A stretch of 64,000 nt of DNA from Sporosarcina jeotgali (GTDB lineage Bacteria; Bacillota; Bacilli; Bacillales_A; Planococcaceae): positions 2,955,001 to 3,019,000 of the forward strand of contig NZ_CP116341.1 of the NCBI RefSeq assembly GCF_033304595.1, given 5' to 3'. The position numbers were made by a program, and so were the translations under genes. Below, in pieces: positions 1-64,000 of the stretch (position 1 is its first letter; every line of letters starts with the position of its first letter). The notes below the pieces were generated by a model that saw nothing but the letters and a program-made list of their open reading frames with translations, was not told where the DNA came from and ran no database searches.

Positions 1-2076
1 GGGACAATAGATGAAGTCGGTATGGCTGTTACACGGGAACGTAAATTGGAAATCGCCAAAAGATCGTATGATTTACTTACAAACAAGTGGGGACTCGCAC
101 CTGAAGATATTATTTTCGATCCGCTTGTATTTCCTGTGGGAACAGGAGATGCACAGTATATCGGCTCTGCTGTTGAAACGATTGAAGGAATCCGGCTGAT
201 TAAAGAACACTTGCCGCGGGCACTCACCGTCCTAGGTGTCAGTAACGTTTCGTTCGGACTGCCTCCTGTAGGGCGTGAAGTATTGAACGCTGTCTATTTG
301 TATCACTGCACGCAGGCCGGACTGGATTATGCCATTGTAAATACCGAAAAGCTTGAACGCTATGCGTCGATCCCTTCAGAGGAAAACGATATGGCAAATG
401 CGCTGTTATTTACAACAACCGATGAAACACTCGCAGCCTTCACTGATTTTTACAGAGGAAAGAAGAAAGAAAAAACAGAAGATGATATTCCGAAAACCGT
501 TCCTGAACGTCTTGCTTATTATGTTGTGGAAGGAACGAAAGAAGGACTGATTCCCGATTTAAATGCCGCACTGAGCCAGTATGATGAGCCTCTCGACATT
601 ATAAACGGTCCACTTATGAAGGGAATGGCAGAAGTCGGCAGACTGTTTAATACGAATCAGCTGATTGTTGCTGAAGTGCTTCAAAGTGCTGAAGTCATGA
701 AAGCCTCCGTGTCTTATTTGGAACAGTTCATGGAGAAAAAAGAAGACGACAATGGGAAAGGAAAAATTGTGCTCGCAACTGTAAAAGGGGATGTCCACGA
801 TATTGGGAAAAACCTTGTGGAAATCATATTAAGCAACAATGGGTTCAAAGTTGTGGACATTGGAATCAAAGTAACACCTGCACAGCTGATTGAAGTCATC
901 CGGAATGAGAAGCCGGATATTATCGGACTTTCCGGATTACTCGTCAAGTCAGCCCAACAAATGGTGCTGACTGCTCAAGACTTCAAGTCTGCAGGAATTG
1001 ATTTGCCGGTAATGGTAGGCGGCGCTGCACTCACTCGTCGATTTACGGATACTAAAATCGCACCGGAATACGATGGACCTGTCATTTATGCAAAAGACGC
1101 GATGCAAGGATTGGACCTTGCGAACCGTTTACAAGGCGGGGAAAAAGATGCGCTTCTTCTTGAACTAGATCAACAGCTGGAAAAGCGGGCCGCAAATGAT
1201 GCTATTAAAGCAGCTAAGGCTGCTGATAAGGAAACCTCTGCGGTTGCGGTTGCAATCCGTCCTGTGAAAACAGTCCGTTCAGATGCTCCTATTTTCATTC
1301 CGAATGATTGCAGAAAGCGAGTGCTGCGGGATTACTCCATCTCCCACCTCTCCCCTTACGTCAACATGAGGACACTGATTGGACATCATCTGGGACTTCG
1401 CGGGTTTACGGATTCGACATTGAAAAAGCGGGAACCGCGCGCAGTGGAACTGCATGAAATGGTGACTGGATTTTTAGAGTCTGGAAAACTAGGAGCGTCC
1501 GGCTTGTACCAATTCTTCCCTGCTCAAGCGGATGGAGATGACGTCATCATTTATGATCCGCGAAACCAAAAAACTGAAATTGAGCGATTTACATTCCCTC
1601 GACAACAGCAAGATCCATTTCTTTGTTTGGCTGATTACTTGAAGCCGGTGGATAGCGGTGAAATGGATTACGTTGCGTTCATGCAAGTAACGGCTGGCCA
1701 CGGAGTCCGTGCAGAAGCGGAACGGTTGAAAGCAGAAGGTAAGTTTTTGGAAAGCCACGCGTTTCAAGCGACTGCCCTTGAGCTTGCAGAGGGCTTTGCA
1801 GAACGGGTTCATCAGGAAATCCGTGATCAATGGGGATTCCCAGATGCCACTGATTTCACGATGAAAGACCGGTTTGCAGCAAAATATCAAGGACAGCGAT
1901 TCTCCTTTGGCTATCCTGCCTGTCCAAACTTGGAAGACCAGGCGAAACTGTTTGGGTTATTGAAGCCAGAGGACATTGGAGTTCACTTAACAGAAGAATT
2001 CATGATGGAACCTGAAGCTTCCGTATCCGCAATCGTCTTTGCTCATCCAGATGCACGTTACTTCAATGTTGAATAA
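1..2076 (+). CDS. metH: Cobalamin-dependent methionine synthase, 3' part (5' end outside window)
   Basis: Transfers a methyl group from methyltetrahydrofolate via cobalamin to homocysteine, giving methionine in the cytoplasm. The frame is open to base 1, so the N-terminal homocysteine-binding and most of the folate-binding module lie upstream. Visible in order: end of the pterin-binding barrel, a helical cobalamin cap, the B12-binding Rossmann domain with the DxHxxG signature (GDVHDIGKN, about 260 codons in) and the GLSGLLVKS region, then the C-terminal SAM-reactivation domain with the RFSFGYPACP motif. The reactivation domain shows it is the full MetH type rather than a corrinoid methyltransferase. 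An intrinsic terminator follows within 10 bases, so it ends its transcription unit. Confidence 0.95.
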   Translation, partial: GTIDEVGMAVTRERKLEIAKRSYDLLTNKWGLAPEDIIFDPLVFPVGTGDAQYIGSAVETIEGIRLIKEHLPRALTVLGVSNVSFGLPPVGREVLNAVYLYHCTQAGLDYAIVNTEKLERYASIPSEENDMANALLFTTTDETLAAFTDFYRGKKKEKTEDDIPKTVPERLAYYVVEGTKEGLIPDLNAALSQYDEPLDIINGPLMKGMAEVGRLFNTNQLIVAEVLQSAEVMKASVSYLEQFMEKKEDDNGKGKIVLATVKGDVHDIGKNLVEIILSNNGFKVVDIGIKVTPAQLIEVIRNEKPDIIGLSGLLVKSAQQMVLTAQDFKSAGIDLPVMVGGAALTRRFTDTKIAPEYDGPVIYAKDAMQGLDLANRLQGGEKDALLLELDQQLEKRAANDAIKAAKAADKETSAVAVAIRPVKTVRSDAPIFIPNDCRKRVLRDYSISHLSPYVNMRTLIGHHLGLRGFTDSTLKKREPRAVELHEMVTGFLESGKLGASGLYQFFPAQADGDDVIIYDPRNQKTEIERFTFPRQQQDPFLCLADYLKPVDSGEMDYVAFMQVTAGHGVRAEAERLKAEGKFLESHAFQATALELAEGFAERVHQEIRDQWGFPDATDFTMKDRFAAKYQGQRFSFGYPACPNLEDQAKLFGLLKPEDIGVHLTEEFMMEPEASVSAIVFAHPDARYFNVE

Positions 2077-2083
2077 AGAACGA

Positions 2084-2133
2084 AAAAGATCCTGCAGGAG
2101 AGTGAATTCAGTCTCCTGCAGGATCTTTTGTTA
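2084..2133. terminator. Intrinsic terminator after metH
   Basis: An 18-bp inverted repeat (2084-2101 with 2112-2129, core GATCCTGCAGGAGA) with A-rich and T-rich flanks, so it can act in both directions. It lies between the 3' ends of metH and the convergent CotD-like gene. Confidence 0.9.
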
Positions 2134-2138
2134 CATTA

Positions 2139-2471
2139 TCATCTTCCCCAAGGCATTGGTCCAGGTCCCATCGGAGGTCGTTGAGAACCCCATTGCCCCA
2201 TTCCCGGTCCTGGTCCGAAACCAGGTCTAGCTTGAACCGTCTGCCCCATCATTGTTTCATTCACTTCTGTGTAATAATGGCGAGGGATTTGAACGGTATG
2301 TTGGCGGTTTACGTTGACGAACGGATGAACTACTGGCAACTCCTGCGGCGAGAACGTATCGTGGTAGCGGTACTGCGTCGGACAGATTACCGGCTGTGCC
2401 TGATTATTGCAAGGTTGCATGGGTGGCATTGGTTGTGGCTTCATGCAGCGATTGTGATTTTGTTGCATCAT
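2139..2471 (-). CDS. CotD-like spore coat protein
   Basis: Small protein of about 110 residues, rich in Met, Pro, Gln and His. The middle part (LPVVHPFVNVNRQHTVQIP) matches the CotD inner-coat family core, in which a P-V-V-H-P segment precedes an N-V-N-x-Q-H repeat. The last 30 residues are a Gly/Pro/Met-rich low-complexity tail, longer than in short CotD proteins. The longest frame starts at GTG 2480, but its Shine-Dalgarno GGAGG lies only two bases upstream; ATG 2471 is eight bases from it and is preferred. I infer mother-cell sporulation expression from the family; I could not identify a convincing sigma-K promoter. Confidence 0.75.
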   Translation of the reverse strand: MMQQNHNRCMKPQPMPPMQPCNNQAQPVICPTQYRYHDTFSPQELPVVHPFVNVNRQHTVQIPRHYYTEVNETMMGQTVQARPGFGPGPGMGQWGSQRPPMGPGPMPWGR

Positions 2472-2570
2472 CTTCATCACCTCCTCCCTCCATTACATGC
2501 AAGTTCCCGTGTATAGAACGGGCTCTCGCCTTGAAGGGAAAAAAATTGATGAAAGACTTTTCTGCTTTAA

Positions 2571-2602
2571 AACAAAAAACCTTCCAAATCGGAAGGTTTT
2601 TA
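2571..2602 (-). terminator. Intrinsic terminator of the small gene at 2600-2779
   Basis: Stem CCTTCC/GGAAGG with a five-base loop (2580-2596), flanked by A-tract and T-tract so that a U-run follows on the minus strand. It overlaps the stop codon region of the upstream gene. Confidence 0.75.
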
Positions 2603-2779
2603 CTGATAATCCCGAGGGAGTTCGTGCTCGTCAAACCCCATTTCCGACGGGTGTTCTGGGGAATGGTCTAGAAATCTGCTAAGGTCTGGAGCACCTTCTC
2701 CAATCATGTGCAGCATGGCGATGTAATCCATGTTGCTCCGTAAACTCATTTCATCTGGATGAATGTTTTGACGTTCCAC
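2600..2779 (-). CDS. Small acidic protein of unknown function
   Basis: About 59 residues; I do not recognise a family. It is acidic, rich in Met, His, Asp and Glu, with no membrane segment or Cys pair. Coding status is supported by a Shine-Dalgarno GGGAAGG eight bases before GTG 2779 and by an intrinsic terminator right at the stop. A GTG nine bases further upstream (2788) starts the longest frame but touches the ribosome site. The arrangement, ribosome site plus own terminator, is that of a monocistronic gene. Confidence 0.6.
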   Translation of the reverse strand: MERQNIHPDEMSLRSNMDYIAMLHMIGEGAPDLSRFLDHSPEHPSEMGFDEHELPRDYQ

Positions 2780-2999
2780 TTCGATCACCTTCCCTTAATG
2801 TAATTACAGATGGGACTTTCCACGGTGAAGCGTATAGGACCAAACAGACAACGTTTTCTCACCTACAGTCTATCATATGTTCAATAGATTGTAAAGATTA
2901 TTCAGTCTACTCAACCACTGCATTAACAGAATTGTATTGTTTCAGCAGTTTTGTTTTCGGATATAGTATAGATACGAAGTTATTTAAGGAGGTTCCCAC

Positions 3000-3392
3000 A
3001 TGAAGCGAATAGTACTATTCGACGGTGAATGCAACTTTTGTGATGCGAGTGTTCAATTCATTATTAAACGTGATCCATATGAGTATTTTCAGTTTGCTTC
3101 CCTTCAAAGTGAAACTGGCGCGCAACTTTCTAAAGACTTCGGGGTCCCGGATGATGTAGACAGCCTCGTACTCATTGAAAAAGGAAAAGCGTATACGAAA
3201 TCAGGCGCCGCACTCCGAATTGCCAAGAAACTGGATGGACTTTGGCATCTTGCCTTTTTGTTCATCATTGTGCCTGCTCCCATACGAGACAGTGTTTATG
3301 ACTTTGTTGCTCGCAACCGATATAAATGGTTCGGAAAAAAAGAAGAGGCTTGTATGCTTCCAACTCCTGCAGAGCGCAAGCGTTTCATATAA
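3000..3392 (+). CDS. DCC-family thiol-disulfide oxidoreductase-like protein (DUF393)
   Basis: A 130-residue protein that begins with the family signature FDGECNFCD: an Asp-x-x-Cys-x-x-Cys motif (Cys10/Cys13) directly after the first beta strand, as in Bacillus YuxK. The length is normal for the family. The reaction is not established in general; a redox role via the CxxC motif is inferred from the thioredoxin-like fold. The Shine-Dalgarno AAGGAGG stands 7 bases before ATG 3000. A TATAGT element near 2962 is a possible -10 box but lacks a good -35. A long hairpin ends the gene. Confidence 0.85.
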   Translation: MKRIVLFDGECNFCDASVQFIIKRDPYEYFQFASLQSETGAQLSKDFGVPDDVDSLVLIEKGKAYTKSGAALRIAKKLDGLWHLAFLFIIVPAPIRDSVYDFVARNRYKWFGKKEEACMLPTPAERKRFI

Positions 3393-3430
3393 CAAAGACG
3401 GCACCCGGATAACGGGTGCCGTCTTTGTTA
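3391..3430. terminator. Bidirectional terminator between convergent genes
   Basis: A 17-bp perfect inverted repeat (3391-3407 with 3413-3429, core GACGGCACCCG) with A and T flanks. It overlaps the stop codons of both the DCC gene and the DUF779 gene, so it serves both. Confidence 0.9.
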
Positions 3431-3784
3431 TGTTTGGAGCTGTTCCACCTCTTCATTGGTAAATGCACGTGAACGGGTGAGAAATCTTTTGCCTTCTACC
3501 CCTTCGAGTGAAAACATCCCGCCTCTTCCGTCCACAACATCTATAATCAGCTGTGTATGCTTCCAGTACTCAAATTGACTTCGTAACATGTAAAATGGAA
3601 CGCTGCCAATAAATCCAAGAAGCACATCCTGATCACCTATTAGTAAATCACCTTCCGGATAACACATGGGTGATGAGCCGTCACAGCATCCTCCTGATTG
3701 ATGAAACATCAACGGACCGTGTTTCTGTTCGAGTTGCTTGATCAGTGCCAGCGTTGCTTCTGTCGCAATAACCCGCTCTGTCAT
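3428..3784 (-). CDS. DUF779 family protein, partner of aldehyde dehydrogenase
   Basis: 118 residues with the DUF779 pattern: a Cys-Cys-Asp-Gly segment (GGCCDGSSPMCYP, residues 31-43) followed by a hydrophobic beta-rich region. The three closely placed Cys residues suggest metal or cofactor binding, but no activity is established. Genes of this family are commonly found next to, or fused with, acetaldehyde dehydrogenase genes; here it lies 24 bases downstream of such a gene on the same strand, so the two are probably one transcript. Ribosome site GAGAGGTGA precedes ATG 3784. Confidence 0.8.
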   Translation of the reverse strand: MTERVIATEATLALIKQLEQKHGPLMFHQSGGCCDGSSPMCYPEGDLLIGDQDVLLGFIGSVPFYMLRSQFEYWKHTQLIIDVVDGRGGMFSLEGVEGKRFLTRSRAFTNEEVEQLQT

Positions 3785-3808
3785 TTGCTGCTCACCTCTC
3801 TAATTCGC

Positions 3809-5350
3809 TTAAAAGAATCCTTGTTTCTGTTCACTGTAGCTGACGAGCATGTTTTTCGTCTGCTGGTAATGCTCGAGCATCATCAAGTGGTTTTCCCGGC
3901 CGATTCCGGATGCCTTATAACCGCCAAATGCAGAGTGCGCCGGATAAGCATGGTAACAATTCGTCCAAACGCGGCCCGCTTCAATACCGCGTCCGAAACG
4001 GTATGCCGTATTCATATCACGTGTCCAGACACCTGATCCAAGTCCGTACAGTGTGTCATTTGCGATTTCCAGTGCTTCTTCTTTTGTCTTGAACGTTGTA
4101 ACTGCAACCACTGGTCCAAAAATTTCTTCTTGGAAGATCCTCATCTTATTGTGACCTTTGAAGACTGTCGGCTTCACGTAATATCCATCCGCCAAGTCGC
4201 CCTCCAGCTTATTCTGCTCGCCGCCCGTCAGACACTCAGCACCTTCTTGCTTTCCGATGTCGAGGTAAGACAAAATCTTCTCGAGCTGTTCTGTAGATGC
4301 TTGTGCGCCCATCATGACTGTTGGATCGAGTGGATTACCAACTTTGATAGCTTCAACACGCGCCAATGCTTTCTCCATAAATTTGTCGTAAATGGATTCT
4401 TGGATTAGCGCACGGGAAGGGCATGTACATACTTCTCCCTGATTCAATGCAAACATGACAAACCCTTCTACCGCCTTATCCAGAAAGTCATCGTCTTCTG
4501 CCATAACATCTTCAAAGAAGATATTCGGTGACTTTCCGCCAAGTTCAAGTGTTACTGGAATGATATTTTGGGAAGCATACTGCATAATCATCCGGCCTGT
4601 AGTAGTTTCTCCTGTAAATGCGATCTTACCAATTCGCGGGTTGGATGCAAGCGGCTTCCCTGCTTCCAGACCGAATCCGTTCACGACATTCAATACACCT
4701 GCGGGCAATAAGTCTTCAATCAATTCAACAAGTACTAGAATCGATGCTGGAGTTTGCTCCGCTGGCTTAAGAATCACACAGTTTCCTGCAGCCAGTGCAG
4801 GTGCGAGTTTCCAAACTGCCATAAGGATTGGGAAGTTCCATGGAATAATTTGTCCGACAACGCCAATAGGCTCGTGGAAATGATAAGCAACCGTATCGTT
4901 ATCAATCTGGCTGACACCGCCTTCTTGAGCACGAATTGCCGAAGCGAAATAACGGAAGTGATCAATAGCTAATGGCAAGTCCGCATTCAGCGTTTCACGA
5001 ACGGCTTTCCCGTTTTCCCACGTTTCTGCTACGGCGAGCATTTCCAAGTTCTCTTCCATCCGGTCTGCAATCTTCAATAAAATGTTAGAACGCTCCGTTA
5101 CTGATGTCTTCCCCCAAGCATCCTTGGCAGCATGTGCAGCATCGAGTGCAAGTTCGATGTCTTCTGCAGTGGAGCGTGCCACTTGCGTAAATACCTTCCC
5201 CGTAACTGGAGTCGGGTTGTCAAAGTATTCTCCATTAATTGGAGCTGTCCATTTACCATTTATGAAATTATCGTATCGTTCCTTGAAATTCACCTTTGCG
5301 CCTTCTGTGTTCGGGTTTGCGTAAGCTGAGTTCTCGACTTTTTGTACCAT
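3809..5350 (-). CDS. NAD-dependent aldehyde dehydrogenase (acetaldehyde type)
   Basis: A 513-residue enzyme of the ALDH superfamily that oxidises aldehydes, probably acetaldehyde, to the acid with NAD. Visible are the cofactor segment FTGETTTGR, the catalytic Glu in LELGGKSPN, the nucleophile region [11 protein letters not shown], and the C-terminal GPVVAV and [12 protein letters not shown] motifs. The longest frame begins at 5365, but GGGAGG lies inside it and is seven bases from ATG 5350, giving [14 protein letters not shown], the usual N-terminus for this group. The downstream DUF779 gene and a CcpA-type cre site in the promoter region point to carbon-regulated alcohol/acetoin or ethanolamine-type catabolism; the true substrate is not shown. 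Confidence 0.9.
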
Positions 5351-5447
5351 TTCCATTCCTCCCATTTCTGCAAGTTTAGTAGAAAATCAATGCATGTACT
5401 TTGCACACATGAACACTCTATGCCGGGTTGTCCTCGAGCATGAATGA

Positions 5448-5461
5448 TGTATGCGCTTTCA
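5448..5461. promoter_or_regulatory. Putative CcpA cre site upstream of the aldehyde dehydrogenase
   Basis: TGTATGCGCTTTCA fits the consensus TGWAANCGNTNWCA with one mismatch, inside a wider dyad (TGAATG...CATTCA, 5441-5464). It lies about 100 bases upstream of the start and overlaps the -10 of a weak possible promoter (TTGTTT, 17 bases, TACATC on the minus strand). The rest of 5351-5646 holds this promoter region and, at 5590-5620, a possible htrA promoter (TTGTTC, 17 bases, TTACTT). Confidence 0.55.
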
Positions 5462-5646
5462 TTCAAAAAAACAAGAAAATTTCATTTCACTTCAACTATA
5501 TCTGACTAGTTTGATTATTACAATTTTATTCTACTATAGAATTCATTCTTCTAACTATTAATAACTTGTTAACGTCTCGGTAATAATTTGTTCATAATTT
5601 CGATTTACACTTACTTTATCAACAATAGATAAAGGAGCGATGGACA

Positions 5647-6804
5647 ATGAATACATCAAAAAGCAAATGGCTTTTATCCACAGTCGGCGCAGGAGTTCTT
5701 GGATCTGCATTAACACTTGGTGCAGTTACAAATACTGATATTTTAAAGCAAGATAGTGGAACTCGAGCGGCAGTGCAGTCAGACAACACTGCCCCTTACA
5801 ACGTCCAAACTACCGGTTCAACTTCTCAAAGCACGTTGTCCGATATGGTAGCGGATGCATCAAAAGCTATAGTCGGTGTGGATAACTATCAATCGGCTGG
5901 AAATCGTTTTGCGGGTTCCTCCGAATCTCAAAAAGTAGGAACAGGTTCAGGAGTCGTCTTTAAAACGGAAGGGTCCGATGCGTATATTATTACGAATAAC
6001 CACGTGATTGAGGATGCCTCTAAAATTGGAATTACAACAGCAAGCGGTAAAGAGACTGAAGCTGTTCTAGTCGGTACAGATCCTTTAACAGATCTAGCTG
6101 TTCTCAAGATGGATAAAAAATATGCGGAAGGTACATTGGCTTACGGAGACTCTGAACAACTGCGTGCCGGTGACGCAGTTGTTGCAATCGGCAATCCGCT
6201 CGGACTCGACTTCTCAGGTACCGTGACACAGGGAATTGTAAGTGCACCTACCCGCTCCATTGACGTCGATACATCTGCTGGAAAATGGGAGATGGACGTG
6301 ATTCAGACAGATGCCGCCATTAACCCTGGCAACAGCGGCGGCGCACTGTTAAATGCATCCGGTGAATTGATTGGCATTAACAGTTTGAAAATCGCTCAAA
6401 ATGGCGTTGAAGGTTTAGGTTTCGCAATCCCAAGTAATGATGTCAAACCGCTGGTTGAAAAACTAATGAAGGATGGCAAAATCACACGTCCTTATATCGG
6501 CGTTGGTCTCGTAGACCTTGCAGATGTTCCTGAAATGTACGTACGTGATATACCGGACAGTGTAAAAGGCGGTGTTATGGTCGGGAATGTAGACCCTGAT
6601 TCTCCCGCTGGAAAAGCTGGTTTCAGAGAAGAAGATGTCATCACTGAGGTCAATGGGAAAGCTATCGATTCTTCAACTGCTTTGCGTAAAATTCTATACA
6701 CAGATTTGAAAGTTGGAGATCAAGCGAAGTTCACTATCTACCGGGAGGGCAAACAGCAAGTTGTGAATATAACACTCACAAGTAATGCGGATGTCAAAAA
6801 GTAA
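5647..6804 (+). CDS. HtrA/DegP-family membrane-anchored serine protease
   Basis: A 385-residue quality-control protease: one N-terminal membrane segment (about residues 8-27), a Ser/Thr-rich linker, a trypsin-like domain with the triad His119 (NNHVIED), Asp149 (TDLAVLK) and Ser230 (NPGNSGGAL), and one C-terminal PDZ domain (about 275-375). Size and single PDZ match Bacillus HtrA/HtrB, which degrade misfolded secreted proteins at the outer face of the membrane. Ribosome site AAAGGAG is nine bases before ATG. An intrinsic terminator separates it from a two-component system on the same strand, reminiscent of the htrB-cssRS neighbourhood of Bacillus subtilis. Confidence 0.93.
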   Translation: MNTSKSKWLLSTVGAGVLGSALTLGAVTNTDILKQDSGTRAAVQSDNTAPYNVQTTGSTSQSTLSDMVADASKAIVGVDNYQSAGNRFAGSSESQKVGTGSGVVFKTEGSDAYIITNNHVIEDASKIGITTASGKETEAVLVGTDPLTDLAVLKMDKKYAEGTLAYGDSEQLRAGDAVVAIGNPLGLDFSGTVTQGIVSAPTRSIDVDTSAGKWEMDVIQTDAAINPGNSGGALLNASGELIGINSLKIAQNGVEGLGFAIPSNDVKPLVEKLMKDGKITRPYIGVGLVDLADVPEMYVRDIPDSVKGGVMVGNVDPDSPAGKAGFREEDVITEVNGKAIDSSTALRKILYTDLKVGDQAKFTIYREGKQQVVNITLTSNADVKK

Positions 6805-6813
6805 GTGTGAGTT

Positions 6814-6857
6814 CAGCTGTCCGGACACCTGTTAGTTGGGTTCTGGACAGCTTTTTG
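6814..6857 (+). terminator. Intrinsic terminator after the HtrA gene
   Basis: Stem CAGCTGTCC/GGACAGCT (6814-6822 with 6845-6852) around a 22-base loop, followed by TTTTTG. Confidence 0.75.
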
Positions 6858-6925
6858 CATTGGACAAATGAGTTGCATGAATAGACATTTCCCGATAGCT
6901 TTAAAAGCAAAGGAGGCGGACTTCG

Positions 6926-7621
6926 TTGAAGATTCTTGTCATTGAAGACAATGAGAGTGTGTCACAGATGATTGGGTTGTTTTTTGAAAAGGAAGGTATT
7001 GACGGCGAATTCGTCTTGGACGGAAAAACTGGCTTAGCACGAGCCGAACAAGATACTTGGGACTGCCTGATTATCGATTGGATGCTGCCTTCGATGGATG
7101 GCGTCACAATATGCAGATCACTCCGCAAAGCCGGAGATGACGTCCCGATTATTATGCTCACGGCAAAAGATGGCGAGTCGGATCAGGTGCTCGGGCTGGA
7201 AATGGGAGCTGACGATTACGTAACGAAACCTTTTAGTCCTCTTGCGTTAATGGCACGTATTAAAGCGGTCACACGCAGACGTCCGGCAAAAGAACTCACA
7301 GTGAATCCTATGCTTGAAACTGTGCATTTCCGTGTAGATGAAAGCTCCCGTGAAGTGTTTGCAGACGGGATGGCCATCGAGAACTTAACACCGAAAGAAT
7401 ATGATTTACTCGTCTTCTTCATCCAGCATCCGAAACAAGTTTTCTCACGGGATCAGCTTCTGGAACATGTCTGGGGATTCGATTTTTATGGCGACGATCG
7501 GACGGTAGACGTTCATATTAAACGGCTTAGAACGAAGATAGCTGGTATTGGAACGTCAGTACTCCACACTGTTTGGGGAGTCGGATACAAGTTTGATGAA
7601 TCAGAAGAGGCATCCTCATGA
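6926..7621 (+). CDS. OmpR/PhoB-family response regulator
   Basis: 231 residues: receiver domain with acidic pair Glu7/Asp8, phosphoacceptor Asp51 (IIDWMLP), switch Thr in MLTAKD and Lys in VTKPF, then a winged-helix DNA-binding domain (about 130-228, ending HTVWGVGYKF). Starts at TTG 6926 with AAAGGAGG eight bases upstream; no better start exists. Its stop overlaps the kinase start by four bases, so the two are translationally coupled. Its position behind the HtrA gene suggests a secretion-stress or envelope-stress input, but nothing in the sequence proves that. Confidence 0.92.
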   Translation: MKILVIEDNESVSQMIGLFFEKEGIDGEFVLDGKTGLARAEQDTWDCLIIDWMLPSMDGVTICRSLRKAGDDVPIIMLTAKDGESDQVLGLEMGADDYVTKPFSPLALMARIKAVTRRRPAKELTVNPMLETVHFRVDESSREVFADGMAIENLTPKEYDLLVFFIQHPKQVFSRDQLLEHVWGFDFYGDDRTVDVHIKRLRTKIAGIGTSVLHTVWGVGYKFDESEEASS

Positions 7622-9030
7622 AAGTTAATTACTTTACTCAGCAGTTAGTCAGTCACGTGAGTGTGATTGTTGCTGCAATTCTTTTAGTCGGGCTGCTTTT
7701 CTCCCACTTTTTCGAGCAATACGTATATGATACGAAAACCGATGAGCTCGCACAATATGGACATGCCCTTCTGACTGACATCGATCGCAGTCCCAAGCCT
7801 TCGCAGCAAACGCTTCAATCGTTCGGACAAGTGCTGAACAGCCGGGATATCCAGTACAGTCTGTTCGATGAGGAATCGAAAATCATCTACTCCACTGGAC
7901 TTAAGACTCCACTCATTGAACTTAACGAATCAGAGTGGGCTCAGCTTCAAAGCGGGAAAGCCGTTTCTGTGCGCCAGGAGCAAAGCCGCTTCGATCAGGC
8001 AGTGACATTTGTGCTGCTCCCTTATTTCCAAGGTCCTCAGTTCGTCGGCGGTATTCTCTTAACCTCCCCGATTGAAGGTCCAAGGGAAATCATTTCACAG
8101 ATGAATCGATATTTAGTCTACGCTGCCCTTACTGCACTTGCGGTAGCTATTGTTCTTAGTGGATTACTTTCCATCTATCATGGACGGCGCATTAAGAGAT
8201 TACGCCTGGCAACTGCCGCAGTTTCTGCTGGTGATTATACCATTCGTATTCCGGAAAGCGGCCGGGATGAAATCGATGCATTGGCAACTGATTTCAACAC
8301 AATGGTTCGCGACTTGTATACTTCGCACGAAGAGATTGAGAACCTGGAAAACCGGAGACGGCAATTCATGGCCGACGTTTCTCATGAACTTCGTACGCCG
8401 TTAACGACCATTCGCGGAACGATTGAAGGGTTGCGGAGTGATTTGATTTCAGAAAAAGAAAAAGACAAAGCACTGCAACTTGCGAGCGGAGAAACGAAAC
8501 GGCTGCTGCGCCTTGTTAACGAAAACCTGGATTATGAAAAAATCAGATCGAACCAAATTACGTTGATCAAACAGCCGATTCGGATTATAGAATTATTCGA
8601 GGTCATTCGCGAGCAATTAGAACCCGCAGCACAACAGCGCGGAACAGCAATTCGTTTAGAGTCTCCTGAGACACTAACAGTTTTTGCTGACTATGATCGT
8701 CTCACACAAATCTTGCTCAACATTACGAAAAACAGTATCCAGTTTACGGAAAGAGGAGAAATTTCGTTACTGGCGAAAACAGATAGTCAGCACGTCATTT
8801 TAGAAATTCAAGATACCGGTATCGGAATGGATTCGGAAGAGGTCGAAAAGATTTGGAGCCGTTTCTATAAAGCAATCGATTCCCGCACGTCCAATCCATA
8901 CGGAGAATTCGGACTTGGGCTTTCCATTGTTCGCCAGCTGGTGACGATGCATGGAGGAACAATTGAAGTCTCCAGTCAAAAAGGGCATGGAGCATTGTTT
9001 ACAATTCAACTTCCTAAAGAATCGATCTAA
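7618..9030 (+). CDS. Two-component sensor histidine kinase
   Basis: 470 residues: membrane segment 1 (about 12-32), an extracytoplasmic sensor region (about 33-160), membrane segment 2 (about 164-186), a HAMP linker (about 187-240), a HisKA dimerisation helix with phosphoacceptor His256 in DVSHELRTPL, and an HATPase_c domain with N box (NITKNSIQF), DTGIGM G1 box and GLGLSI G2 box. It starts at ATG 7618 within the stop of the response regulator. The ligand is unknown; the placement behind htrA makes envelope stress a reasonable guess. No clear terminator follows. Confidence 0.92.
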   Translation: MKVNYFTQQLVSHVSVIVAAILLVGLLFSHFFEQYVYDTKTDELAQYGHALLTDIDRSPKPSQQTLQSFGQVLNSRDIQYSLFDEESKIIYSTGLKTPLIELNESEWAQLQSGKAVSVRQEQSRFDQAVTFVLLPYFQGPQFVGGILLTSPIEGPREIISQMNRYLVYAALTALAVAIVLSGLLSIYHGRRIKRLRLATAAVSAGDYTIRIPESGRDEIDALATDFNTMVRDLYTSHEEIENLENRRRQFMADVSHELRTPLTTIRGTIEGLRSDLISEKEKDKALQLASGETKRLLRLVNENLDYEKIRSNQITLIKQPIRIIELFEVIREQLEPAAQQRGTAIRLESPETLTVFADYDRLTQILLNITKNSIQFTERGEISLLAKTDSQHVILEIQDTGIGMDSEEVEKIWSRFYKAIDSRTSNPYGEFGLGLSIVRQLVTMHGGTIEVSSQKGHGALFTIQLPKESI

Positions 9031-9162
9031 TTCGAAAATGTGTTGAGATTTATTGTACAGATTTATGAATACCCATTTATTGTCGTGACTCCCCGTGATA
9101 CACTAAAACGATGCAGTACACCAAGAAACTCTGCAACTTTTTATATAAGGGAGTCCACAATA

Positions 9163-10593
9163 ATGGCAACATACTTAAAACAGCATTGGTTCTCGAATGT
9201 GCGGGCTGATGTACTCGCAGGTATTGTCGTAGCCCTCGCACTCATTCCTGAAGCCATTGCGTTTTCAATCATTGCAGGCGTTGACCCAATGGTTGGGTTA
9301 TATGCTTCATTCATCATCGCTGTTGTCATTTCTTTTACAGGCGGGCGCCCTGGCATGATCTCTGCAGCAACCGGTTCCATGGCATTGCTCATGACTCCGC
9401 TCATTCGTGACTATGGGCTCGATTACTTACTAGCCGCCACAATCCTAACGGGTGTGATACAAGTTATCTTTGGCGTCTTCAAAGTTGCGAAGCTGATGAA
9501 GTTCATTCCGAATGCTGTCATGATTGGGTTTGTAAATGCCTTAGCCATTCTTATCTTTATGGCGCAAGTTCCCCATTTTCTGGGCATTTCTACAATGACG
9601 TATGTTTTTGTTGCCATCACATTGCTTATTGTTTATATCTTACCTAGATTTTTCACAGCAATCCCTGCGCCGCTTATTGCGATTGTAATTTTGAGTATCG
9701 TCGCAATCTACTCAGGTGCAAACTTACGAACTGTAGGTGATCTCGGTACAATTACAAAATCATTACCGAACTTCATCATTCCTGACGTGCCTTTTACACT
9801 TGAGACTTTGATGATTATACTGCCTTATTCTGTTGCTTTAGCAATTGTCGGTTTGCTGGAAACTCTTCTAACTGCCACGATTGTAGACGATATGACCGCT
9901 ACAGATAGTGAAAAAAACAAAGAAGCCCGCGGACAAGGAATTGCCAATTTCATTAATGGCTTTTTCGGAGGAATGGCTGGCTGTGCAATGATCGGTCAAT
10001 CGGTCATTAACGTCAAATCAGGCGGCAGAACGCGACTGTCAACGTTTGTGGCAGGAGCGTTCCTAATGTTTTTAATTATCGTGCTGGGCGACTTAGTTGT
10101 TCAGATTCCGATGCCTGTTCTCGTCGGGATTATGATTATGGTTTCAATTGGAACATTCGACTGGGGCTCTTTCACATATATTAGAAAAGCACCTAAAGCA
10201 GACGCTTTGGTCATGCTCACAACAGTCGTTATTGTGGTAGCAACAAATGATTTGTCTAAAGGGGTCATTGCCGGAGTTGTATTGAGTGCTGTTCTGTTCG
10301 TTGCTAAAATCTCCAAAATCCATGTAGATCGCATCGTTGAGGATGATTCCATACGCTACGCTGTGAAAGGTCAATTATTCTTTGCATCCGTTGAGAAATT
10401 CCATGATTCGTTTCATATGGATGAAACCACTGGTACCATCATCCTCGATTTTACAGATTCACAAGTATGGGATGATTCGGCAGCTGTCGCTGTTACGAAA
10501 GTGACGGAATCCTATCGCAGCAAGGGTTTGAATGTAACAATTATCGGATTAGGGGAATCCAGCAGGCGTCTGCTCAACGAGCTCATGACCTGA
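9163..10593 (+). CDS. SulP-family anion transporter with C-terminal STAS domain
   Basis: 476 residues with ten or more hydrophobic segments of the SulP/SLC26 fold, beginning [19 protein letters not shown], the SulP family N-terminal signature with its variable P-E-A/ P-Q-A turn, and a short STAS domain at the C terminus (about 385-475). Candidate substrates are sulfate, bicarbonate or dicarboxylates; sequence alone does not decide. The longest frame begins at 9040, but AAGGGAGT stands nine bases before ATG 9163 and the earlier codons are not hydrophobic-family sequence. A TTTATT-17-TACACT promoter candidate lies around 9077-9105. A universal stress gene follows 26 bases downstream. Confidence 0.9.
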
Positions 10594-10619
10594 CTCTATT
10601 GATCAATGAGGTGGCAACG

Positions 10620-11039
10620 ATGTATCAGACAATCATGCTCGCTGCAGATGGATCTGAAAACTCCATTCGCGCAGCTAGAGAAGCTGCCCGGCTTGCTAAC
10701 TGTTCAGATGACTGTACGATTACAATTGTATTTGTCGCTGATTTTGACAAGGCTAAAGAATCTGTCCTGCACGCAGAAAGTAAGGACTCGCTGGACCTGA
10801 CACGCCGAAAGCAACTAAAACCTGTGGAATTGGTCCTTCGTGAATACGATGTCCCTTACAACGTACAAATTCTGCATGGCGAGCCTGCACCTGCGCTGAT
10901 CGACTATGCGCATTCAGAGTCGTTCGACCTTGTTGTAATCGGAAGTCGAGGGCTTAGTTCTTTCCAAGAAATGATTCTCGGCAGCGTCAGTCATAAAGTG
11001 ATGAAGCGCTTAAGATGTCCTGTATTACTCGTGAAATAG
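10620..11039 (+). CDS. Universal stress protein (UspA family)
   Basis: 139 residues with the family layout: MYQTIMLAADGSENS at the N terminus and the C-terminal ATP-binding pattern G-x-R-G-(9)-G-S-V-S (VIGSRGLSSFQEMILGSVSH), so probably an ATP-binding type Usp. GAGG lies eight bases before ATG 10620; the frame extends to 10599 but without a ribosome site. It follows the SulP gene closely, and a terminator comes right after, so the two form an operon; SulP-Usp pairs are frequent, and Usp-like domains may modulate transporters, but the role here is not shown. Confidence 0.9.
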   Translation: MYQTIMLAADGSENSIRAAREAARLANCSDDCTITIVFVADFDKAKESVLHAESKDSLDLTRRKQLKPVELVLREYDVPYNVQILHGEPAPALIDYAHSESFDLVVIGSRGLSSFQEMILGSVSHKVMKRLRCPVLLVK

Positions 11040-11040
11040 C

Positions 11041-11072
11041 AAAACCGTCACCCGGGTGGGTGACGGTTTTGT
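11041..11072. terminator. Bidirectional terminator between the Usp gene and the WrbA-like gene
   Basis: 13-bp stem AAAACCGTCACCC/GGGTGACGGTTTT (11041-11053 with 11058-11070), T-run on both strands. Confidence 0.9.
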
Positions 11073-11093
11073 TATTTTCTAGAACGATCTAAC

Positions 11094-11705
11094 TCATTCC
11101 ATATGCTGAAGTGCTTTAGCAACAGTAACTGTTCTCTTCGCTTGATAGTCCACTGCCGCTTTAATGGCTTGTCGATCTGTTTTCATTTCGCCGTCTTGTG
11201 CAACCGCAACACTTGTTCCGTAAGGGTTTCCTCCCGCTGCAAATAACACTGGATCTGTATAGCCCGGTGCCGCGACAATTGCTCCCCAATGGTACATCGT
11301 CGTATAAAGCGATAAAATTGTTGCCTCTTGTCCGCCGTGTTCGTTTTGTGCGGACGACATTGCACTCACTGCTTTGTTTGCAAGTTTGCCTTGAGCCCAT
11401 GATCCCCCAACAGTGTCGATAAAACTTTGTACTTGTCCAGGAATATTTCCAAATCGTGTTGGCACACTAAAAATAATCGCATCTGCCCATTCCAGATCTT
11501 CCGGGGTCACTTCTGGAATATCCAGCGTCGCGTCATGATGTTTTTTCCATGCCGCGTTGGATTCGATTGCCGCTGCAGGAGCCGTTTCCTTCACTTTTAA
11601 TAACTTTACTTCAGACCCCGCTTCTGCTGCCGCTGCTGCCGCCCATTCTGCCAGCTGATGATTCGTACCTGTTGAACTGTAATAAACAATCGCTGTTTTT
11701 GTCAT
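11094..11705 (-). CDS. WrbA-type NAD(P)H:quinone oxidoreductase
   Basis: 203-residue flavodoxin-fold protein: FMN-phosphate loop SSTGTNHQLA (residues 10-19), the PTRFGN segment and the insert typical of WrbA (about 75-110). Such enzymes reduce quinones by two electrons and so avoid semiquinone redox cycling. It is transcribed from a near-consensus promoter that is covered by a 22-bp palindrome matching the MhqR operator type, which supports a role in quinone or electrophile detoxification. Ribosome site GGGAGAGGG precedes ATG 11705. Monocistronic. Confidence 0.9.
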   Translation of the reverse strand: MTKTAIVYYSSTGTNHQLAEWAAAAAAEAGSEVKLLKVKETAPAAAIESNAAWKKHHDATLDIPEVTPEDLEWADAIIFSVPTRFGNIPGQVQSFIDTVGGSWAQGKLANKAVSAMSSAQNEHGGQEATILSLYTTMYHWGAIVAAPGYTDPVLFAAGGNPYGTSVAVAQDGEMKTDRQAIKAAVDYQAKRTVTVAKALQHME

Positions 11706-11721
11706 ATTCGTCCCTCTCCCT

Positions 11722-11743
11722 TTTATCTTGAATTCAAGATAAA
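11722..11743. promoter_or_regulatory. Perfect 22-bp palindrome, MhqR-like operator
   Basis: The dyad is perfect over 22 bases with the central 18 reading TATCTTGAATTCAAGATA. Bacillus MhqR (MarR/DUF24-type quinone sensor) binds a dyad of the form tATCTcgaAttCgAGATa, which differs here only at the inner bases. It overlaps the -10 box of the WrbA-like gene and the initiation region, the expected place for a repressor. Confidence 0.75.
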
Positions 11744-11770
11744 TATAATTGATTACCCTATCATTGTCAA
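11742..11770 (-). promoter_or_regulatory. Sigma-A promoter of the WrbA-like gene
   Basis: On the minus strand TTGACA (11765-11770), 17-base spacer, TATATT (11742-11747): consensus -35, five of six at -10. The transcript would have a short leader to ATG 11705. Confidence 0.85.
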
Positions 11771-11795
11771 AAGTGCTGCCTAAACACGAGTTGCC

Positions 11796-12995
11796 TTAAT
11801 TGATATTGGAAAAACGCCAATACTGATATGCTGTAACACCGCTCATATAAGCAAGTCCTTCACTGCGACTTTGGTGAACAGGAATCCATCGATGGGTCTC
11901 CCCTTTTTTTAGATAAATTTCATGATTTGGAGACTGGTCATGGAAACCCGTGAGGTCAAACGTACCATTCCTCCTCAATACGGCCATCACCTCGTAGTTG
12001 ATATCGGGTGCAGTTGTAAGAGGATTGCCAACAGCGTGTTCCAAAATGAATCGCGACTCGTTTCGATTATAATTTGACTGCTTTAAAAAAATCCCTTCAT
12101 CTGTAGCTGTTTCAGAATCCCGAATTTCTTTATCTAATCCATAAGCAACACTTTCTCCGACCTTCTTTGTGAAAGTGATAGGCTGATCCGGATTGTTTGC
12201 AGTGATCTCTATATCTACAAATGTCCGATAGTTATCTGATTCGGGGTCGAACTTTCGATTATCCCCTTTAAAATATCGATTCGGGGATAGGACGTTCGGA
12301 TTCTCAAGGATGTCATCTTCCAGAAAAGTTTTGTAACGGAAAGACCAATGGTTAACTGGTTCAGGTTTATGATAATCACGAATTGAAGCCAATAATGCTG
12401 TGGGCTTGTCAATAGATTTCATTATCGTGAAACCTTCAATATTAGCAGGCCGTTCATTCTCTTCTGGCAAGAAGACCCCTAACGCTTTGGCGATGAAAGA
12501 GCGGGCGTTGTTAAAAGTTTCTTCAGATTGAGCAATTGGTCTTTCACAGTAAACTGCGTACGTAATTGGCTCATCTATATTGAAATCCCGATCGATGTAT
12601 CGATTTGAATCCACTTGAGCAAGCTGTTCACCATTACGATAAATCGTATACGTTTCAGTATTACTCAGTCGTTCCCAAGACAAAGCAATCTGTGTACGTG
12701 CGATGATGGTGGTCATGACAAGTGATTGAAGAGGATTGCTTTTGTTCTTCTCCACGGAAAACGTGGACGTCTGCATGACGATTACATCTTTCACTTCATC
12801 ATTTACATGCCGTTCAATTGTATATTTATAAAATGTATCCGCTAAAATGTCTGTATCTTGAAAGTCAGGGGATGTACCTTCGTAGATGTGCTCGCCGTCT
12901 TTATACACATGATACGTTCCGCCTGCATCGTCCCAATCAAACGCAATCCGCCCAACTTCGTGGGTAACAGATGTAATTTCAAAACGCTGCGACAT
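11796..12995 (-). CDS. DUF3238-like protein with fibronectin-III-like N-terminal repeats
   Basis: 399 residues, no signal peptide or membrane segment. Residues 1-85 and 88-165 look like two beta-sandwich repeats, each with a Y-x-V/I-Y-(K/R)-(D/N)-G pattern (YHVYKDGEHIYEG and YTIYRNGEQLAQV). The C-terminal half (about 215-390) matches my memory of DUF3238 (YFKGDNRKF, NYRTFVDIE, HAVGNPLTTAPDI, DQSPNHEIYL). Function unknown; possibly a surface or stress-related protein despite the missing signal. Ribosome site AAGGAGG seven bases before ATG 12995. It stands alone between the WrbA-like gene and the thiamine operon and has no clear terminator. Confidence 0.65.
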   Translation of the reverse strand: MSQRFEITSVTHEVGRIAFDWDDAGGTYHVYKDGEHIYEGTSPDFQDTDILADTFYKYTIERHVNDEVKDVIVMQTSTFSVEKNKSNPLQSLVMTTIIARTQIALSWERLSNTETYTIYRNGEQLAQVDSNRYIDRDFNIDEPITYAVYCERPIAQSEETFNNARSFIAKALGVFLPEENERPANIEGFTIMKSIDKPTALLASIRDYHKPEPVNHWSFRYKTFLEDDILENPNVLSPNRYFKGDNRKFDPESDNYRTFVDIEITANNPDQPITFTKKVGESVAYGLDKEIRDSETATDEGIFLKQSNYNRNESRFILEHAVGNPLTTAPDINYEVMAVLRRNGTFDLTGFHDQSPNHEIYLKKGETHRWIPVHQSRSEGLAYMSGVTAYQYWRFSNIN

Positions 12996-13037
12996 TACAT
13001 AGCCTCCTTTTTACGTAGTAATTGTATTTTGCCCTTA

Positions 13038-13065
13038 TTGCCAATTTTTAAAACTATGGTATAGT
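13038..13065 (+). promoter_or_regulatory. Promoter of the thiamine operon
   Basis: TTGCCA (13038-13043), 16-base spacer, TATAGT (13060-13065). It lies 20-25 bases upstream of the TPP aptamer, as expected for a riboswitch leader. Confidence 0.75.
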
Positions 13066-13084
13066 GAGGGGGAAAACTGAAAAC

Positions 13085-13280
13085 GATTGCCCACTGGGGG
13101 AGTCTTTGTAAAAGACTGAGACGCGTATAGATATGCGGACCCTTGGAACCTGATCTGGCTCATACCAGCGGAGGGAAGTGGATCGCAAATGGACACGTCT
13201 TTTTTCGGGCAGATCCCTGAAAACTTCCTATAACGCGAGCCGCTCCTTCGACTGATGAGTCGATTGGGGCGGCTTTTTTT
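13085..13280 (+). promoter_or_regulatory. TPP riboswitch with terminator
   Basis: The THI-box landmarks are all present: CTGGGGGAGT near 13094, CTGAGA at 13136 region, ACCCTTGGAACCTGATCTGG near 13139-13158, and GCGGAGGGAAGTGGA. The aptamer spans about 13090-13185. The expression platform is a strong hairpin GAGCCGCTCC...GGGGCGGC followed by seven T (about 13237-13280), so thiamine pyrophosphate should terminate transcription before tenA. This accounts for most of the gene-free stretch 12996-13310. Confidence 0.95.
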
Positions 13281-13310
13281 CGGTTCATTCATCGAAAGGG
13301 GCGGTTTTAA

Positions 13311-14000
13311 ATGACATTTTGTGAAGAAGTTCGTAAGCTTTGTAATGAAAGCTGGGAGGCTAGTTTCAATCATCCATTTGTCCAGCATTTAGCGGCAGGG
13401 ACACTGCCTGAAGACATTTTCAGATTTTACGTTCTTCAGGATTCCTATTACTTGAAGCATTTCGCAAAAGTCCATGCACTGGCTGCAGTCCAAGCGAAAG
13501 ATTTACCGACCACACAACGCTTTGCGCAACACGCTGAAGAAACATGCGGTGCTGAAATTTCACTTCATGAAGGGTTCTTTGAATTGCTTTCTGTTTCGGA
13601 TAAGGATCTCTCATCTTTTCAGGCTGCGCCAACAGCGTATGCCTATACTTCACACCTCTATCGAACCGCAATGACTGGAAATCTTGCGGATACACTAGCG
13701 GCATTACTTCCTTGCTATTGGCTGTATTACGAGATTGGTGAACGATTGAAAAACGCTGAGCCGAATCATCCGATCTACGATAAATGGATTGCGACTTACG
13801 GGTCAGAATGGTTTGAACAAGCCACACGCGAACAAATTAACCGCATGAACGAGCTGGCGGATTCTGTTTCTGCTGAACACCGTGAAGAACTGAAAGCACA
13901 TTTTGTGAAAAGCAGTCATTACGAGTTGCAATTCTGGGAAATGGCTTGGACGAAACAACAATGGGAAACAGATGGTGTAACGGAGGTTTCAGTTTCATGA
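13311..14000 (+). CDS. tenA: Aminopyrimidine aminohydrolase / thiaminase II
   Basis: 229 residues, TenA family. It hydrolyses aminopyrimidine degradation products of thiamine to hydroxymethylpyrimidine (HMP) for salvage. The catalytic Cys is in LLPCYWLYYEIG (about residue 137), with the Y-x-x-Y and Glu side chains of the site nearby, and the YVLQDSYYL segment typical of the N-terminal half. First gene after the TPP riboswitch, ribosome site AAAGGGGCGG before ATG 13311, stop overlapping the thiM start. Feeds HMP to ThiD. Confidence 0.95.
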   Translation: MTFCEEVRKLCNESWEASFNHPFVQHLAAGTLPEDIFRFYVLQDSYYLKHFAKVHALAAVQAKDLPTTQRFAQHAEETCGAEISLHEGFFELLSVSDKDLSSFQAAPTAYAYTSHLYRTAMTGNLADTLAALLPCYWLYYEIGERLKNAEPNHPIYDKWIATYGSEWFEQATREQINRMNELADSVSAEHREELKAHFVKSSHYELQFWEMAWTKQQWETDGVTEVSVS

Positions 14001-14803
14001 GACAACAAACTATTCTTAAGAACCTCAGACAGACAAAACCATTAGTCCATTGCATGACAAATAGTGTAGTTGCTAATTTCCAAGCAAATGGCTTATTAGC
14101 TCTTGGAGCTTCTCCCATCATGGCCGATTCCTTGGAAGAATCTGCGGAAATTGCTGCCATTTCTTCTTGTACTCTTTTGAATATAGGAACACTGGATCCA
14201 ACAACAGTCAATTCCATGATTGCAGCTGGAAAGAGTGCAATCCAACATGGTCACCCTCTCATTCTCGACCCTGTTGGAGCAGGCGCTACTGCGTTTCGCA
14301 AGCAAACTGTGAATCATTTATTAGATACCTTGGACTTTTCGTTAATTCGAGGAAATGCGGGCGAAATTGCAGCTATTGCTGAAGTTGCATGGAATGCAAA
14401 AGGAGTTGACGCTGGAAGCGGTGACGTTGATATTACAGATGCAGCGAAGCAAGTTGCTCTGCGGAATAACTGTTTAGTCGCTGTTACTGGCGAGACCGAC
14501 CTAGTTACGGATGGAGAGCGTGTGATTCGGATATCAGGCGGACATGAACTAATGCCGCTCGTTACCGGTTCCGGGTGTCTTCTAAATGCTGTCGCCGGAG
14601 CGTTTTTAGCAGTTAGTCAGGCGGATGCTCTTCATACAGCAGCGGAAAGTCTTGCGTTTTATAAAAAGGCTGGTGAAATCGCAGCAGAGCAATCATTTGG
14701 ACCTGGTGATTTTGCTATGAATTTCTTAAATACGCTTCATTCCACAGAATCCTCTGATGTTACCGATGATCAATTCCAGTACGAACAGGAAGTGATGTCA
14801 TGA
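13997..14803 (+). CDS. thiM: Hydroxyethylthiazole kinase
   Basis: 268 residues, ribokinase-like fold. Phosphorylates 4-methyl-5-(2-hydroxyethyl)thiazole for salvage. Motifs: HCMTNSVVANFQAN near the N terminus, DPVGAGATAFR (about residues 90-100), IRGNAGEIA, and the anion-hole loop VTGSGCLLNAVAGAF with its conserved Cys. An in-frame extension to 13946 exists, but CGGAGG is ten bases before ATG 13997, and this start overlaps the tenA stop as ATGA, the coupling used by the rest of the operon. Confidence 0.95.
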   Translation: MRQQTILKNLRQTKPLVHCMTNSVVANFQANGLLALGASPIMADSLEESAEIAAISSCTLLNIGTLDPTTVNSMIAAGKSAIQHGHPLILDPVGAGATAFRKQTVNHLLDTLDFSLIRGNAGEIAAIAEVAWNAKGVDAGSGDVDITDAAKQVALRNNCLVAVTGETDLVTDGERVIRISGGHELMPLVTGSGCLLNAVAGAFLAVSQADALHTAAESLAFYKKAGEIAAEQSFGPGDFAMNFLNTLHSTESSDVTDDQFQYEQEVMS

Positions 14804-15639
14804 CATCAGCAGCGTTAACGATTGCCGGTTCCGATAGCGGGGGCGGTGCGGGAATTCAAGCGGACTTGAAAACGTTCCAGGAACTAGGTGTATTTGGCAC
14901 ATCGGCATTGACGGCAATTACAGCTCAAAACACATTAGGCGTCCATGCTGTACAGCCTGTGGATGCAAGAATTGTTGCAGCTCAAATACAGGCGGTTCTC
15001 GATGATTTACCCGTGAAAGCGATTAAGACCGGAATGTTATTCTCCGCGGAAATCATTCAGTCCGTTGCGCATGAACTAAGAGCATATTCAGCAATCCCGC
15101 TTGTTATCGACCCCGTCATGATTGCAAAAGGCGGAGCGTCATTATTGCAAAACGAAGCCGTGGCTGCTTTGAAAGATCAGCTGCTCCCTGCAGCGACACT
15201 GATTACACCAAACATTCCTGAAGCTGAAGTATTAACCGGTCAACTGATTCGTTCAGAACGCGACATGGTACTTGCCGCAAATACGCTGCTGTCCATGGGG
15301 TGCTCTGCAGTTCTATTAAAAGGAGGGCATCGTGAAGATGTCCCTTATGCAGAAGATTTGTTCTTGACGGCAAACGGTGAGCACTTTCTAATGCGATCAA
15401 AGCGAATTGAAACACGACATACACATGGAACAGGATGTACATTTGCTGCTGCGATTACTGCCGAGTTGGCGAAAGGTCATTCATTGGAAAAAGCAGTTGT
15501 GACTGCAAAACATTTTATACAACTGGCAATTGAAAACGGAATTGAACTTGGGCAAGGTCACGGTCCTACCAATCATGGTGCTTTCAGGAACAGCGGCTAT
15601 TTGAAGACACAGGAGGTAGAACTCATTGAAAGACGTTGA
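14800..15639 (+). CDS. thiD: Hydroxymethylpyrimidine/phosphomethylpyrimidine kinase
   Basis: 279 residues, ribokinase family. Phosphorylates HMP and HMP-P to HMP-PP. The N-terminal signature AGSDSGGGAGIQADLKTF, DPVMIAKGG, TPNIPEAEVL and the C-terminal anion hole HGTGCTFAAAI are all present. The start overlaps the stop of thiM by four bases. Its end overlaps thiE by 14 bases. Length is standard. Confidence 0.96.
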   Translation: MTSAALTIAGSDSGGGAGIQADLKTFQELGVFGTSALTAITAQNTLGVHAVQPVDARIVAAQIQAVLDDLPVKAIKTGMLFSAEIIQSVAHELRAYSAIPLVIDPVMIAKGGASLLQNEAVAALKDQLLPAATLITPNIPEAEVLTGQLIRSERDMVLAANTLLSMGCSAVLLKGGHREDVPYAEDLFLTANGEHFLMRSKRIETRHTHGTGCTFAAAITAELAKGHSLEKAVVTAKHFIQLAIENGIELGQGHGPTNHGAFRNSGYLKTQEVELIERR

Positions 15640-16279
15640 TGTACGTGTGTATTTCATAATGGGGTCGTTTAACGCAGCATATGGAGAGCCCTTAGAAGTG
15701 TTAGAACAAGCACTGCGCGGAGGGATTACGTGCTTTCAGCTGCGGGAAAAAGGACCGAATGCATTACAAGGGGATGAAAAGCTGGCGTTCGCAAAAAGCT
15801 GTCAGCAATTATGTCAGGCATTTGGTGTTCCCTTCATAGTGAATGATGATGTTGAGCTTGCATGTCGGATTGACGCGGACGGGGTACATGTCGGTCAGGA
15901 TGACTTGTCTGCTGCGGAAGTGCGCAGACAAATCGGTGAAGACAAGTTGTTAGGCGTTTCTGTACATTCTATCGAAGAGGCAACCGCCGCGCTTGCCGCG
16001 GGTGCGGATTACATAGGGATGGGACCCGTGTATCAAACCGGTTCCAAGCCGGACGCGAAGCCCGTGGCAGGAACTTCCCGGATTTCTGAAGTAGCTGCAC
16101 TTTTCCCCGAACTCCCGATTGTTGGGATTGGCGGGATTACTGCTGCTAATTTGGATAGTGTGATCAAAAGCGGCGCGGACGGAGTTTCCATCATCTCGGC
16201 AATCGCGGGAGCTGGAAATCCCGAAAAGACGGCTCGCTCGATTGTTAAAGCAGTTCAGTATATTGGGGTGAATCTATAA
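15626..16279 (+). CDS. thiE: Thiamine-phosphate synthase
   Basis: 217 residues, (beta/alpha)8 barrel. Joins HMP-PP with thiazole phosphate to give thiamine phosphate. Motifs: FQLREKG (pyrophosphate and Mg binding), VNDDVELA, DGVHVGQDD, YIGMGPVYQTGSKPDA, and VGIGGI. Start is TTG 15626, nine bases after AGGAGG and inside the end of thiD; there is no ATG alternative that keeps the first beta strand. Confidence 0.96.
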   Translation: MKDVDVRVYFIMGSFNAAYGEPLEVLEQALRGGITCFQLREKGPNALQGDEKLAFAKSCQQLCQAFGVPFIVNDDVELACRIDADGVHVGQDDLSAAEVRRQIGEDKLLGVSVHSIEEATAALAAGADYIGMGPVYQTGSKPDAKPVAGTSRISEVAALFPELPIVGIGGITAANLDSVIKSGADGVSIISAIAGAGNPEKTARSIVKAVQYIGVNL

Positions 16280-16773
16280 TGGGGACACGTAAACTTGCAA
16301 TTATGGCGTTGCTCGTTTCAATCGCCGTGGCAGGATCCGTATTTGTTTCCTTCCCTGCTGGAATTGCACGGGCCTATCCGATTCAGCATGCGGTTAACGT
16401 GGCTGCTGCAGTGTTTCTCGGCCCAATCCCTGCAATTATGATTGCTTTCGTGACTGCAGTTATACGAATTTTAACAGGCACAGGATCATTGCTCGCTTTT
16501 CCAGGCGGGATGATTGGTGCAGTTTTTGCTGGACTGCTGTTTCAAAAAACAGGTAGAGTTTGGACAGCAGCTTTAGGGGAGATGATTGGAACCGGCCTAA
16601 TTGCTTCCTTGTTCGCAGTTCCATACGCGGCGCTTTTAATGGGGACATCGGTCGGGGCGTTCTTCTTCCTCCCGCCTTTCCTTGTTTCTAGTGTGAGCGG
16701 AGCGTTGATTGGCGGGGTTCTGGCTGCCCGATTACTGCATCACCCTGTGGGAAGACGATTGCAGCATATGTGA
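16279..16773 (+). CDS. thiW: ThiW, S-component for thiazole uptake
   Basis: 164 residues with five or six hydrophobic helices. It resembles ThiW, the substrate-binding S component of an energy-coupling-factor transporter that is predicted to import hydroxyethylthiazole, the substrate of ThiM. N-terminal helix MALLVSIAVAGS, then PIQHAVNV and a Gly-rich centre (LLAFPGGMIGA). The start shares a base with the thiE stop. The EcfA/A'/T energising module is not in the window and is probably shared. Last gene of the thiamine operon; no intrinsic terminator is visible before the repeat array. Confidence 0.85.
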   Translation: MGTRKLAIMALLVSIAVAGSVFVSFPAGIARAYPIQHAVNVAAAVFLGPIPAIMIAFVTAVIRILTGTGSLLAFPGGMIGAVFAGLLFQKTGRVWTAALGEMIGTGLIASLFAVPYAALLMGTSVGAFFFLPPFLVSSVSGALIGGVLAARLLHHPVGRRLQHM

Positions 16774-16840
16774 TGTATGGACTGTAGGGCTGTGGCTGGT
16801 GATTCTGCAGTTTGGCGGGTTTTTTGAGGCTGGCGCTTGG

Positions 16841-17280
16841 GGGTATGAGTGCTTTTTGTGAGTTTATGATCATTTTGCTAGGGTTATGAGCGCTTTTTGT
16901 GAGTTATGATCACTTTGCCTGGGTTATGAGCGCTTTCAGCAGGTTTATGATCACTTTGCCTGGGTTATGAGCGCTTTTCGTGAGTTATGATTACTTTGCC
17001 TGGGTTATGAGCGCTTTTCGCGAGTTATGATCACTTTGCCTGGGTTATGAGCGCTTTTCGCGGGTTTATATCACTTTGCCTGGGTTATGAGCGCTTTTCG
17101 CGAGTTATGATCATTTTGCTAGGGTTATGAGCGCTTTCCGCGGGTTTATATCACTTCGCCTGGGTTATGAGCGCTTTTCGCGAGTTATGATCACTTTGCT
17201 AGGGTTATGAGCGATTCTCACAGTTTATGATCACTTCATCTGAGTATAAGCAACCCAGATGATTTATGAGCACTTCCACT
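16841..17280 (+). repeat. Tandem array of 40-bp units built from two 20-bp half units
   Basis: About 22 copies of a core lie head to tail. Odd copies read TTATGAGCGCTTT, even copies TTATGATCACTTT. Core starts are at 16843, 16864, 16884, 16904, 16924, 16945, 16965, 16985, 17005 and then every 20 bases to about 17225, with degenerate copies at 17244 and 17264. Two steps are 21 bases, one at the degenerate end is about 19. Units from 16881 to 17241 are 40 bases (one 41) and 85-100 percent alike by eye; U5 and U7 (even halves at 17065, 17145) have lost a G (TTTATATCAC). The period is not a multiple of three and TGA occurs in every unit, so it is non-coding. It fills the 595-base gap between thiW and the convergent phosphatase gene; 16774-16840 shows nothing else. 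Confidence 0.95.
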
Positions 17281-17328
17281 GCCCAACAAATGTTCCCTTA
17301 CGCTCTCCCTGTGACCATCACCCAATAT

Positions 17329-17364
17329 TAAAAGCGTCCATGAAACCCCATGGACGCTTTCATT
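17329..17364. terminator. Terminator of the histidine phosphatase gene, bidirectional
   Basis: 12-bp stem AAAGCGTCCATG/CATGGACGCTTT (17331-17342 with 17349-17360). It follows the repeat array and probably also stops readthrough from thiW. Confidence 0.85.
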
Positions 17365-17368
17365 TGTT

Positions 17369-17911
17369 TTATTCATGTTCCCACAAATGGGTGATTTCTG
17401 CACCCGCATCGGTCATGCGCATCTCGTAGACGTCTGGATGCTTAATGGCCTGCCACTCTTCAAATCCAATGCGTTCATTAAAACAGCGCATGAGCAGTAC
17501 GAGTAACAAGCTGTGTGTTACCAATACCGTGTGACTGTTATCGGGGAGCTCATCAATGACTTCACATGCCCGCTGCATCGCATCATTTGATGTTTCACCG
17601 TCTTCATAAGAAAGATTCAAATCTAAAAATGTATCTTCCACTTTTAATAACCAGTCCTCGAAAACTTGTGAACTCATTTGCCGCTCCGCCAACCTGCTGT
17701 CTTCTTCAGTATGAATTCCTAGTTTGTCCCCAATCGCATTTGCCGTCTGACGTGCGCGCATGAGCGGACTTGTGATCACCCGCTCAATTGGATAACGTTC
17801 TAAAAACTGCGCAAGCTCGGATGCATGCAAAACACCTTCAGCCGTTAATGAGTCCTGCGCTGTAAATCCTTCCGCCTCACCATGGTTTATGAGATAAATT
17901 ACTTTCTCCAT
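17369..17911 (-). CDS. Histidine phosphatase (phosphoglycerate-mutase-like) with altered RHG motif
   Basis: 180 residues of the histidine phosphatase clan. The phosphorylated His10 is present, and so are the ITSPLMRARQTA segment and the second His (LVTHSLLL). However, the normal L-x-R-H-G-E is L-I-N-H-G-E: the phosphate-binding Arg of the RHG motif is Asn9, and the usual S-H-G-G near the C terminus is T-H-S-L. The protein may be a weak or specialised phosphatase, or a non-catalytic member. Substrate unknown. Ribosome site GAGGAGGG precedes ATG 17911. Monocistronic, convergent with thiW. Confidence 0.85.
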   Translation of the reverse strand: MEKVIYLINHGEAEGFTAQDSLTAEGVLHASELAQFLERYPIERVITSPLMRARQTANAIGDKLGIHTEEDSRLAERQMSSQVFEDWLLKVEDTFLDLNLSYEDGETSNDAMQRACEVIDELPDNSHTVLVTHSLLLVLLMRCFNERIGFEEWQAIKHPDVYEMRMTDAGAEITHLWEHE

Positions 17912-17970
17912 AGAATACCCTCCTCTTCACTAGTACTGATTATTAACCTATATAATCAGGTAGAAATTGA

Positions 17971-18003
17971 AAAAGCCGCTTCTGTAAATAAGCAGCGGCT
18001 TCA
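17971..18003 (-). terminator. Terminator of the DDAH-like gene
   Basis: Stem AAGCCGCT/AGCGGCTT (about 17974-18002) followed on the minus strand by TTTTTC. Confidence 0.8.
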
Positions 18004-18007
18004 TCAA

Positions 18008-18898
18008 TTAATCGTTTCGTACTACTGGCATCGAACAGCAACGGAACGAGCCGCCGGATTTAATAATTTCTGAGAAGTCGACTTCAATTACATCGAAACC
18101 ATTACTGCGCATCGCTGCATTGACTTGGGGATTCTGCGGCAAACTAAACAGCTGTCCTCTTCCAATCGACAATACATTTGTACCCATTGTGAATTGTTCT
18201 TCTTTGTTAACTTCAATCAGTTTATACATCGACTCTAATTTGCTGCGGGTTTCATCATCAAATGCTTCAGGGAAGTACAATCCGGTATCAGGGGATAGTA
18301 CGTTAAATACACAATCTAGATGTAAGTATTTTTCATTAAAAGGAACCTTGATCACTTCGTGGTCAGGGAGAGACTGTTCTAAATGTTTTACAGACTCTTC
18401 ACTCGTACGGCTGCTAATTCCAACAAACACACGATTTCGGTCTACAATCACATCTCCGCCTTCAACTCTGCTTTCTGAGACACGGAAAGGGATGTTTTCT
18501 TTTAGCAGCCAGTTTTGAAGGGCTGCTTCTTCTCCTTTACGAATATCACTTGCCATATCCGCAAGAAATAACCTATCTCCAAGTGTAAAACCGATGTCTC
18601 TAGTGAATACCTGCTCTGGGTAACGCTCGGAAGAAGGTAACTTTATCACTTCCACATTGTGCTCTCTCAGTTTTCTTTCAAATTCCTCATGTTGCTTCAT
18701 AGCTTTTGTACGGTCAATATTTTCATCTTTATATTTCTTTTGTACATCATTGATTATATCTTTAATCGCCATATACTTAGGTTCACACAAAACGACCCGG
18801 CGTAATGTACCATATTCTGTTGCACATTTTGCTGCTGGTGTCGAAGAATGGGATTGATCTTTCTGGTTGTCCATTGCTTGAGTAACAGGGGAGTTCAT
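18008..18898 (-). CDS. Dimethylarginine dimethylaminohydrolase / amidinotransferase-family hydrolase
   Basis: 296 residues of the arginine-modifying guanidino superfamily. Key features: the substrate-binding VFTRDIGFTLGDR, the EGGDV motif (Glu-Gly-Gly-Asp), the catalytic His in EKYLHLDCVFNV, and the catalytic Cys near the C terminus in GGSFRCCSMPV. Length and layout match DDAH-like enzymes such as Bacillus YkgA, which hydrolyse methylated or unmodified arginine-type substrates. The exact substrate is open; arginine deiminase proper is longer (about 410). Ribosome site GGAGG ten bases before ATG 18898. Own terminator. Confidence 0.85.
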   Translation of the reverse strand: MNSPVTQAMDNQKDQSHSSTPAAKCATEYGTLRRVVLCEPKYMAIKDIINDVQKKYKDENIDRTKAMKQHEEFERKLREHNVEVIKLPSSERYPEQVFTRDIGFTLGDRLFLADMASDIRKGEEAALQNWLLKENIPFRVSESRVEGGDVIVDRNRVFVGISSRTSEESVKHLEQSLPDHEVIKVPFNEKYLHLDCVFNVLSPDTGLYFPEAFDDETRSKLESMYKLIEVNKEEQFTMGTNVLSIGRGQLFSLPQNPQVNAAMRSNGFDVIEVDFSEIIKSGGSFRCCSMPVVRND

Positions 18899-19033
18899 AG
18901 TTGTTCATCCTCCAGTTAATTGAGTATCTGCTTTAAATATTCCCCTTACGTAAACCTTTCAAACGGATTCTCGGCGCTAATATCCATTCAATTTGATGAA
19001 TAAAAAAACAGCATAATAAATGAATCCGTTAAA

Positions 19034-20377
19034 TTACTCTGCACTTTTTGTCGATTTCCCGGGAAATAATTCGACATTTCTGCCTTTCTCATAATACTCG
19101 TTCATCACAATATCCGGCACCATTCCGCCGCCCGTGGACCAAACCAGATGCCGCGCATCCGCAGAATTTGCTACATTCATACCTGAAGCTGCTGTATGAA
19201 GTGCCCCCATCATCCCTGCAAGTGCAGATGGTTCCGCATATATCGACTCTGCATCTGCAAGCTTGCGCAGCAATCCAAACAATGTACGATCTTTCACCGT
19301 GTATATCCCTTCGAGTAAAGGCTTCATCACAGTCCCAACAAAGCCTGAAGGCCGGCCGACAGCTAGCCCGTCCGCTGCGGTTTTGTTATCCAGTCCAATT
19401 TCCTGAACGCTGATTTTCTCCTGCAGACCTGTCATCATACCAAGCAACATGCATGGTGAACTCACTGGCTCTGCAAAATAGCAGTGTACGGCATCTCCAA
19501 AAGCCATCTTCAGACCAAAGGCAACGCCGCCTGGTCCTCCGCCAACTCCGCATGGCAAGTAAACGAAAAGCGGGTGCGCTGCATCGATTGTGATATCTTG
19601 GTCTGCAAACTGTTCTGCAATTCTCTCACCTGCAACCGCGTAGCCCAGGAATAGATCCCGGGAGTTTTCATCATCCACAAAATGGCACTTTGAATCCTGT
19701 TCTGCTTCACGCCGCCCTTCTTCCACCGCCTTACTGTAGTCATCCTCATATTCAATGACGGTGACACCTTTACTGCGAAGCAATTCCTTTTTCCAGCGCT
19801 TTGCGTCCGCTGACATATGGACAGTTACCTCAAATCCAAGTACAGCACTCAAAATCCCAATGCTTAATCCTAGATTTCCTGTTGAACCTACAGCTATTTT
19901 GTGAGAAGCGAATAACTCTTTGAACGCTTGGTCTGAAAACTGACGATAGTCACGCTGTTCTTGAAGAAGGTCGTGGTCCACGGCCAGCCCTTCTGCATGT
20001 TTTAATATTTCATGGAAGCCGCCGCGGGCTTTTATTGAGCCCGATACAGGTAACGCATTGTCTTGTTTGATAAGCAAAGTGCCTTGGAAATCGATACTGG
20101 ATGTATCGATTAGCACCCGCTTCATATTCGGAATTTCGGTAAGGGGAGATTCAATAAGGCCGTTGTTAGTTCTCGTTTCAGGAAATACCTCTGCAAAAAA
20201 TGGTGCAAATCGCTTTAAGCGATCTGATGCGTCTTTCACATCAGCTGCCGTCATTCCAGACGCACGAATGCCTTCGTCTGAAGCGGAAAGATCCGGATTC
20301 ATCCATAAAACTTCTTCCTTGTCTGCCATCTTTTTGATTAGCGGAAAGTCAGCTATCAATCCCTCCATTTTCTGCAT
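19034..20377 (-). CDS. dsdA: D-serine dehydratase (D-serine ammonia-lyase)
   Basis: 447 residues, fold-type II PLP enzyme converting D-serine to pyruvate and ammonia. Seen: the Schiff-base Lys in SGSIKARGGFHEIL, the glycine-rich phosphate loop PCGVGGGPGGV, and the N-terminal extension typical of DsdA rather than of threonine dehydratase. AGGAGG lies seven bases before ATG 20377; the frame extends to 20404 without a ribosome site. The gene starts 34 bases after desR with no terminator between, so it may be co-transcribed with the desaturase sensor genes. No dsdC regulator is nearby. Confidence 0.92.
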   Translation of the reverse strand: MQKMEGLIADFPLIKKMADKEEVLWMNPDLSASDEGIRASGMTAADVKDASDRLKRFAPFFAEVFPETRTNNGLIESPLTEIPNMKRVLIDTSSIDFQGTLLIKQDNALPVSGSIKARGGFHEILKHAEGLAVDHDLLQEQRDYRQFSDQAFKELFASHKIAVGSTGNLGLSIGILSAVLGFEVTVHMSADAKRWKKELLRSKGVTVIEYEDDYSKAVEEGRREAEQDSKCHFVDDENSRDLFLGYAVAGERIAEQFADQDITIDAAHPLFVYLPCGVGGGPGGVAFGLKMAFGDAVHCYFAEPVSSPCMLLGMMTGLQEKISVQEIGLDNKTAADGLAVGRPSGFVGTVMKPLLEGIYTVKDRTLFGLLRKLADAESIYAEPSALAGMMGALHTAASGMNVANSADARHLVWSTGGGMVPDIVMNEYYEKGRNVELFPGKSTKSAE

Positions 20378-20411
20378 GAAAACTCCTCCTCTATCTGATT
20401 TCAATGGATGA

Positions 20412-21026
20412 TTATCTCTTTGACCAGCCTTTTTCCTGGAATTTTTTCACCGCTTCAATTCGATTGCCTGCAGACATTTTGTCTAGAATAATAGAGATAT
20501 AATTTCTAACTGTTCCAGGGGTCAAATACAGGACACTGGCTATTTGTTTTGTTGTTTTCCCCTCTGCAATCAATTCCAGGACCTCTGCTTCCCGATCCGT
20601 TAAAGGATTTTCAATTTCCCGATTATCGCCATATGCAATATCTACAAGTTCAGGCGCATAAATACGGCGTCCTGACATAATTGAGCGAATCGAGCTTACG
20701 AGTTCTTCAATTGGACTATCTTTTAACAAGTATCCGCGTACTCCCGCTTTCCGTGCACGCTCAAAATAGCCTGCCCGTGCAAAGGTCGTTAAGATTACAA
20801 TTTTGCATTGTTCCGTATGTAATTTTTCCGCGGCCTCAAGACCTGTAAGCACTGGCATTTCAATATCCATAATACAAATGTCAGGTTGTAATTCTTGGAC
20901 AAGCGTTACCGCTTCATCTCCGTTTCTTGCCGAACCGACAACCTCCATATCATCTTCTAAACTAAGTAACGAACCGAGGGCTCCTAATAACATGCCCTGA
21001 TCTTCAGCTAATACAATCCGTATCAT
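20412..21026 (-). CDS. desR: Response regulator DesR
   Basis: 204 residues, NarL/LuxR class: receiver with phosphoacceptor Asp54 (the same number as Bacillus DesR) in CIMDIEMPV and a C-terminal LuxR helix-turn-helix (LTDREAEVLELIAEGKTT). In Bacillus, phosphorylated DesR activates des transcription in the cold. The upstream kinase gene and the desaturase gene make this assignment firm. Seven bases separate it from desK; ribosome site AAAGGAG. Confidence 0.93.
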   Translation of the reverse strand: MIRIVLAEDQGMLLGALGSLLSLEDDMEVVGSARNGDEAVTLVQELQPDICIMDIEMPVLTGLEAAEKLHTEQCKIVILTTFARAGYFERARKAGVRGYLLKDSPIEELVSSIRSIMSGRRIYAPELVDIAYGDNREIENPLTDREAEVLELIAEGKTTKQIASVLYLTPGTVRNYISIILDKMSAGNRIEAVKKFQEKGWSKR

Positions 21027-21033
21027 GTACCGC

Positions 21034-22167
21034 TCACTCCTTTACAATATTTTTCAAGATAGATGGGATAATAAATGTCATTGCCGTTCCGCCGTCCGAT
21101 TCCTTTTGGATTTGAAGTTTTCCGTTTACAAAATCCAGTCGCTCCCGCATGCCATTTAACCCGTTTCCGGGCAGTGCATCCGTCCCTTCTAATAATCCGA
21201 TCCCATTATCTGCAACTGTAATCGAAAAGTTTTCTGATACCGGATGGAACGTAATTGTGCATTTAGAAGCGAAACTGTGCTTGACTACATTGGTGACCGC
21301 TTCTTTCAAACACATGCTCAGTACATTTTCTACGATTGGCGTAATCTGTTGATACCTTGTCTCTCCTTCAACCGTAAGTTCAATTTCAGCTGCACGCAAA
21401 ACTTGCTGCACTCGCGCCAGCTCTTCTGGAAGACGCACTGCTTTCATATTGGAAACCAATTCTCGAACTTCATTCAGTGCAACGCTAGCCGTTTGACGAA
21501 TATCCTGTAATTCTTTTGCGGCGCGTTCAGGGTCACGTGTAATCAGCTTCCCGACCAAATCACTTTTCAGTCCAATGAGGGATAGTTTTTGGCCAAGGGT
21601 ATCATGAAGATCACGTGCGATTCGCTGCCGTTCTGCCACCACGGTCAATTCAGAGATCCGTTCTTGCGCGTAAACCAGCTGTCCTTCAAGCTTCTCTTGC
21701 TTGTTGCGATTATACAAATTGAACGGAAGCAGGACAACACCAATTAACGTAAGGATTAAAAAATGTACTTGAGGCAGGAACAACTCTATTTCAATGAAGA
21801 ACCCTGCAACAATTGCTCCGATAGTCAGTGCGATATGAATGCCATACATTATGAAAAAACCAACTGGACGCCGGATATTCCCGATAAAAAACGCTGTAAA
21901 TAAAGACATATAGACATAACCAAACAATAATGTCAGCCCAATATTAAGGGCCATTTCAAAGGCAAGCCACATATAGACTAGACCGCTCTTGGATTTAAAT
22001 GAATAGCGATAGCAAAGTAAAAATAGGAACACCATGACAATACCAATTGCGATATTAATCGGTTCAGATGTCCGGAAGATAAAGAAAAATGGCAGGACAC
22101 AAAAAATAACCCAAATATAAGTGCTGATCCATGGATTACGGGGAAATAAATTATACCAGCTGCTCAC
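21034..22167 (-). CDS. desK: Membrane-thickness thermosensor kinase DesK
   Basis: 377 residues: five hydrophobic segments in the first 150, a coiled linker, the HisKA_3 dimerisation domain with RIARDLHDTLGQKLSLIG, and an HATPase_c domain. The longest frame begins at ATG 22182, but GGGAGG lies inside it and is seven bases before GTG 22167. With that start the phosphoacceptor is His188, the same number as in Bacillus DesK, which supports the choice. It senses membrane order and controls DesR. Transcribed after des, across a small terminator. Confidence 0.93.
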   Translation of the reverse strand: MSSWYNLFPRNPWISTYIWVIFCVLPFFFIFRTSEPINIAIGIVMVFLFLLCYRYSFKSKSGLVYMWLAFEMALNIGLTLLFGYVYMSLFTAFFIGNIRRPVGFFIMYGIHIALTIGAIVAGFFIEIELFLPQVHFLILTLIGVVLLPFNLYNRNKQEKLEGQLVYAQERISELTVVAERQRIARDLHDTLGQKLSLIGLKSDLVGKLITRDPERAAKELQDIRQTASVALNEVRELVSNMKAVRLPEELARVQQVLRAAEIELTVEGETRYQQITPIVENVLSMCLKEAVTNVVKHSFASKCTITFHPVSENFSITVADNGIGLLEGTDALPGNGLNGMRERLDFVNGKLQIQKESDGGTAMTFIIPSILKNIVKE

Positions 22168-22214
22168 CCGCACACCTCCCATTCCATTTCTTTCTAGTGT
22201 ACCGGTTCAAAAGT

Positions 22215-22243
22215 AAAAAAGCCATCTCTCAAAGAGACGGCTG
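22215..22243 (-). terminator. Hairpin between des and desK
   Basis: Stem AGCCGTCTCT/AGAGATGGCT with one mismatch, loop TTG, then TTTTTTAC on the minus strand. It sits between des and desK, so it would lower desKR expression relative to des rather than end the operon. Confidence 0.7.
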
Positions 22244-22253
22244 CTGGCCTTAA

Positions 22254-23306
22254 TTATTCTGTGTCAAATGAAGTCTTTTTCGGTTTCAAATCGATCGAAA
22301 CATTTTTCAGCTTAGCTGCTTTTTGAATACCGCGGAACGTTACAAATGTTTTATGTTCAGGATCATACAACTTATATCTCAGTGACTCAAAACTCTTTTT
22401 CATGTTAATTGTCGTCGCTTGCTGGAGTGGCGGCGTCAATTCATGAGCCATTTCTAAGTTATAGTTTGGTACACGCGGAGCTAAGTGATGAACGTGGTGG
22501 AAACCGATGTTTCCTGTTGCCCACTGAAGAACTTTCGGCAGTTTGTAATAAGAACTGCCTTCAACTGCCGCTTTTACATAATCCCATTCAGTTTCCTCTT
22601 CGAAATATGAATCTTCAAATGTATGCTGGATGTAGAATAACCAAATACCGAGAGCACCCGCTGTAAACATTGTTGCCCCTTGGACAATGACGAATGCCTT
22701 CCAGCCAACTAGTAAAATCATTCCTGTATATAGAACGACTAAACAAACGTTAATAAGGTACGTATTCATCCGTTCTTTTTTACGTGCATCTTTTCTATTG
22801 AATCTGCTTGATATGAGGACAAGATACAATGGGCCAAATCCAAACATGACTAGTGGATTGCGGTAAAAACGATAGGCCAAACGTGTCCAGAAAGATGATT
22901 CTTGATACTCTTGAATTGTCATGACCCAAATGTCACCAACGCCTCGCTTGTCGAGGTTTGAGCTAGTCGCGTGATGGATCGCATGTTCACGTTTCCATTT
23001 TTCATAGGCAAACAAAGTAAGAACTCCTGTAACCGTTCCAACAATGTCATTTGCTTTTTTATTCTTGAAGAATGAGCCATGTGTGCAATCATGGAATATA
23101 ATGAATGTCCGAACGACAAATCCTGATGCTACCACACAAATCGCTAGTGTTAGCCATATGGATACTGACAGCGCTTGATACGCAGCGAACCATAGAATGA
23201 GTAGCGGCGGTACGGTATTAACAAGTTGAATTACGCTTTTCTTTAAATCTGATTTAGCAAATGGGGCAACATTTTTGTGTAGCTGTTTTGTTTTTTCTTT
23301 ACTCAT
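22254..23306 (-). CDS. des: Membrane phospholipid fatty-acid desaturase
   Basis: 350 residues, four or so membrane helices and the three His boxes of acyl-lipid desaturases: HDCTH (HxxxH type), HAIHH and HHVHH. It introduces a double bond into membrane lipid acyl chains to keep the membrane fluid after cold shock; Bacillus Des is a delta-5 enzyme, position specificity here is inferred. First gene of des-desK-desR. Ribosome site AGGAGG before ATG 23306. Confidence 0.94.
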   Translation of the reverse strand: MSKEKTKQLHKNVAPFAKSDLKKSVIQLVNTVPPLLILWFAAYQALSVSIWLTLAICVVASGFVVRTFIIFHDCTHGSFFKNKKANDIVGTVTGVLTLFAYEKWKREHAIHHATSSNLDKRGVGDIWVMTIQEYQESSFWTRLAYRFYRNPLVMFGFGPLYLVLISSRFNRKDARKKERMNTYLINVCLVVLYTGMILLVGWKAFVIVQGATMFTAGALGIWLFYIQHTFEDSYFEEETEWDYVKAAVEGSSYYKLPKVLQWATGNIGFHHVHHLAPRVPNYNLEMAHELTPPLQQATTINMKKSFESLRYKLYDPEHKTFVTFRGIQKAAKLKNVSIDLKPKKTSFDTE

Positions 23307-23381
23307 GACAGCCTCCTGATAAGCGGTCCGAATTACTCGGCCGTTACTTAGTACATTAATCGTACAAGGAAACTGTCCGCT

Positions 23382-23415
23382 TAAATAGGCATGAATGTCA
23401 TGACTTTCAACATGA
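23382..23415 (-). promoter_or_regulatory. des promoter with possible DesR dyad
   Basis: On the minus strand TTGAAA (23405-23410), 17 bases, TATTTA (23382-23387). An imperfect dyad TCATG-N8-CATGA (23398-23415) surrounds the -35, and two AATGTCA copies lie at 23395 and 23418. DesR is known to bind next to the -35 of des; that this dyad is the site is inference. Confidence 0.55.
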
Positions 23416-23457
23416 TAAATGTCACATTATGTGAAGTGGTTCACAAGGATATGCAAA

Positions 23458-24198
23458 TTATTTAAGCATTCCACCATCTACTTCCAAAACGGTTCCGTTG
23501 ATGAACGATGCTTCATCAGACGCCAAAAACAAATACGCATTTGCGATATCTTCCGGTTTCCCGAATCGTGGATATGGTGTCAGCTGGCGAATCTGCGCAA
23601 TTACCTTTTCCGGGATTGTTTTAATCATTTCGGTTTCAATGAATCCAGGCGCAACAGCATTTACAGTAATTCCTTTAGGACCGAACTCTTTTGCCCACGT
23701 CTTCGTCATGCCAATAATAGCTGCTTTTGAAGCGGCGTAATTTGCCTGCCCTACATTTCCTCCTGTGCCTGCAATCGATGATGTGCTGATTATGCGGCCC
23801 GCGCCTGCTTCGACCATACATGGCAAAAATGCTTTCGTACAATTGAATACCCCTGTCACATTCACATCGAGTACACGGCGGAATGCACTGGTTTCCATCT
23901 TTAACGTCATCGCATCCATCGTAATTCCTGCATTATTAACTAGAATATCAATCTTTCCAAATTGCTCAATAATCGTTGAAGCTACAGTATTCACATCATT
24001 TTCATCTGCTACATCCGCTTTAAAAAAAGCGGCGTCATACCCTTCCGCGTGGAGCTGTTGAGCTAGCGCTTCACCGGCTTGCTCATCGAAATCGATGATG
24101 ACAACTTGAGCCCCTTGTTCACAAAATATGCGTGCGGCTGTCGACCCAATTCCTTTTGCTCCGCCTGTGATTACAGCTGTTTTTCCGGATATTCGCAA
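23458..24198 (-). CDS. SDR oxidoreductase, 3-oxoacyl-ACP reductase (FabG) type
   Basis: 246 residues. Cofactor motif TGGAKGIGS, NNAG, and the Ser-Tyr-Lys triad (S in STSSIAG, YAASK) with the PGFIETEM segment. Closest in pattern to FabG-type beta-ketoacyl-ACP or acetoacetyl-CoA reductases. It is not in the fab cluster, so it may be an additional reductase. The longest frame starts at GTG 24207 directly on the ribosome site GGAAGAGG; TTG 24198, nine bases downstream, gives MRISGKTAVITGG, the usual N-terminus. Confidence 0.85.
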   Translation of the reverse strand: MRISGKTAVITGGAKGIGSTAARIFCEQGAQVVIIDFDEQAGEALAQQLHAEGYDAAFFKADVADENDVNTVASTIIEQFGKIDILVNNAGITMDAMTLKMETSAFRRVLDVNVTGVFNCTKAFLPCMVEAGAGRIISTSSIAGTGGNVGQANYAASKAAIIGMTKTWAKEFGPKGITVNAVAPGFIETEMIKTIPEKVIAQIRQLTPYPRFGKPEDIANAYLFLASDEASFINGTVLEVDGGMLK

Positions 24199-24256
24199 AC
24201 ACAGCACCCTCTTCCTTTTAGACTATCTGAATACTCATATCGTATCACAGTTAAAG

Positions 24257-24290
24257 AAAACAGGCATCGCTATTTGCGAGTGCCTGTTCG
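24257..24290 (-). terminator. Terminator of the plsY-paralogue/fusion/ytxJ operon
   Basis: Stem AACAGGCA-CGC with GCG-TGCCTGTT (24259-24288) followed on the minus strand by TTCTTT. Confidence 0.8.
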
Positions 24291-24295
24291 TAATT

Positions 24296-24619
24296 TCAAT
24301 TTGCATTGACTGCTGTTTCCAAGGAGGCTTGCTGGATATCATAGTGTGAAGCATTCCAGACAGCTTCCCCATTTTTTATGAACATTGCCTGTGGAGATTC
24401 GTGCTTCACTCCGGTATCTTCAGCAATTTTCTGAGACACATCTTTACTTGTCTGGACGATTACACAGTATTTCGGAATGTCCGTTTCAAAAGATTGAAAT
24501 TCCTTATATCCTGCTGCACTGATCGGACATGTCGTGCTGTGCTTAATGACAAGCACAGGTTCAGTACTTGACTGTTCAACGATACGATTCCAGTCGTCTA
24601 TTGAATGAAGTTCTTGCAT
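24296..24619 (-). CDS. ytxJ: Bacillithiol-system redox protein YtxJ
   Basis: 107 residues with a thioredoxin-like fold and a single-Cys active site KHSTTCPIS in place of CxxC, followed by the cis-Pro segment HESPQAMF. Such monothiol proteins belong to the bacillithiol redox system and probably deglutathionylation-like (debacillithiolation) reactions. GAGGAG is eight bases before ATG 24619; the frame extends to GTG 24628. It follows the acyltransferase-aminotransferase gene by 14 bases and ends in a terminator, so it is the last gene of that operon. Confidence 0.88.
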   Translation of the reverse strand: MQELHSIDDWNRIVEQSSTEPVLVIKHSTTCPISAAGYKEFQSFETDIPKYCVIVQTSKDVSQKIAEDTGVKHESPQAMFIKNGEAVWNASHYDIQQASLETAVNAN

Positions 24620-24633
24620 GTAATCCACTCCTC

Positions 24634-26244
24634 TTAGTTATATATGTTCATTTCCCCCATTTGTTCCCGGTTAAACGATGTCAAACACTCCAGCACGTGC
24701 AAAAAACGTTTCACTTCAATGTCTTTCATATCGTTCATCGCAGCAAGTTGAAGCCAGTTCCGTTCACGTAAATACTTGCTTTCATAATGAGTTCGATATC
24801 CATTTAAAAATAAATCTTCTCCCAACTGCAGTGCAGATTCGCCCGCTTTTGGTACGATTGTTAAAATTCCAGGACTCGCATCCGTTTCGATTGCCAGGAT
24901 TGGATAGCCCATTTGCTCGATCGCAGACCGAAGCATGTCCGATCGTTCACGAATGGCTGCGAAATGACTTTCGGGATTGGCTGTTATCCGTTGAACCGCC
25001 TTCTCCAGAGCTTGAAGAAGGTTTGAAGATTGTGTATAGGGTATTCCTTTTGCAGCGGTATAATTGCCAAGGTCCAGATAACGCGGTATTTTGCCATCGG
25101 GTTGAACATCCTGTTTATGGAACACAAGTGCCAATCCTGAAAAACTGCCCAGACCTTTTCCGCTGCCTGATGAAGCAAAGTCAATGTTCTTTAAGTTAAT
25201 AGGAACAGTTCCAAGTGAACTCGCACAATCGATTGCAATACGGATACCCCGCTCCATACATAGTTCACGCATCAATTCCATATCGTTCAGCATGCCTGTG
25301 GAAGTCTCACAATGAACAAACCATACCCAGGAAACTTTCTTATCTTCTAACAAAACTTCTATTTCATCGCTGTTAAACGGCTTCCCCCACTCCGTTGCCA
25401 GGGTGTTATATTCCAATCCGAATCGGGAAGCATGATCACAGAGACGCTCACCAAATTCTCCATTCACTAGAATGAGTCCCTTACCAGATAGTCGACTGAG
25501 TTGTGCGGCTACCACGTCATTGGCAAGTGTCCCTGTTCCTTGCAGCACTTGTACGTACTGGGCTTTTGTCAATAGCTTCAGTTCGTTTTGTACAGATTCC
25601 AGTGTACGGGAATGGGCTGCTGATCGATGAGATACTGAATCTAAAGTTAAGGCCTTACGTACATTTTCTGAAATCTCCGTCGGTCCGGGGAGGAAATTTA
25701 ACATCTGTTTTGCAATTCGGCCTGCTATCCCATCTTCATAGGTTTTCTGCGTCAATATCATTGGTACATAACCCGCTTCAGCTGTTCCGGTTTTTTCGGC
25801 AAAAGGAACAAAACCAAGCTGGCCATATAATTTCAACTCCCGGACAGTGCCAGAAATGACCGCAGCATCATACCCTTCTTTCAAACACCAATTCACGAGT
25901 GCTTGCAGCATCCCCAGAAAAGGCCGCCCCGTACGATATTGTGCTTCTATGGACAGCAATCTGATTTCTACTGGATATCGTGGAGGATCAGATAGTTTAT
26001 CTTCTACGGGACCAATCTTTTTATCTAAAGAAAACGGTCTGGTTGAACGTACAGCAATCATGCCTATAACTTTGGAATCTTTCATGCATAATAAATACGT
26101 ATTCTCGTGATGGAATTGATCCGTCAATTGCCTGGTATCGTTCGGACGATGTTGAGGAATTTCTTCCACGAACGTCGCGTAATTCAGCCTATGTATTTGT
26201 TCTTCGTCTTGTTTTGTTCTAGCCATTCTGTAAAAGTAAGTCAT
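24634..26244 (-). CDS. Fusion of a GNAT acyltransferase and a class V aminotransferase
   Basis: 536 residues. Residues 1-170 are a GNAT/FeeM-like N-acyltransferase domain (QIHRLNYATFVEEIPQH at the start, VIGMIAVRSTRPF beta hairpin, LYGQLGFVPF at its end). Residues 180-530 are a class V PLP enzyme of the alanine-glyoxylate aminotransferase type: LPGPTEIS, the binding region HCETSTGML, AIDCASSLGTVP, and the Schiff-base Lys363 in SSGSGKGLGSFSG. The longer frame to 26295 lacks a ribosome site; ATG 26244 overlaps the stop of the PlsY paralogue as ATGA. The HRLNYxTFVEEIPQH segment is the acyl-homoserine-lactone/N-acyl-amino-acid synthase-like variety of GNAT. Predicted to make or use an amino acid and acylate it; the product is unknown. 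Confidence 0.8.
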   Translation of the reverse strand: MTYFYRMARTKQDEEQIHRLNYATFVEEIPQHRPNDTRQLTDQFHHENTYLLCMKDSKVIGMIAVRSTRPFSLDKKIGPVEDKLSDPPRYPVEIRLLSIEAQYRTGRPFLGMLQALVNWCLKEGYDAAVISGTVRELKLYGQLGFVPFAEKTGTAEAGYVPMILTQKTYEDGIAGRIAKQMLNFLPGPTEISENVRKALTLDSVSHRSAAHSRTLESVQNELKLLTKAQYVQVLQGTGTLANDVVAAQLSRLSGKGLILVNGEFGERLCDHASRFGLEYNTLATEWGKPFNSDEIEVLLEDKKVSWVWFVHCETSTGMLNDMELMRELCMERGIRIAIDCASSLGTVPINLKNIDFASSGSGKGLGSFSGLALVFHKQDVQPDGKIPRYLDLGNYTAAKGIPYTQSSNLLQALEKAVQRITANPESHFAAIRERSDMLRSAIEQMGYPILAIETDASPGILTIVPKAGESALQLGEDLFLNGYRTHYESKYLRERNWLQLAAMNDMKDIEVKRFLHVLECLTSFNREQMGEMNIYN

Positions 26245-26807
26245 CTGGTTTGTTTCCTTCCTTTTGAGGTTTGCAGATTTTCGCGATGCGTCCATAGCAA
26301 TAATGCAACAATGCCTAACGCAATCAGTGTTTCCTTTATGTCATATAGCCAAAAACAGCAAGGAATAATTGTAATTGTTGAAAGAACACTCGCCGCCGTG
26401 AATCTCTTGACTGCCGGATATAGGACGGCAAAACCTAACAAAATAGGAAGCAGTAATACGGGATTAAAAATGAGCAATCCCCCTATGAACGTTGCAGCTC
26501 CTTTACCTCCTTTAAAACGATGAACGATCGGATAACAATGACCGAGCATCACGGCTGCTAAAGACATCAGCTGGATAGCAGCGCGGCCATCCAGAGAAAG
26601 TGCAGCCCATACGGCCAGCGCCCCTTTACCTGCGTCAATCAGGAACACGAACACAAATGCTTTTTTTCCAAATACTCTTCCAGCATTCCTAGCCCCTGGG
26701 TTCCCACTGCCATTGGCTGAAATTGCCGCACCAGAGCGTTTGCCTATTTGCAATGCCGGCAGATAGTTCCCTGCTATGTAAGAAGTAAGCAATAATAAAA
26801 GAGTCAT
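26241..26807 (-). CDS. PlsY-like glycerol-3-phosphate acyltransferase paralogue
   Basis: 188 residues, about five membrane helices. The PlsY motifs are present with a change: motif 1 reads GSGNPGARNAGR where bona fide PlsY has GSGN-x-GATN (Arg for Thr), motif 2 is HCYPIVHRFKGGKGAAT, the third is degenerate. PlsY moves the acyl group of acyl-phosphate to glycerol-3-phosphate. The motif change and the coupling to an acyltransferase/aminotransferase fusion suggest a paralogue with another acceptor, while the housekeeping PlsY sits elsewhere; this is inference. Ribosome site GGAG seven bases before ATG 26807. Confidence 0.8.
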   Translation of the reverse strand: MTLLLLLTSYIAGNYLPALQIGKRSGAAISANGSGNPGARNAGRVFGKKAFVFVFLIDAGKGALAVWAALSLDGRAAIQLMSLAAVMLGHCYPIVHRFKGGKGAATFIGGLLIFNPVLLLPILLGFAVLYPAVKRFTAASVLSTITIIPCCFWLYDIKETLIALGIVALLLWTHRENLQTSKGRKQTR

Positions 26808-26910
26808 TCAACTGCTCCATTTCTAGAAATTCAGCTATATTGCTTGCAATTCATAATCAGCTTCGTGAAAATCAATAAGAATGTACTTGATAAAGAAAGG
26901 TTTGAAATCT

Positions 26911-27567
26911 ATGCGTGAATTATCAGGTCGATTGATAACGGCCCTCGTTTCCTGTCTCGTTCTTGCTGCTGTTTTTGGATATGTTGCTTCCTCCATTGGA
27001 AATGGAAGCATTGTTCAGTTTGATACACCGATTATTAACTTCGTTCAAGGTGCAGAAGCCCCTTGGCTCACCAATGTCATGAAACTATTTACTTTCATCG
27101 GCTCGACGAAAGCCGTTCTGGCGATTTCCCTAATCACGCTGGGTTTATTATTATACTTTCGACAAAAGGCACAAACAATCCTGTTTCTTATTGTGATTAG
27201 TGGTACCGCTGCACTCAATTTAGTGTTGAAGTTATTCTTCCAGCGGGCACGTCCGGATTTGAACCGGCTAATCGAAATCAGTGGTTACTCGTTTCCTAGC
27301 GGACATACGATGATGGCGACTAGTTTGTACATCATTCTTGCATTCATTTTATGGAGAAATGCAAAAAACTCCGGCCGTATTCTCTATGTAATTGCTTCAT
27401 TTTCCATGATTTTCATGATTTGTGTAAGCCGCATCTATCTTGGTGTACATTATCCAAGCGATATTGCGGGTGGAATATCCGCAAGCACATTTTGGTTGCT
27501 CCTTGCAACAAGTGTCTACACGATTTACATGAACAAAAAACAAGCTGGATCTCATTCCGTTCGCTGA
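26911..27567 (+). CDS. PAP2-family membrane phosphatase
   Basis: 218 residues, six membrane helices. The acid phosphatase signature is complete: K-x6-R-P (KLFFQRARP), PSGH, and SR-x5-H-x3-D (SRIYLGVHYPSD). Such enzymes remove phosphate from undecaprenyl pyrophosphate, phosphatidylglycerophosphate or phosphatidic acid at the outer membrane face. Which lipid is used here cannot be read from sequence. AAAGG lies ten bases before ATG 26911; the frame runs back to 26881 with no ribosome site. Transcribed away from the PlsY-paralogue gene, and 30 bases upstream of the ATL gene. Confidence 0.88.
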   Translation: MRELSGRLITALVSCLVLAAVFGYVASSIGNGSIVQFDTPIINFVQGAEAPWLTNVMKLFTFIGSTKAVLAISLITLGLLLYFRQKAQTILFLIVISGTAALNLVLKLFFQRARPDLNRLIEISGYSFPSGHTMMATSLYIILAFILWRNAKNSGRILYVIASFSMIFMICVSRIYLGVHYPSDIAGGISASTFWLLLATSVYTIYMNKKQAGSHSVR

Positions 27568-27597
27568 TTATCCAATTGCAGTCAAGGAGGACAAGCC

Positions 27598-27927
27598 GTG
27601 AATCCATTTACTGAAAAAGCGATAAAAGCCATTCAATCCATTCCGCCGGGATACGTCATGACCTACGGACAAGTAGCTGCTGCTGCAGGAAATCGCCGGG
27701 GTGCACGCCAAGTTGTACGTGTGCTCCACTCCATGAGTGGAAAGCATAATTTGCCTTGGCATCGGATTATCAATGCTAAAGGCGGAATCTCGGCCCCCGC
27801 AGATGCAAAAGAAAAAGGAAATCGTCAGCGCCAGTTGCTTGAAGCAGAAGGAATTCGATTTCTGCCTAATGACACAATTGACTTGTCTACCTATAGATGG
27901 TTAGGCTTCGATGGAGAAGAGGAATAA
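27598..27927 (+). CDS. Alkyltransferase-like (ATL) DNA-damage recognition protein
   Basis: 109 residues, the DNA-binding C-terminal domain of O6-alkylguanine alkyltransferases: PPGYVMTYGQVA, the RQVVRVLH helix-turn-helix and the active-site region. The catalytic PCHR is PWHR here: Cys is replaced by Trp, the mark of ATL proteins, which flip out alkylated guanine and hand the lesion to nucleotide excision repair without repairing it themselves. Starts at GTG 27598, seven bases after AAGGAGG. Confidence 0.92.
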   Translation: MNPFTEKAIKAIQSIPPGYVMTYGQVAAAAGNRRGARQVVRVLHSMSGKHNLPWHRIINAKGGISAPADAKEKGNRQRQLLEAEGIRFLPNDTIDLSTYRWLGFDGEEE

Positions 27928-27970
27928 AAACATGAACAAAGCTATTTTCAAAAAGGAGTGTACAACTAGT

Positions 27971-28414
27971 ATGTGGAAAGACTTTAAAGAGTTTGCATTC
28001 AAAGGCAACATCTTCGACTTGGCAATTGCTGTCGTTATCGGAGCTGCATTTGGAAAGATTGTTTCTTCACTTGTTGAAAACATTATTACTCCTTTAATCG
28101 GTTTAATATCTGGCGGAATTGACTTATCCAGTATGAAATATCCTGTGCCTAATACGGACACAGTCATTACTTATGGTGTTTTCATCCAATCTATTATTGA
28201 CTTCCTCATCATCGCTTTTTCGATTTTCATGGTTATTCGGCTGCTGTCAAAGTTTAAAAAGAAGGAAGCTGATCAGCCCGATGAAACACCTTCAATTGAT
28301 CCTAAAGAAGAACTGCTGAAAGAGATACGTGACTTGCTGCAAACACAGCAATCCGGAACACTCGATACATCTGCTGCAGAAAAACACTTGCCGCCAAATG
28401 ACTCTGCTCGGTAA
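27971..28414 (+). CDS. mscL: Large-conductance mechanosensitive channel
   Basis: 147 residues. MWKDFKEFAFKGNIFDLAIAVVIGAAFG contains the amphipathic N-terminal helix and the pore-lining TM1 with its small residues; TM2 is around FIQSIIDFLIIAFSIFMVIRLL, followed by a charged bundle with KKEELLKEIRDLL-type sequence. Opens under membrane tension to release solutes in hypo-osmotic shock. AAGGAG is 12 bases before ATG 27971; the frame extends to 27911 in the end of the ATL gene, with an unlikely N-terminal addition. Confidence 0.93.
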   Translation: MWKDFKEFAFKGNIFDLAIAVVIGAAFGKIVSSLVENIITPLIGLISGGIDLSSMKYPVPNTDTVITYGVFIQSIIDFLIIAFSIFMVIRLLSKFKKKEADQPDETPSIDPKEELLKEIRDLLQTQQSGTLDTSAAEKHLPPNDSAR

Positions 28415-28513
28415 AGGAGATCAACCCCTAATCCTTCTAGGTAAATTGACATTGCTGTAAACTACCCAGCATGGTACAGTAATGGCATGACATGGTAAAG
28501 GAGGGGCTTCTTC

Positions 28514-28606
28514 ATGTGGTTCATTTATATTATGTTTGCGTTGTTTGCGTTCGTTCTAGTTGGCAGCGTTGCCGGAGTAGCGCTATCATATACAAATCAT
28601 AAATAA
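28514..28606 (+). CDS. 30-residue single-membrane-segment peptide
   Basis: A short gene: AAAGGAGG ribosome site nine to ten bases upstream of ATG 28514, then MWFIYIMFALFAFVLVGSVA followed by ten residues ending YTNHK and a stop. About 22 residues are hydrophobic, so the product is an almost bare membrane helix with a short basic tail. A terminator (28616-28643) follows at once and a possible promoter (TTGCTG, 17 bases, TACAGT at 28452-28480) precedes it. I do not know a function; small membrane peptides often modulate larger membrane proteins. Independent transcription unit between mscL and the VOC gene. Confidence 0.7.
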   Translation: MWFIYIMFALFAFVLVGSVAGVALSYTNHK

Positions 28607-28613
28607 GTACTTC

Positions 28614-28645
28614 AGCCACTTCTGAATATGGAGTGGTTTTTTTAT
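28614..28645 (+). terminator. Terminator of the small membrane peptide gene
   Basis: Stem CCACT/AGTGG (28616-28620 with 28632-28636) followed by seven T. Confidence 0.7.
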
Positions 28646-28741
28646 GGACATTCGGTCATTGGAAAAACCAAACACCTGTCTTTGAATACTCCGACTATTC
28701 ACCCCTTAGATAGAGAGGTATAGTAAATGAAAGGAGATGTG

Positions 28742-29116
28742 ATGGCGATGATCCCGATAATTAAAGGGATTGACCATGTGCAACTTGCAGCACCTGAAGG
28801 TTCTGAAGAAGAAGCTCGTTTGTTTTATGGAGAGCTGCTGGGTATGCAGGAAATTGAGAAACCTGAAAATTTGAAAGCACGGGGCGGCTGCTGGTTCCTC
28901 TGCGGCTCACAAGAAATTCATATTGGGATTCAGCAAGACTTCATCCCGTCTAAGAAAGCACATCCCGGTTTTATGGTTGAACACCTTTCCGTATTGAGAC
29001 GCCAATTGGAAAATGCAGCATATCCGATCAGTGAAGAGCCTCCTATTGCAGGACGTGCCCGCTTTTTCACTAACGATCCATTTGGAAATCGGATTGAATT
29101 CCTTGAATACGCGTGA
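28742..29116 (+). CDS. VOC-superfamily (glyoxalase/bleomycin-resistance-like) protein
   Basis: 124 residues with two beta-alpha-beta-beta-beta modules: GIDHVQLAAPEGSEEEARLF with the metal His, GCWFLCGSQEIHIGI, HPGFMVEHLSVL, and FFTNDPFGNRIEFLEYA with the terminal metal Glu. Fits a metal-binding VOC enzyme; substrate unknown. Start chosen at ATG 28742 close to AAAGGAG; ATG 28748 is also possible, and the frame reaches to 28727. Confidence 0.85.
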   Translation: MAMIPIIKGIDHVQLAAPEGSEEEARLFYGELLGMQEIEKPENLKARGGCWFLCGSQEIHIGIQQDFIPSKKAHPGFMVEHLSVLRRQLENAAYPISEEPPIAGRARFFTNDPFGNRIEFLEYA

Positions 29117-29136
29117 GTGCTGTTCCAGTTCCTTTG

Positions 29137-30087
29137 TTAGGACAGCAGGATCCCCTTCTCCTGTGCATCTAGGGCTTCACATTCAGCCTCCGCCTCTTCC
29201 AGTTTCCGATTCAGCTGCGCTTGTGTATGGCGAACGTCTTGGAGTACTCCATTCAACTTACTTTTTCCTTCTGTAATACGTGAGTGGACTGCAAAATCCG
29301 AAAATATATTATCGAAGAACAAGTCTGTGAATGTGAAGATATCGTTTTTGTTCACTTGGAACGATGCAGTGGCAGCTTCTTGTACATCTGATAATTCCGT
29401 TTCATAATGCCGCAGTGCTCGCTGCGCTTGGTGAACGAGGTCATCTGAGCTGTTCACTTCAGAATACTTAAGTGCCGAGACGAGCAGACCGCCCCCGAGA
29501 AAGGTATCCCACATCGACAATCCTTCCGCGCTGCTTAATTTATCGATTGCTTTATCAAGTGCACGAATCGCTTTTTCTCCTGCATCTCTTGCTTCCTTCA
29601 CTTCTCGGATCATGGAACGGACTCGCACTCGGTCATCTGCGATTTTTTGTAAAGTTGCTTGAGAGGCCGAGTCATTCTGTCGGATCCACAGCTCCTTTTC
29701 TTGCAGGAATTCATCCCAATCTTCTTGGAGGTGCACATAATCCGGGTTGAGAGATGCTTCTTTTAAAATAGCTACTTCCTCTTTTAAATCCTCTGCATGC
29801 TTTTGGGATTCATTAAATGCGACTTCTGCTGATGCAGCTTCTGAAATTTCCTTTTCCATCTGCTGGTCCCATGATCCCGTTAGTTCTTTGAATTTGTTTA
29901 AAAACGAAAACTTGCCAAGCTTCATGACGTCCTGCTGCTCTTTTGTCAGCTGGAGTTCCAGTCGATTGCGCTCAGCAGTCGCTTTTTGCAAACGTTCTTC
30001 TGCATCTTTCAGTCTCCTGCTAATCCGGTTCGATTCGTTTTTCAGTAGGGTAAGCGCCATTTGACGCTGTTGCATCATTTCTTTCAT
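29137..30087 (-). CDS. Coiled-coil protein of unknown function
   Basis: 316 residues, strongly alpha-helical and charged (long heptad stretches at about 1-130 and 270-316), soluble, no signal peptide. A Gly-rich break (MWDTFLGGGLLVSALKY) sits near residue 190-205, and FTFTDLFFDNIFSDF near 250-265 is an aromatic amphipathic segment. I do not recognise the family; overall form recalls PspA/IM30-like or flagellin-chaperone-like bundles, without firm motif support. AGGGGGA stands before ATG 30087. Its 3' end faces the VOC gene across a short hairpin (TGCTGTTCC...GGACAGCA, 29119-29145). Confidence 0.75.
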   Translation of the reverse strand: MKEMMQQRQMALTLLKNESNRISRRLKDAEERLQKATAERNRLELQLTKEQQDVMKLGKFSFLNKFKELTGSWDQQMEKEISEAASAEVAFNESQKHAEDLKEEVAILKEASLNPDYVHLQEDWDEFLQEKELWIRQNDSASQATLQKIADDRVRVRSMIREVKEARDAGEKAIRALDKAIDKLSSAEGLSMWDTFLGGGLLVSALKYSEVNSSDDLVHQAQRALRHYETELSDVQEAATASFQVNKNDIFTFTDLFFDNIFSDFAVHSRITEGKSKLNGVLQDVRHTQAQLNRKLEEAEAECEALDAQEKGILLS

Positions 30088-30167
30088 TGTAAAAATCCCC
30101 CTTTTTCTGTTTATACGGATTCGTTTAACAGAAGGTTTCATTGTTTCGGGGGTTTAACTAAAGACAC

Positions 30168-30198
30168 AAAAAAACGACCGCCAAAAAGAGCGGTCGCT
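30168..30198 (-). terminator. Terminator of the acyl-CoA thioesterase gene
   Basis: Stem CGACCGC/GCGGTCG with loop around TCTTTTTG and seven T on the minus strand (about 30168-30197). Confidence 0.85.
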
Positions 30199-30202
30199 GT
30201 GA

Positions 30203-30679
30203 TTAGTGTTCCAATTGAATACGTTGTTTACGGTGAAGACGGCGTGCCGGCGCGGAATCGAACAATCTTTTTTCGCCTTCACTCTCTGGTACAACACTTG
30301 GTACAGGAGTCGGACGATTATCGGGCCCAATTGCGACCATCGTTAAGAAGGATTCCGTTGTGAGTTTACGCTCATTTGTCAATAAGTTCGCAGAGTGCAC
30401 CATGACAAACACTTCCATCGACGTACGACCCGTTGATGTAATATTTGCTTCTAGCTCTAACACATCCCCGACGACCGCAGATGATAAAAAGTCAACTGAA
30501 TCTATGGATGCTGTTACTACAGGCATTTGCGCGTGTTTCATTGCCGTAATTGCTGCAATTTCATCTATATATGCGAGAACTTTACCGCCAAAAATTGTTT
30601 CCATATGATTGGCGTCTGGAGGAAGTACCAGCTTTGTTTGAATCGTTCTCGACTCACTCATTTTTCTTGATTCGATCAT
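30203..30679 (-). CDS. Acyl-CoA thioesterase, hotdog fold (YkhA type)
   Basis: 158 residues. The hotdog core PPDANHMETIFGGKVLAYIDEIAAITA holds the Asn/Asp pair around the long central helix, and the second half has VGDVLELEANITSTGRTSMEV typical of BFIT/YkhA-like hexameric thioesterases. Hydrolyses acyl-CoA, chain length unknown. GGAAG lies six bases before ATG 30679; a second ATG at 30661 is less well placed. Monocistronic with its own terminator. Confidence 0.9.
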   Translation of the reverse strand: MIESRKMSESRTIQTKLVLPPDANHMETIFGGKVLAYIDEIAAITAMKHAQMPVVTASIDSVDFLSSAVVGDVLELEANITSTGRTSMEVFVMVHSANLLTNERKLTTESFLTMVAIGPDNRPTPVPSVVPESEGEKRLFDSAPARRLHRKQRIQLEH

Positions 30680-30745
30680 CTTAATCTTCCTTTCCGTGAC
30701 TGCTTTCGATTACTGCGTATTTATTATACACCTATACACCATGTC

Positions 30746-31690
30746 TTACAGGCTTCCCGCTTCTTCACTGTATCGGCGGACGGCACATAATCGGTTCCCG
30801 TAGGACGTTTCTGAAAGGGTACACAACTCGATGGCACCCTTTTTGGAAGCAGTCGCGTGTATCATCTGTCCCTCTCCATAGTAAAACCCTACATGATCGA
30901 CATTGCCCGATTGTTCATCTGCAAAAAACAATAAATCACCGCGCTTCCAAGCAGCCGGATCATCCAGTCGAATACTTTCACCTTCAGCTGCTTGCTCTCC
31001 TGCATCTCTTGGGATGAAAAATCCGCATGCTTTAAACATGTTATATGTTAATCCGGAACAATCATACCCGTATGAAGACATTCCGCCCCAGAAATACGGT
31101 AAATCCAGAAACTCTATAGCTCGTTCAGCCGCTGCTGAAGCGGATTGTTTTTTAAAGTGATGAATAGATGATGCTGTACACACATCCTGTTCTCTCACAA
31201 GCCGTTCGCCGTCAGGGGTCGCAGCGGAAATCCAGTTTCCTTCTTTTTTAATCATCGGTAAAGTGGTGTTGAACGGGACAACTAAAGATGCCGGCGAACC
31301 GTCCGGATGCCATAATTGACACTTTGGCACATCAATTCGAACGACTCCTTCAGCATTATCCAAAGGCTGCGATTCTTTTAGCTGTGCAAGCGGAACCCAT
31401 CCCGGATAACCGCGCACATCCTTATCAGTTTTCTGCCACACTGCAAGGATGCTTGCCCAGCCGTTTTTGACAGACTCTACAATTACTGGCTCTCCGTACA
31501 GAAGCTGACTTTGTATCCGCTTCTCCTTACACAACGCGAACCGTTCATCAACTGTCATCGCTGCGATCCATCTGTTCATACTTAACGGATTCGCTGTTCC
31601 TTCTTCATCCAGTTCTCTAACAGACTCAGGTGATGTCCAGATTGTCGCAACTGGCACTGCACATACATACATTGACTCCATCTGCTCCAC
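30746..31690 (-). CDS. NlpC/P60 cell-wall peptidase with SH3b-like domains (YkfC type)
   Basis: 314 residues: two SH3b-like modules (about 5-95 and 110-170) and a C-terminal NlpC/P60 domain with the catalytic Cys in SYGYDCSGLTYNMF, His in NVDHVGFYYG and the third polar residue in MIHATA. No signal peptide, so it is cytoplasmic like YkfC, a gamma-D-glutamyl-L-diamino-acid endopeptidase that acts on imported murein peptides. GTG 31690 is taken as start with GGGGAT eleven bases upstream; ATG 31681 is possible. It lies 35 bases after the LD-carboxypeptidase gene on the same strand. Confidence 0.88.
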   Translation of the reverse strand: MEQMESMYVCAVPVATIWTSPESVRELDEEGTANPLSMNRWIAAMTVDERFALCKEKRIQSQLLYGEPVIVESVKNGWASILAVWQKTDKDVRGYPGWVPLAQLKESQPLDNAEGVVRIDVPKCQLWHPDGSPASLVVPFNTTLPMIKKEGNWISAATPDGERLVREQDVCTASSIHHFKKQSASAAAERAIEFLDLPYFWGGMSSYGYDCSGLTYNMFKACGFFIPRDAGEQAAEGESIRLDDPAAWKRGDLLFFADEQSGNVDHVGFYYGEGQMIHATASKKGAIELCTLSETSYGNRLCAVRRYSEEAGSL

Positions 31691-31725
31691 TATTCATCGA
31701 TCCCCTTTCTGGTTTGTACTGCTTT

Positions 31726-32646
31726 TCACTCAACACCCGGTAAAATCGTCAATGTTTTCTGGTCTGCGTCCAGCCGGGCATCCGCGCCAAGAGGAACTGC
31801 AAAATGAGGCTCACAATGACCGATTTTAAAACCACTCACAACAGGCTTTCCAAGATCTGCTGTATAATGCTGGAATACCTCATCGAGCGTTAAAGAAATC
31901 TCTTTTTTCGGTTCTGCTTTTGCAAAGTCCCCGATGATGATACCTGCAGCATCCGAAAACTTCCCCGCGAGCCGCAGCTGATTCATCAAATTATCGACCC
32001 GATACGGTTCTTCTCCCACATCTTCAATGAGGAGCAGTTTACCTTTTGTATTCACTTCAAATTTCGTTCCAATGCTGCTGGCAAGTAACGATAAATTCCC
32101 GCCTGTCAGTTCGCCAGATGCAAATCCGGGAGAAAGGGTTTCAAGGGGACTAATCGCTTCAGAATAATGCAATTCCATCGGTTCAAATAGCTGGCGGAAC
32201 ATTTTTGCTGATAACTCGTGAAATGTTTCTTTCCCTACACACGACGCAAGCATCGGACCATGAAACGTTATTAAATCCGTATAGTTTGCAATGGCGGTAT
32301 GAAGGTATGTGATGTCACTGAATCCCCAAAACACTTTAGGGTTTTCTTGAATAAGCTGGTAGTCCAATCTTTCTGCGAATCGTGCAGATCCGTAACCTCC
32401 GCCTGCACAAATAATTCCGGCAATTTCCGGATCAGCAAACATTTCTTCCAAATCCGCCAGCCGGTCTTCATCTGTTCCCGCAAGATATCCATTGACATCT
32501 TTCACGTGCTTCCCTAGTTTCCACTTCAATCCCAAACTTTCTAAAAATGCAAACGAACGGATTAAACTTTCCTGATTAGGCGGACTCGCCGGTGCAACAA
32601 TTCCAATCGTATCTCCAGCTATTAGTCGTTTAGGTGAGATTTTCAA
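31726..32646 (-). CDS. LD-carboxypeptidase (S66 family, YkfA/LdcA type)
   Basis: 306 residues. S66 signature: GDTIGIVAPASP at the N terminus, ICAGGGYGSAR, the nucleophile Ser at about 110 in FWGFSDIT, TFHGPMLAS, the Glu in LLIEDVGEEPY and the His in FKIGHCEPHFAVP. Removes the terminal D-Ala from murein tetrapeptides on recycling. Two TTG codons lie in tandem; TTG 32646, eight bases after GGAGG, is preferred over 32649. With the NlpC/P60 gene this forms a two-gene murein recycling unit. Confidence 0.9.
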   Translation of the reverse strand: MKISPKRLIAGDTIGIVAPASPPNQESLIRSFAFLESLGLKWKLGKHVKDVNGYLAGTDEDRLADLEEMFADPEIAGIICAGGGYGSARFAERLDYQLIQENPKVFWGFSDITYLHTAIANYTDLITFHGPMLASCVGKETFHELSAKMFRQLFEPMELHYSEAISPLETLSPGFASGELTGGNLSLLASSIGTKFEVNTKGKLLLIEDVGEEPYRVDNLMNQLRLAGKFSDAAGIIIGDFAKAEPKKEISLTLDEVFQHYTADLGKPVVSGFKIGHCEPHFAVPLGADARLDADQKTLTILPGVE

Positions 32647-32740
32647 CAAATTTTCCTCCTCGTAATTCCTTCTGTTTCTTTCAGTCTATCACACTCTGTA
32701 CAGCATGAAGTATGGGACCGATTATTGGGTAGACGACACG

Positions 32741-32772
32741 CCAAAAACCCAGCAGATACAGCTGCCGGGTCC
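32741..32772 (-). terminator. Terminator of the DUF4003-like gene
   Basis: Stem ACCCGGCAGC/CTGCTGGGT with a short loop followed by TTTTTGG on the minus strand. Confidence 0.75.
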
Positions 32773-32789
32773 GTTAACTATGTAGTGAA

Positions 32790-33746
32790 TCAAGAGAGGG
32801 CTGATGTAGTTTTGGAGGCAATCGTTGCAATCGTAGCAGCCATAATGGCTTGCTGGATTAGAACCGTCAATTCTCTGGAAAATCCAGGAACCCCTCTATT
32901 ATCAATCATTTGCTGCAAAAAGTATCCTGAAGCAAAGGAAAATGCCAAGGTTTTATGCCACTTAAACAAATCACTTTTAGCAATGAAGTTTGAGAAGCCA
33001 ATCAGCTCTTCTACTTGGTCGTCTTCGCATCCAAGTATGGCCAAGAAGCCTATTACAGGGTAGTGCATCGGTTTTAAATTGACACGTTTACGAATATGGG
33101 TCATCAGCTGCTCTGCACGAGTTACTCTCTCGTTTTTATATGAGCAGCAATCCATCGTCAATACTTGAGATAACCACTGCAGCTCGTTACCTGACTTAAA
33201 TCCAACTTTGTTTAATTCGTCAAAGTAACGGCGCATGAGTGTTGCTTGATGGACTGGATCATTATTTGCTTTGCCTAACAGCATGGCATAGGAATAATCC
33301 TCATCCGACGTTAGCAGAAAGTGCTGCTTTTTCATAGCATCGTACAACCGCTTCGCTTGTTTGGCTTCGACTTTGGAGGTTGCAGGATCAGACGTCATTA
33401 ACATCGCTGCTAAATAAGAATGCACAGTATTTTTAAAACCTGTCTTTCGGATTGTCTGCTGCTTTGTGAACAAGAGTTCAACGGCATCATCCGCTGAAAG
33501 TGGTAAACTGTCCAAAAACGAAGCAAGCATCGGCACAAAGTTCCCGCGAACCGGCGATAGCCATCCTGTACGGCTTGTCAGTGCATCCATTGTGCGTAAA
33601 AAACTTTCTGGATTAAAGTCTTTTTGCGAGAGAACATAATATACTGCAATCGTAAGAACTGTTTCTTCATCCACAGACCAGCCAGCTAACGACGTTACCT
33701 TTTCATGTGTCCATTCCATTTCTATGTTAACGGTTTCCCAATCCAT
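32790..33746 (-). CDS. DUF4003-like protein of unknown function
   Basis: 318 residues, helical, no signal peptide; the last 25 residues (IQQAIMAATIATIASKT) are a hydrophobic Ala/Ile/Thr stretch. The pattern (N-terminal EETVLTIAVYYVLSQKDF, a middle TGFKNTVHSYLAAMLM, and YPVIGFLAILG) agrees with my memory of DUF4003, found in bacilli and not characterised. Two adjacent Cys (MDCCSYKNER) and one in GCEDD might be of note. It sits between the murein recycling pair and the trp operon, 99 bases after trpA. The region 33747-33845 shows only a weak CAATTG hairpin. Confidence 0.6.
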   Translation of the reverse strand: MDWETVNIEMEWTHEKVTSLAGWSVDEETVLTIAVYYVLSQKDFNPESFLRTMDALTSRTGWLSPVRGNFVPMLASFLDSLPLSADDAVELLFTKQQTIRKTGFKNTVHSYLAAMLMTSDPATSKVEAKQAKRLYDAMKKQHFLLTSDEDYSYAMLLGKANNDPVHQATLMRRYFDELNKVGFKSGNELQWLSQVLTMDCCSYKNERVTRAEQLMTHIRKRVNLKPMHYPVIGFLAILGCEDDQVEELIGFSNFIAKSDLFKWHKTLAFSFASGYFLQQMIDNRGVPGFSRELTVLIQQAIMAATIATIASKTTSALS

Positions 33747-33845
33747 CCCGCATCCCTCCCTTCATCAGTTGTACGTTTTCTAGAGGTAAAAGTTTCAATT
33801 GCATGCACAATTGACCAATATTCCTTATTCGCAAATGAATTCAAA

Positions 33846-34628
33846 TTACTGACGTACAGTGGTTCTTCCCGCCTCAATTAGAGGTTGTATCGTTTCAAGA
33901 TTCCCTTCATGAAAAGCTGAGACAATTGCACTTCCTACAATCACTCCGTCTGTAATTTGACTGAATTCACGGACTTGTTCAGGCGTTGAAATTCCAAAAC
34001 CAGCCAGTACCGGCACATTGGATACTTGCTTCAAGTCTTCTAAATGATTCATCAAATTCGAATCGAATCCGTTCCTGACACCTGTTATGCCATTGACCGT
34101 CACTGCGTAAATGAACCCTTCAGCAGCCTGCGCAATTTTTTCAATCCGCTCGTTTGAACTTGTTAACGATATCAAAGGGACGAGCGCAATATCTTTGCCA
34201 ATGAGCCCATCGGATAGCAAACCGCGTTCCTCATGCGGCAGGTCCGGGATGATCAAGCCTTTAACGCCTGCTTGTTCACACACCTCTGCAAATCCAGAAA
34301 TTCCATAAGCTAAAACCGGATTCAAATAAGTCATTACGATTAAAGGGACTTCGTGCGGCCGGGCCTGCAATTCGCTCATCACTTTACGCAATGTAACACC
34401 TATTTCAAGCGCCCGGCTCCCAGCCTCCTGGATCACTTCGCCATCAGCAACAGGGTCAGAAAAAGGAATGCCAATCTCAATCGCATCCGCCCCTGCCCTT
34501 GCGAGGAAGGAAATGCGTTTATGCAGGATATCCAGCCCGCCATCCCCCGCCATCATGTACGGGATAAATGCCGGCTGATTTTTTTCATTCCGTTCACGGA
34601 TGACCGCTGTCAATGTGAATTCGTTCAT
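33846..34628 (-). CDS. trpA: Tryptophan synthase alpha subunit
   Basis: 260 residues, TIM barrel. Splits indole-3-glycerol phosphate into indole and glyceraldehyde-3-phosphate. The catalytic Glu and Asp are in [16 protein letters not shown], further [10 protein letters not shown] and GFGIS phosphate site. Last gene of trpEDCFBA; start overlaps the trpB stop by four bases and uses GGAGG inside trpB. Confidence 0.97.
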
Positions 34629-35821
34629 TGAACGCCGCCTCCTAACGCATCGCGCACCGTCTGCACGTCTTTATCTCCCCTGCCCGAAAGACAAACGACG
34701 AGAATTTCTTCAGGACTCATCTCTTTCGCCAAACCGAAGGCAAAGTGAATCGCATGTGCACTTTCAAGCGCTGGGATGATTCCCTCTTTCTGTGCAAGCA
34801 GCTGTACTCCTTCGAGCGCTTCAGCATCCGTTGCAGATGTATAGTGAACCCTTCCTATATCATGGAGATGGCAGTGTTCTGGACCGACGGCAGGGTAATC
34901 GAGACCTGCAGAAATTGAATGCGCTTCTTGAATAAACCCATCATCATCCTGCAGCACGTACATATATGCCCCGTGCAAGACGCCCTCTTTTGCTTCAGCA
35001 ATCGCAGCCGCGTGCTGCCCCGTCGAAATACCCCCACCTGCTGCTTCTACTCCATATAGTGCAACGTCAGCCTCTTCTATAAATGGGTGGAACATCCCGA
35101 TTGCATTACTGCCGCCGCCAATACACGCAACAACCGCGTCAGGCAGACGACCCTCTTTATCCAGTATCTGACGCTTCGTCTCTTGTCCGATCACTTGCTG
35201 AAAGTCCCGGACAATTTTAGGGAATGGATGCGGTCCAAGTGCAGATCCGAGAATATAATGCGTATCTTCCACATGTGCAACCCAGTACCGCAGCGCCTCA
35301 TTCACTGCATCTTTCAACGTTCCCGCACCTTTATCGACAGACTCTACCCGTGTACCAAGCAGTTCCATCCGGAATACGTTCAGCTCCTGACGGCGAATGT
35401 CTTCTTTCCCCATAAACACCACACATTCCAACCCAAGCAGCGCGCACGCAGTAGCTGTCGCGACACCATGCTGCCCTGCTCCTGTTTCCGCGACAATTTT
35501 CTGCTTACCCATACGTTTTGCAAGTAACGCCTGGCCGAGCGCGTTGTTGATTTTATGGGCTCCTGTATGGTTCAAGTCTTCACGTTTCAAGTAGATTTTT
35601 GCTCCGCCTGCAGCTTTTGTAAGCCTCTCTGCATAGTAAAGCGGATTCTCTCTGCCAACGAAATCTTTTAAGTATCCATTCAACTCTTCTATGAATGCAG
35701 CGTCCTCCATTGCTTCCCCGTGTGCTTCCTCCAGTTCCGATAACGCACCCATCAATGTCTCGGGGACGTACTGCCCGCCAAATCTTCCATACCTTCCTTT
35801 ACCCTCTACTGCCTGAATCAT
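34625..35821 (-). CDS. trpB: Tryptophan synthase beta subunit
   Basis: 398 residues, PLP enzyme that condenses indole and serine. The Schiff-base Lys is in HTGAHKINN, the PLP phosphate loop is [10 protein letters not shown], and the N-terminal [13 protein letters not shown] is typical TrpB1. ATG 35821 is chosen: GAGGAG is eight bases upstream, whereas ATG 35827 (overlapping the trpF stop) is only two bases from it. Confidence 0.97.
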
Positions 35822-35823
35822 GC

Positions 35824-36441
35824 TCATCTCTCCTCACTTTTCAGCTTAACCGTTTTGATGAATTCTCGGATCAGCTGCTCGTCTTTTCTCTTCTCAATCT
35901 CAACACCACTCGAAACGTCAACCATTACCGGCTTTACTTGATTAATCGCTTCTCCTACATTTCCTGCATTCAACCCGCCGGCTAGTATGAAAGGGCGCTC
36001 TTTAAATCCTGATTGCGTTAAGATGTCCCAGTTGAACGTTTTTCCGCTCCCCCCTTTAAATTCAACGCCAGGTGCGTCAAACAACGGAGTCACATTATAA
36101 CTAGCCGCTCTATGGACATCTTCCGAACCTTTGATTGAAAAAGCCTTAAAGGCAGGCAAACCGACTTTTTCGATGAATTCCGGGGTTTCATCTCCATGGT
36201 ATTGCACAATGTCTAGTGGAACTGCTTCATAGATCTCTTGAATATCAGTCGGAACCGCATTGACAAACACACCTACTTTCAGAACGGATGAAGGGACATG
36301 AATCGCCAGCCTTGCGGCCTGGTCTATAGATACTTGTCTGCGCGAAGGGGCGAAAACGAAACCGATGGCATCGGCTCCTGCATCCACGGCCGCTCGCACA
36401 TGACGTGCTTCCATCAGACCGCATATCTTCACTTTTGTCAT
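35824..36441 (-). CDS. trpF: Phosphoribosylanthranilate isomerase
   Basis: 205 residues, TIM barrel. [10 protein letters not shown] carries the catalytic Cys, DIVQYHGDE and the C-terminal LAGGLNAGN and DVSSGVE phosphate-binding motifs follow, with the catalytic Asp in PLFDAPG. Separate from trpC, as in Bacillus. GAGGTG before ATG 36441; overlaps the stop of trpC. Confidence 0.96.
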
Positions 36442-37229
36442 TGTTCATTCACCTCAATGTCAACTTGAATTGAATGAATTGCCTGATTGGGTGAGGTACT
36501 TCTCATGAGGGTTTCGCCTACTAGCACGGCCCTTGCACCTGCTGCAGATACACGCTGTGCATCAGCTGTCCCGCCAATTCCACTTTCACTTATAAGGACC
36601 CGATCGGATTCAAATGGAAACAGCGAAGCGATTTCCTCAGTCTTCGCCAGGTCAACTTGAAACGTCCGTAAATCTCTATTATTTACTCCAATCAGCTGTG
36701 CGCCTGCTTCTATAGCTCGGTTTAACTCGTCAGCATCATGAACTTCGACCAGTACTTCCAATCCAAGTGAGGCAGCATAGACATGCAGCGCTTTCAACTC
36801 CACATCGGGCAGTGCTGCAACAATCAGCAAGATAACGGATGCCCCTGCAACTAGCGCTCGGTCGACTTGTATGGGGTGAATGATAAAATCTTTACAAAGC
36901 ACCGGGATGTGAACCGCTTCCGCCACCATTTTCAAATCTTCAAATGATCCTTTAAAAAACGGCGTATCCGTCAAAACGGAAACACATGCAGCGCCTGCAT
37001 GTTCGTATATCCGGGCTTGTTGGACAGGGTTTACGGTTTCTTGAATAACTCCTTTCGATGGCGATGCCCGTTTTATTTCCGCAATCACTTGGAGCTGATT
37101 CGAATTTTTAATGGTATCCAACAATGAAGGCCGGGCTGCGATTGTTGGAGTCGGTTGTACAGCCGTTTCTGCTAACAATCGGGAAACTTCCTGTTCCTTC
37201 TTGCGCAAAATATCATCGAGAATAGTCAT
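36438..37229 (-). CDS. trpC: Indole-3-glycerol phosphate synthase
   Basis: 263 residues. IAEIKRASPSKG holds the catalytic Lys and the Glu residues, VLCKDFIIHP the second Lys, GVNNRDLRTF and LISESGIGG complete the site. Closes the ring of CdRP to indole-3-glycerol phosphate. Ribosome site is a weak GGTGG; translation is probably coupled to trpD, whose stop it overlaps. Confidence 0.96.
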   Translation of the reverse strand: MTILDDILRKKEQEVSRLLAETAVQPTPTIAARPSLLDTIKNSNQLQVIAEIKRASPSKGVIQETVNPVQQARIYEHAGAACVSVLTDTPFFKGSFEDLKMVAEAVHIPVLCKDFIIHPIQVDRALVAGASVILLIVAALPDVELKALHVYAASLGLEVLVEVHDADELNRAIEAGAQLIGVNNRDLRTFQVDLAKTEEIASLFPFESDRVLISESGIGGTADAQRVSAAGARAVLVGETLMRSTSPNQAIHSIQVDIEVNEQ

Positions 37230-38257
37230 AACACCACCACCCTATCCGTGCACTGTTGACAAAAGGCAGCCGTTTCTTCTAATTTATGTTTGGCTCTCCC
37301 TGTAAGAATGCTGTCTTCTGCAAGCCGAACTCCCTCTTGAACGGTTCTAACGATGCCTTCTGTAAATAATCCAATGCCTGCGTTGAGGGCAACCGTATCG
37401 AACTGCGGCCCGCGCTGCCCCTTCATAACAGAACGAATGATGGCAGCATTACATGCTGCATCGCCACCACGGATTGCTTCCAGACCAGCTGGCTGCAGCC
37501 CGACATCTCCGGCTGTTAACGTAAACGGAATCAGGTCACCGCGATCTGCAAGGACGAGTGTATTTCTGCCTGCAAGTGTTGCTTCGTCAGGACCTCCTGC
37601 CCCCGCAACAACTACTGCCCGCTTCCTGCCAAGCATCGTTAGAACAGAAGCATACTCCATAACGAAATCCTTACGATTAATGCCCGTGTATTGTGCGTGC
37701 AGCGGAATGGGGTTTGTCAACGGACCGACTAAGTTAAAGATTGTCGGACTGCCAATTTGTTTGCGTATCGCTCCAATACGTTTCATCTTCGGATGCACGT
37801 TCGGCGCGAACAGAAATGCAATGCCACACTGCTCCATCATGGCAGTTGTTTCATTCGCTGTCAGATCATTTCGTATTCCCAGCTCTTCGAGTACATCATG
37901 GCTTCCAGCAGCGCTTGAAATTTTACGGTTGCCGTGTTTTGCAACACGCACTCCGGATGCTGCCATAACGAACGCGGATGCTGTGCTGATATTGAAACTG
38001 TTGGAACCGTCCCCTCCTGTTCCACAGTTGTCAATATACGATACTTCAGGAAACTCGGGGCGAATTGCATTGGCAGATATGACAGAAGCCAATGCCGCCA
38101 CCTCCTCTGCAGTTTCTCCTTTTTGTGCAAGGGATTTAAGAAAAACGGCAATCTCCTTCTCATCTGTCTTATCATTAAACAGCAGACCTGCTGCACCTTC
38201 CATCTCCTGAAACGTTAAATTCTGATTTGCTTGAACGGCTTGTATATAGCTCTTCAT
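37226..38257 (-). CDS. trpD: Anthranilate phosphoribosyltransferase
   Basis: 343 residues. Phosphoribosylates anthranilate. DNCGTGGDGSNSFN (PRPP-binding), AKHGNRKISS and the GAGGPDEAT segment are the family signature. Not fused to a glutamine amidotransferase; trpG is absent from the cluster and is presumably the shared amphibolic pabA-type gene elsewhere. Ribosome site GAGGAGAG before ATG 38257. Confidence 0.96.
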   Translation of the reverse strand: MKSYIQAVQANQNLTFQEMEGAAGLLFNDKTDEKEIAVFLKSLAQKGETAEEVAALASVISANAIRPEFPEVSYIDNCGTGGDGSNSFNISTASAFVMAASGVRVAKHGNRKISSAAGSHDVLEELGIRNDLTANETTAMMEQCGIAFLFAPNVHPKMKRIGAIRKQIGSPTIFNLVGPLTNPIPLHAQYTGINRKDFVMEYASVLTMLGRKRAVVVAGAGGPDEATLAGRNTLVLADRGDLIPFTLTAGDVGLQPAGLEAIRGGDAACNAAIIRSVMKGQRGPQFDTVALNAGIGLFTEGIVRTVQEGVRLAEDSILTGRAKHKLEETAAFCQQCTDRVVVL

Positions 38258-38310
38258 AACTGATCTCTCCTCTTCTCTACTGTTCTCGTCTCTTTTTCAT
38301 CTTACCTATT

Positions 38311-39687
38311 CTAGTGTGTTTCCTCCATGAGGCTAGTTAGTGATTTGGCTTTATTAACGGTCTCCAAGAATTCCGAATGCGGATTGGACGCTTCCACAAT
38401 TCCGGCGCCTGACTGGACACTTACAACGCCATCTTTCACGACCATTGTGCGGATTGTCAAAGCAAAATCGATATTGCCGTTCAAGCCGATATATCCGATT
38501 GCTCCGCCGTAGATTCCTCTCGGCTCTGGCTCTAGTTCATCAATCATTGCCATCGCCACAGGCTTTGGACTGCCAGTGACTGTTCCCGCTGGTAAACTCG
38601 TTTTAAGAGCATCTAACGCGTGCAATCCTGGCGCAAGATTACCTGCTACTTCTGATACAAGATGCATCACATGTTCATATCTGACCGTTTCCTGATACGC
38701 AGTTACTTCAACACTATCCGGATCACAGAACTGCTTCATTTCACTTTTACTCAATTCAACAAGCATGTCATGTTCCGATAACTCTTTTGGATCTGCCCGC
38801 AGTGATTGTTCCAGCCTCTCATCTTCTGCCAGAGTGATCCCCCGTCTGCGCGTTCCTGCAATCGGATTCGTTTGCACTCGCCCCTCTTGGACACGTACTA
38901 GACTTTCAGGAGATGCACCAATAACAAGGTGATCATCAAATTCCATATAATACATATAAGGTGATGGGTTCCGTTCACGTAATCGTCGATACAGCTGGAA
39001 AGGATCTCCTTCAATATTCGCTGTTAATTTACGGGAAAGGACGACTTGCTCTGCTTTTCCTTGCCGTATGTCATGAATTACTTGCTGTACGTTTTCTTCA
39101 AAGGCTTGTTGCGATACCTCACTGCGATATTCGGAAACCATTACATCTGTTTCAACATCGGCAAGACCTGTTAACAGTGTTTCAGCGAGTTCATCTAAAT
39201 CAGGTGATTGATTAGTAGGATGAATTTCTGTATGCAGCAATGTTACTTCCTCTATCTGGTGGTCATATATAACGATTGTGTCGTAAATATTAAAGGCTGC
39301 ATTCGGGAAATCCGGGTTTGGTGCGCTGACTCCTTTTCTTCCTGAGTCATACCCGAAATAGCCGACAGCCCCTCCAGTAAACGGGAATTCACTTTCGTCT
39401 GTCACCCTCGGCATAAGCCGCTTCAGCAGTGTAAACAACTCTCCTTCATGAACAAACGAAGTGCCGTCCATATAATTGGTTTCTTCCACACCTTCCGGAT
39501 GTCCTTTGTACGATTTCAAAGGATTCGCGCCTATGAACGAATAGCGGCCATTTTTCGCATGGCCTGACGAACTTTCCAACAAAAATTTATGGGTACTTTG
39601 CAATCTTTGAAAAAGTAAAGCAGGTGTTAACGTTTCTCCATTGAACCGTTTAGCGGTTACTCGTAATCCCATTTTCTCGATTGTCAT
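38311..39687 (-). CDS. trpE: Anthranilate synthase component I
   Basis: 458 residues. Makes anthranilate from chorismate with ammonia delivered by TrpG. The tryptophan feedback site LLES is in HKFLLESSSGHAK, and the chorismate motifs PSPYMYYMEF, IAGTRRRG, LPAGTVTGSPK, and GIYGGAIGY are present. The longest frame starts at 39702, but GGGAGAG lies inside it, seven bases before ATG 39687. First gene after the tryptophan leader. Confidence 0.96.
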   Translation of the reverse strand: MTIEKMGLRVTAKRFNGETLTPALLFQRLQSTHKFLLESSSGHAKNGRYSFIGANPLKSYKGHPEGVEETNYMDGTSFVHEGELFTLLKRLMPRVTDESEFPFTGGAVGYFGYDSGRKGVSAPNPDFPNAAFNIYDTIVIYDHQIEEVTLLHTEIHPTNQSPDLDELAETLLTGLADVETDVMVSEYRSEVSQQAFEENVQQVIHDIRQGKAEQVVLSRKLTANIEGDPFQLYRRLRERNPSPYMYYMEFDDHLVIGASPESLVRVQEGRVQTNPIAGTRRRGITLAEDERLEQSLRADPKELSEHDMLVELSKSEMKQFCDPDSVEVTAYQETVRYEHVMHLVSEVAGNLAPGLHALDALKTSLPAGTVTGSPKPVAMAMIDELEPEPRGIYGGAIGYIGLNGNIDFALTIRTMVVKDGVVSVQSGAGIVEASNPHSEFLETVNKAKSLTSLMEETH

Positions 39688-39726
39688 TCGATTCTCTCCC
39701 ATCTCGTATAAGTTCCTGAAAACGAC

Positions 39727-39985
39727 AAAAAGCCCCCTGCATCCAGACAGGAATGTCCGGTTGCAGAGGACGGAAAAATCCGCGTTGCCACCTCAATTGG
39801 GATAGAATGATATCCCCACTTCGCGTGCGGTCAAACCGCACTTCCCGTAACGCGGGAATGGCGTCCTTAAGAAACCTGTTACAGGTTTCCATTAGGCTCT
39901 CATAAGTCCATTCACACCGCGAGACAGGCCGGTTCTCACCATCCACCGGCTCTCTGGATCTGTCTAACGCGATGCTACTCTTCTT
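39727..39985 (-). promoter_or_regulatory. tRNA-Trp T-box riboswitch of the trp operon
   Basis: On the minus strand all T-box landmarks appear: GAAGAGTAG at the Stem I base, AGAGAG, GGTGGATGGTGAGAACC loop motifs, a specifier loop GTGAATGGAC whose TGG (39908-39910) is the tryptophan codon, and the T-box sequence AGGTGGCAACGCGG (39780-39793). The competing terminator is CCTCTGCA-ACCGGACA with TGTCTGG-ATGCAGGGG followed by TTTTT (about 39727-39770). Uncharged tRNA-Trp should stabilise the antiterminator and allow trpE transcription. Confidence 0.95.
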
Positions 39986-39998
39986 ATTTCAAAGATTT

Positions 39999-40033
39999 CT
40001 CAGCTATGCTCTTCTCGTCTCATCTCTGCTCTC
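39999..40033 (-). promoter_or_regulatory. Candidate TRAP-binding site: seven (G/U)AG triplets spaced by two
   Basis: The trp leader RNA reads GAG, GAG, GAG, GAG, GAG, UAG, GAG with spacers CA, AU, AC, AA, CA, CU; every spacer is exactly two bases. In plus-strand terms CTC or CTA at 39999, 40004, 40009, 40014, 40019, 40024 and 40029-40033 (CTC at 40029 or 40031, depending on register; the in-phase one is 40029). Further triplets lie at 40050-40052 and 40061-40063, and at 39975-39980. TRAP, the 11-mer tryptophan sensor of bacilli, binds such (G/U)AG repeats with 2-3 base spacing. Located between promoter and T-box. Confidence 0.7.
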
Positions 40034-40040
40034 CGCGGGC

Positions 40041-40058
40041 GGCGTCGCTCTCGACACC
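40041..40058 (-). promoter_or_regulatory. 5' stem-loop of the trp leader
   Basis: RNA stem GGUGUCG/CGACGCC (7 bp, one G-U) closed by AGAG, about 20 bases from the predicted start of transcription and just upstream of the (G/U)AG repeats. The Bacillus subtilis trp leader has a 5' stem-loop in the same place that contacts TRAP. Confidence 0.65.
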
Positions 40059-40084
40059 AGCTACCCATCTGAAAGTTGTATCCA

Positions 40085-40113
40085 ATCTTACAACCTATCG
40101 TTCCTCGTGTCAA
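40085..40113 (-). promoter_or_regulatory. trp operon promoter
   Basis: On the minus strand TTGACA (40108-40113), 17 bases, TAAGAT (40085-40090). Transcription would begin near 40078, about 390 bases before trpE. The gap 39688-40215 is thus filled by this promoter, the TRAP-like element, the T-box and the divergent rluF promoter. Confidence 0.8.
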
Positions 40114-40153
40114 TCATTATCTTTTCTGAAAACTAATTTTAATTTTAGAAGCT

Positions 40154-40182
40154 TTGATTGGCAGCTAAAAAGAGGCTACAAT
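40154..40182 (+). promoter_or_regulatory. Promoter of the pseudouridine synthase gene
   Basis: TTGATT (40154-40159), 17 bases, TACAAT (40177-40182), back to back with the trp promoter. Confidence 0.7.
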
Positions 40183-40215
40183 AAGAAAAACGGTATTCAG
40201 ACAAGGTGGGACCTC

Positions 40216-40920
40216 ATGCGTATTAACAAATTTCTAAGTGAAGCAGGAATTACTTCACGGCGCGGTGCTGACAAATGGATAGAAGCCGGACGTGTCGTCA
40301 TTAACGGGACAACCGCAGAACTTGGCAGTAAAGTGGAAGACGGCGATCTCGTTGAAGTAGACGGAAAACCGGTATCAGTGGAAGAACAGCTCGTCTATCT
40401 GATGTTGAACAAGCCTGTTGGAATCACAAGTACAACAGAACGTCATGTCCAGGGGAATGTCGTCGATTTTGTAAATCACCCATTGCGTATATTCCACATC
40501 GGGCGATTGGATAAAGATTCCGACGGCTTACTTCTTCTTACGAATGACGGCGACATTGTGAATGAAATTTTACGTGAAGAACATGGTCACGAAAAAGAGT
40601 ACATCGTAACCGTAGATCGCCCGATTACAGATCAATTCATACGCGAGATGGAACAAGGCGTTCCGATCCTCGATACTGTAACGAAACCTTGTAAAGTACG
40701 AAAACTCGGATCAAAAAAGTTTAATATTATATTGACCCAAGGGTTGAATCGTCAAATACGCCGCATGTGTACGGCACTCGGTTACAACGTCGTCAACTTA
40801 CGAAGAATGCGCATCATGAATCTGACGCTCGGTAATCTCCCAGTGGGGCAGTGGCGAGATCTAACAGACAGCGAGCGGAAGGGTCTGTTCAAGGAACTGA
40901 ATTATACACCTAAACGTTAA
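40216..40920 (+). CDS. rluF: 23S rRNA pseudouridine synthase (RluF type)
   Basis: 234 residues: N-terminal S4 RNA-binding domain ([20 protein letters not shown], residues 1-60), then the RsuA/RluB/E/F catalytic domain with the Asp of [17 protein letters not shown] and the [13 protein letters not shown] motif. The NRQIRRM form and the size fit RluF, which modifies U2604 in E. coli 23S rRNA, better than RsuA or RluB; the exact position here is inferred. An in-frame extension to 40006 would cross the divergent promoters; ATG 40216 after AAGGTGGG is the right start. Confidence 0.88.
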
Positions 40921-40923
40921 AAA

Positions 40924-40964
40924 ACCTCTATCCTGTCGATTTTGACGCGGATAGAGGTTTTTCT
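40924..40964. terminator. Bidirectional terminator between rluF and the ABC transporter operon
   Basis: AAAACCTCTATCC with GGATAGAGGTTTT (13 bp) around a 15-base loop, T-runs on both strands. Confidence 0.88.
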
Positions 40965-40965
40965 A

Positions 40966-41691
40966 TTACACATTCACCATTTCTAAGAATTGACGCGTTC
41001 GTTCGTTTGTAGAGTGATTGAAGAATGTGTCAGGGTCAGCGTCTTCAATAATGACACCTTCGTTTAGCATGATGACGCGGTCTGCGACTTCTTTGGCAAA
41101 CTTCATCTCATGAGTAACGACAACCATCGTCATTCCTTCGTCTGCCAAGTCTTTCATAACTTGCAGCACTTCACCAACCAGCTCAGGATCCAGAGCGGAT
41201 GTCGGCTCGTCAAACAGCAGTGCCTTTGGTTCCATTGCAAGCGCCCGGGCGATAGCAACCCGCTGCTTTTGACCGCCCGATAACTTATTTGGATAGACGT
41301 CTGCTTTGTCAGACAGTCCTACTTTACTCAGAATTTCAATTGCTGTTTTTTTCGCAGTGGCTTTGGCTACTTTTTTGACCATGATCGGCGCTTCCATCAC
41401 ATTTTCAAGAACCGTCTTATGAGGGAATAAGTTGAAATGCTGAAACACCATTCCAACTTCAGCACGGACTTTTGAAAGATCATCTTTTTTCTGATCCACC
41501 TGTTTCCCATCGATCGTAATCACGCCTTCATTGGTCAATTCCAAAAAGTTCAAACACCTGAGAAACGTACTTTTCCCCGATCCGCTGACACCGACAAGCA
41601 CAACAACTTCTCCTGGATGCACTTCCATGTCAATCCCTTTTAACACTTCAAGTTTTCCAAATGACTTATGAACGTTTTCTGCTTTGATCAT
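40966..41691 (-). CDS. Polar amino acid ABC transporter, ATP-binding protein
   Basis: 241 residues. Walker [11 protein letters not shown]-loop FQHFNLFPH, signature [15 protein letters not shown], Walker [13 protein letters not shown] and H-loop VVTHEM. Belongs to the GlnQ/HisP group for polar amino acids. The frame starts at 41706 within the permease stop, but GGAGG is eight bases before ATG 41691. Last gene of a binding-protein, permease, ATPase operon. Confidence 0.93.
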
Positions 41692-41705
41692 CGTATCTGC
41701 CTCCA

Positions 41706-42377
41706 TTATTTATCCACGTCCAATTTGTTCTCATACCACTTCAGCAGCGCAGTAAAAATCAGGACGAGAATGAGATAGTAAAGACCAACTACGAGAAACG
41801 TTTCAAATTGCTTGAAGTTTGAGGCAGCCACACGATTGGCCAGACCGAACAATTCAGATACACCAATCACATAAACGAGTGATGAATCTTTCAATGTAAT
41901 GATGAACTGGTTGCCAAGTGGAGGGATTGCGCGCCGTAATGCTTGTGGAAATACAATACGTCTCATTGTCTGTGAGCGATTCATCCCTAAAGCAAGACTC
42001 GCTTCTCGTTGACCTCGGTCAATTCCTTGAATCGAGCCACGGAAAATTTCTGCAATATAGGCTCCATTATGGACACCTAGTGCAATTGCACCTGCCCAGA
42101 AGTTTTCCAGGACTATAATCGAGGTAATACCGAAATACAAAAACATAATCTGAACAATTAGCGGCGTTCCTCTAATCAGTGTAATATACAAGTTTGCAAT
42201 GGTTTGTAAAATTTTAGAATTGGAAATCTTCATCAGTGCGAAGATGATCCCAAGAACGGTTCCTATTACGACTGCAATTGCTGTAATTTCTATGGTCAAT
42301 AGACCTGCTTCTAAAAATCCTTTATAGGTCTGGATGAATACGTCGTAAAAAGTTTTAAAGATTTCAGGCACCGGCAC
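41706..42377 (-). CDS. Polar amino acid ABC transporter, permease
   Basis: 223 residues, five membrane helices, HisM/GlnP type. Contains the EAA loop that contacts the ATPase: [25 protein letters not shown] is the family form (positions about 135-160). GTG 42377 is the start; the ribosome site (GGAAAG) is weak. Works as a homodimer with the ATPase and the lipoprotein encoded upstream. Confidence 0.92.
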
Positions 42378-42410
42378 ACCAACTTTCCATTAAATAGGTG
42401 GGAAGTTCAC

Positions 42411-43244
42411 TCATTCTAATAACTCGACACCTTCCAAATCAATGTCAAGAAGGTCGCGGCCAAACCACTTCTCTGAAATCTCTTTGTACGTTCCATCGTC
42501 AATCAGTTCTTGGAGTGCCTTATCCAGCGCTTTTGTCAATTCGGGATTGTCTTTGTTCACGGCAATCGAAGGTTGTTCCACCCACATCGGTTTTCCAACT
42601 TCTTTTACTTCAAACCCATTATCAATTGCTTCAAATCCAACGATATCTGCTGTGATGACCGCATCCAAACGACCCTTCACCGTTAAATCTTTGAGTGCTA
42701 CTACGTCACTGCTGTAGTACTGGATGTTATCGGAAAGTTCTTTTGCAGGTGCTTCATATGTGGATTGTGCAACAACACCTATTTTTTTCCCTTTCAGATC
42801 GTCTGGTCCTTTGACTTCGTCATTGTCCTTAGCGACAAAAATCATTCCGCCAGAATAGTAGTAAGGCTCTGTGAAATCTGCTTGTTTTGCACGTTCTTTC
42901 GTATATGCCATGGATCCGATAATTGCATCAAACTTTTTGCCGACCAGCCCTTGCAAGATGGTTTCGAACGGGTTTGTTACTGGGTTTGGCTCGAGATCCA
43001 TTTTTTCAGCTAACGCTTTGCCAATTTCAATATCGAAACCTGTCAGCTCTCCGTCTTCTTCAAAACTGAATGGTTTATATACACCGCTTGCTGCGTATGT
43101 GAATTTCCCTTTTTTAACTAAATCGTACCCGGAATCCCCAGTTTCCCCGGCACTGCCTGATGACTTTTCATCATCCTTACCGCATGCTGCCAACAGTAAT
43201 ACTGATGCAGCAAGCATCAACAACATCATCTTCAATTTTCCCAT
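42411..43244 (-). CDS. Polar amino acid ABC transporter, substrate-binding lipoprotein
   Basis: 277 residues. Type II signal peptide with lipobox LLLAAC (Cys21), a Ser/Gly/Asp linker, and a family 3 solute-binding domain (FTYAASGVYKPFSFEEDGELTGFDIEIGKAL in sequence positions about 49-80 is the ligand site entry). Probable ligands are polar amino acids such as glutamine, arginine or cystine; specificity is not decided. First gene of the operon. Confidence 0.92.
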   Translation of the reverse strand: MGKLKMMLLMLAASVLLLAACGKDDEKSSGSAGETGDSGYDLVKKGKFTYAASGVYKPFSFEEDGELTGFDIEIGKALAEKMDLEPNPVTNPFETILQGLVGKKFDAIIGSMAYTKERAKQADFTEPYYYSGGMIFVAKDNDEVKGPDDLKGKKIGVVAQSTYEAPAKELSDNIQYYSSDVVALKDLTVKGRLDAVITADIVGFEAIDNGFEVKEVGKPMWVEQPSIAVNKDNPELTKALDKALQELIDDGTYKEISEKWFGRDLLDIDLEGVELLE

Positions 43245-43294
43245 TCTATAAAACTCCCCTTTTGTGTTAGCCGATTGGCTATTTTTTTAACCCT

Positions 43295-43330
43295 ACTATA
43301 CCCACTTTCCCTAGTAGAATTCATTTAAAC
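43295..43330 (-). promoter_or_regulatory. Promoter region of the amino acid transporter operon
   Basis: On the minus strand two overlapping candidates: a sigma-A -10 TATAGT (43295-43300) with a weak -35, and a sigma-B-like GTTTAA (43325-43330), 13 bases, GGGAAA (43306-43311). The remaining 43331-43554 is AT-rich, with a weak -10 TATAAA at 43457 for mgtE, and I see no M-box or other riboswitch. Confidence 0.45.
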
Positions 43331-43554
43331 ATGAAAATTGAAAAAACGTAATGAGACTGTAATATTTCTCTTTTTTCAATACAACTCCTTTTTTAGTGTG
43401 AGTCGTTCTATTAAAACACAAGTTTGATAAAAAGTGAATATTTAATCTACAAAGTGTATAAATATTAATTCTCCTGCAATTAGATGAATTTTGTTTCTGA
43501 CAGCCCCAGAGAGGGCATAACGGTAAGTAGAATGAACAATCGTGAGGTGAGGAC

Positions 43555-44937
43555 ATGGCATTGCTGCACAAAGAGAAGAAAAAAGAGAAGTTGGATAAAG
43601 CAAAAATGGAAAGAGCGATAATCAGAGTTTTGAACGAAGGGAAAAAAGAAACGTTTTGCGAGATGGTAAATGAGCTGGAGAAACACGAGCTGGCCGACCA
43701 GTATAAAGAGCTTCCAAGAAAACGAAAGTCTTTATTTTTAGCATGGTTATCGATCGATGAGCTGACTGAATTACTGAGATACCTAAACAAAGACGAACAA
43801 CTTTCCGTGCTGGAAAAAATCGGTCCGGACCGCTCCACTGAAATCTTACATAAAATGCAAAATAACGATTTGGCTTTTTTACTGACGGGGCTTTCCAAAA
43901 GTAAACTGGATGACTTAATTGCAAAGATGCGCCGGGAAGAAATGCAGTCTATTTTGCATATCATGGATTATCCGCCAAAAACAGCTGGCCGCGTCATGAC
44001 GGATCGTTACATTCCCGTCTCTCCTGAACTCTCTGTCATCGAAGCGGAGCAAAAGCTGAAAACTTTTGAAAACCTGGCTCACTATATCAATTACTTATAT
44101 GTCATTGATGAAGGCCGGCGGCTAATCGGAGTCGTTACGTTCAGAGATTTACTGCTGGCGGATGATGATCAGCAAATTACTGACATTATGAGGACAGAAC
44201 CGGTTCACGTCGATGCGCTCACCAAGCAAGAAGACGTTGCTAAACTAATTGGACGGTACGATTTTGAAGCGATTCCAGTGACAACAGATGATCGTGTTCT
44301 GGTTGGAACCATCTCTGGTGATCAAGTGCTCGATATTATCGTTCGGGAGGCAGATGAAGATATTGAAATGCTGCTGGCTTCAGGAAAATCCATAGATTTC
44401 AGAACAAAACCCTTTGTCGCAGCACGCAGAAGGCTGCCCTGGCTCATTTTACTATTGTTCATAGGTCTTGTTTCAGGCAGCATTATTTCAAAGTTTGAAG
44501 AGACATTGAATGCAGTTGTTGCTCTTGCATTTTTCATGCCAATGATTGCAGGAATGACCGGGAATACAGGGACTCAGTCATTAGCGGTTGTTGTACGCGG
44601 ACTGGCCGCTGAAGAAATGACTTGGAAGAAAGCACTTAAATTAGTAATGCGCGAAGTTTTTGTAGGACTGGTTATTGGGGTGACTTGCGGCTTGTTAATC
44701 GCAATCATCGCATTCTTTTGGCAAGGAAGCATGGTACTTGGATTTGTAGTAGGTGTTTCTCTGCTGGCAACACTCATTATCGGAACCATTGCGGGTACAA
44801 TAATTCCTTTGGTTCTCAATAAATTCAATGTCGATCCGGCCGTTGCTTCCGGACCGCTAATTACTACTCTGAACGATATATTGTCGCTGCTCATTTACTT
44901 CGGCATCGCGACGATGTTCCTGTCACAACTGAGTTAA
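43555..44937 (+). CDS. mgtE: Magnesium transporter MgtE
   Basis: 460 residues: N-terminal helical MgtE_N domain (about 20-135), two CBS domains (about 140-260) that sense cytoplasmic Mg2+, and a five-helix channel domain (about 295-460) with the conserved GNTGTQS pore segment. The N and CBS domains close the pore when Mg2+ is high. Ribosome site GAGGTGAGG. No Mg2+ riboswitch precedes it, unlike the Bacillus subtilis mgtE gene. Confidence 0.94.
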   Translation: MALLHKEKKKEKLDKAKMERAIIRVLNEGKKETFCEMVNELEKHELADQYKELPRKRKSLFLAWLSIDELTELLRYLNKDEQLSVLEKIGPDRSTEILHKMQNNDLAFLLTGLSKSKLDDLIAKMRREEMQSILHIMDYPPKTAGRVMTDRYIPVSPELSVIEAEQKLKTFENLAHYINYLYVIDEGRRLIGVVTFRDLLLADDDQQITDIMRTEPVHVDALTKQEDVAKLIGRYDFEAIPVTTDDRVLVGTISGDQVLDIIVREADEDIEMLLASGKSIDFRTKPFVAARRRLPWLILLLFIGLVSGSIISKFEETLNAVVALAFFMPMIAGMTGNTGTQSLAVVVRGLAAEEMTWKKALKLVMREVFVGLVIGVTCGLLIAIIAFFWQGSMVLGFVVGVSLLATLIIGTIAGTIIPLVLNKFNVDPAVASGPLITTLNDILSLLIYFGIATMFLSQLS

Positions 44938-44940
44938 CGT

Positions 44941-44986
44941 CAAAACCCCGATTCCTCAATAATTATTGGGAATCGGGGTTTTCTTC
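44941..44986. terminator. Bidirectional terminator after mgtE
   Basis: Stem AAAACCCCGATTCC/GGGAATCGGGGTTTT around a 12-base loop. Serves mgtE and the convergent oxidoreductase gene. Confidence 0.88.
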
Positions 44987-44996
44987 GTGAAACTTT

Positions 44997-45614
44997 TTAA
45001 TAGGAGAGTCCTACACGTGCTTGAAGATGATTGCATGCAAACAGCTCATGTTCTGCAAAGTGTGCAGTATCTCCTGTAGAGATTTGTTTACCATCAACCG
45101 GAAGCCAATTTTCTTCCGTCCGATAGATGCCCGTTATTTCTCCGTCCGGCAAATACGTTGGGCAAACGATCGTCCAGTCCAAGTTCGAAGCGGAAAGTGC
45201 ACGGAAAGCAGCATGATGCTCTTCGGCTGCTGTCGTTAATTTACGATTCGAGTCGCCCGCTTCATAACGAAGATGCTCAGGCTCATTCCGACTTTGCAAA
45301 ATACCTGCTGTACCTATCGTCAGGATTCTTTTAATACATTCATCTTTCATAGCCTCGATCATATGGGGAATTGCTTCACTTAATGTTGTTGTCTTATCTG
45401 TACCAAGTGCGCTCACCACTGCCTCACTCCCGAGTATGGTCGCAGCAATAGCCGCTCCCTCCTTCGCGTCACCTTGAATGACGGTCAGGTTTGGGTGTAC
45501 TGGCAACTTTTCAGGGTTGCGGGCTAGTGCCGTTACTCGATGGCCCCCCTCCAGCAATTGCTGCAGCAAAATTGAACCTACACGGCCTGTACCGCCGAAT
45601 AGTGAGATTCTCAT
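44997..45614 (-). CDS. NAD(P)-binding NmrA/atypical SDR protein
   Basis: 205 residues. Rossmann signature GGTGRVGSILLQQLL at the N terminus, then AVVSALGTD and the middle ILTIGTAG. The Tyr-x-x-x-Lys of classical SDRs is absent, so it is an atypical SDR (flavin reductase/NmrA-like); substrate unknown. Start overlaps the stop of the CoA-transferase gene by four bases, so it is translated with it. Confidence 0.82.
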   Translation of the reverse strand: MRISLFGGTGRVGSILLQQLLEGGHRVTALARNPEKLPVHPNLTVIQGDAKEGAAIAATILGSEAVVSALGTDKTTTLSEAIPHMIEAMKDECIKRILTIGTAGILQSRNEPEHLRYEAGDSNRKLTTAAEEHHAAFRALSASNLDWTIVCPTYLPDGEITGIYRTEENWLPVDGKQISTGDTAHFAEHELFACNHLQARVGLSY

Positions 45615-47131
45615 GATTGCATCACTTCTTCCTTCGATTCTCTCATAGTTCCGGTTTCCGACAAACGGATGTGCCAGCTCAATGCTTTTTCTAAAATGTG
45701 AGGGGTATGGCCGCCGCGAAGCGCTGCTTCATTGTAATAGGCACATAATTCCTCACGATAAGAAGGATGTGCGCAACGGTCGATAATGAGTTCAACACGC
45801 TCTTTTGGAGCAAGTCCTCTTAAATCCGCATAGCCTTGTTCCGTTACTAATATATCCACATCATGCTCTGTGTGATCGACATGTGAAACGAACGGTACGC
45901 AGCTTGAGATCGCCCCTTTTTTCGCAAGGGACTTCGTAACAAATATCGCCAAGCGCGCATTACGAGCGAAGTCTCCTGATCCGCCGATTCCATTCATCAT
46001 TTTTGTGCCTGTCACATGGGTGGAGTTCACATTTCCATAAATATCAAATTCAAGGGCCGTGTTTATAGAAATTGTACCGAGACGGCGTATAAGCTCCGGG
46101 TGATTCGAAATTTCTTGTGGCCGCATAACAATTTTCTTTTTATAAAAAGGAAGGTTATTCCTTAATATATCCATTCGTTCTTCAGTTACAGTAATGGACG
46201 TGCACGAAGCTGACTTCACTTTGCCTGCATCAATGAGCTCGAAAACCGAGTCTTGAAGAACTTCGGAGTAGACTTCCAAATTTTCAAATTCTGAATCCAA
46301 CAGCCCATGAAGCACTGCGTTCGCTTGAGAGCCAATTCCTGATTGTAAGGGAGCCAGCTCTTTTGTTAATCGGCCAGCAGCGATTTCAGATCGTAAAAAC
46401 TCCAGCAAATGTCCTGCCATGACTTCAGTTTCTTCATCTGGCTGGTCAATTGTTGAAAACGAATCATATTCCTCCGTTAACACGATGCCGACAATCTTGT
46501 CTGGATCGACTGGGATTCCAAAGGTTCCAATGCGTTCGTCCGGATGCATCAACGGAATCGGCTCCCGATCTCCCAGGACTCCAGGATCATAAATATCATG
46601 TACGCCTTCCCATTCCTCTGAATGGGCAACGTTAATTTCTACGATAATTGATTTTGCGTGTTCTGCAAAAATCAACGAATTTCCAATAGAAGTTGAAGGG
46701 ATGATGGACCCATCTTCCGCAATCGCAACCGCTTCCAAAACTGCGATGTCTACCTGAGGTAAAACACCGCCCCGTATCAGTTCAGACGTATTCGATAAGT
46801 GATGATCCACAAAGAGCAACTCGCCGTTATTAATGCCTTTTCGCATTGTCGCATCTGCCTGAAACGGAAGTCTTTTATTCACAATTCCCGCTTCCGTAAA
46901 GAGTTTATCAATATCATGACCAAGCGAGGCCCCAGTAAAAACATTTACTTTGAATGATTCTTTTTGTGCTCGTTTCACAAGTGCTTCCGGAATTGCTTTA
47001 GCATCTCCTGCTCGCGTAAATCCACTTAATCCAAGTGTCATTCCATCCTTAATCCAAGATGCGGCTTCTTCTGCTGAAACTACTTTCTGTTTTAATGATT
47101 CCCGTCTAATTCTGTCCAACTGTCCATTCAT
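45611..47131 (-). CDS. Acetyl-CoA hydrolase/transferase (succinyl-CoA:acetate CoA-transferase type)
   Basis: 506 residues of the family I CoA-transferase group. Features: GMTLGLSGFTRAGDAKAIPE at the N terminus, QSGIGSQANAVLHGL, and NSTHVTGTKMMNGIGGSGDFARN with the glycine loop binding CoA. Such enzymes exchange CoA between acetyl- and succinyl-CoA or propionyl-CoA in the acetate or TCA-bypass pathway. A 51-codon in-frame extension to 47284 lacks a ribosome site; AAGGAG is nine bases before ATG 47131. The leader begins at the promoter at 47236-47264. Confidence 0.88.
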   Translation of the reverse strand: MNGQLDRIRRESLKQKVVSAEEAASWIKDGMTLGLSGFTRAGDAKAIPEALVKRAQKESFKVNVFTGASLGHDIDKLFTEAGIVNKRLPFQADATMRKGINNGELLFVDHHLSNTSELIRGGVLPQVDIAVLEAVAIAEDGSIIPSTSIGNSLIFAEHAKSIIVEINVAHSEEWEGVHDIYDPGVLGDREPIPLMHPDERIGTFGIPVDPDKIVGIVLTEEYDSFSTIDQPDEETEVMAGHLLEFLRSEIAAGRLTKELAPLQSGIGSQANAVLHGLLDSEFENLEVYSEVLQDSVFELIDAGKVKSASCTSITVTEERMDILRNNLPFYKKKIVMRPQEISNHPELIRRLGTISINTALEFDIYGNVNSTHVTGTKMMNGIGGSGDFARNARLAIFVTKSLAKKGAISSCVPFVSHVDHTEHDVDILVTEQGYADLRGLAPKERVELIIDRCAHPSYREELCAYYNEAALRGGHTPHILEKALSWHIRLSETGTMRESKEEVMQS

Positions 47132-47235
47132 TTTCGACAGCTCCTTAATGAAATTGTAATGTATGGATTTTTGATTTTTCTGTGTAAATAGATTTATGTA
47201 CGCCGATATAATTCTTGATAGACGATTCATCTTAT

Positions 47236-47264
47236 ATGATACCTTCGCCGTCAACTCCCTGCAA
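47236..47264 (-). promoter_or_regulatory. Promoter of the CoA-transferase operon
   Basis: On the minus strand TTGCAG (47259-47264), 17 bases, TATCAT (47236-47241). The rest of the gap 47132-47485 has only this leader and the divergent promoter below. Confidence 0.65.
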
Positions 47265-47361
47265 CCTGTCTTGAAATGTGTCAAAAAAACGAGAACTATT
47301 GGTATATTCTAATGGTGCAAATAATTATCTTTTTAAAAGGCTAGAAGGTCTAAAGATACAG

Positions 47362-47370
47362 TGCTATAAT
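47362..47370 (+). promoter_or_regulatory. Extended -10 promoter of the GGDEF-EAL gene
   Basis: TGCTATAAT: perfect TATAAT with a TG one base upstream, which can offset the poor -35 (TAGAAG). About 110 bases before the start codon. Confidence 0.6.
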
Positions 47371-47485
47371 CATCCTATATGAACTAGGAACTTATGCTCA
47401 CATTTTTTTCAAATCACGACATGAACCATAGTATCAAACATGCTGATATATCTAAATTACCTATCCCAGAAAGGATTCTGACACC

Positions 47486-49906
47486 ATGGTGTTAACAGAG
47501 GCAAGAAATATACATTCCTTATCAAGGTTGCTGGACGAAAAGTTCTGTGTCTCTATTGCAGATACAAACGGAACGATAACTTATGTCAACAAACGCTTTT
47601 GCGAACTAACTCAATTTAGTGAAGAAGAACTCGTAGGGAACACCTATCAAGTGCTGGCTCCAAGTCATGACCCGCAAAAAATTATAGATGAAATGAATCA
47701 TTCAGATAATCAGCACCTGGTCAAACAACATATTGTTGAGGGACTAACGAAAGACCAAACGCCCTATTGGGTGAGCGCAACCGTTGTACCTGTTATGGAC
47801 AATGAACAGAAAACTACTCATTACATTTCTATAGATTTAGATATCACGGCAGAGCAATTGACATCTGAAAGATACAACCAAACGTTAAAAGTACTGCATA
47901 ACTTGGAATCGGCTCTGGATCATGCCTCTGTAATTGCAGCTACAGATGCAGCAGGCGTCATCAAGTACGTGAATGATAAGTTTTGTGAACTGTCCATGTA
48001 TGCTGAAGAAGAATTGGTTGGCAGGACACATCGACTTATTAATTCCGGGCATCATCCAAAATCGTTCTTTGAGAATATGTGGAAGACCATCAAGAAGGGC
48101 GGAGTTTGGCGTGGAGAAGTAAAAAACCGCGCCAAGGATGGATCCTTCTATTGGATGAACACAACAATTGTACCTTTCTTAGATGAACACGATCAACCTT
48201 TTGAATACATCTCAATTCGGACGGATATTACTGCCCGGATTGAAGCGGAACAAGCGCTTGAAGCCGCGTTAAAAAATGATTTCCGGACGACTGTGAAGAA
48301 CTTGCAAAATGCGATTTTTAAATACGAAGCAGATGAAAACGGACGAATTCTTATTACATTATTAGAAGGTCAGATTTGTGAAAAATTAGGGCTCACGAGC
48401 AAACTGTTAAATACTAGGGGGAATTCTAACCCCTTTAGCAATACGGAACTCAAACAGCTTCGTCCTTACGCATACGCGGCGCTCAACGGTGAACCTTGCC
48501 AATTTGAGCTCGATTACTTGGATCATTCATTTATCATTTATTTGTCTCCCGTAAGTGACAATGGAACTGTTATTGAAGTTGTGGGGACCTGCGTCGAAAT
48601 AACAGAGCGTAAAACCGCTGAAAAACTAGTTGAGCATATGGCTTTCTATGATGCGTTAACAGGACTCCCGAATCGAAGATTATTTAAGTCTGAAGTTATC
48701 GAAAACATCAATCGAGCTGAAAACGACTTTTCAATTATGTATTTGGATTTGGATCGATTTAAGAATATTAATGATTCCCTGGGTCACTATATTGGTGATG
48801 AAGTATTGAAAGCCGTTGCAGAACGGCTCACACTTTGTCTTGGACCAAATGATTTAGCCTGCCGTCTTGCTGGTGATGAATTTGTCATTATGCTTCGTGA
48901 GACGGATAAGGAGAAAGTGAACGACATTTCTCTGCGGATTATTGAAGAAATTTCAAATTCTTTTATATTTAAATCGATTGAAGTTTACATCACTCCAAGC
49001 ATCGGCATCAGTCGCTTCCCAACAGATGGTGAAGACTACGATACGCTCATGCGCAACGCAGACACAGCGTTATTTCTTGCTAAGGACCAAGGCAAGAGCA
49101 CGCATCGTTTCTTCACACAGGAATTGAACAACGACATGATTGAAAAGACGTTGCTGGAGATGGATTTACGGCAAGCAATCAGCCGTGATGAAATAGAGCT
49201 GCATTACCAGCCTCAATATGACATGAAGACTGGCCGCATGACAGGCGTTGAAGCGCTGGCGAGATGGAATCATTCCAAAAAAGGATTGATATCGCCAGGA
49301 CAATTCATACCCATTGCGGAGGAAAGCGGACTGATTCTGCCAATCGGATTATGGGTCTTAGAAACTGCGTGCAAACAAGCAAAACAATGGCAAGAACAAG
49401 GCTTGCTGACAATCCGCATGAGTGTGAACGTTTCAATTCGTCAATTCAAACAGCCTACTTTCATAGCTGATGTGCTTGGTGTTTTGCAAAGAACAGGATT
49501 GGATCCTGCTTATTTAAACATTGAAATCACTGAGAGTATGACGACAGACGTGCAGTATTCGCAAAAGATTTTGCAGCGGCTTCACGATGAAGGTATTCAC
49601 GTCAGTATCGATGATTTCGGAACAGGCTATTCTTCATTAAGTTACTTAAGCAAATTCCCAATCACTCATTTAAAAATTGATCAGATTTTCTTGCAGGATC
49701 TAAGCAGCAGCAATACCGCGATTATTAAAACGATTATTGAGCTTGCAAAGAATCTGAGCATCGATGTCATTGCTGAGGGCGTCGAAACAGAGGAACAAGC
49801 CATTTTCTTAAGCACGCTGCGCTGTGATGAAGTTCAAGGATTTCTTTACTCGCGCCCATTGCCCAAGCTAGAAGTCGAGAAACTTCTGCAAACAATACCT
49901 GTTTAA
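47486..49906 (+). CDS. PAS-PAS-GGDEF-EAL cyclic-di-GMP protein
   Basis: 806 residues, no membrane segment. Two clear PAS domains (about 10-120 and 140-255, the second with DITARIEAE at its end), a third PAS-like region (about 275-375), a GGDEF domain (about 385-540), and an EAL domain (about 555-800). The GGDEF signature reads AGDEF, a tolerated variant, with DLDRFKNINDSLGH metal-binding segment intact. The EAL side is intact: EALARWNH, NVSIRQF, EITES, DDFGTGYSSL, KIDQIF and AEGVE. So a phosphodiesterase is likely and cyclase activity possible. It probably responds to a cytoplasmic redox, light or ligand signal through PAS. Monocistronic. Confidence 0.93.
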   Translation: MVLTEARNIHSLSRLLDEKFCVSIADTNGTITYVNKRFCELTQFSEEELVGNTYQVLAPSHDPQKIIDEMNHSDNQHLVKQHIVEGLTKDQTPYWVSATVVPVMDNEQKTTHYISIDLDITAEQLTSERYNQTLKVLHNLESALDHASVIAATDAAGVIKYVNDKFCELSMYAEEELVGRTHRLINSGHHPKSFFENMWKTIKKGGVWRGEVKNRAKDGSFYWMNTTIVPFLDEHDQPFEYISIRTDITARIEAEQALEAALKNDFRTTVKNLQNAIFKYEADENGRILITLLEGQICEKLGLTSKLLNTRGNSNPFSNTELKQLRPYAYAALNGEPCQFELDYLDHSFIIYLSPVSDNGTVIEVVGTCVEITERKTAEKLVEHMAFYDALTGLPNRRLFKSEVIENINRAENDFSIMYLDLDRFKNINDSLGHYIGDEVLKAVAERLTLCLGPNDLACRLAGDEFVIMLRETDKEKVNDISLRIIEEISNSFIFKSIEVYITPSIGISRFPTDGEDYDTLMRNADTALFLAKDQGKSTHRFFTQELNNDMIEKTLLEMDLRQAISRDEIELHYQPQYDMKTGRMTGVEALARWNHSKKGLISPGQFIPIAEESGLILPIGLWVLETACKQAKQWQEQGLLTIRMSVNVSIRQFKQPTFIADVLGVLQRTGLDPAYLNIEITESMTTDVQYSQKILQRLHDEGIHVSIDDFGTGYSSLSYLSKFPITHLKIDQIFLQDLSSSNTAIIKTIIELAKNLSIDVIAEGVETEEQAIFLSTLRCDEVQGFLYSRPLPKLEVEKLLQTIPV

Positions 49907-49938
49907 AAAGCCAGCTCACTGTGTGGGCTGGCTTTCAT
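49906..49938. terminator. Bidirectional terminator after the GGDEF-EAL gene
   Basis: Stem AAAGCCAGC/GCTGGCTTT (49907-49915 with 49927-49935) around a 12-base loop, with A- and T-rich flanks. Confidence 0.8.
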
Positions 49939-50543
49939 TATTCATATCGATAGATTAAAATACGTTCATCGTCATTGTCGATTGATAACGCAGGGATTGG
50001 CAGTTCTTCAATTCGTTCAAACGGAGTCTGTTCTTCAAGATAGTATACGAACGCCGTCGTCGGATAATAAAGGATGATGTCTACTGGACGCTTATCACGC
50101 TCAACAGAATCTAATACGTTCCCAATGACTGTTTTAAAAATCTCCACAGAGAATGGGTTGAAAAAGTAGAACACATTTTGTTCAGCTTGAATCTCGTACG
50201 TTTCTGCTGTTGTTTGTTCAAATTCAATTGAGCCGCGAAAACGTTTCCGTGAAGCTCGAAAGTCCGCCAGGTTAATAAATGCTTCTTGCAGCAATCGACC
50301 ATTCAAATCGATTCCTGTAACGAAATTCCCAAAACGGTATACGCTATAGATTGGCACACGCCCTTTTCCGCATCCAAAATCGACAAGATGGTCAGTTGAA
50401 CGCAACGGATAGATGTCAAATAATGCATCCAGCACACTGTAGGGCGTTGCTTCATACCGGTTATAGTGAGCTGAACTTTGTAAAATTTCAATAGTTCCTT
50501 CCGTTCGTATGTGAAGGAGCTTGTCTGTTTCTTGATCAGTCAT
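49938..50543 (-). CDS. Class I SAM-dependent methyltransferase
   Basis: 201 residues. Motif I LVDFGCGKGRVPIYSV binds SAM, with the acidic end of strand 2 in GIDLNGRLL, and a later NVFYFFNPFSVEIF. The substrate is unknown; an NPF segment in place of the NPPY of N6-adenine enzymes argues against a DNA adenine methylase. Ribosome site GAGAGGGG precedes ATG 50543. It lies 19 bases after the corA gene, so co-transcription is probable. Confidence 0.85.
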   Translation of the reverse strand: MTDQETDKLLHIRTEGTIEILQSSAHYNRYEATPYSVLDALFDIYPLRSTDHLVDFGCGKGRVPIYSVYRFGNFVTGIDLNGRLLQEAFINLADFRASRKRFRGSIEFEQTTAETYEIQAEQNVFYFFNPFSVEIFKTVIGNVLDSVERDKRPVDIILYYPTTAFVYYLEEQTPFERIEELPIPALSIDNDDERILIYRYE

Positions 50544-50562
50544 TGTTCTGCCCCTCTCTCAT

Positions 50563-51501
50563 TCACTTAAACATAGACTGTTTCGATTTGGTTTTCAGAA
50601 TTTCTCCCATCCAGCCCTTCTTTTTTAAGTAGAAGTAAAGACCGAACGTGGAAGACAGAATGACGGTAAGAGCAAAGGCATATCCATGTGCCCACTCAAA
50701 CTCTGGAATCGACTTAAAGTTCATACCCCAGATCGCCCCAAATACTGCTGCAGGTGTAAAGATTGTCGTTATCACGGTAAGCGTCTTTATAATTTCATTC
50801 CCCCGCTGATTAGACACGAGCGTTTCCATGTCCGTTAGCGCTTCCACTTCTTTACTGTACTCGCTTATTAGCATCCGGATACGTTTTAATCTGATACATA
50901 ACCTTTCATGTTCAATTGTCCCAAGTTGTTCATCTTCAAAAGTTTCTTCTATCGTCATATGAGTTTCCACTAGCGGAATGACTAAGTTATTCCAAATGAT
51001 TAATTCATGTCTGCTCTGTGCAATGCGTTCCAGCAAATCCAAGTTATTATTGTCTTTGATTCCCCAAATCAGCTCTCGTAATCGATATTCGAACTGATCA
51101 ATCTGTTCGAGGAACTTATGCAAAACGGCATTCAGAAGTACGATAAACGCTTGAACTGCATTTTCCGATACATCCAGTTTTTGTTCCATCTCCTTACGCG
51201 CTTCCTCTGGAAAAAGATTCTGATTCAACTGTGACGTTAACAGTGTATCTTTCGTTAAGAAAAATGAGAACGTTTTATTTTCATCTTTACTGCGCATGCT
51301 TTGTTCGTACGTTAGTCTTCCCCAAAGTGCTTCTTCACCTGAAACAGCCGTTGAGTTGCCGATGACGTCCTGCTTGTTCTTTTCAAGAGTTTCCAGCCAC
51401 TTGCTGCTCATATGGGATTGATGGGAAAGTTCTGCTTTCAAGTCGGTTTGCTGCTCAACTTCAATCCACTCCCAATTGTTATGCTTAAAAGAAAAATACA
51501 C
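50563..51501 (-). CDS. CorA-family magnesium/divalent cation transporter
   Basis: 312 residues: a large cytoplasmic funnel domain, then two C-terminal membrane helices with the signature Gly-Met-Asn in IWGMNFKSIPEF (about residue 260). The usual Y-G-M-N-F is W-G-M-N-F. The family forms pentameric channels for Mg2+, Co2+ or, in some branches, Zn2+ efflux. Start GTG 51501 with AGAGAGG seven bases upstream. The window holds a second Mg2+ transporter (mgtE) 6 kb away. Confidence 0.88.
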   Translation of the reverse strand: MYFSFKHNNWEWIEVEQQTDLKAELSHQSHMSSKWLETLEKNKQDVIGNSTAVSGEEALWGRLTYEQSMRSKDENKTFSFFLTKDTLLTSQLNQNLFPEEARKEMEQKLDVSENAVQAFIVLLNAVLHKFLEQIDQFEYRLRELIWGIKDNNNLDLLERIAQSRHELIIWNNLVIPLVETHMTIEETFEDEQLGTIEHERLCIRLKRIRMLISEYSKEVEALTDMETLVSNQRGNEIIKTLTVITTIFTPAAVFGAIWGMNFKSIPEFEWAHGYAFALTVILSSTFGLYFYLKKKGWMGEILKTKSKQSMFK

Positions 51502-51693
51502 ACGGATTCCTCTCTTTCATACGGGTCTTACCTATAGTTTACCTGTTCTTTCTATTGAAGCAAACTTAGCAAAGAGGATTTACTTCCAAAGAAAACGGGA
51601 AGAAATAGATATCGTGTGACAACTTAGCTGTCAGCAAGACTTTTCCATATCAGTGTTATACAATAGAAGGTGAACAGCGCGACTGAAAATACC

Positions 51694-51723
51694 TTGCTCA
51701 ATGCTTTCTGTTTCACTTATAAT
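51694..51723 (+). promoter_or_regulatory. Promoter of the CBS-domain gene
   Basis: TTGCTC (51694-51699), 18 bases, TATAAT (51718-51723). Confidence 0.7.
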
Positions 51724-51774
51724 GGTATTTACAAAACATTTAGAAATGATTGAAAACAACTGGAGGGATTATGA

Positions 51775-52407
51775 ATGCGCGTACGTGACTTACTTGTTTC
51801 AAGAAATTATGTAACGACAGTTAATGATCAAGATACCGTAACCGAAGCACTCGATAAAATCAGGAAAAGCGGCTTTCGCTCCGTCCCTGTCGTGGATGCA
51901 AATGACAATTACAAAGGTATGATTTACAAAATCCACCTCATTGAATATTTGTACGAACAGAATGGCGACGCTGATGCGACGCTGGATATGATTGTGAAGC
52001 ACCAAGAAGATTCCATTGAGGAGACTTCATCCTTCTTGGATGCGCTCTTAAAAATCAAAGCACTGCCTTTCATCTCAGTAACCGATCATGGAAAACTCGT
52101 CGGTATTCTGACACACAACAAAATTGAAGGTGTGTTCCAAGATGCGTTTGGCGTTAACACAGGCGGGTTGAATCTAACAATCTCCTCTACAGAAGCACGC
52201 GGGATGATTGAAAAGCTGGCGCGCACACTGCGCGGTGAAAACATTGAAGGTATGCTGACACTTGATAACGGTTCTGTTCTCGTAAGACGTGTTGTGCTGA
52301 CACTTGAAGGTGAAAAGTCAGAAGATGAAATCGAAACACTTCGTGCGAAACTTGAGAAAGCAGGCTTCCGTATCCTTCAGATGGAACGTCTCGAAAAACA
52401 AATTTAA
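51775..52407 (+). CDS. CBS-domain protein with C-terminal ACT-like domain
   Basis: 210 residues: tandem CBS domains (about 1-60 and 70-130; FRSVPVVDANDNYKGMI and LPFISVTDHGKLVGIL) and a C-terminal region of about 70 residues with an ACT-like beta-alpha-beta pattern. CBS pairs bind adenosine nucleotides; CBS-ACT proteins of this kind include AcuB-like proteins and the cyclic-di-AMP-binding CbpA of Listeria. Which one this is I cannot tell. Ribosome site GGAGGG is eight to nine bases before ATG 51775. Followed by a terminator, so monocistronic. Confidence 0.8.
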   Translation: MRVRDLLVSRNYVTTVNDQDTVTEALDKIRKSGFRSVPVVDANDNYKGMIYKIHLIEYLYEQNGDADATLDMIVKHQEDSIEETSSFLDALLKIKALPFISVTDHGKLVGILTHNKIEGVFQDAFGVNTGGLNLTISSTEARGMIEKLARTLRGENIEGMLTLDNGSVLVRRVVLTLEGEKSEDEIETLRAKLEKAGFRILQMERLEKQI

Positions 52408-52409
52408 TG

Positions 52410-52453
52410 AAAGAAACGGACACGGCCCAAATAGGGTCGTGTCCGTTTTTTTC
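52410..52453. terminator. Terminator after the CBS-domain gene
   Basis: Stem AACGGACACGGCCC/GGGTCGTGTCCGTT with loop AAATA and a seven-T run. Confidence 0.9.
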
Positions 52454-52456
52454 TCA

Positions 52457-53641
52457 TTACGCTGCTGGATCTTCTGCTTTAAGTAAAGGTCCATTTTTTG
52501 ATTTCAATATTATCGATACAATCGCTATAATGACCACACTTAGTACTAGCGCCGAACCAATAAAGAAATACTGGAAACGGATTGTCGGATGGCCCATGGA
52601 GCGGGCAATTGAATCCAGTACGAGCGGCGAACTGAATTGGCCTATGTAAATACAGCTGGATACGACTGCGATTACCCGATCACTGTTCAATGGATTGACT
52701 AGGCTGAGTGCTTTCACATTGATAAGCGGGAACATGATCCCTTGCCCGAGACCAACGAAACAAACAGCTGCCAGAATCACGGGAATAGATGATGTTAATG
52801 CAAGACTTCCGAACGCCAAACCCATAAACAATAGACTTACAGGAATAAGATATTTCTTTAACGCGTCCTGAAGCTGTGCGAGAGTTAAACTCGTAATCAT
52901 TCCGCCAATCGTCGTAAATGATATAACAGCTCCCGCGACACTAGAGCCCCCAAGTTTTCCTTGTTCCAGGAATAATGCCATATTGGTCGCTATTCCATAA
53001 TAGACGAGCATAATACTTCCTGAAGCAAGTGCATATCCATACACAGAAAGAGGCAGTTTCTTTTTAGGACCTGTTCCGTGAGGCTTGATAGGTTCATTTT
53101 TCGGTAAAAAGAAGTAAACCAACAGGAAGATAATTGCTCCCATCCAATAGACATTAAAAGGAACCTTCCAGCCAAACGTTGCCAGGAATCCTGCAAGCGT
53201 CATTGTGACAATTCCCCCGAGATTACTGAATGCAGAACTATACCCCATCATCTTCACTTGTTCTCTGCCTACAAAGTGATCACTTATAAGTGAAATGGAT
53301 AGCGGCATGACGAGTCCGACTCCAGCACCAAGTACAAATCGGAAAGCGAGTAACGTCTCAATTGTGTTTGTAAATTGAGCTCCTACACCGCTAATGATAT
53401 ATATAGTCAAACCGATCATGACAATTGCCCGCTTAGAAATTTTGGTCGTTAAGTAACTGGATACAAATGAAAAAGGAATAATAATTAACGAAGGTGCTGT
53501 TAAAATCAGCTTAATAAGAATTGGATCTGCATCTGGGAAGTTTGAAGCGATTAATCCGACCGCTGGTGAGATTGCGGCACCTGCCATTACAGTTGCCATT
53601 GCAATCGAAATAATCGTTGGTGCTAACATTCTTTTGTTCAT
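52457..53641 (-). CDS. MFS efflux transporter
   Basis: 394 residues, twelve membrane helices with the weakly conserved cytoplasmic loop between helices 2 and 3 (TTKISKRAIVMIG) and motif C-like GAGVGLVMPLSISLISDHF in helix 4-5, typical of 12-TM drug exporters. Substrate unknown. ATG 53641 overlaps the stop of a TetR-family gene (TAATG), and GGAGG lies nine bases upstream, so regulator and pump form one operon that is probably autoregulated. Confidence 0.9.
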   Translation of the reverse strand: MNKRMLAPTIISIAMATVMAGAAISPAVGLIASNFPDADPILIKLILTAPSLIIIPFSFVSSYLTTKISKRAIVMIGLTIYIISGVGAQFTNTIETLLAFRFVLGAGVGLVMPLSISLISDHFVGREQVKMMGYSSAFSNLGGIVTMTLAGFLATFGWKVPFNVYWMGAIIFLLVYFFLPKNEPIKPHGTGPKKKLPLSVYGYALASGSIMLVYYGIATNMALFLEQGKLGGSSVAGAVISFTTIGGMITSLTLAQLQDALKKYLIPVSLLFMGLAFGSLALTSSIPVILAAVCFVGLGQGIMFPLINVKALSLVNPLNSDRVIAVVSSCIYIGQFSSPLVLDSIARSMGHPTIRFQYFFIGSALVLSVVIIAIVSIILKSKNGPLLKAEDPAA

Positions 53642-54258
53642 TAACAGGTTCCTCCATTCTCTGTTTTTTTCAGCTGTCTTAATACTTTATCTGTAGACAG
53701 CTGTACAGGTTTTTCTGTCCGCGCATTCCATAAGAGTAAACCGTGGGCTAATGACAAGTGATAGGTTGCCAGTTCTTCAGGATCCCCTTCTACGAATAGC
53801 CCTTCTTGCTGCCCTGTTTTAATAATGCTGCCAATCCCATCTACAGCTTCTTTGTACAGTGCAACAATTTCCCGTTTAGCGAGCTCATTCAAATGATCTG
53901 AATACAAAGCTTGCAATACTAGAATATGCCGATAAACTCCTTCTTTGATAGAACCGGAATGTGTCGCTTCTGTCAGCCACTCCATTTTCCCAAGTGCTGT
54001 CATTTCGAATTCAGCTGCTTGTTCTACCAAGTCAATGAAGTCATATAGAATATCCCGGATTACCTCTATATACAACTCTTCTTTTGAAGCAAAGTAGTGA
54101 TAGAAAAGCCCATGGCTAAGTTGGGCATTTGAAGTGATGTCACTGATTTTTGCAGACGCAAAACCTTTTTGACTGAACATCTGAATTGCGGAGCGTCTCA
54201 ATTCCTGCTGACGCTGATCGCGAATTTCCTTAAATTGCTCCTTATTTCTAGGGCTCAT
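53641..54258 (-). CDS. TetR-family transcriptional repressor
   Basis: 205 residues: N-terminal helix-turn-helix (RRSAIQMFSQKGFASAKISDI...LSHGLFYHYFASKEELY, residues 20-65) and a helical ligand-binding domain. Probably represses its own operon with the MFS pump and is relieved by a pump substrate. Ribosome site is weak (GATGGTG), giving low expression. A dyad upstream may be its operator. Confidence 0.9.
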   Translation of the reverse strand: MSPRNKEQFKEIRDQRQQELRRSAIQMFSQKGFASAKISDITSNAQLSHGLFYHYFASKEELYIEVIRDILYDFIDLVEQAAEFEMTALGKMEWLTEATHSGSIKEGVYRHILVLQALYSDHLNELAKREIVALYKEAVDGIGSIIKTGQQEGLFVEGDPEELATYHLSLAHGLLLWNARTEKPVQLSTDKVLRQLKKTENGGTC

Positions 54259-54288
54259 TTAGCGTATTCACCATCTCTTTCTTATTGG

Positions 54289-54308
54289 TTGACTGACTGA
54301 CAAGTCAA
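54289..54308. promoter_or_regulatory. Putative TetR-family operator over the -35 of the TetR/MFS operon
   Basis: Dyad TTGACT-N8-AGTCAA. On the minus strand the TTGACT half is itself a -35, with AT-rich AATAAG 16-17 bases on, so binding would block RNA polymerase. Position about 30 bases upstream of the TetR start. Confidence 0.6.
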
Positions 54309-54440
54309 TGTTGAACAGTATATGTTTTAGAAAACTTGGCGTCAAGGGGATTCTTATAATTTCCATGTGAGCTTCCTTGGAAAAAGCGTTTAACAGAGAG
54401 GATTGCAGGGTACTTTAAGAGGTTGAATGGAGGTGTTGGA

Positions 54441-56114
54441 GTGATTAAGATTTCCATCAGGAGGACATATCGATTCCAAGAGATTGTAAATACGTTTTTA
54501 AAAAACGGCTTCAGCCATGTACTGTTTAGACTGGGCATTACAGAACGCAGGGCCGCTGCAACAATGAAAAACGAACCAATGGATATGAACCTTCAGCACA
54601 TTGGACAAAAATTGAATCGGACTTTGCAAGAACTCGGTCCGACATTCATAAAGTTAGGTCAGATTGCAAGTACTCGACGTGATTTAGTGCCTGCTGAAAT
54701 CATACGTGAACTGGAAAAGCTTCAAGACCATGCAGAGCCTTTTTCGTTTGAGGAAGTTCAGCAGATTATAGAAAAAGAGCTTGGCAAACCATTGAATGAC
54801 CTGTTTGAATCATTCAATGACAAACCATTGGCAACCGCATCCATCGGCCAAGTACATGAAGCTTTTTTATATACTGGTGAGAAAGTTGCTGTAAAAGTTC
54901 AACGACCCGATATCCGGCAAACAGTGGACACAGATTTGTCCATCCTGAAAGAAATAGCGTCACTAATTGAAAACAACACAGACTGGGGTAAGTTATACGG
55001 TGTCCGCTCTATTATTAATGAGTTTGCGGATTCGCTGCTTAGTGAACTCGATTACGAAAATGAAGGCAGAAATGCCGAACGCATTGCCCGCCAAGCAAAA
55101 AAAGACTCTTCTGTATACATTCCAGAAATCCATTGGGATCTGACATCTAAGAAAGTGCTGACGATGGAGATGATCGAAGGAATTAAGTCTAATGATATTA
55201 ATACTCTCGATGAACGAGGATACGATCGTAAATTACTTGCGCGAAGAATTGTAAATTCAATGTTTAGCCAAGTACTGGATCATGGTTTTTTCCACGGAGA
55301 TCCCCATCCGGGAAATATATACATAATGCCCGGCAATGTAATTTCATTTATCGATTTTGGAATGATTGGAGTTATGGATGATGATCTCAAACTTCAATTC
55401 GCCAAACTTATTATGGAATTGGAACGCGGCAGCACAAAAGGAATTATAAAAGTGATGGATTCAATGGGGATTTTATCGGATGAAACCAATATCAAAAGTC
55501 TCCAAAAAGATTTAGGCATGCTCAAAACTAAATACTATGACGTTCCTTTGCAAAACATGAGCCTGGGAGAAATCTTCATGGATTTGTTCGGCGTTGCCTA
55601 TCGCCATCAAATAAAAATTCCAAATGAAATCACAGTACTAGGAAAAACCATTTTAACGCTGGAGGGACTCATATCGAAATTAGACCCAGCAATGAGCATC
55701 ATGGACGGCGTGGAACCTTTCGGCAAGAAACTCATTAAAGAATATTACAGTCCCTCTTCCCTTCTTAAAAATGCTTGGGAAAGTGTCAGTGAAAACGCAG
55801 AAATTCTAGCAAATATCCCGCGTGATTTTAAAGATATCAGTACAGCCGCGAAAAAAGGAAAACTGAAACTGGACATTAACTTGAGGCAAACCAGTTTCAT
55901 ACTCAGAAGAATGGATATCATTAGCAATCGGCTCGCTTTCAGTGTCATTCTTCTTGCTTTCAGCATTCTCATGACAGGACTGATTATCGGATCTGCAATC
56001 GCTGGAGAAAATAATATGCTGCTGAATCTGCCTGTCATAGAAATTGGTGCGATTGTTGCATTTTTGATGTTTGTATTTCTTCTGTTTTCGATTTTCAGAT
56101 CCGGAAGAATGTAA
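54441..56114 (+). CDS. ABC1/UbiB-family atypical kinase-like protein
   Basis: 557 residues. The family signature K-x-G-Q is in [16 protein letters not shown] (about residues 70-85), followed by the Ala-rich loop [11 protein letters not shown], the Lys in VAVKVQRPD, the HGDPHPGN catalytic loop and the DFGM metal motif. Two C-terminal membrane helices (about 495-550). UbiB/COQ8-type proteins support isoprenoid quinone biosynthesis or lipid handling; the role in menaquinone-using bacilli is not established. The frame begins at 54423, but GGAGG is seven bases before GTG 54441, which is chosen. Confidence 0.9.
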
Positions 56115-56216
56115 CGGCTGGTCTAGCTAATTAGATCTGGCTGCTATTCTGGATGCTCTGGCAAGCACTCGATTTGCCGACTTCTTTAAACCAAAATACT
56201 ATTGATTAATTTATAA

Positions 56217-56262
56217 AAAAACCACGTAAAAGGGGGAATTCCTCTTTACGTGGTTTTTATTA
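56217..56262. terminator. Bidirectional terminator between ABC1 and YeiH genes
   Basis: AAAACCACGTAAA with TTTACGTGGTTTT around an AG/CT-rich pairing centre. The 160-base gap 56115-56275 shows nothing else. Confidence 0.85.
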
Positions 56263-56275
56263 GATAAGCATTCAA

Positions 56276-57304
56276 TTAAACGATGAAGTATGCGATGACG
56301 GACAGTAATATCGATGTGACTGTCATTGCTGCAAGCGGACGAAGTGCCCGTGAGCGCAAATCACGCAAGCTTACATTCAACCCCAATCCAACCATAGCGG
56401 CTGTAAGGAACCAAGATGTTACAACGGCAATAACGTCATACACACCATCCGGAACAGGAATGATTGGTCCAAAAACGTAACTTCCCAGTACACTTAAGAT
56501 GATAAAACCGACCAAGAACCAAGGGAATTCGATTTTCGCATCTGATTCTTCTGTCCCTTTACTTTTACGTTTCATAATTGCAATGAAAATAAAGCAAAGC
56601 GGAACGAGCAAGAACACACGGCCAAGCTTAGCAAGCAATGCGATGGCAAGACCATCTTCACCTGCAGGTGCTCCTGCCAGCGCAACGTGTGCAACTTCAT
56701 GCAAGCTGATTCCTGACCACATACCGTAGTGGATGGCATCGAGCGGTAAGAAAGGACGTAACACAGTATATCCGACAGCAAAGACTGTACCCATCAATGC
56801 AATGATTCCTACACCAATTGCTGTATCTTCGTCTTTTGATTTTACGATGGGTGCGATCGCCGCAATCGCAGCCGCCCCACAAACTCCAGTTCCAACGCCG
56901 AGTAGTAGTGAAATATTTTTATCTGCCTTAAACATTTTAGCAAGCCATAGTGTCATGAAGATGGCAAAAATGATAACGCCAACGTCACGGGCTAGCAATC
57001 CGAGTCCGTCACTGAGTACGGTGTCGATGTTCAGTTTAATACCGTACAAAATTATAGCCGTTCTCAATAATCGTTTGGACGAAAATTGAATCCCAGAACG
57101 GATTGCTTCTGGATAACCAAAAAATTGCCGAAATACAACAGCGATGATGATCGCAGAAGCCATTTGTCCAATATGATCAAATCCCGGTAACTTCGCGAGT
57201 AAATATCCTAAAAGTGCAATGAAAAATGTAAATGCAACCCCGCCGATCCAAGCAGTCGATTTTGACAGCTTCTTAGGAGAGGGTGCTTGTGATGATGCAT
57301 TCAT
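56276..57304 (-). CDS. YeiH-family (UPF0324) putative sulfate exporter
   Basis: 342 residues with ten or so membrane helices; typical LLGVGTGVCGAAAIAAIAP segment and the SLHEVAHVALAGA motif. The family is annotated as putative sulfate exporters; the evidence is indirect, from association with cysteine regulators. AGGAGG is eight bases before ATG 57304 (the frame extends to GTG 57313). It is divergent from a CysL-like LysR gene, the usual partner. Confidence 0.88.
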   Translation of the reverse strand: MNASSQAPSPKKLSKSTAWIGGVAFTFFIALLGYLLAKLPGFDHIGQMASAIIIAVVFRQFFGYPEAIRSGIQFSSKRLLRTAIILYGIKLNIDTVLSDGLGLLARDVGVIIFAIFMTLWLAKMFKADKNISLLLGVGTGVCGAAAIAAIAPIVKSKDEDTAIGVGIIALMGTVFAVGYTVLRPFLPLDAIHYGMWSGISLHEVAHVALAGAPAGEDGLAIALLAKLGRVFLLVPLCFIFIAIMKRKSKGTEESDAKIEFPWFLVGFIILSVLGSYVFGPIIPVPDGVYDVIAVVTSWFLTAAMVGLGLNVSLRDLRSRALRPLAAMTVTSILLSVIAYFIV

Positions 57305-57340
57305 GTGGAACACCTCCTGTCATTAAGTATACGCTCCGAG

Positions 57341-57369
57341 TTTTCATAAGGAAAATAACAATATATAAT
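57341..57369 (+). promoter_or_regulatory. Divergent promoter region with LysR-type dyad
   Basis: -10 TATAAT (57364-57369) for the LysR gene; 17 bases upstream TTTTCA, which is part of an imperfect dyad TTTTC-ATAAG-GAAAA (57341-57355) with the T-N11-A pattern of LysR sites. It lies between the two divergent genes. Confidence 0.5.
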
Positions 57370-57414
57370 AGCTACCATAAGTAAATGCATATATGAGAAT
57401 GGTGGGGACAGCAA

Positions 57415-58329
57415 ATGGATCAAAGCTTAAACGTCTTTGTGACCGTCGCTGAAAAGAAAAACTTTTCGCGAGCGGCTGAAGAACTGCACATGACACAGCC
57501 CGCGGTAAGTCAGTATATCCGATCCTTGGAAGAGACGATGGATGTACGCCTGCTTGAAAGAACCAACAAATATGTACGGCTGACTAAGGCTGGAGAGATT
57601 GTTTACCACCATGCGAAAGAAATTGTCGGGTTATATGGACGCATGCATCACTTAGTGAACGACTTATCCCACGAGGCCAGCGGACAGCTGTCGATCGGTG
57701 CCAGTTACACATTTGGTGAATATGTACTTCCTCATATCTTGGCTCGTTTACTGGAGATCTATCCCCTCATTAAGCCTGACGTACGGATTGGCAATACTGC
57801 GGAAATTGCAGATCTCATTATGAGCCGGCAACTAGATGTTGGCATTGTAGAAGGGCGATTTAAGGAAAACCGGCAATTGACCGCCCAAGCATTTGCAGAG
57901 GATCAGATGATACTTATAGCGTCAGCAAAACATCCGCTCACGTTAAAAGAAGGAGCGATTAATTGGCAGAGGTTAGCAGAACAAACATGGATCATCCGCG
58001 AAGAGGGCTCAGGTACTAGAGAAGCTGTGGAAGCTGTCTTTGACCGTTATTCGATTTCTCCTGTTCGATCTATGCAATTCAGCAGTACTCAGCCCATCAA
58101 AGAAGCCGTAGAAGCAGGGTTAGGAATTAGTCTGTTGTCCAAGTGGGCAGTTCAAAAGGAAATTCGTTATGGTGATTTAGTCCAATTACCCGTAGAAGGC
58201 TTACCTTTTATCCGCCAATTTTCAATTGTAACCAGTTCGCAGTACCAGACAAAGGCGCTAAAAGTCTTTTTGGAGCTGCTGCTCAATAATCGGGAATTGA
58301 CGTTGTTTCGGAAGAGTAATGGGATATGA
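57415..58329 (+). CDS. LysR-family transcriptional regulator (CysL/YwfK-like)
   Basis: 304 residues: winged helix-turn-helix at 1-60 (FSRAAEELHMTQPAVSQYIRSLE) and a two-lobed effector domain (about 90-290; LSIGASYTFGEYVLP, DVGIVEG, EAGLGISLLSKW). Similarity in pattern and the divergent YeiH gene fit the CysL-like group that activates a sulfite/sulfate-related gene, but the effector is not shown. Ribosome site GGTGGGG before ATG 57415. Confidence 0.9.
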   Translation: MDQSLNVFVTVAEKKNFSRAAEELHMTQPAVSQYIRSLEETMDVRLLERTNKYVRLTKAGEIVYHHAKEIVGLYGRMHHLVNDLSHEASGQLSIGASYTFGEYVLPHILARLLEIYPLIKPDVRIGNTAEIADLIMSRQLDVGIVEGRFKENRQLTAQAFAEDQMILIASAKHPLTLKEGAINWQRLAEQTWIIREEGSGTREAVEAVFDRYSISPVRSMQFSSTQPIKEAVEAGLGISLLSKWAVQKEIRYGDLVQLPVEGLPFIRQFSIVTSSQYQTKALKVFLELLLNNRELTLFRKSNGI

Positions 58330-58440
58330 TTTCAATGCGTTAAGTGACTAATTGGAAGTGCTTCGCTTGTTGACTCGTTAGGAATTAGCTAATAGAAGGG
58401 TTTCTATGGTTTTAGATGGGTATTCTAAGGCAGTAAGGTG

Positions 58441-58625
58441 GACTTATGAGCGCAAATTGAGTTTTATGAGCGCGATTTATAGTTTATGAGCGTTTTTTTC
58501 TGGTTATGATCACTTTGCTGTGTTTATGAGCGGATCCCCTTGTTTATGATCACATTTCGAGTTTTATGATCACCTATCGAGATTTATGAGCATACTGCCA
58601 AACGCGTGAGCGTCATACTGTTTCA
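58441..58625 (+). repeat. Second, diverged array of the 20-bp TTATGA(G/T)C motif
   Basis: Cores start at 58444, 58464, 58484, 58504, 58524, 58544, 58564 and 58584, and a decayed one (TGAGCG) in phase at 58604: exactly 20 bases apart. Four read TTATGAGCG, three TTATGATCAC, one TTATGAGCAT. The 10 bases between cores are largely unrelated between copies. It belongs to the family of the array at 16841-17280 and has the same orientation. It occupies the gap 58330-58669 between the convergent LysR and GlcD genes; 58330-58440 has no visible feature and no clear terminator for the LysR gene. Confidence 0.92.
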
Positions 58626-58633
58626 TTCCAAGT

Positions 58634-58664
58634 AAAAAAGGGCTTTGCAAAAGCCCTTTCCACT
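58634..58664 (-). terminator. Terminator of the GlcD-like gene
   Basis: Stem GGGCTTT/AAAGCCC with loop about TGC, followed on the minus strand by TTTTTTAC. Confidence 0.85.
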
Positions 58665-58669
58665 TTCCA

Positions 58670-60046
58670 TCACTTGATTAACTTCCCTGGATTCAATACA
58701 TTGTCAGGATCCAGTACGTGCTTGATTTTCAACATGACGTCATATGCTTCCCCGTGCTCATCGCGCTGGTATTTCTGTTTACCTACACCGACTCCATGCT
58801 CGCCGGTACAAGTTCCGCCACATGCGAGTGCCCGACGGACAATCGTTTCGTTGTATTCGTCCGCGGTTTTGAGTTCTTCTTCATTTTCATGATCAATCAT
58901 CAGCAGCACGTGGAAATTACCATCTCCAACGTGTCCAACGATTCCTCCTTCGAGTCCTGTACGGTCAAGTTCCTCACGTGCAAAGACAACAGCTTCTGCC
59001 AGTTTGGAAATCGGAACACAGACATCCGTCAGCATCATCTGTTTACCGGGGAATCCATGCGTATAGGCGTATGCGGCATTGTGGCGTGCTTCCCACAAAC
59101 GATTGCGGCTAGCAGTTTCTGTTTCGAACAAGATTTCTTTGCATCCGAAATCAGTGACGATTTCTTCTGTGAACGCAACGTCCTGTGCAAGACCGGCTTC
59201 GTTGCCATGAAACTCTAAAAACAGCGTTGGCAGTTCCGCATAGTCCGTCTCGCTGTACGCATTCACTTGTCGGATGGATTCGGTATCGACCAGTTCCACG
59301 CGCGCAATGGGAATGCCCGCCTGCAAAATTGCCGGCACCGCTTCAATGGCATTCGTGATGGACGTGAAGGTTGCGCGGGCTGCAGTGGTCACTTCCGGTA
59401 TTCCGAACACACGAAGTGTCAGTTCCGTAAAACATCCCAGCGTCCCTTCTGACCCGACAAATAATCCATTCAGATGATAGCCTGATGACGATTTAGCTGC
59501 TTTATTCCCCGTGTGAATCACAGTCCCGTCTGCTAACACCACCTCTAAGTCACGTACCTGATCACGCATAACGCCGTATTTTACGGATGTTGTACCACTT
59601 GCATTGGTTGCAGCCATGCCTCCGAGAGTGGCGTCAGCTCCAGGATCTACAGAGAAGAATAATCCATGCTTTTTTAGCTCTTTGTTTAAGACGGAACGTG
59701 TCACTCCGGGCTGTACAGTCACCAGCATATCGGACGGATTCACTTCGATGATTTGATTCATCTCAGTGAAGTCAATCGTTATCCCATGATCATATGGAAT
59801 AACGTGTCCTTCCAGACTCGAACCGACTCCGAAGGGAATCACGGGTACATTTAGACTCCCCGCCGCCTTTACAATTCGGCTAACCTCGTCTGTCGATCGG
59901 GGATATACTACAAGATCGGGCAGGCTTGGCGTATGATAAGATTCATCCTTGCTATGTAGGTCACGTACTGTTTCGTTTTGCGTCACTTGTTCTTGGTCTA
60001 AAAATCCAGTCAGCTGGACATAAAGCTGGTCAATTGAAGCATTCAT
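58670..60046 (-). CDS. FAD-linked oxidase, glycolate oxidase GlcD / D-lactate dehydrogenase type
   Basis: 458 residues. FAD-binding PCMH domain (about 35-215; VVYPRSTDEVSRIVK, PFGVGSSLEGHV, PGADATLGGMAATNASG) and the FAD-oxidase C-terminal domain (about 220-458; GHVGDGNFH, TGEHGVG-GK). It oxidises a 2-hydroxy acid, probably glycolate or D-lactate, to the 2-oxo acid. No GlcE/GlcF partners are nearby, so it may be a single-subunit D-lactate dehydrogenase. Ribosome site AAAGGGA before ATG 60046. Confidence 0.9.
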   Translation of the reverse strand: MNASIDQLYVQLTGFLDQEQVTQNETVRDLHSKDESYHTPSLPDLVVYPRSTDEVSRIVKAAGSLNVPVIPFGVGSSLEGHVIPYDHGITIDFTEMNQIIEVNPSDMLVTVQPGVTRSVLNKELKKHGLFFSVDPGADATLGGMAATNASGTTSVKYGVMRDQVRDLEVVLADGTVIHTGNKAAKSSSGYHLNGLFVGSEGTLGCFTELTLRVFGIPEVTTAARATFTSITNAIEAVPAILQAGIPIARVELVDTESIRQVNAYSETDYAELPTLFLEFHGNEAGLAQDVAFTEEIVTDFGCKEILFETETASRNRLWEARHNAAYAYTHGFPGKQMMLTDVCVPISKLAEAVVFAREELDRTGLEGGIVGHVGDGNFHVLLMIDHENEEELKTADEYNETIVRRALACGGTCTGEHGVGVGKQKYQRDEHGEAYDVMLKIKHVLDPDNVLNPGKLIK

Positions 60047-60176
60047 CCGATCAATCCCTTTCCAACTTAGTCTATTAACAATTCTTACAATTATAACTCA
60101 TTCTAAACCCGTTTGGTATTCGATTTGCGGGGAACACTATAAGAAACACTAAGAAAAACAATAGGAGGTCTTCATC

Positions 60177-60731
60177 TTGAGAAAATCAGCATCTATAGCT
60201 GGAAGCGTTCTTGCGACAGCCCTGCTGTTAGGCGCATGCGGCAGCAATGATACCAGCACAGACAAAGACACAACAGGCACAACTGCGGAACCTGGTACCG
60301 TTACAGATGATTCTGCAGACACTAACACAAATGCCAATTCAAGCGATTCCACGAGCACGAATGGCTCAATGGACTCTGACAGCGATCAGGATTACATGAA
60401 AGAAAAAATGGATAAGCTGACCTACGATGAATTTGAGCTGGAAGTCGATTATGGAAAAGACAAGGAATATGAAATTGAAATCGAACAAGACAACGGCAAG
60501 GTGGAAGCGACTGTTGAGGACGAATTATCCAATACGGATTTAAAAGGCCGTGCAGCTTTTGATGAAATCTATCCTAACCTAGAGAAACTGGACATTACAG
60601 AAACCACATCAAAAGAACAAGCGATTCAACAAACATTAGACGCGTTTGGATTGAAAGATGACTACATGAAATTTGGTATTGAAATCACGATGCCGGATGG
60701 TCAAAAAATCGAGTTTGAAGACAAGAAATAA
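60177..60731 (+). CDS. YusW-like lipoprotein
   Basis: 184 residues. Type II signal peptide with lipobox LLGAC (Cys21), a long Thr/Ser/Asp/Asn linker (22-65), and a C-terminal acidic domain with FELEVDYGKDKEYEIEIE and the KIEFEDKK end typical of YusW-like proteins. Anchored outside the cell membrane; function unknown. Start TTG 60177, nine bases after AGGAGG. The linker is rich in Asp/Thr/Ser. Confidence 0.82.
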   Translation: MRKSASIAGSVLATALLLGACGSNDTSTDKDTTGTTAEPGTVTDDSADTNTNANSSDSTSTNGSMDSDSDQDYMKEKMDKLTYDEFELEVDYGKDKEYEIEIEQDNGKVEATVEDELSNTDLKGRAAFDEIYPNLEKLDITETTSKEQAIQQTLDAFGLKDDYMKFGIEITMPDGQKIEFEDKK

Positions 60732-60735
60732 GTAA

Positions 60736-60768
60736 AAGCGGAACCGTTAATCGGTTCCGCTTTTCTAT
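60736..60768. terminator. Bidirectional terminator between YusW-like gene and ptsI
   Basis: Stem AAAAGCGGAACCG/CGGTTCCGCTTTT with loop TTAAT. Confidence 0.9.
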
Positions 60769-60770
60769 TT

Positions 60771-62480
60771 TCAGCTATGCGTTTTTACGAACTCGATAAT
60801 CTTTTCAGACGTTTCCATCTGCAGAATTTCTGGGATATAGCCTTCCCACTCCGCTTTAGATAGGTCTGCAAACTGAGCTCGTGCTTTCAAAATGCTGGAT
60901 GGGCTCATTGAGAACTCATCAAGTCCCATGCCAAGCAGCACAGGGATGGATAGCGGATCTCCTGCTACCTCACCGCACATGCCTACCCATTTTCCTTCTT
61001 TATGAGCAGCTTGAATCACATTGTGTATCAGACGCAAAATAGACGGATGATTCGGCTGATATAAATAGGAAACGGTTTCGTTCATACGATCAGCTGCCAT
61101 CGTATATTGGATTAAATCGTTCGTACCGATTGAGAAGAAATCAACTTCTTTTGCAAATAAGTCTGCAATGACCGCTGCTGCCGGGATTTCAAGCATCATC
61201 CCAACTTCATACGTATCACTGACTTTAATACCTTCAGCTTGCAACTTCTCTTGTTCTTCCAGCAACATGCCCTTGGCACGACGGAATTCTTCCAATGTTG
61301 CAATCATCGGGAACATGATCTTCAAGTTTCCGTGCACACTTGCGCGCAGCAATGCACGTAACTGGGTACGGAACATTTCAGGGTGCTCGAAACAAAGACG
61401 AATGGCACGCTCGCCAAGGAACGGGTTCATCTCTTCAGGCGTGCTGAAATAGCTTAGCTCTTTGTCCCCGCCGATATCGAGTGTGCGGACAACTGTTGGA
61501 CGTTCTCCCATTGAAGTGAGAACGGTTTTATAAGCATCGTACTGCTCTTCTTCCGTAGGGAAATCACTTTTACCCATGTAAAGGAACTCTGTACGGAACA
61601 GGCCGACACCTTCTGCACCATTTTTATCTGCTAATGGCAGGTCATCCGTCGACGCAATATTCGCGCCCACTTCAACATGATGCCCGTCCCTTGTAACCGT
61701 AGCCTCAGAAACAAAACGCTTCAACAATTCCTTGTCTGACTCGAACGACGTCTTCTTCGTTTCATAAGCCTGCGTTTCTTCATCAGTCGGCTCCAGTACT
61801 ACCGTTCCGTCTGTTCCGTCAACAATCAGAGGAGTCCCCTGTTCAATCGAAGCCATAGCAGTCTTCGTTCCGACTACTGCTGGAATCTCCAGCATTCTGC
61901 CTAGAATTGCAGAGTGCGAAGTGCGCCCTCCAATGTCTGTGACAAATCCTTTGACGAATTGCTTATTCAGCTGGGCTGTTGCAGAAGGGGTTAAATCATC
62001 TGCAATAATAATCACTTCTTCATTAATTGTAGAAGGATCTGAAACATGAACGCCTAATAATTTTGCTAGAAGACGTTTCGTTACGTCACGAACGTCTGCA
62101 GCACGTTCTCTCATATATTCGTTATCCATCGCCTCGAACATTGCCGTGAACGTATCTGCAGCCTGCTGCAAGGCGAATTCTGCATTGACGCCCTGTTCAA
62201 TACTGCCTTTAACGCTGCTCTCAAGCTCAGGATCATTTAACACGAGTAAATGCGCGCTGAAAATCGCTGCTTTGTCTTCTCCGAAGTTTTCGGCTGCTTT
62301 TGCTCGAATCGCTTCAAGTTCGACCGCCGCTTCAGCTTTCGCTGATTCAAATCGGACAATTTCCAGTTCCGGCTGCTCGACAGTTCGTTTTTCGACTGTT
62401 AGGTCTGGCGTTTCCAAACGGTACGCTTTGGCGATCGCTATGCCGTCGGATACACCGATGCCTGTAATGGTTTGTTTCAC
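60771..62480 (-). CDS. ptsI: PTS Enzyme I (phosphoenolpyruvate-protein phosphotransferase)
   Basis: 569 residues. Takes phosphate from PEP to His and passes it to HPr. N-terminal HPr-binding helical subdomain, active-site His in GGRTSHSAILGRM (near residue 190), then the PEP-binding barrel with LDIGGDKELSYF, EMNPFLGERAIRLC, GTNDLIQYTMA and the Cys in GMCGEVAGDP. Normal length. Start overlaps ptsH by four bases. Last gene of the operon. Confidence 0.97.
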   Translation of the reverse strand: MKQTITGIGVSDGIAIAKAYRLETPDLTVEKRTVEQPELEIVRFESAKAEAAVELEAIRAKAAENFGEDKAAIFSAHLLVLNDPELESSVKGSIEQGVNAEFALQQAADTFTAMFEAMDNEYMRERAADVRDVTKRLLAKLLGVHVSDPSTINEEVIIIADDLTPSATAQLNKQFVKGFVTDIGGRTSHSAILGRMLEIPAVVGTKTAMASIEQGTPLIVDGTDGTVVLEPTDEETQAYETKKTSFESDKELLKRFVSEATVTRDGHHVEVGANIASTDDLPLADKNGAEGVGLFRTEFLYMGKSDFPTEEEQYDAYKTVLTSMGERPTVVRTLDIGGDKELSYFSTPEEMNPFLGERAIRLCFEHPEMFRTQLRALLRASVHGNLKIMFPMIATLEEFRRAKGMLLEEQEKLQAEGIKVSDTYEVGMMLEIPAAAVIADLFAKEVDFFSIGTNDLIQYTMAADRMNETVSYLYQPNHPSILRLIHNVIQAAHKEGKWVGMCGEVAGDPLSIPVLLGMGLDEFSMSPSSILKARAQFADLSKAEWEGYIPEILQMETSEKIIEFVKTHS

Positions 62481-62743
62481 TCGCCGATACTTTCTGATTT
62501 CATAATGTCTTCCACTTTTGCGATCGCCTCTGACTCGTCAGCGCCGTCTGCTGCAATTTCAACTTGCGCACCGGATTCAATCCCCATGCCCATAACACCC
62601 ATGATGGATTTCAAGTTAGCAGTTCGTTCTTTATACGTAATGGTTACGTCTGATTTGAAAGGCGTTACTGCGGATACGAGCATTGAACACGGACGTGCGT
62701 GCAACCCTTCGCTGCTTGTGATTGTGAATGTTTTCTTTTCCAT
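62477..62743 (-). CDS. ptsH: Phosphocarrier protein HPr
   Basis: 88 residues. MEKKTFTITSSEGLHARP places catalytic His15, and Ser46 is in LKSIMGVMGMG, the site phosphorylated by HPr kinase for CcpA control in Firmicutes; the CcpA-type cre site upstream of the aldehyde dehydrogenase in this window is consistent. The usual T-L-L after HARP-A is C-S-M. A longer frame to 62767 lies on the ribosome site AAAGGAG; ATG 62743 is right. Confidence 0.97.
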   Translation of the reverse strand: MEKKTFTITSSEGLHARPCSMLVSAVTPFKSDVTITYKERTANLKSIMGVMGMGIESGAQVEIAADGADESEAIAKVEDIMKSESIGE

Positions 62744-62763
62744 AACTAAATCTCTCCTTTTAG

Positions 62764-63486
62764 TCAAAACTGGATGCGATCGCTGTAGTTGGCGACAAGA
62801 GCATCATTGTGTTGTTCGTTGCCTTCTAGATTACCGCTTTTGAATACAGGCGGTTCCATTCCATTCTCACTCATTCGTACGACAACCTCGCAGAACAAGG
62901 CGTGCAGCAATGCATTTCCGATCACTGAGGATGCCGGACCGCATTGAATTCCTTCCATGTCCATGATTCCATCGCCTGGAGGGACTTTTGTATCCAGCAC
63001 AGCGGACACGGCCGATTCCAGTCGCTTGCCTGAAGAATGACGAGAAGGATGTTCTCTTTCAGTATACAATAAAGACTGGATGGAAACCGTATATGCGCCT
63101 TGTGCATTTGCATATTCCGCCATATCAATCGGAACCGGGTTACGTCCTGAATTTGAAATAATGATTACGGCATCTTCCGGCCGTATATCAAGGCTTGTTA
63201 AAAAGGTTTTGCTGAAGTCAGGATCTTTTTCGTTTTTAGATGAAAGCAGCGCTCCTTCGTGCAACATTAGCGGCCCAATAGAAATGGGCTGTACACACGC
63301 CAGACTTCCCGCACGGAAAAAGCCTTCCTGCGCCAGCAATTGAGAATGGCCTGATCCGAAAAGATGGATGATGCCGCCTCGCGTTATTCGATCAGCGAGC
63401 TGCCCGGCTGCCCGTTCCACTGTTTCTTTTGCTTCATGACCTGCTTCTGTTAAGAGAGTTGTGATCTCGCTGATATATGAATTCAT
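62764..63486 (-). CDS. SIS-domain sugar isomerase-like protein
   Basis: 240 residues with one SIS domain: HLFGSGHSQLLAQEGFFRAGSL and the phosphate-sugar loop IISNSGRNPVPIDMAEYA. It resembles the UPF0309 SIS family, whose substrate is not firmly known; binding or isomerisation of an amino-sugar phosphate is likely. GGAAGG is eight bases before ATG 63486; the frame extends to GTG 63495, which overlaps the GntR gene. Lies directly after a GntR/UTRA regulator and before ptsH. Confidence 0.85.
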   Translation of the reverse strand: MNSYISEITTLLTEAGHEAKETVERAAGQLADRITRGGIIHLFGSGHSQLLAQEGFFRAGSLACVQPISIGPLMLHEGALLSSKNEKDPDFSKTFLTSLDIRPEDAVIIISNSGRNPVPIDMAEYANAQGAYTVSIQSLLYTEREHPSRHSSGKRLESAVSAVLDTKVPPGDGIMDMEGIQCGPASSVIGNALLHALFCEVVVRMSENGMEPPVFKSGNLEGNEQHNDALVANYSDRIQF

Positions 63487-63491
63487 GGCAT

Positions 63492-64000
63492 TCACCTTCC
63501 GATTTCACTAATGAATTTATATCGATCTGCCCGATATGTGCTCCGGACGACTTCAAAGATGCGACCGTCCATAAGGGCACTCACTCTTTCAATAAGGACA
63601 ACTGCTGCAGGAAGTGCGATTTGCAAATAACCTGCATCCTCAGTTTTAGCAAGAGCTGCCTCCATCCGCTGTGTTGCCTGCCCGATCACCAGCTTTTCCT
63701 GTTTTTCTATGAATGCATACAAAGAACCTTGCAATGCTTCTTCAGTGAGCGTTGGAAACAATTCCACAGGTAAATAAGATCGTTCAATCGCCATTGGCGT
63801 GTCATCCGCATAGCGGATACGGACCACCTTATAAACAAGTTCATCTGGAGAGATTCCGAGTCGGGCAGCAATCTGCGGTTCCGGATGGATTTTACTAAAG
63901 CTGATCAGTTTCGTCCCAGGCACCAATCCCCGCTCTTTCATGTCTTCAGTAAAGCTCGTTAACCCATTAAGCGGTTGTTCCATCTTCTCTTCCGCCACAA
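63492..64000 (-). CDS. GntR-family regulator, UTRA effector domain (N-terminal part outside window)
   Basis: The visible 169 codons are a complete UTRA domain: LTSFTEDMKERGLVPGTKL, LVYKVVRIRYADDTPMAIERSYLP, and the C-terminal EVVRSTYRADRYKF. The frame is open to the window end; the DNA-binding winged helix lies beyond 64000. In the same group NagR/YvoA senses N-acetylglucosamine- or glucosamine-6-phosphate. With the SIS gene it points to amino-sugar control of the downstream ptsHI genes, which would be an inference until the left-out genes are seen. Confidence 0.9.
   Translation of the reverse strand, partial: VAEEKMEQPLNGLTSFTEDMKERGLVPGTKLISFSKIHPEPQIAARLGISPDELVYKVVRIRYADDTPMAIERSYLPVELFPTLTEEALQGSLYAFIEKQEKLVIGQATQRMEAALAKTEDAGYLQIALPAAVVLIERVSALMDGRIFEVVRSTYRADRYKFISEIGR

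Follow-up and report, generated by a model that had tools for sequence, protein, structure and literature searches.

The leader of the trp operon in Sporosarcina jeotgali very likely has a dual architecture, in which a TRAP-like site and a tRNA-Trp T-box are carried on one RNA upstream of trpE. Control of trp genes by TRAP and control by a T-box are each well studied, and the two are known as alternatives between species or as devices linked in trans by anti-TRAP. The leader described here is probably a composite two-input attenuator, a single RNA that would need both low free tryptophan and uncharged tRNA-Trp, with the trans job of anti-TRAP done in cis. The features of the leader and operon are listed below, with positions given in the window (the whole 64,000-nucleotide stretch of DNA that was analysed).

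40085-40113, minus strand: sigma-70-type promoter, read from the sequence (TTGACA 40113-40108, 17-nt spacer, TAAGAT 40090-40085)
~40079, minus strand: presumed RNA start
40071-40075, minus strand: 5' strand (CUUUC) of a possible extra helix, P0, pairing with GAGAG at 40033-40029, across the first triplet, in the predicted fold
40037-40066, minus strand: 5' stem-loop, GGGU-[AGCU]-GGUGUCG-AGAG-CGACGCC-GCCC, from pairing and covariation
39999-40031, minus strand: TRAP-like site of seven (G/U)AG triplets with exact 2-nt spacers, GAGcaGAGatGAGacGAGaaGAGcaTAGctGAG, from pattern counts and conservation
39763-40001, minus strand: tRNA-Trp T-box leader (RF00230; Rfam match of 115.4 bits, E 8e-25)
39908-39910, minus strand: specifier codon UGG (Trp) in Stem I, after a conserved GAA, read from the sequence
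39763-39794, minus strand: T-box antiterminator GAGGUGGCAACGCGG...CCGUCCUC, with GAGGUGGCAACGCGG as its core, from the Rfam alignment
39727-39770, minus strand: intrinsic terminator hairpin and U-run upstream of trpE, from the sequence and a predicted fold
38311-39702, minus strand: trpE, identified by eye
38260-38292, minus strand: second TRAP-like array, GAGacGAGaaCAGtaGAGaaGAGgaGAGatCAG, at the trpD ribosome site, with seven in-phase NAG
37226-38257, minus strand: trpD, identified by eye
36438-37229, minus strand: trpC, identified by eye
35824-36441, minus strand: trpF, identified by eye
34625-35827, minus strand: trpB, identified by eye
33846-34628, minus strand: trpA, identified by eye

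The T-box starts where the leader triplets end, and an A+U-rich stretch, AAAUCUUUGAAAUAAG, lies directly 3' of the triplets. The true start of trpE is probably the ATG at 39687, 3' of GGGAGAG. Elsewhere in the window, a TPP riboswitch is found at 13086-13193 on the plus strand (81.7 bits). An earlier note on this DNA had proposed that one leader carries both a TRAP-like site and a tRNA-Trp T-box, and both parts, their order and their conservation are present in the sequence. The promoter that it described was found, as was the full T-box with a UGG specifier (39910-39908) and a terminator before trpE, the U-run of which extends to 39727. The 7-bp stem-loop of that note corresponds to the upper stem of an element that also has a 4-bp lower stem and a bulge, and the seven exactly spaced triplets, placed at 39999-40033, hold in number and spacing, with their end set two bases too far (the array reaches to 40031).

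The triplet array stands apart from the rest of the genome. A run of seven (G/U)AG triplets occurs once in the window and in none of 100 dinucleotide shuffles, a count that replaces the chance figure of "one in 10^9" given in the earlier note. Runs of four have four overlapping matches in the window, all in the leader (expected 0.01); in the 3.2-Mb genome, the two overlapping matches to a run of six both lie in the leader (reversed pattern, 0), as do all three matches to a run of five (reversed control, 1). These run patterns are blind to sites that contain CAG or 3-nt spacers, and the trpD array, for example, was missed by them. Chance or purine bias as the origin of the array is ruled out by the shuffles, the reversed controls and the conservation of phase. 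Five-run matches in other families were discarded as evidence, the reversed control often being equal (29 versus 29 in G115).

The T-box is a match to the whole RF00230 model (1-219), above the gathering score of 93 bits; its specifier fits the trp pathway, and it has an antiterminator with UGGN and a competing U-run terminator. Its read-through is expected to depend on uncharged tRNA. For comparison, trpE was sought at E 1e-100 and found in 77 of 121 relatives, and 78 trpE regions were taken, 68 of them from the same genus; these 68 and L101-L103 make up a set of 71 leaders. The T-box core was recognized by pattern in the 71 leaders, with UGG after GAA in every one (71/71), and in 70 of the 71 a TTGAC precedes the stem-loop by 15-75 nt. 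Of the 78 regions, 40 were scanned with Rfam and 39 exceeded the curated score, the exception (L102) having the core and specifier. Tandem T-boxes were considered for the long leaders (~530-690 nt from array to trpE) and rejected, one T-box over score being found in each that was scanned. In two leaders, the stretch from the trp T-box to trpE contains Bacillaceae-1 RNAs (RF01690), two in L081 (2019-2180) and one in L084 (924-990), which fall within the extra leader length; the T-box matches in L081 and L084 are also ~100 nt longer than usual.

The TRAP-like site has seven triplets at a spacing of 2, in agreement with TRAP sites as repeated (G/U)AG triplets with 2-3 nt spacers, and its phase persists in relatives in which the T-box is retained, a comparison for which the earlier note had called: in 39 non-redundant leaders, a set that excludes L103 and a 15-leader clade (L041-L050, L053, L055, L057-L059), 230 triplets are in phase and 15 out of phase. 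Strict in-phase triplets, counted in 70 of the 71 leaders (L103 could not be anchored), number 3 in 6 leaders, 4 in 13, 5 in 10, 6 in 20, 7 in 20 and 8 in 1. The excluded clade has about three triplets, a 1-nt spacer and then four triplets; such a mid-array 1-nt spacer is atypical of TRAP sites. The last repeats of the array, GAGAAGAGCAUAGCUGAG (39999-40016, minus strand), have spacers AA, CA and CT and a UAG that are kept beyond the presumed need of TRAP, and the relatives are alike in this. The triplets could in principle be a purine-rich flank kept for the T-box, or the site of another protein, and the retained spacers of the last three repeats are what such a flank would show. That reading is hardly credible, as the upstream spacers vary across leaders with AG retained, array length changes by 5-nt steps between near relatives (e.g., L039, L036 and L040), in-phase motifs also occur at the ribosome sites of trpD, trpE and trpP and, with no T-box present, in G265, and the array is missing from the five T-box outgroups examined, among the matches listed.

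Upstream of the triplets, the 5' stem-loop consists of a 4-bp lower stem, a 4-nt bulge (AGCT), a 7-bp upper stem and the loop AGAG. Its 11 pairs are 98.1% standard in 48 non-redundant leaders, compared with a shuffled mean of 89.6% and maximum of 91.7% (1000 shuffles); the 48 are drawn from 50 non-redundant leaders, with L069 and L103 left out because of a shifted parse. Compensatory double changes are seen at 5 of 10 stem-loop pairs (RNAalifold), the AG that ends the loop and the AG that starts the bulge are invariant in the 48 leaders, and lower-stem variants such as CGGT/ACCG and TGGC/GCCA are found in other genera. A 5' stem-loop upstream of the triplets is also a part of the B. subtilis-type attenuator, a likeness at the level of position. 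Variants of the P0 helix were read by eye in relatives (GUUC/GAAC, GUAC/GUAC, GGAC/GUCU) and would join the RNA 5' end to the first triplets; the helix is absent from several of the leaders examined. Conserved pairing of the array with the T-box or terminator was found in none of 19 folded leaders. The array was dropped as a candidate for a classical antiterminator strand, and that role is not claimed because the predicted pairing partners vary between leaders.

A gene for the protein that would read the triplets is present. The earlier note had suggested a genome search for mtrB (TRAP) and rtpA (anti-TRAP): the former was found in this genome (E 4e-39), and the latter was not. The mtrB gene comes next after a gene read by eye as GTP cyclohydrolase, the same neighbourhood as in the B. 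subtilis mtr operon, where mtrB follows folE. The TRAP protein aligns with solved TRAPs over residues 5-71 of 73, and the residues that presumably contact tryptophan and GAG appear to be kept. Across the order, the TRAP gene is found in 260 of 261 genomes, and the one without it is a 75% complete genome. TRAP is predicted to bind the leader in a tryptophan-dependent manner. Anti-TRAP exceeded its family cut-off in 0 of 73 members of the same taxonomic family and in 1 of the 121 relatives, from another family; at E 0.001, 19 matches were obtained among the 121 relatives, and these were taken as noise because the anti-TRAP family also matches below cut-off in a control genome. As rtpA was not found, sensing of the tRNA seems to take place in cis alone.

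TRAP-like arrays are also located at ribosome sites. The trpD array of this operon, absent from the earlier note, has five GAG among its seven in-phase NAG and ends 2 nt before the ATG. Arrays of four or more in-phase triplets were found over the ribosome site of trpD at 52 of 69 loci and over that of trpE at 31 of 78, counts for which start codons were assigned by script and are in some cases doubtful; the background was 1 in 1716 windows inside trpE, which represents coding sequence and not other purine-rich ribosome sites. In this species, the trpE ribosome site has no TRAP-like array. In several relatives, an array precedes a gene identified by eye as trpP, and the TrpP family had no match in this genome. 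A trpG/pabA-type glutaminase was not found at E 1e-60, a threshold that may be too strict, in 45 members of genus g1, and none was seen within the trp operon. These arrays extend the likely TRAP regulon to the trpD and trpE ribosome sites. Such arrays fit repression, which argues against a helping role of upstream TRAP, either as an aid to Stem I folding or pausing, or by keeping the purine-rich triplets from mispairing with the T-box. To our knowledge, TRAP is negative at its known targets. A negative effect on the translation of trpG, trpP and ycbK is described in the part of PMC11255114 that was available. In predicted folds, part of the array does base-pair elsewhere in the leader, as the helping role would have it; we regard this role as quite improbable.

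The spread of the unit was followed with a covariance model, R1, that comprises the stem-loop, the array and the beginning of Stem I; its training set consisted of 50 leaders from genera g1, g2, g3 and g5. With weak matches counted, R1 was found in 256 of the 261 genomes searched in the order, in 18 of 19 genera; hits in the four training genera are not independent, and those in the other 14 genera are. Among the 121 relatives, all 72 R1 matches fall in one family and none of the 48 genomes of other families has one, including the 36 of these that have TRAP, although divergent forms may be missed by a model that is strictly filtered and includes the start of Stem I. In 20 loci from ten genera, the T-box exceeded the curated score in 19, and 10 or 11 of the 11 stem-loop pairs formed in all 20, in a scan that picks the best of many positions and in which 9 or 10 of 11 pairs can occur by chance; the unit heads trpE in 12 of these loci and a trpD-first operon in 8. 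A further 20 genomes gave 24 R1 loci, with a T-box in 18 of the 20 scanned; L292-L295 lay outside that scan, and L293 and L294 look like chance matches. The specifier pattern gave UGG in 35 of 40 further loci. Among the other five, L285 and L289 lack a T-box over score, and L259, L260 and L276 misfit the pattern. Some weak R1 matches are incomplete, with an unclear stem-loop in L283, L290 and L291 and only two clear triplets in L284. PreQ1 riboswitches precede the trp leader by ~600-700 bases in L273, L280, L284 and L288 (genera g50, g56 and g57).

Several genomes depart from the common arrangement. In G219 and G223 of genus g53, a full unit precedes trpE (L272; L274). The same two genomes have a second, weaker unit before trpD (L291; L290), with R1 scores of 32-33 bits, triplets and a T-box and an unclear stem-loop. 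G265 (genus g55) has the stem-loop, the triplets and a plain hairpin, with no T-box over score, both at trpE (L285; nine triplets by eye) and at trpB (L289; four in phase). Another genome of this genus, G264, carries the fused form (L262). In genus g6, TRAP is present with no R1 match, and one member has a T-box core without an array before trpE (L105). The 14 named outgroups examined, among the matches listed (at least 80 loci), comprise 5 with a T-box core and no array, 7 with an array and no T-box core and 2 with neither; the two devices were together in none of them, in a comparison that covers leader devices only and not the TRAP gene, and in which T-boxes were assigned by core pattern and not by Rfam. 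The genomes offer an evolutionary series for testing each part, from T-box only (a g6 genome) through fused (most) to TRAP only (G265).

The 5' site might instead be the decaying remnant of an ancestral TRAP-only leader that a later T-box rendered redundant. Arrays shorter than the eleven triplets of B. subtilis, with 3 or 4 strict triplets in 19 of 70 leaders, and the few weak matches that have lost the stem-loop or triplets would suit decay, which nonetheless appears very improbable for a site that R1 matches in nearly every genome of the order, that has compensated stem pairs, and that also persists in species without an array at the trpE ribosome site.

In the favoured composite attenuator, tryptophan-loaded TRAP would bind the stem-loop and triplets as they leave RNA polymerase and lower expression, and the T-box would stop transcription at the terminator unless uncharged tRNA-Trp docks; as TRAP off and T-box on would both be required, the leader would perform a logical AND for expression. 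By covering the trpD ribosome site, and the trpE and trpP sites in many relatives, TRAP would also shut the translation of read-through transcripts, and anti-TRAP would not be needed because the tRNA signal is read in cis. Both sites, with their order, phase and conservation, and the TRAP gene are present at the level of sequence, and anti-TRAP was not found; the binding of TRAP at the leader, its negative sign and its mode of action are read from this pattern. TRAP would most likely either stand in the way of Stem I or of tRNA docking, a few bases from its site, or drive the polymerase off in the A+U-rich stretch. The earlier note had likewise suggested that TRAP might interfere with Stem I folding or with early elongation. 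A more specific proposal, put forward tentatively as a real possibility, is that TRAP bound at the base of Stem I competes with uncharged tRNA-Trp for the nascent T-box, making an order-wide protein-riboswitch AND gate and a cis counterpart of B. subtilis anti-TRAP. Against the composite attenuator count the seven triplets where B. subtilis has eleven, the leaders with only 3 or 4 strict triplets (19 of 70), the 1-nt-spacer clade, the lack of conserved pairing between array and T-box, the over-conserved last spacers, the partial weak R1 matches, and the TRAP of g6 without an R1 match.

The same parts could work as two independent devices in series, with early termination by TRAP through the polymerase or an effect on mRNA stability, the T-box acting alone, and no interference between TRAP and tRNA. 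In the available part of PMC3913778, TRAP is described as ending transcription in vivo without an attenuator if an A+U-rich stretch, found sufficient, follows its site, and as not doing so in a minimal in vitro system; here, AAAUCUUUGAAAUAAG follows directly. The stem-loop and triplets of G265 (L285, L289) exist without a T-box, and the TRAP module may therefore work alone. However, 19 or 20 nt separate the invariant UAG from Stem I in every one of 39 leaders, a spacing tighter than serial order requires, though also explicable by shared ancestry or by the T-box's own 5' flank. The independent action of the two devices is judged somewhat unlikely, and the composite attenuator is retained as the preferred reading. 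If the cis fusion is real in nearly all genomes examined of one order, it represents a rare protein-and-tRNA logic gate, and would be the likely reason that anti-TRAP was not found in the order.

TRAP and the T-box are each known, and their cis fusion is new as far as the literature was searched. No description of a leader with both devices was found in the open-access full-text literature; key reviews lie outside that scope, and an earlier mention is possible. In the parts available, PMC2494555, PMC4342826, PMC11255114, PMC12452182, PMC7583486 and PMC13178558 deal with one device at a time, with anti-TRAP acting in trans, with T-boxes in tandem, or with the combination of a ppGpp riboswitch and a T-box, and a figure legend of PMC2494555 marks species with TRAP beside T-box use.

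The leader resembles that of the B. subtilis trp operon in having a 5' stem-loop and, close to the 5' end of the RNA, (G/U)AG triplets with spacers of 2-3 nt; the gene order trpEDCFBA is also shared. The B. subtilis leader, according to the available part of PMC3913778, has eleven triplets that overlap the antiterminator, an attenuator directly downstream and no T-box. In contrast, the present leader has seven triplets (3 to 8 in 70 leaders) instead of about eleven, and its terminator is carried by the T-box, which lies between the triplets and the terminator in place of an antiterminator over the triplets with an adjacent attenuator. The joining of T-box sensing of uncharged tRNA-Trp to TRAP control recalls the B. 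subtilis rtpA operon; there, as the accessible text of PMC11255114 describes, the T-box belongs to a different operon and works in trans by way of anti-TRAP protein, whereas here it lies in cis, and no rtpA gene was found in this genome. Other Gram-positive trp operons likewise have a UGG T-box and terminator before the trp genes, but a TRAP-like array is missing from all five of the T-box outgroups examined, among the matches listed. In tandem trp T-boxes, the partner is a second T-box, as far as described in the available parts of PMC4342826 and PMC12452182, and not a TRAP-like array as here. The combination of a ppGpp riboswitch and a T-box, a Boolean AND gate (Sherlock 2018, as cited in the available part of PMC7583486), also places two signals on one leader; its second sensor is an RNA aptamer, whereas the second sensor here is a protein site. 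Finally, the trpD array, together with the trpE and trpP arrays of relatives, is like the TRAP sites at the trpG, trpP and ycbK starts of B. subtilis, where triplets lie over the translation start (PMC11255114, in the part available), with the difference that in the present operon the ribosome-site array is added to a leader that already combines a 5' array and a T-box.
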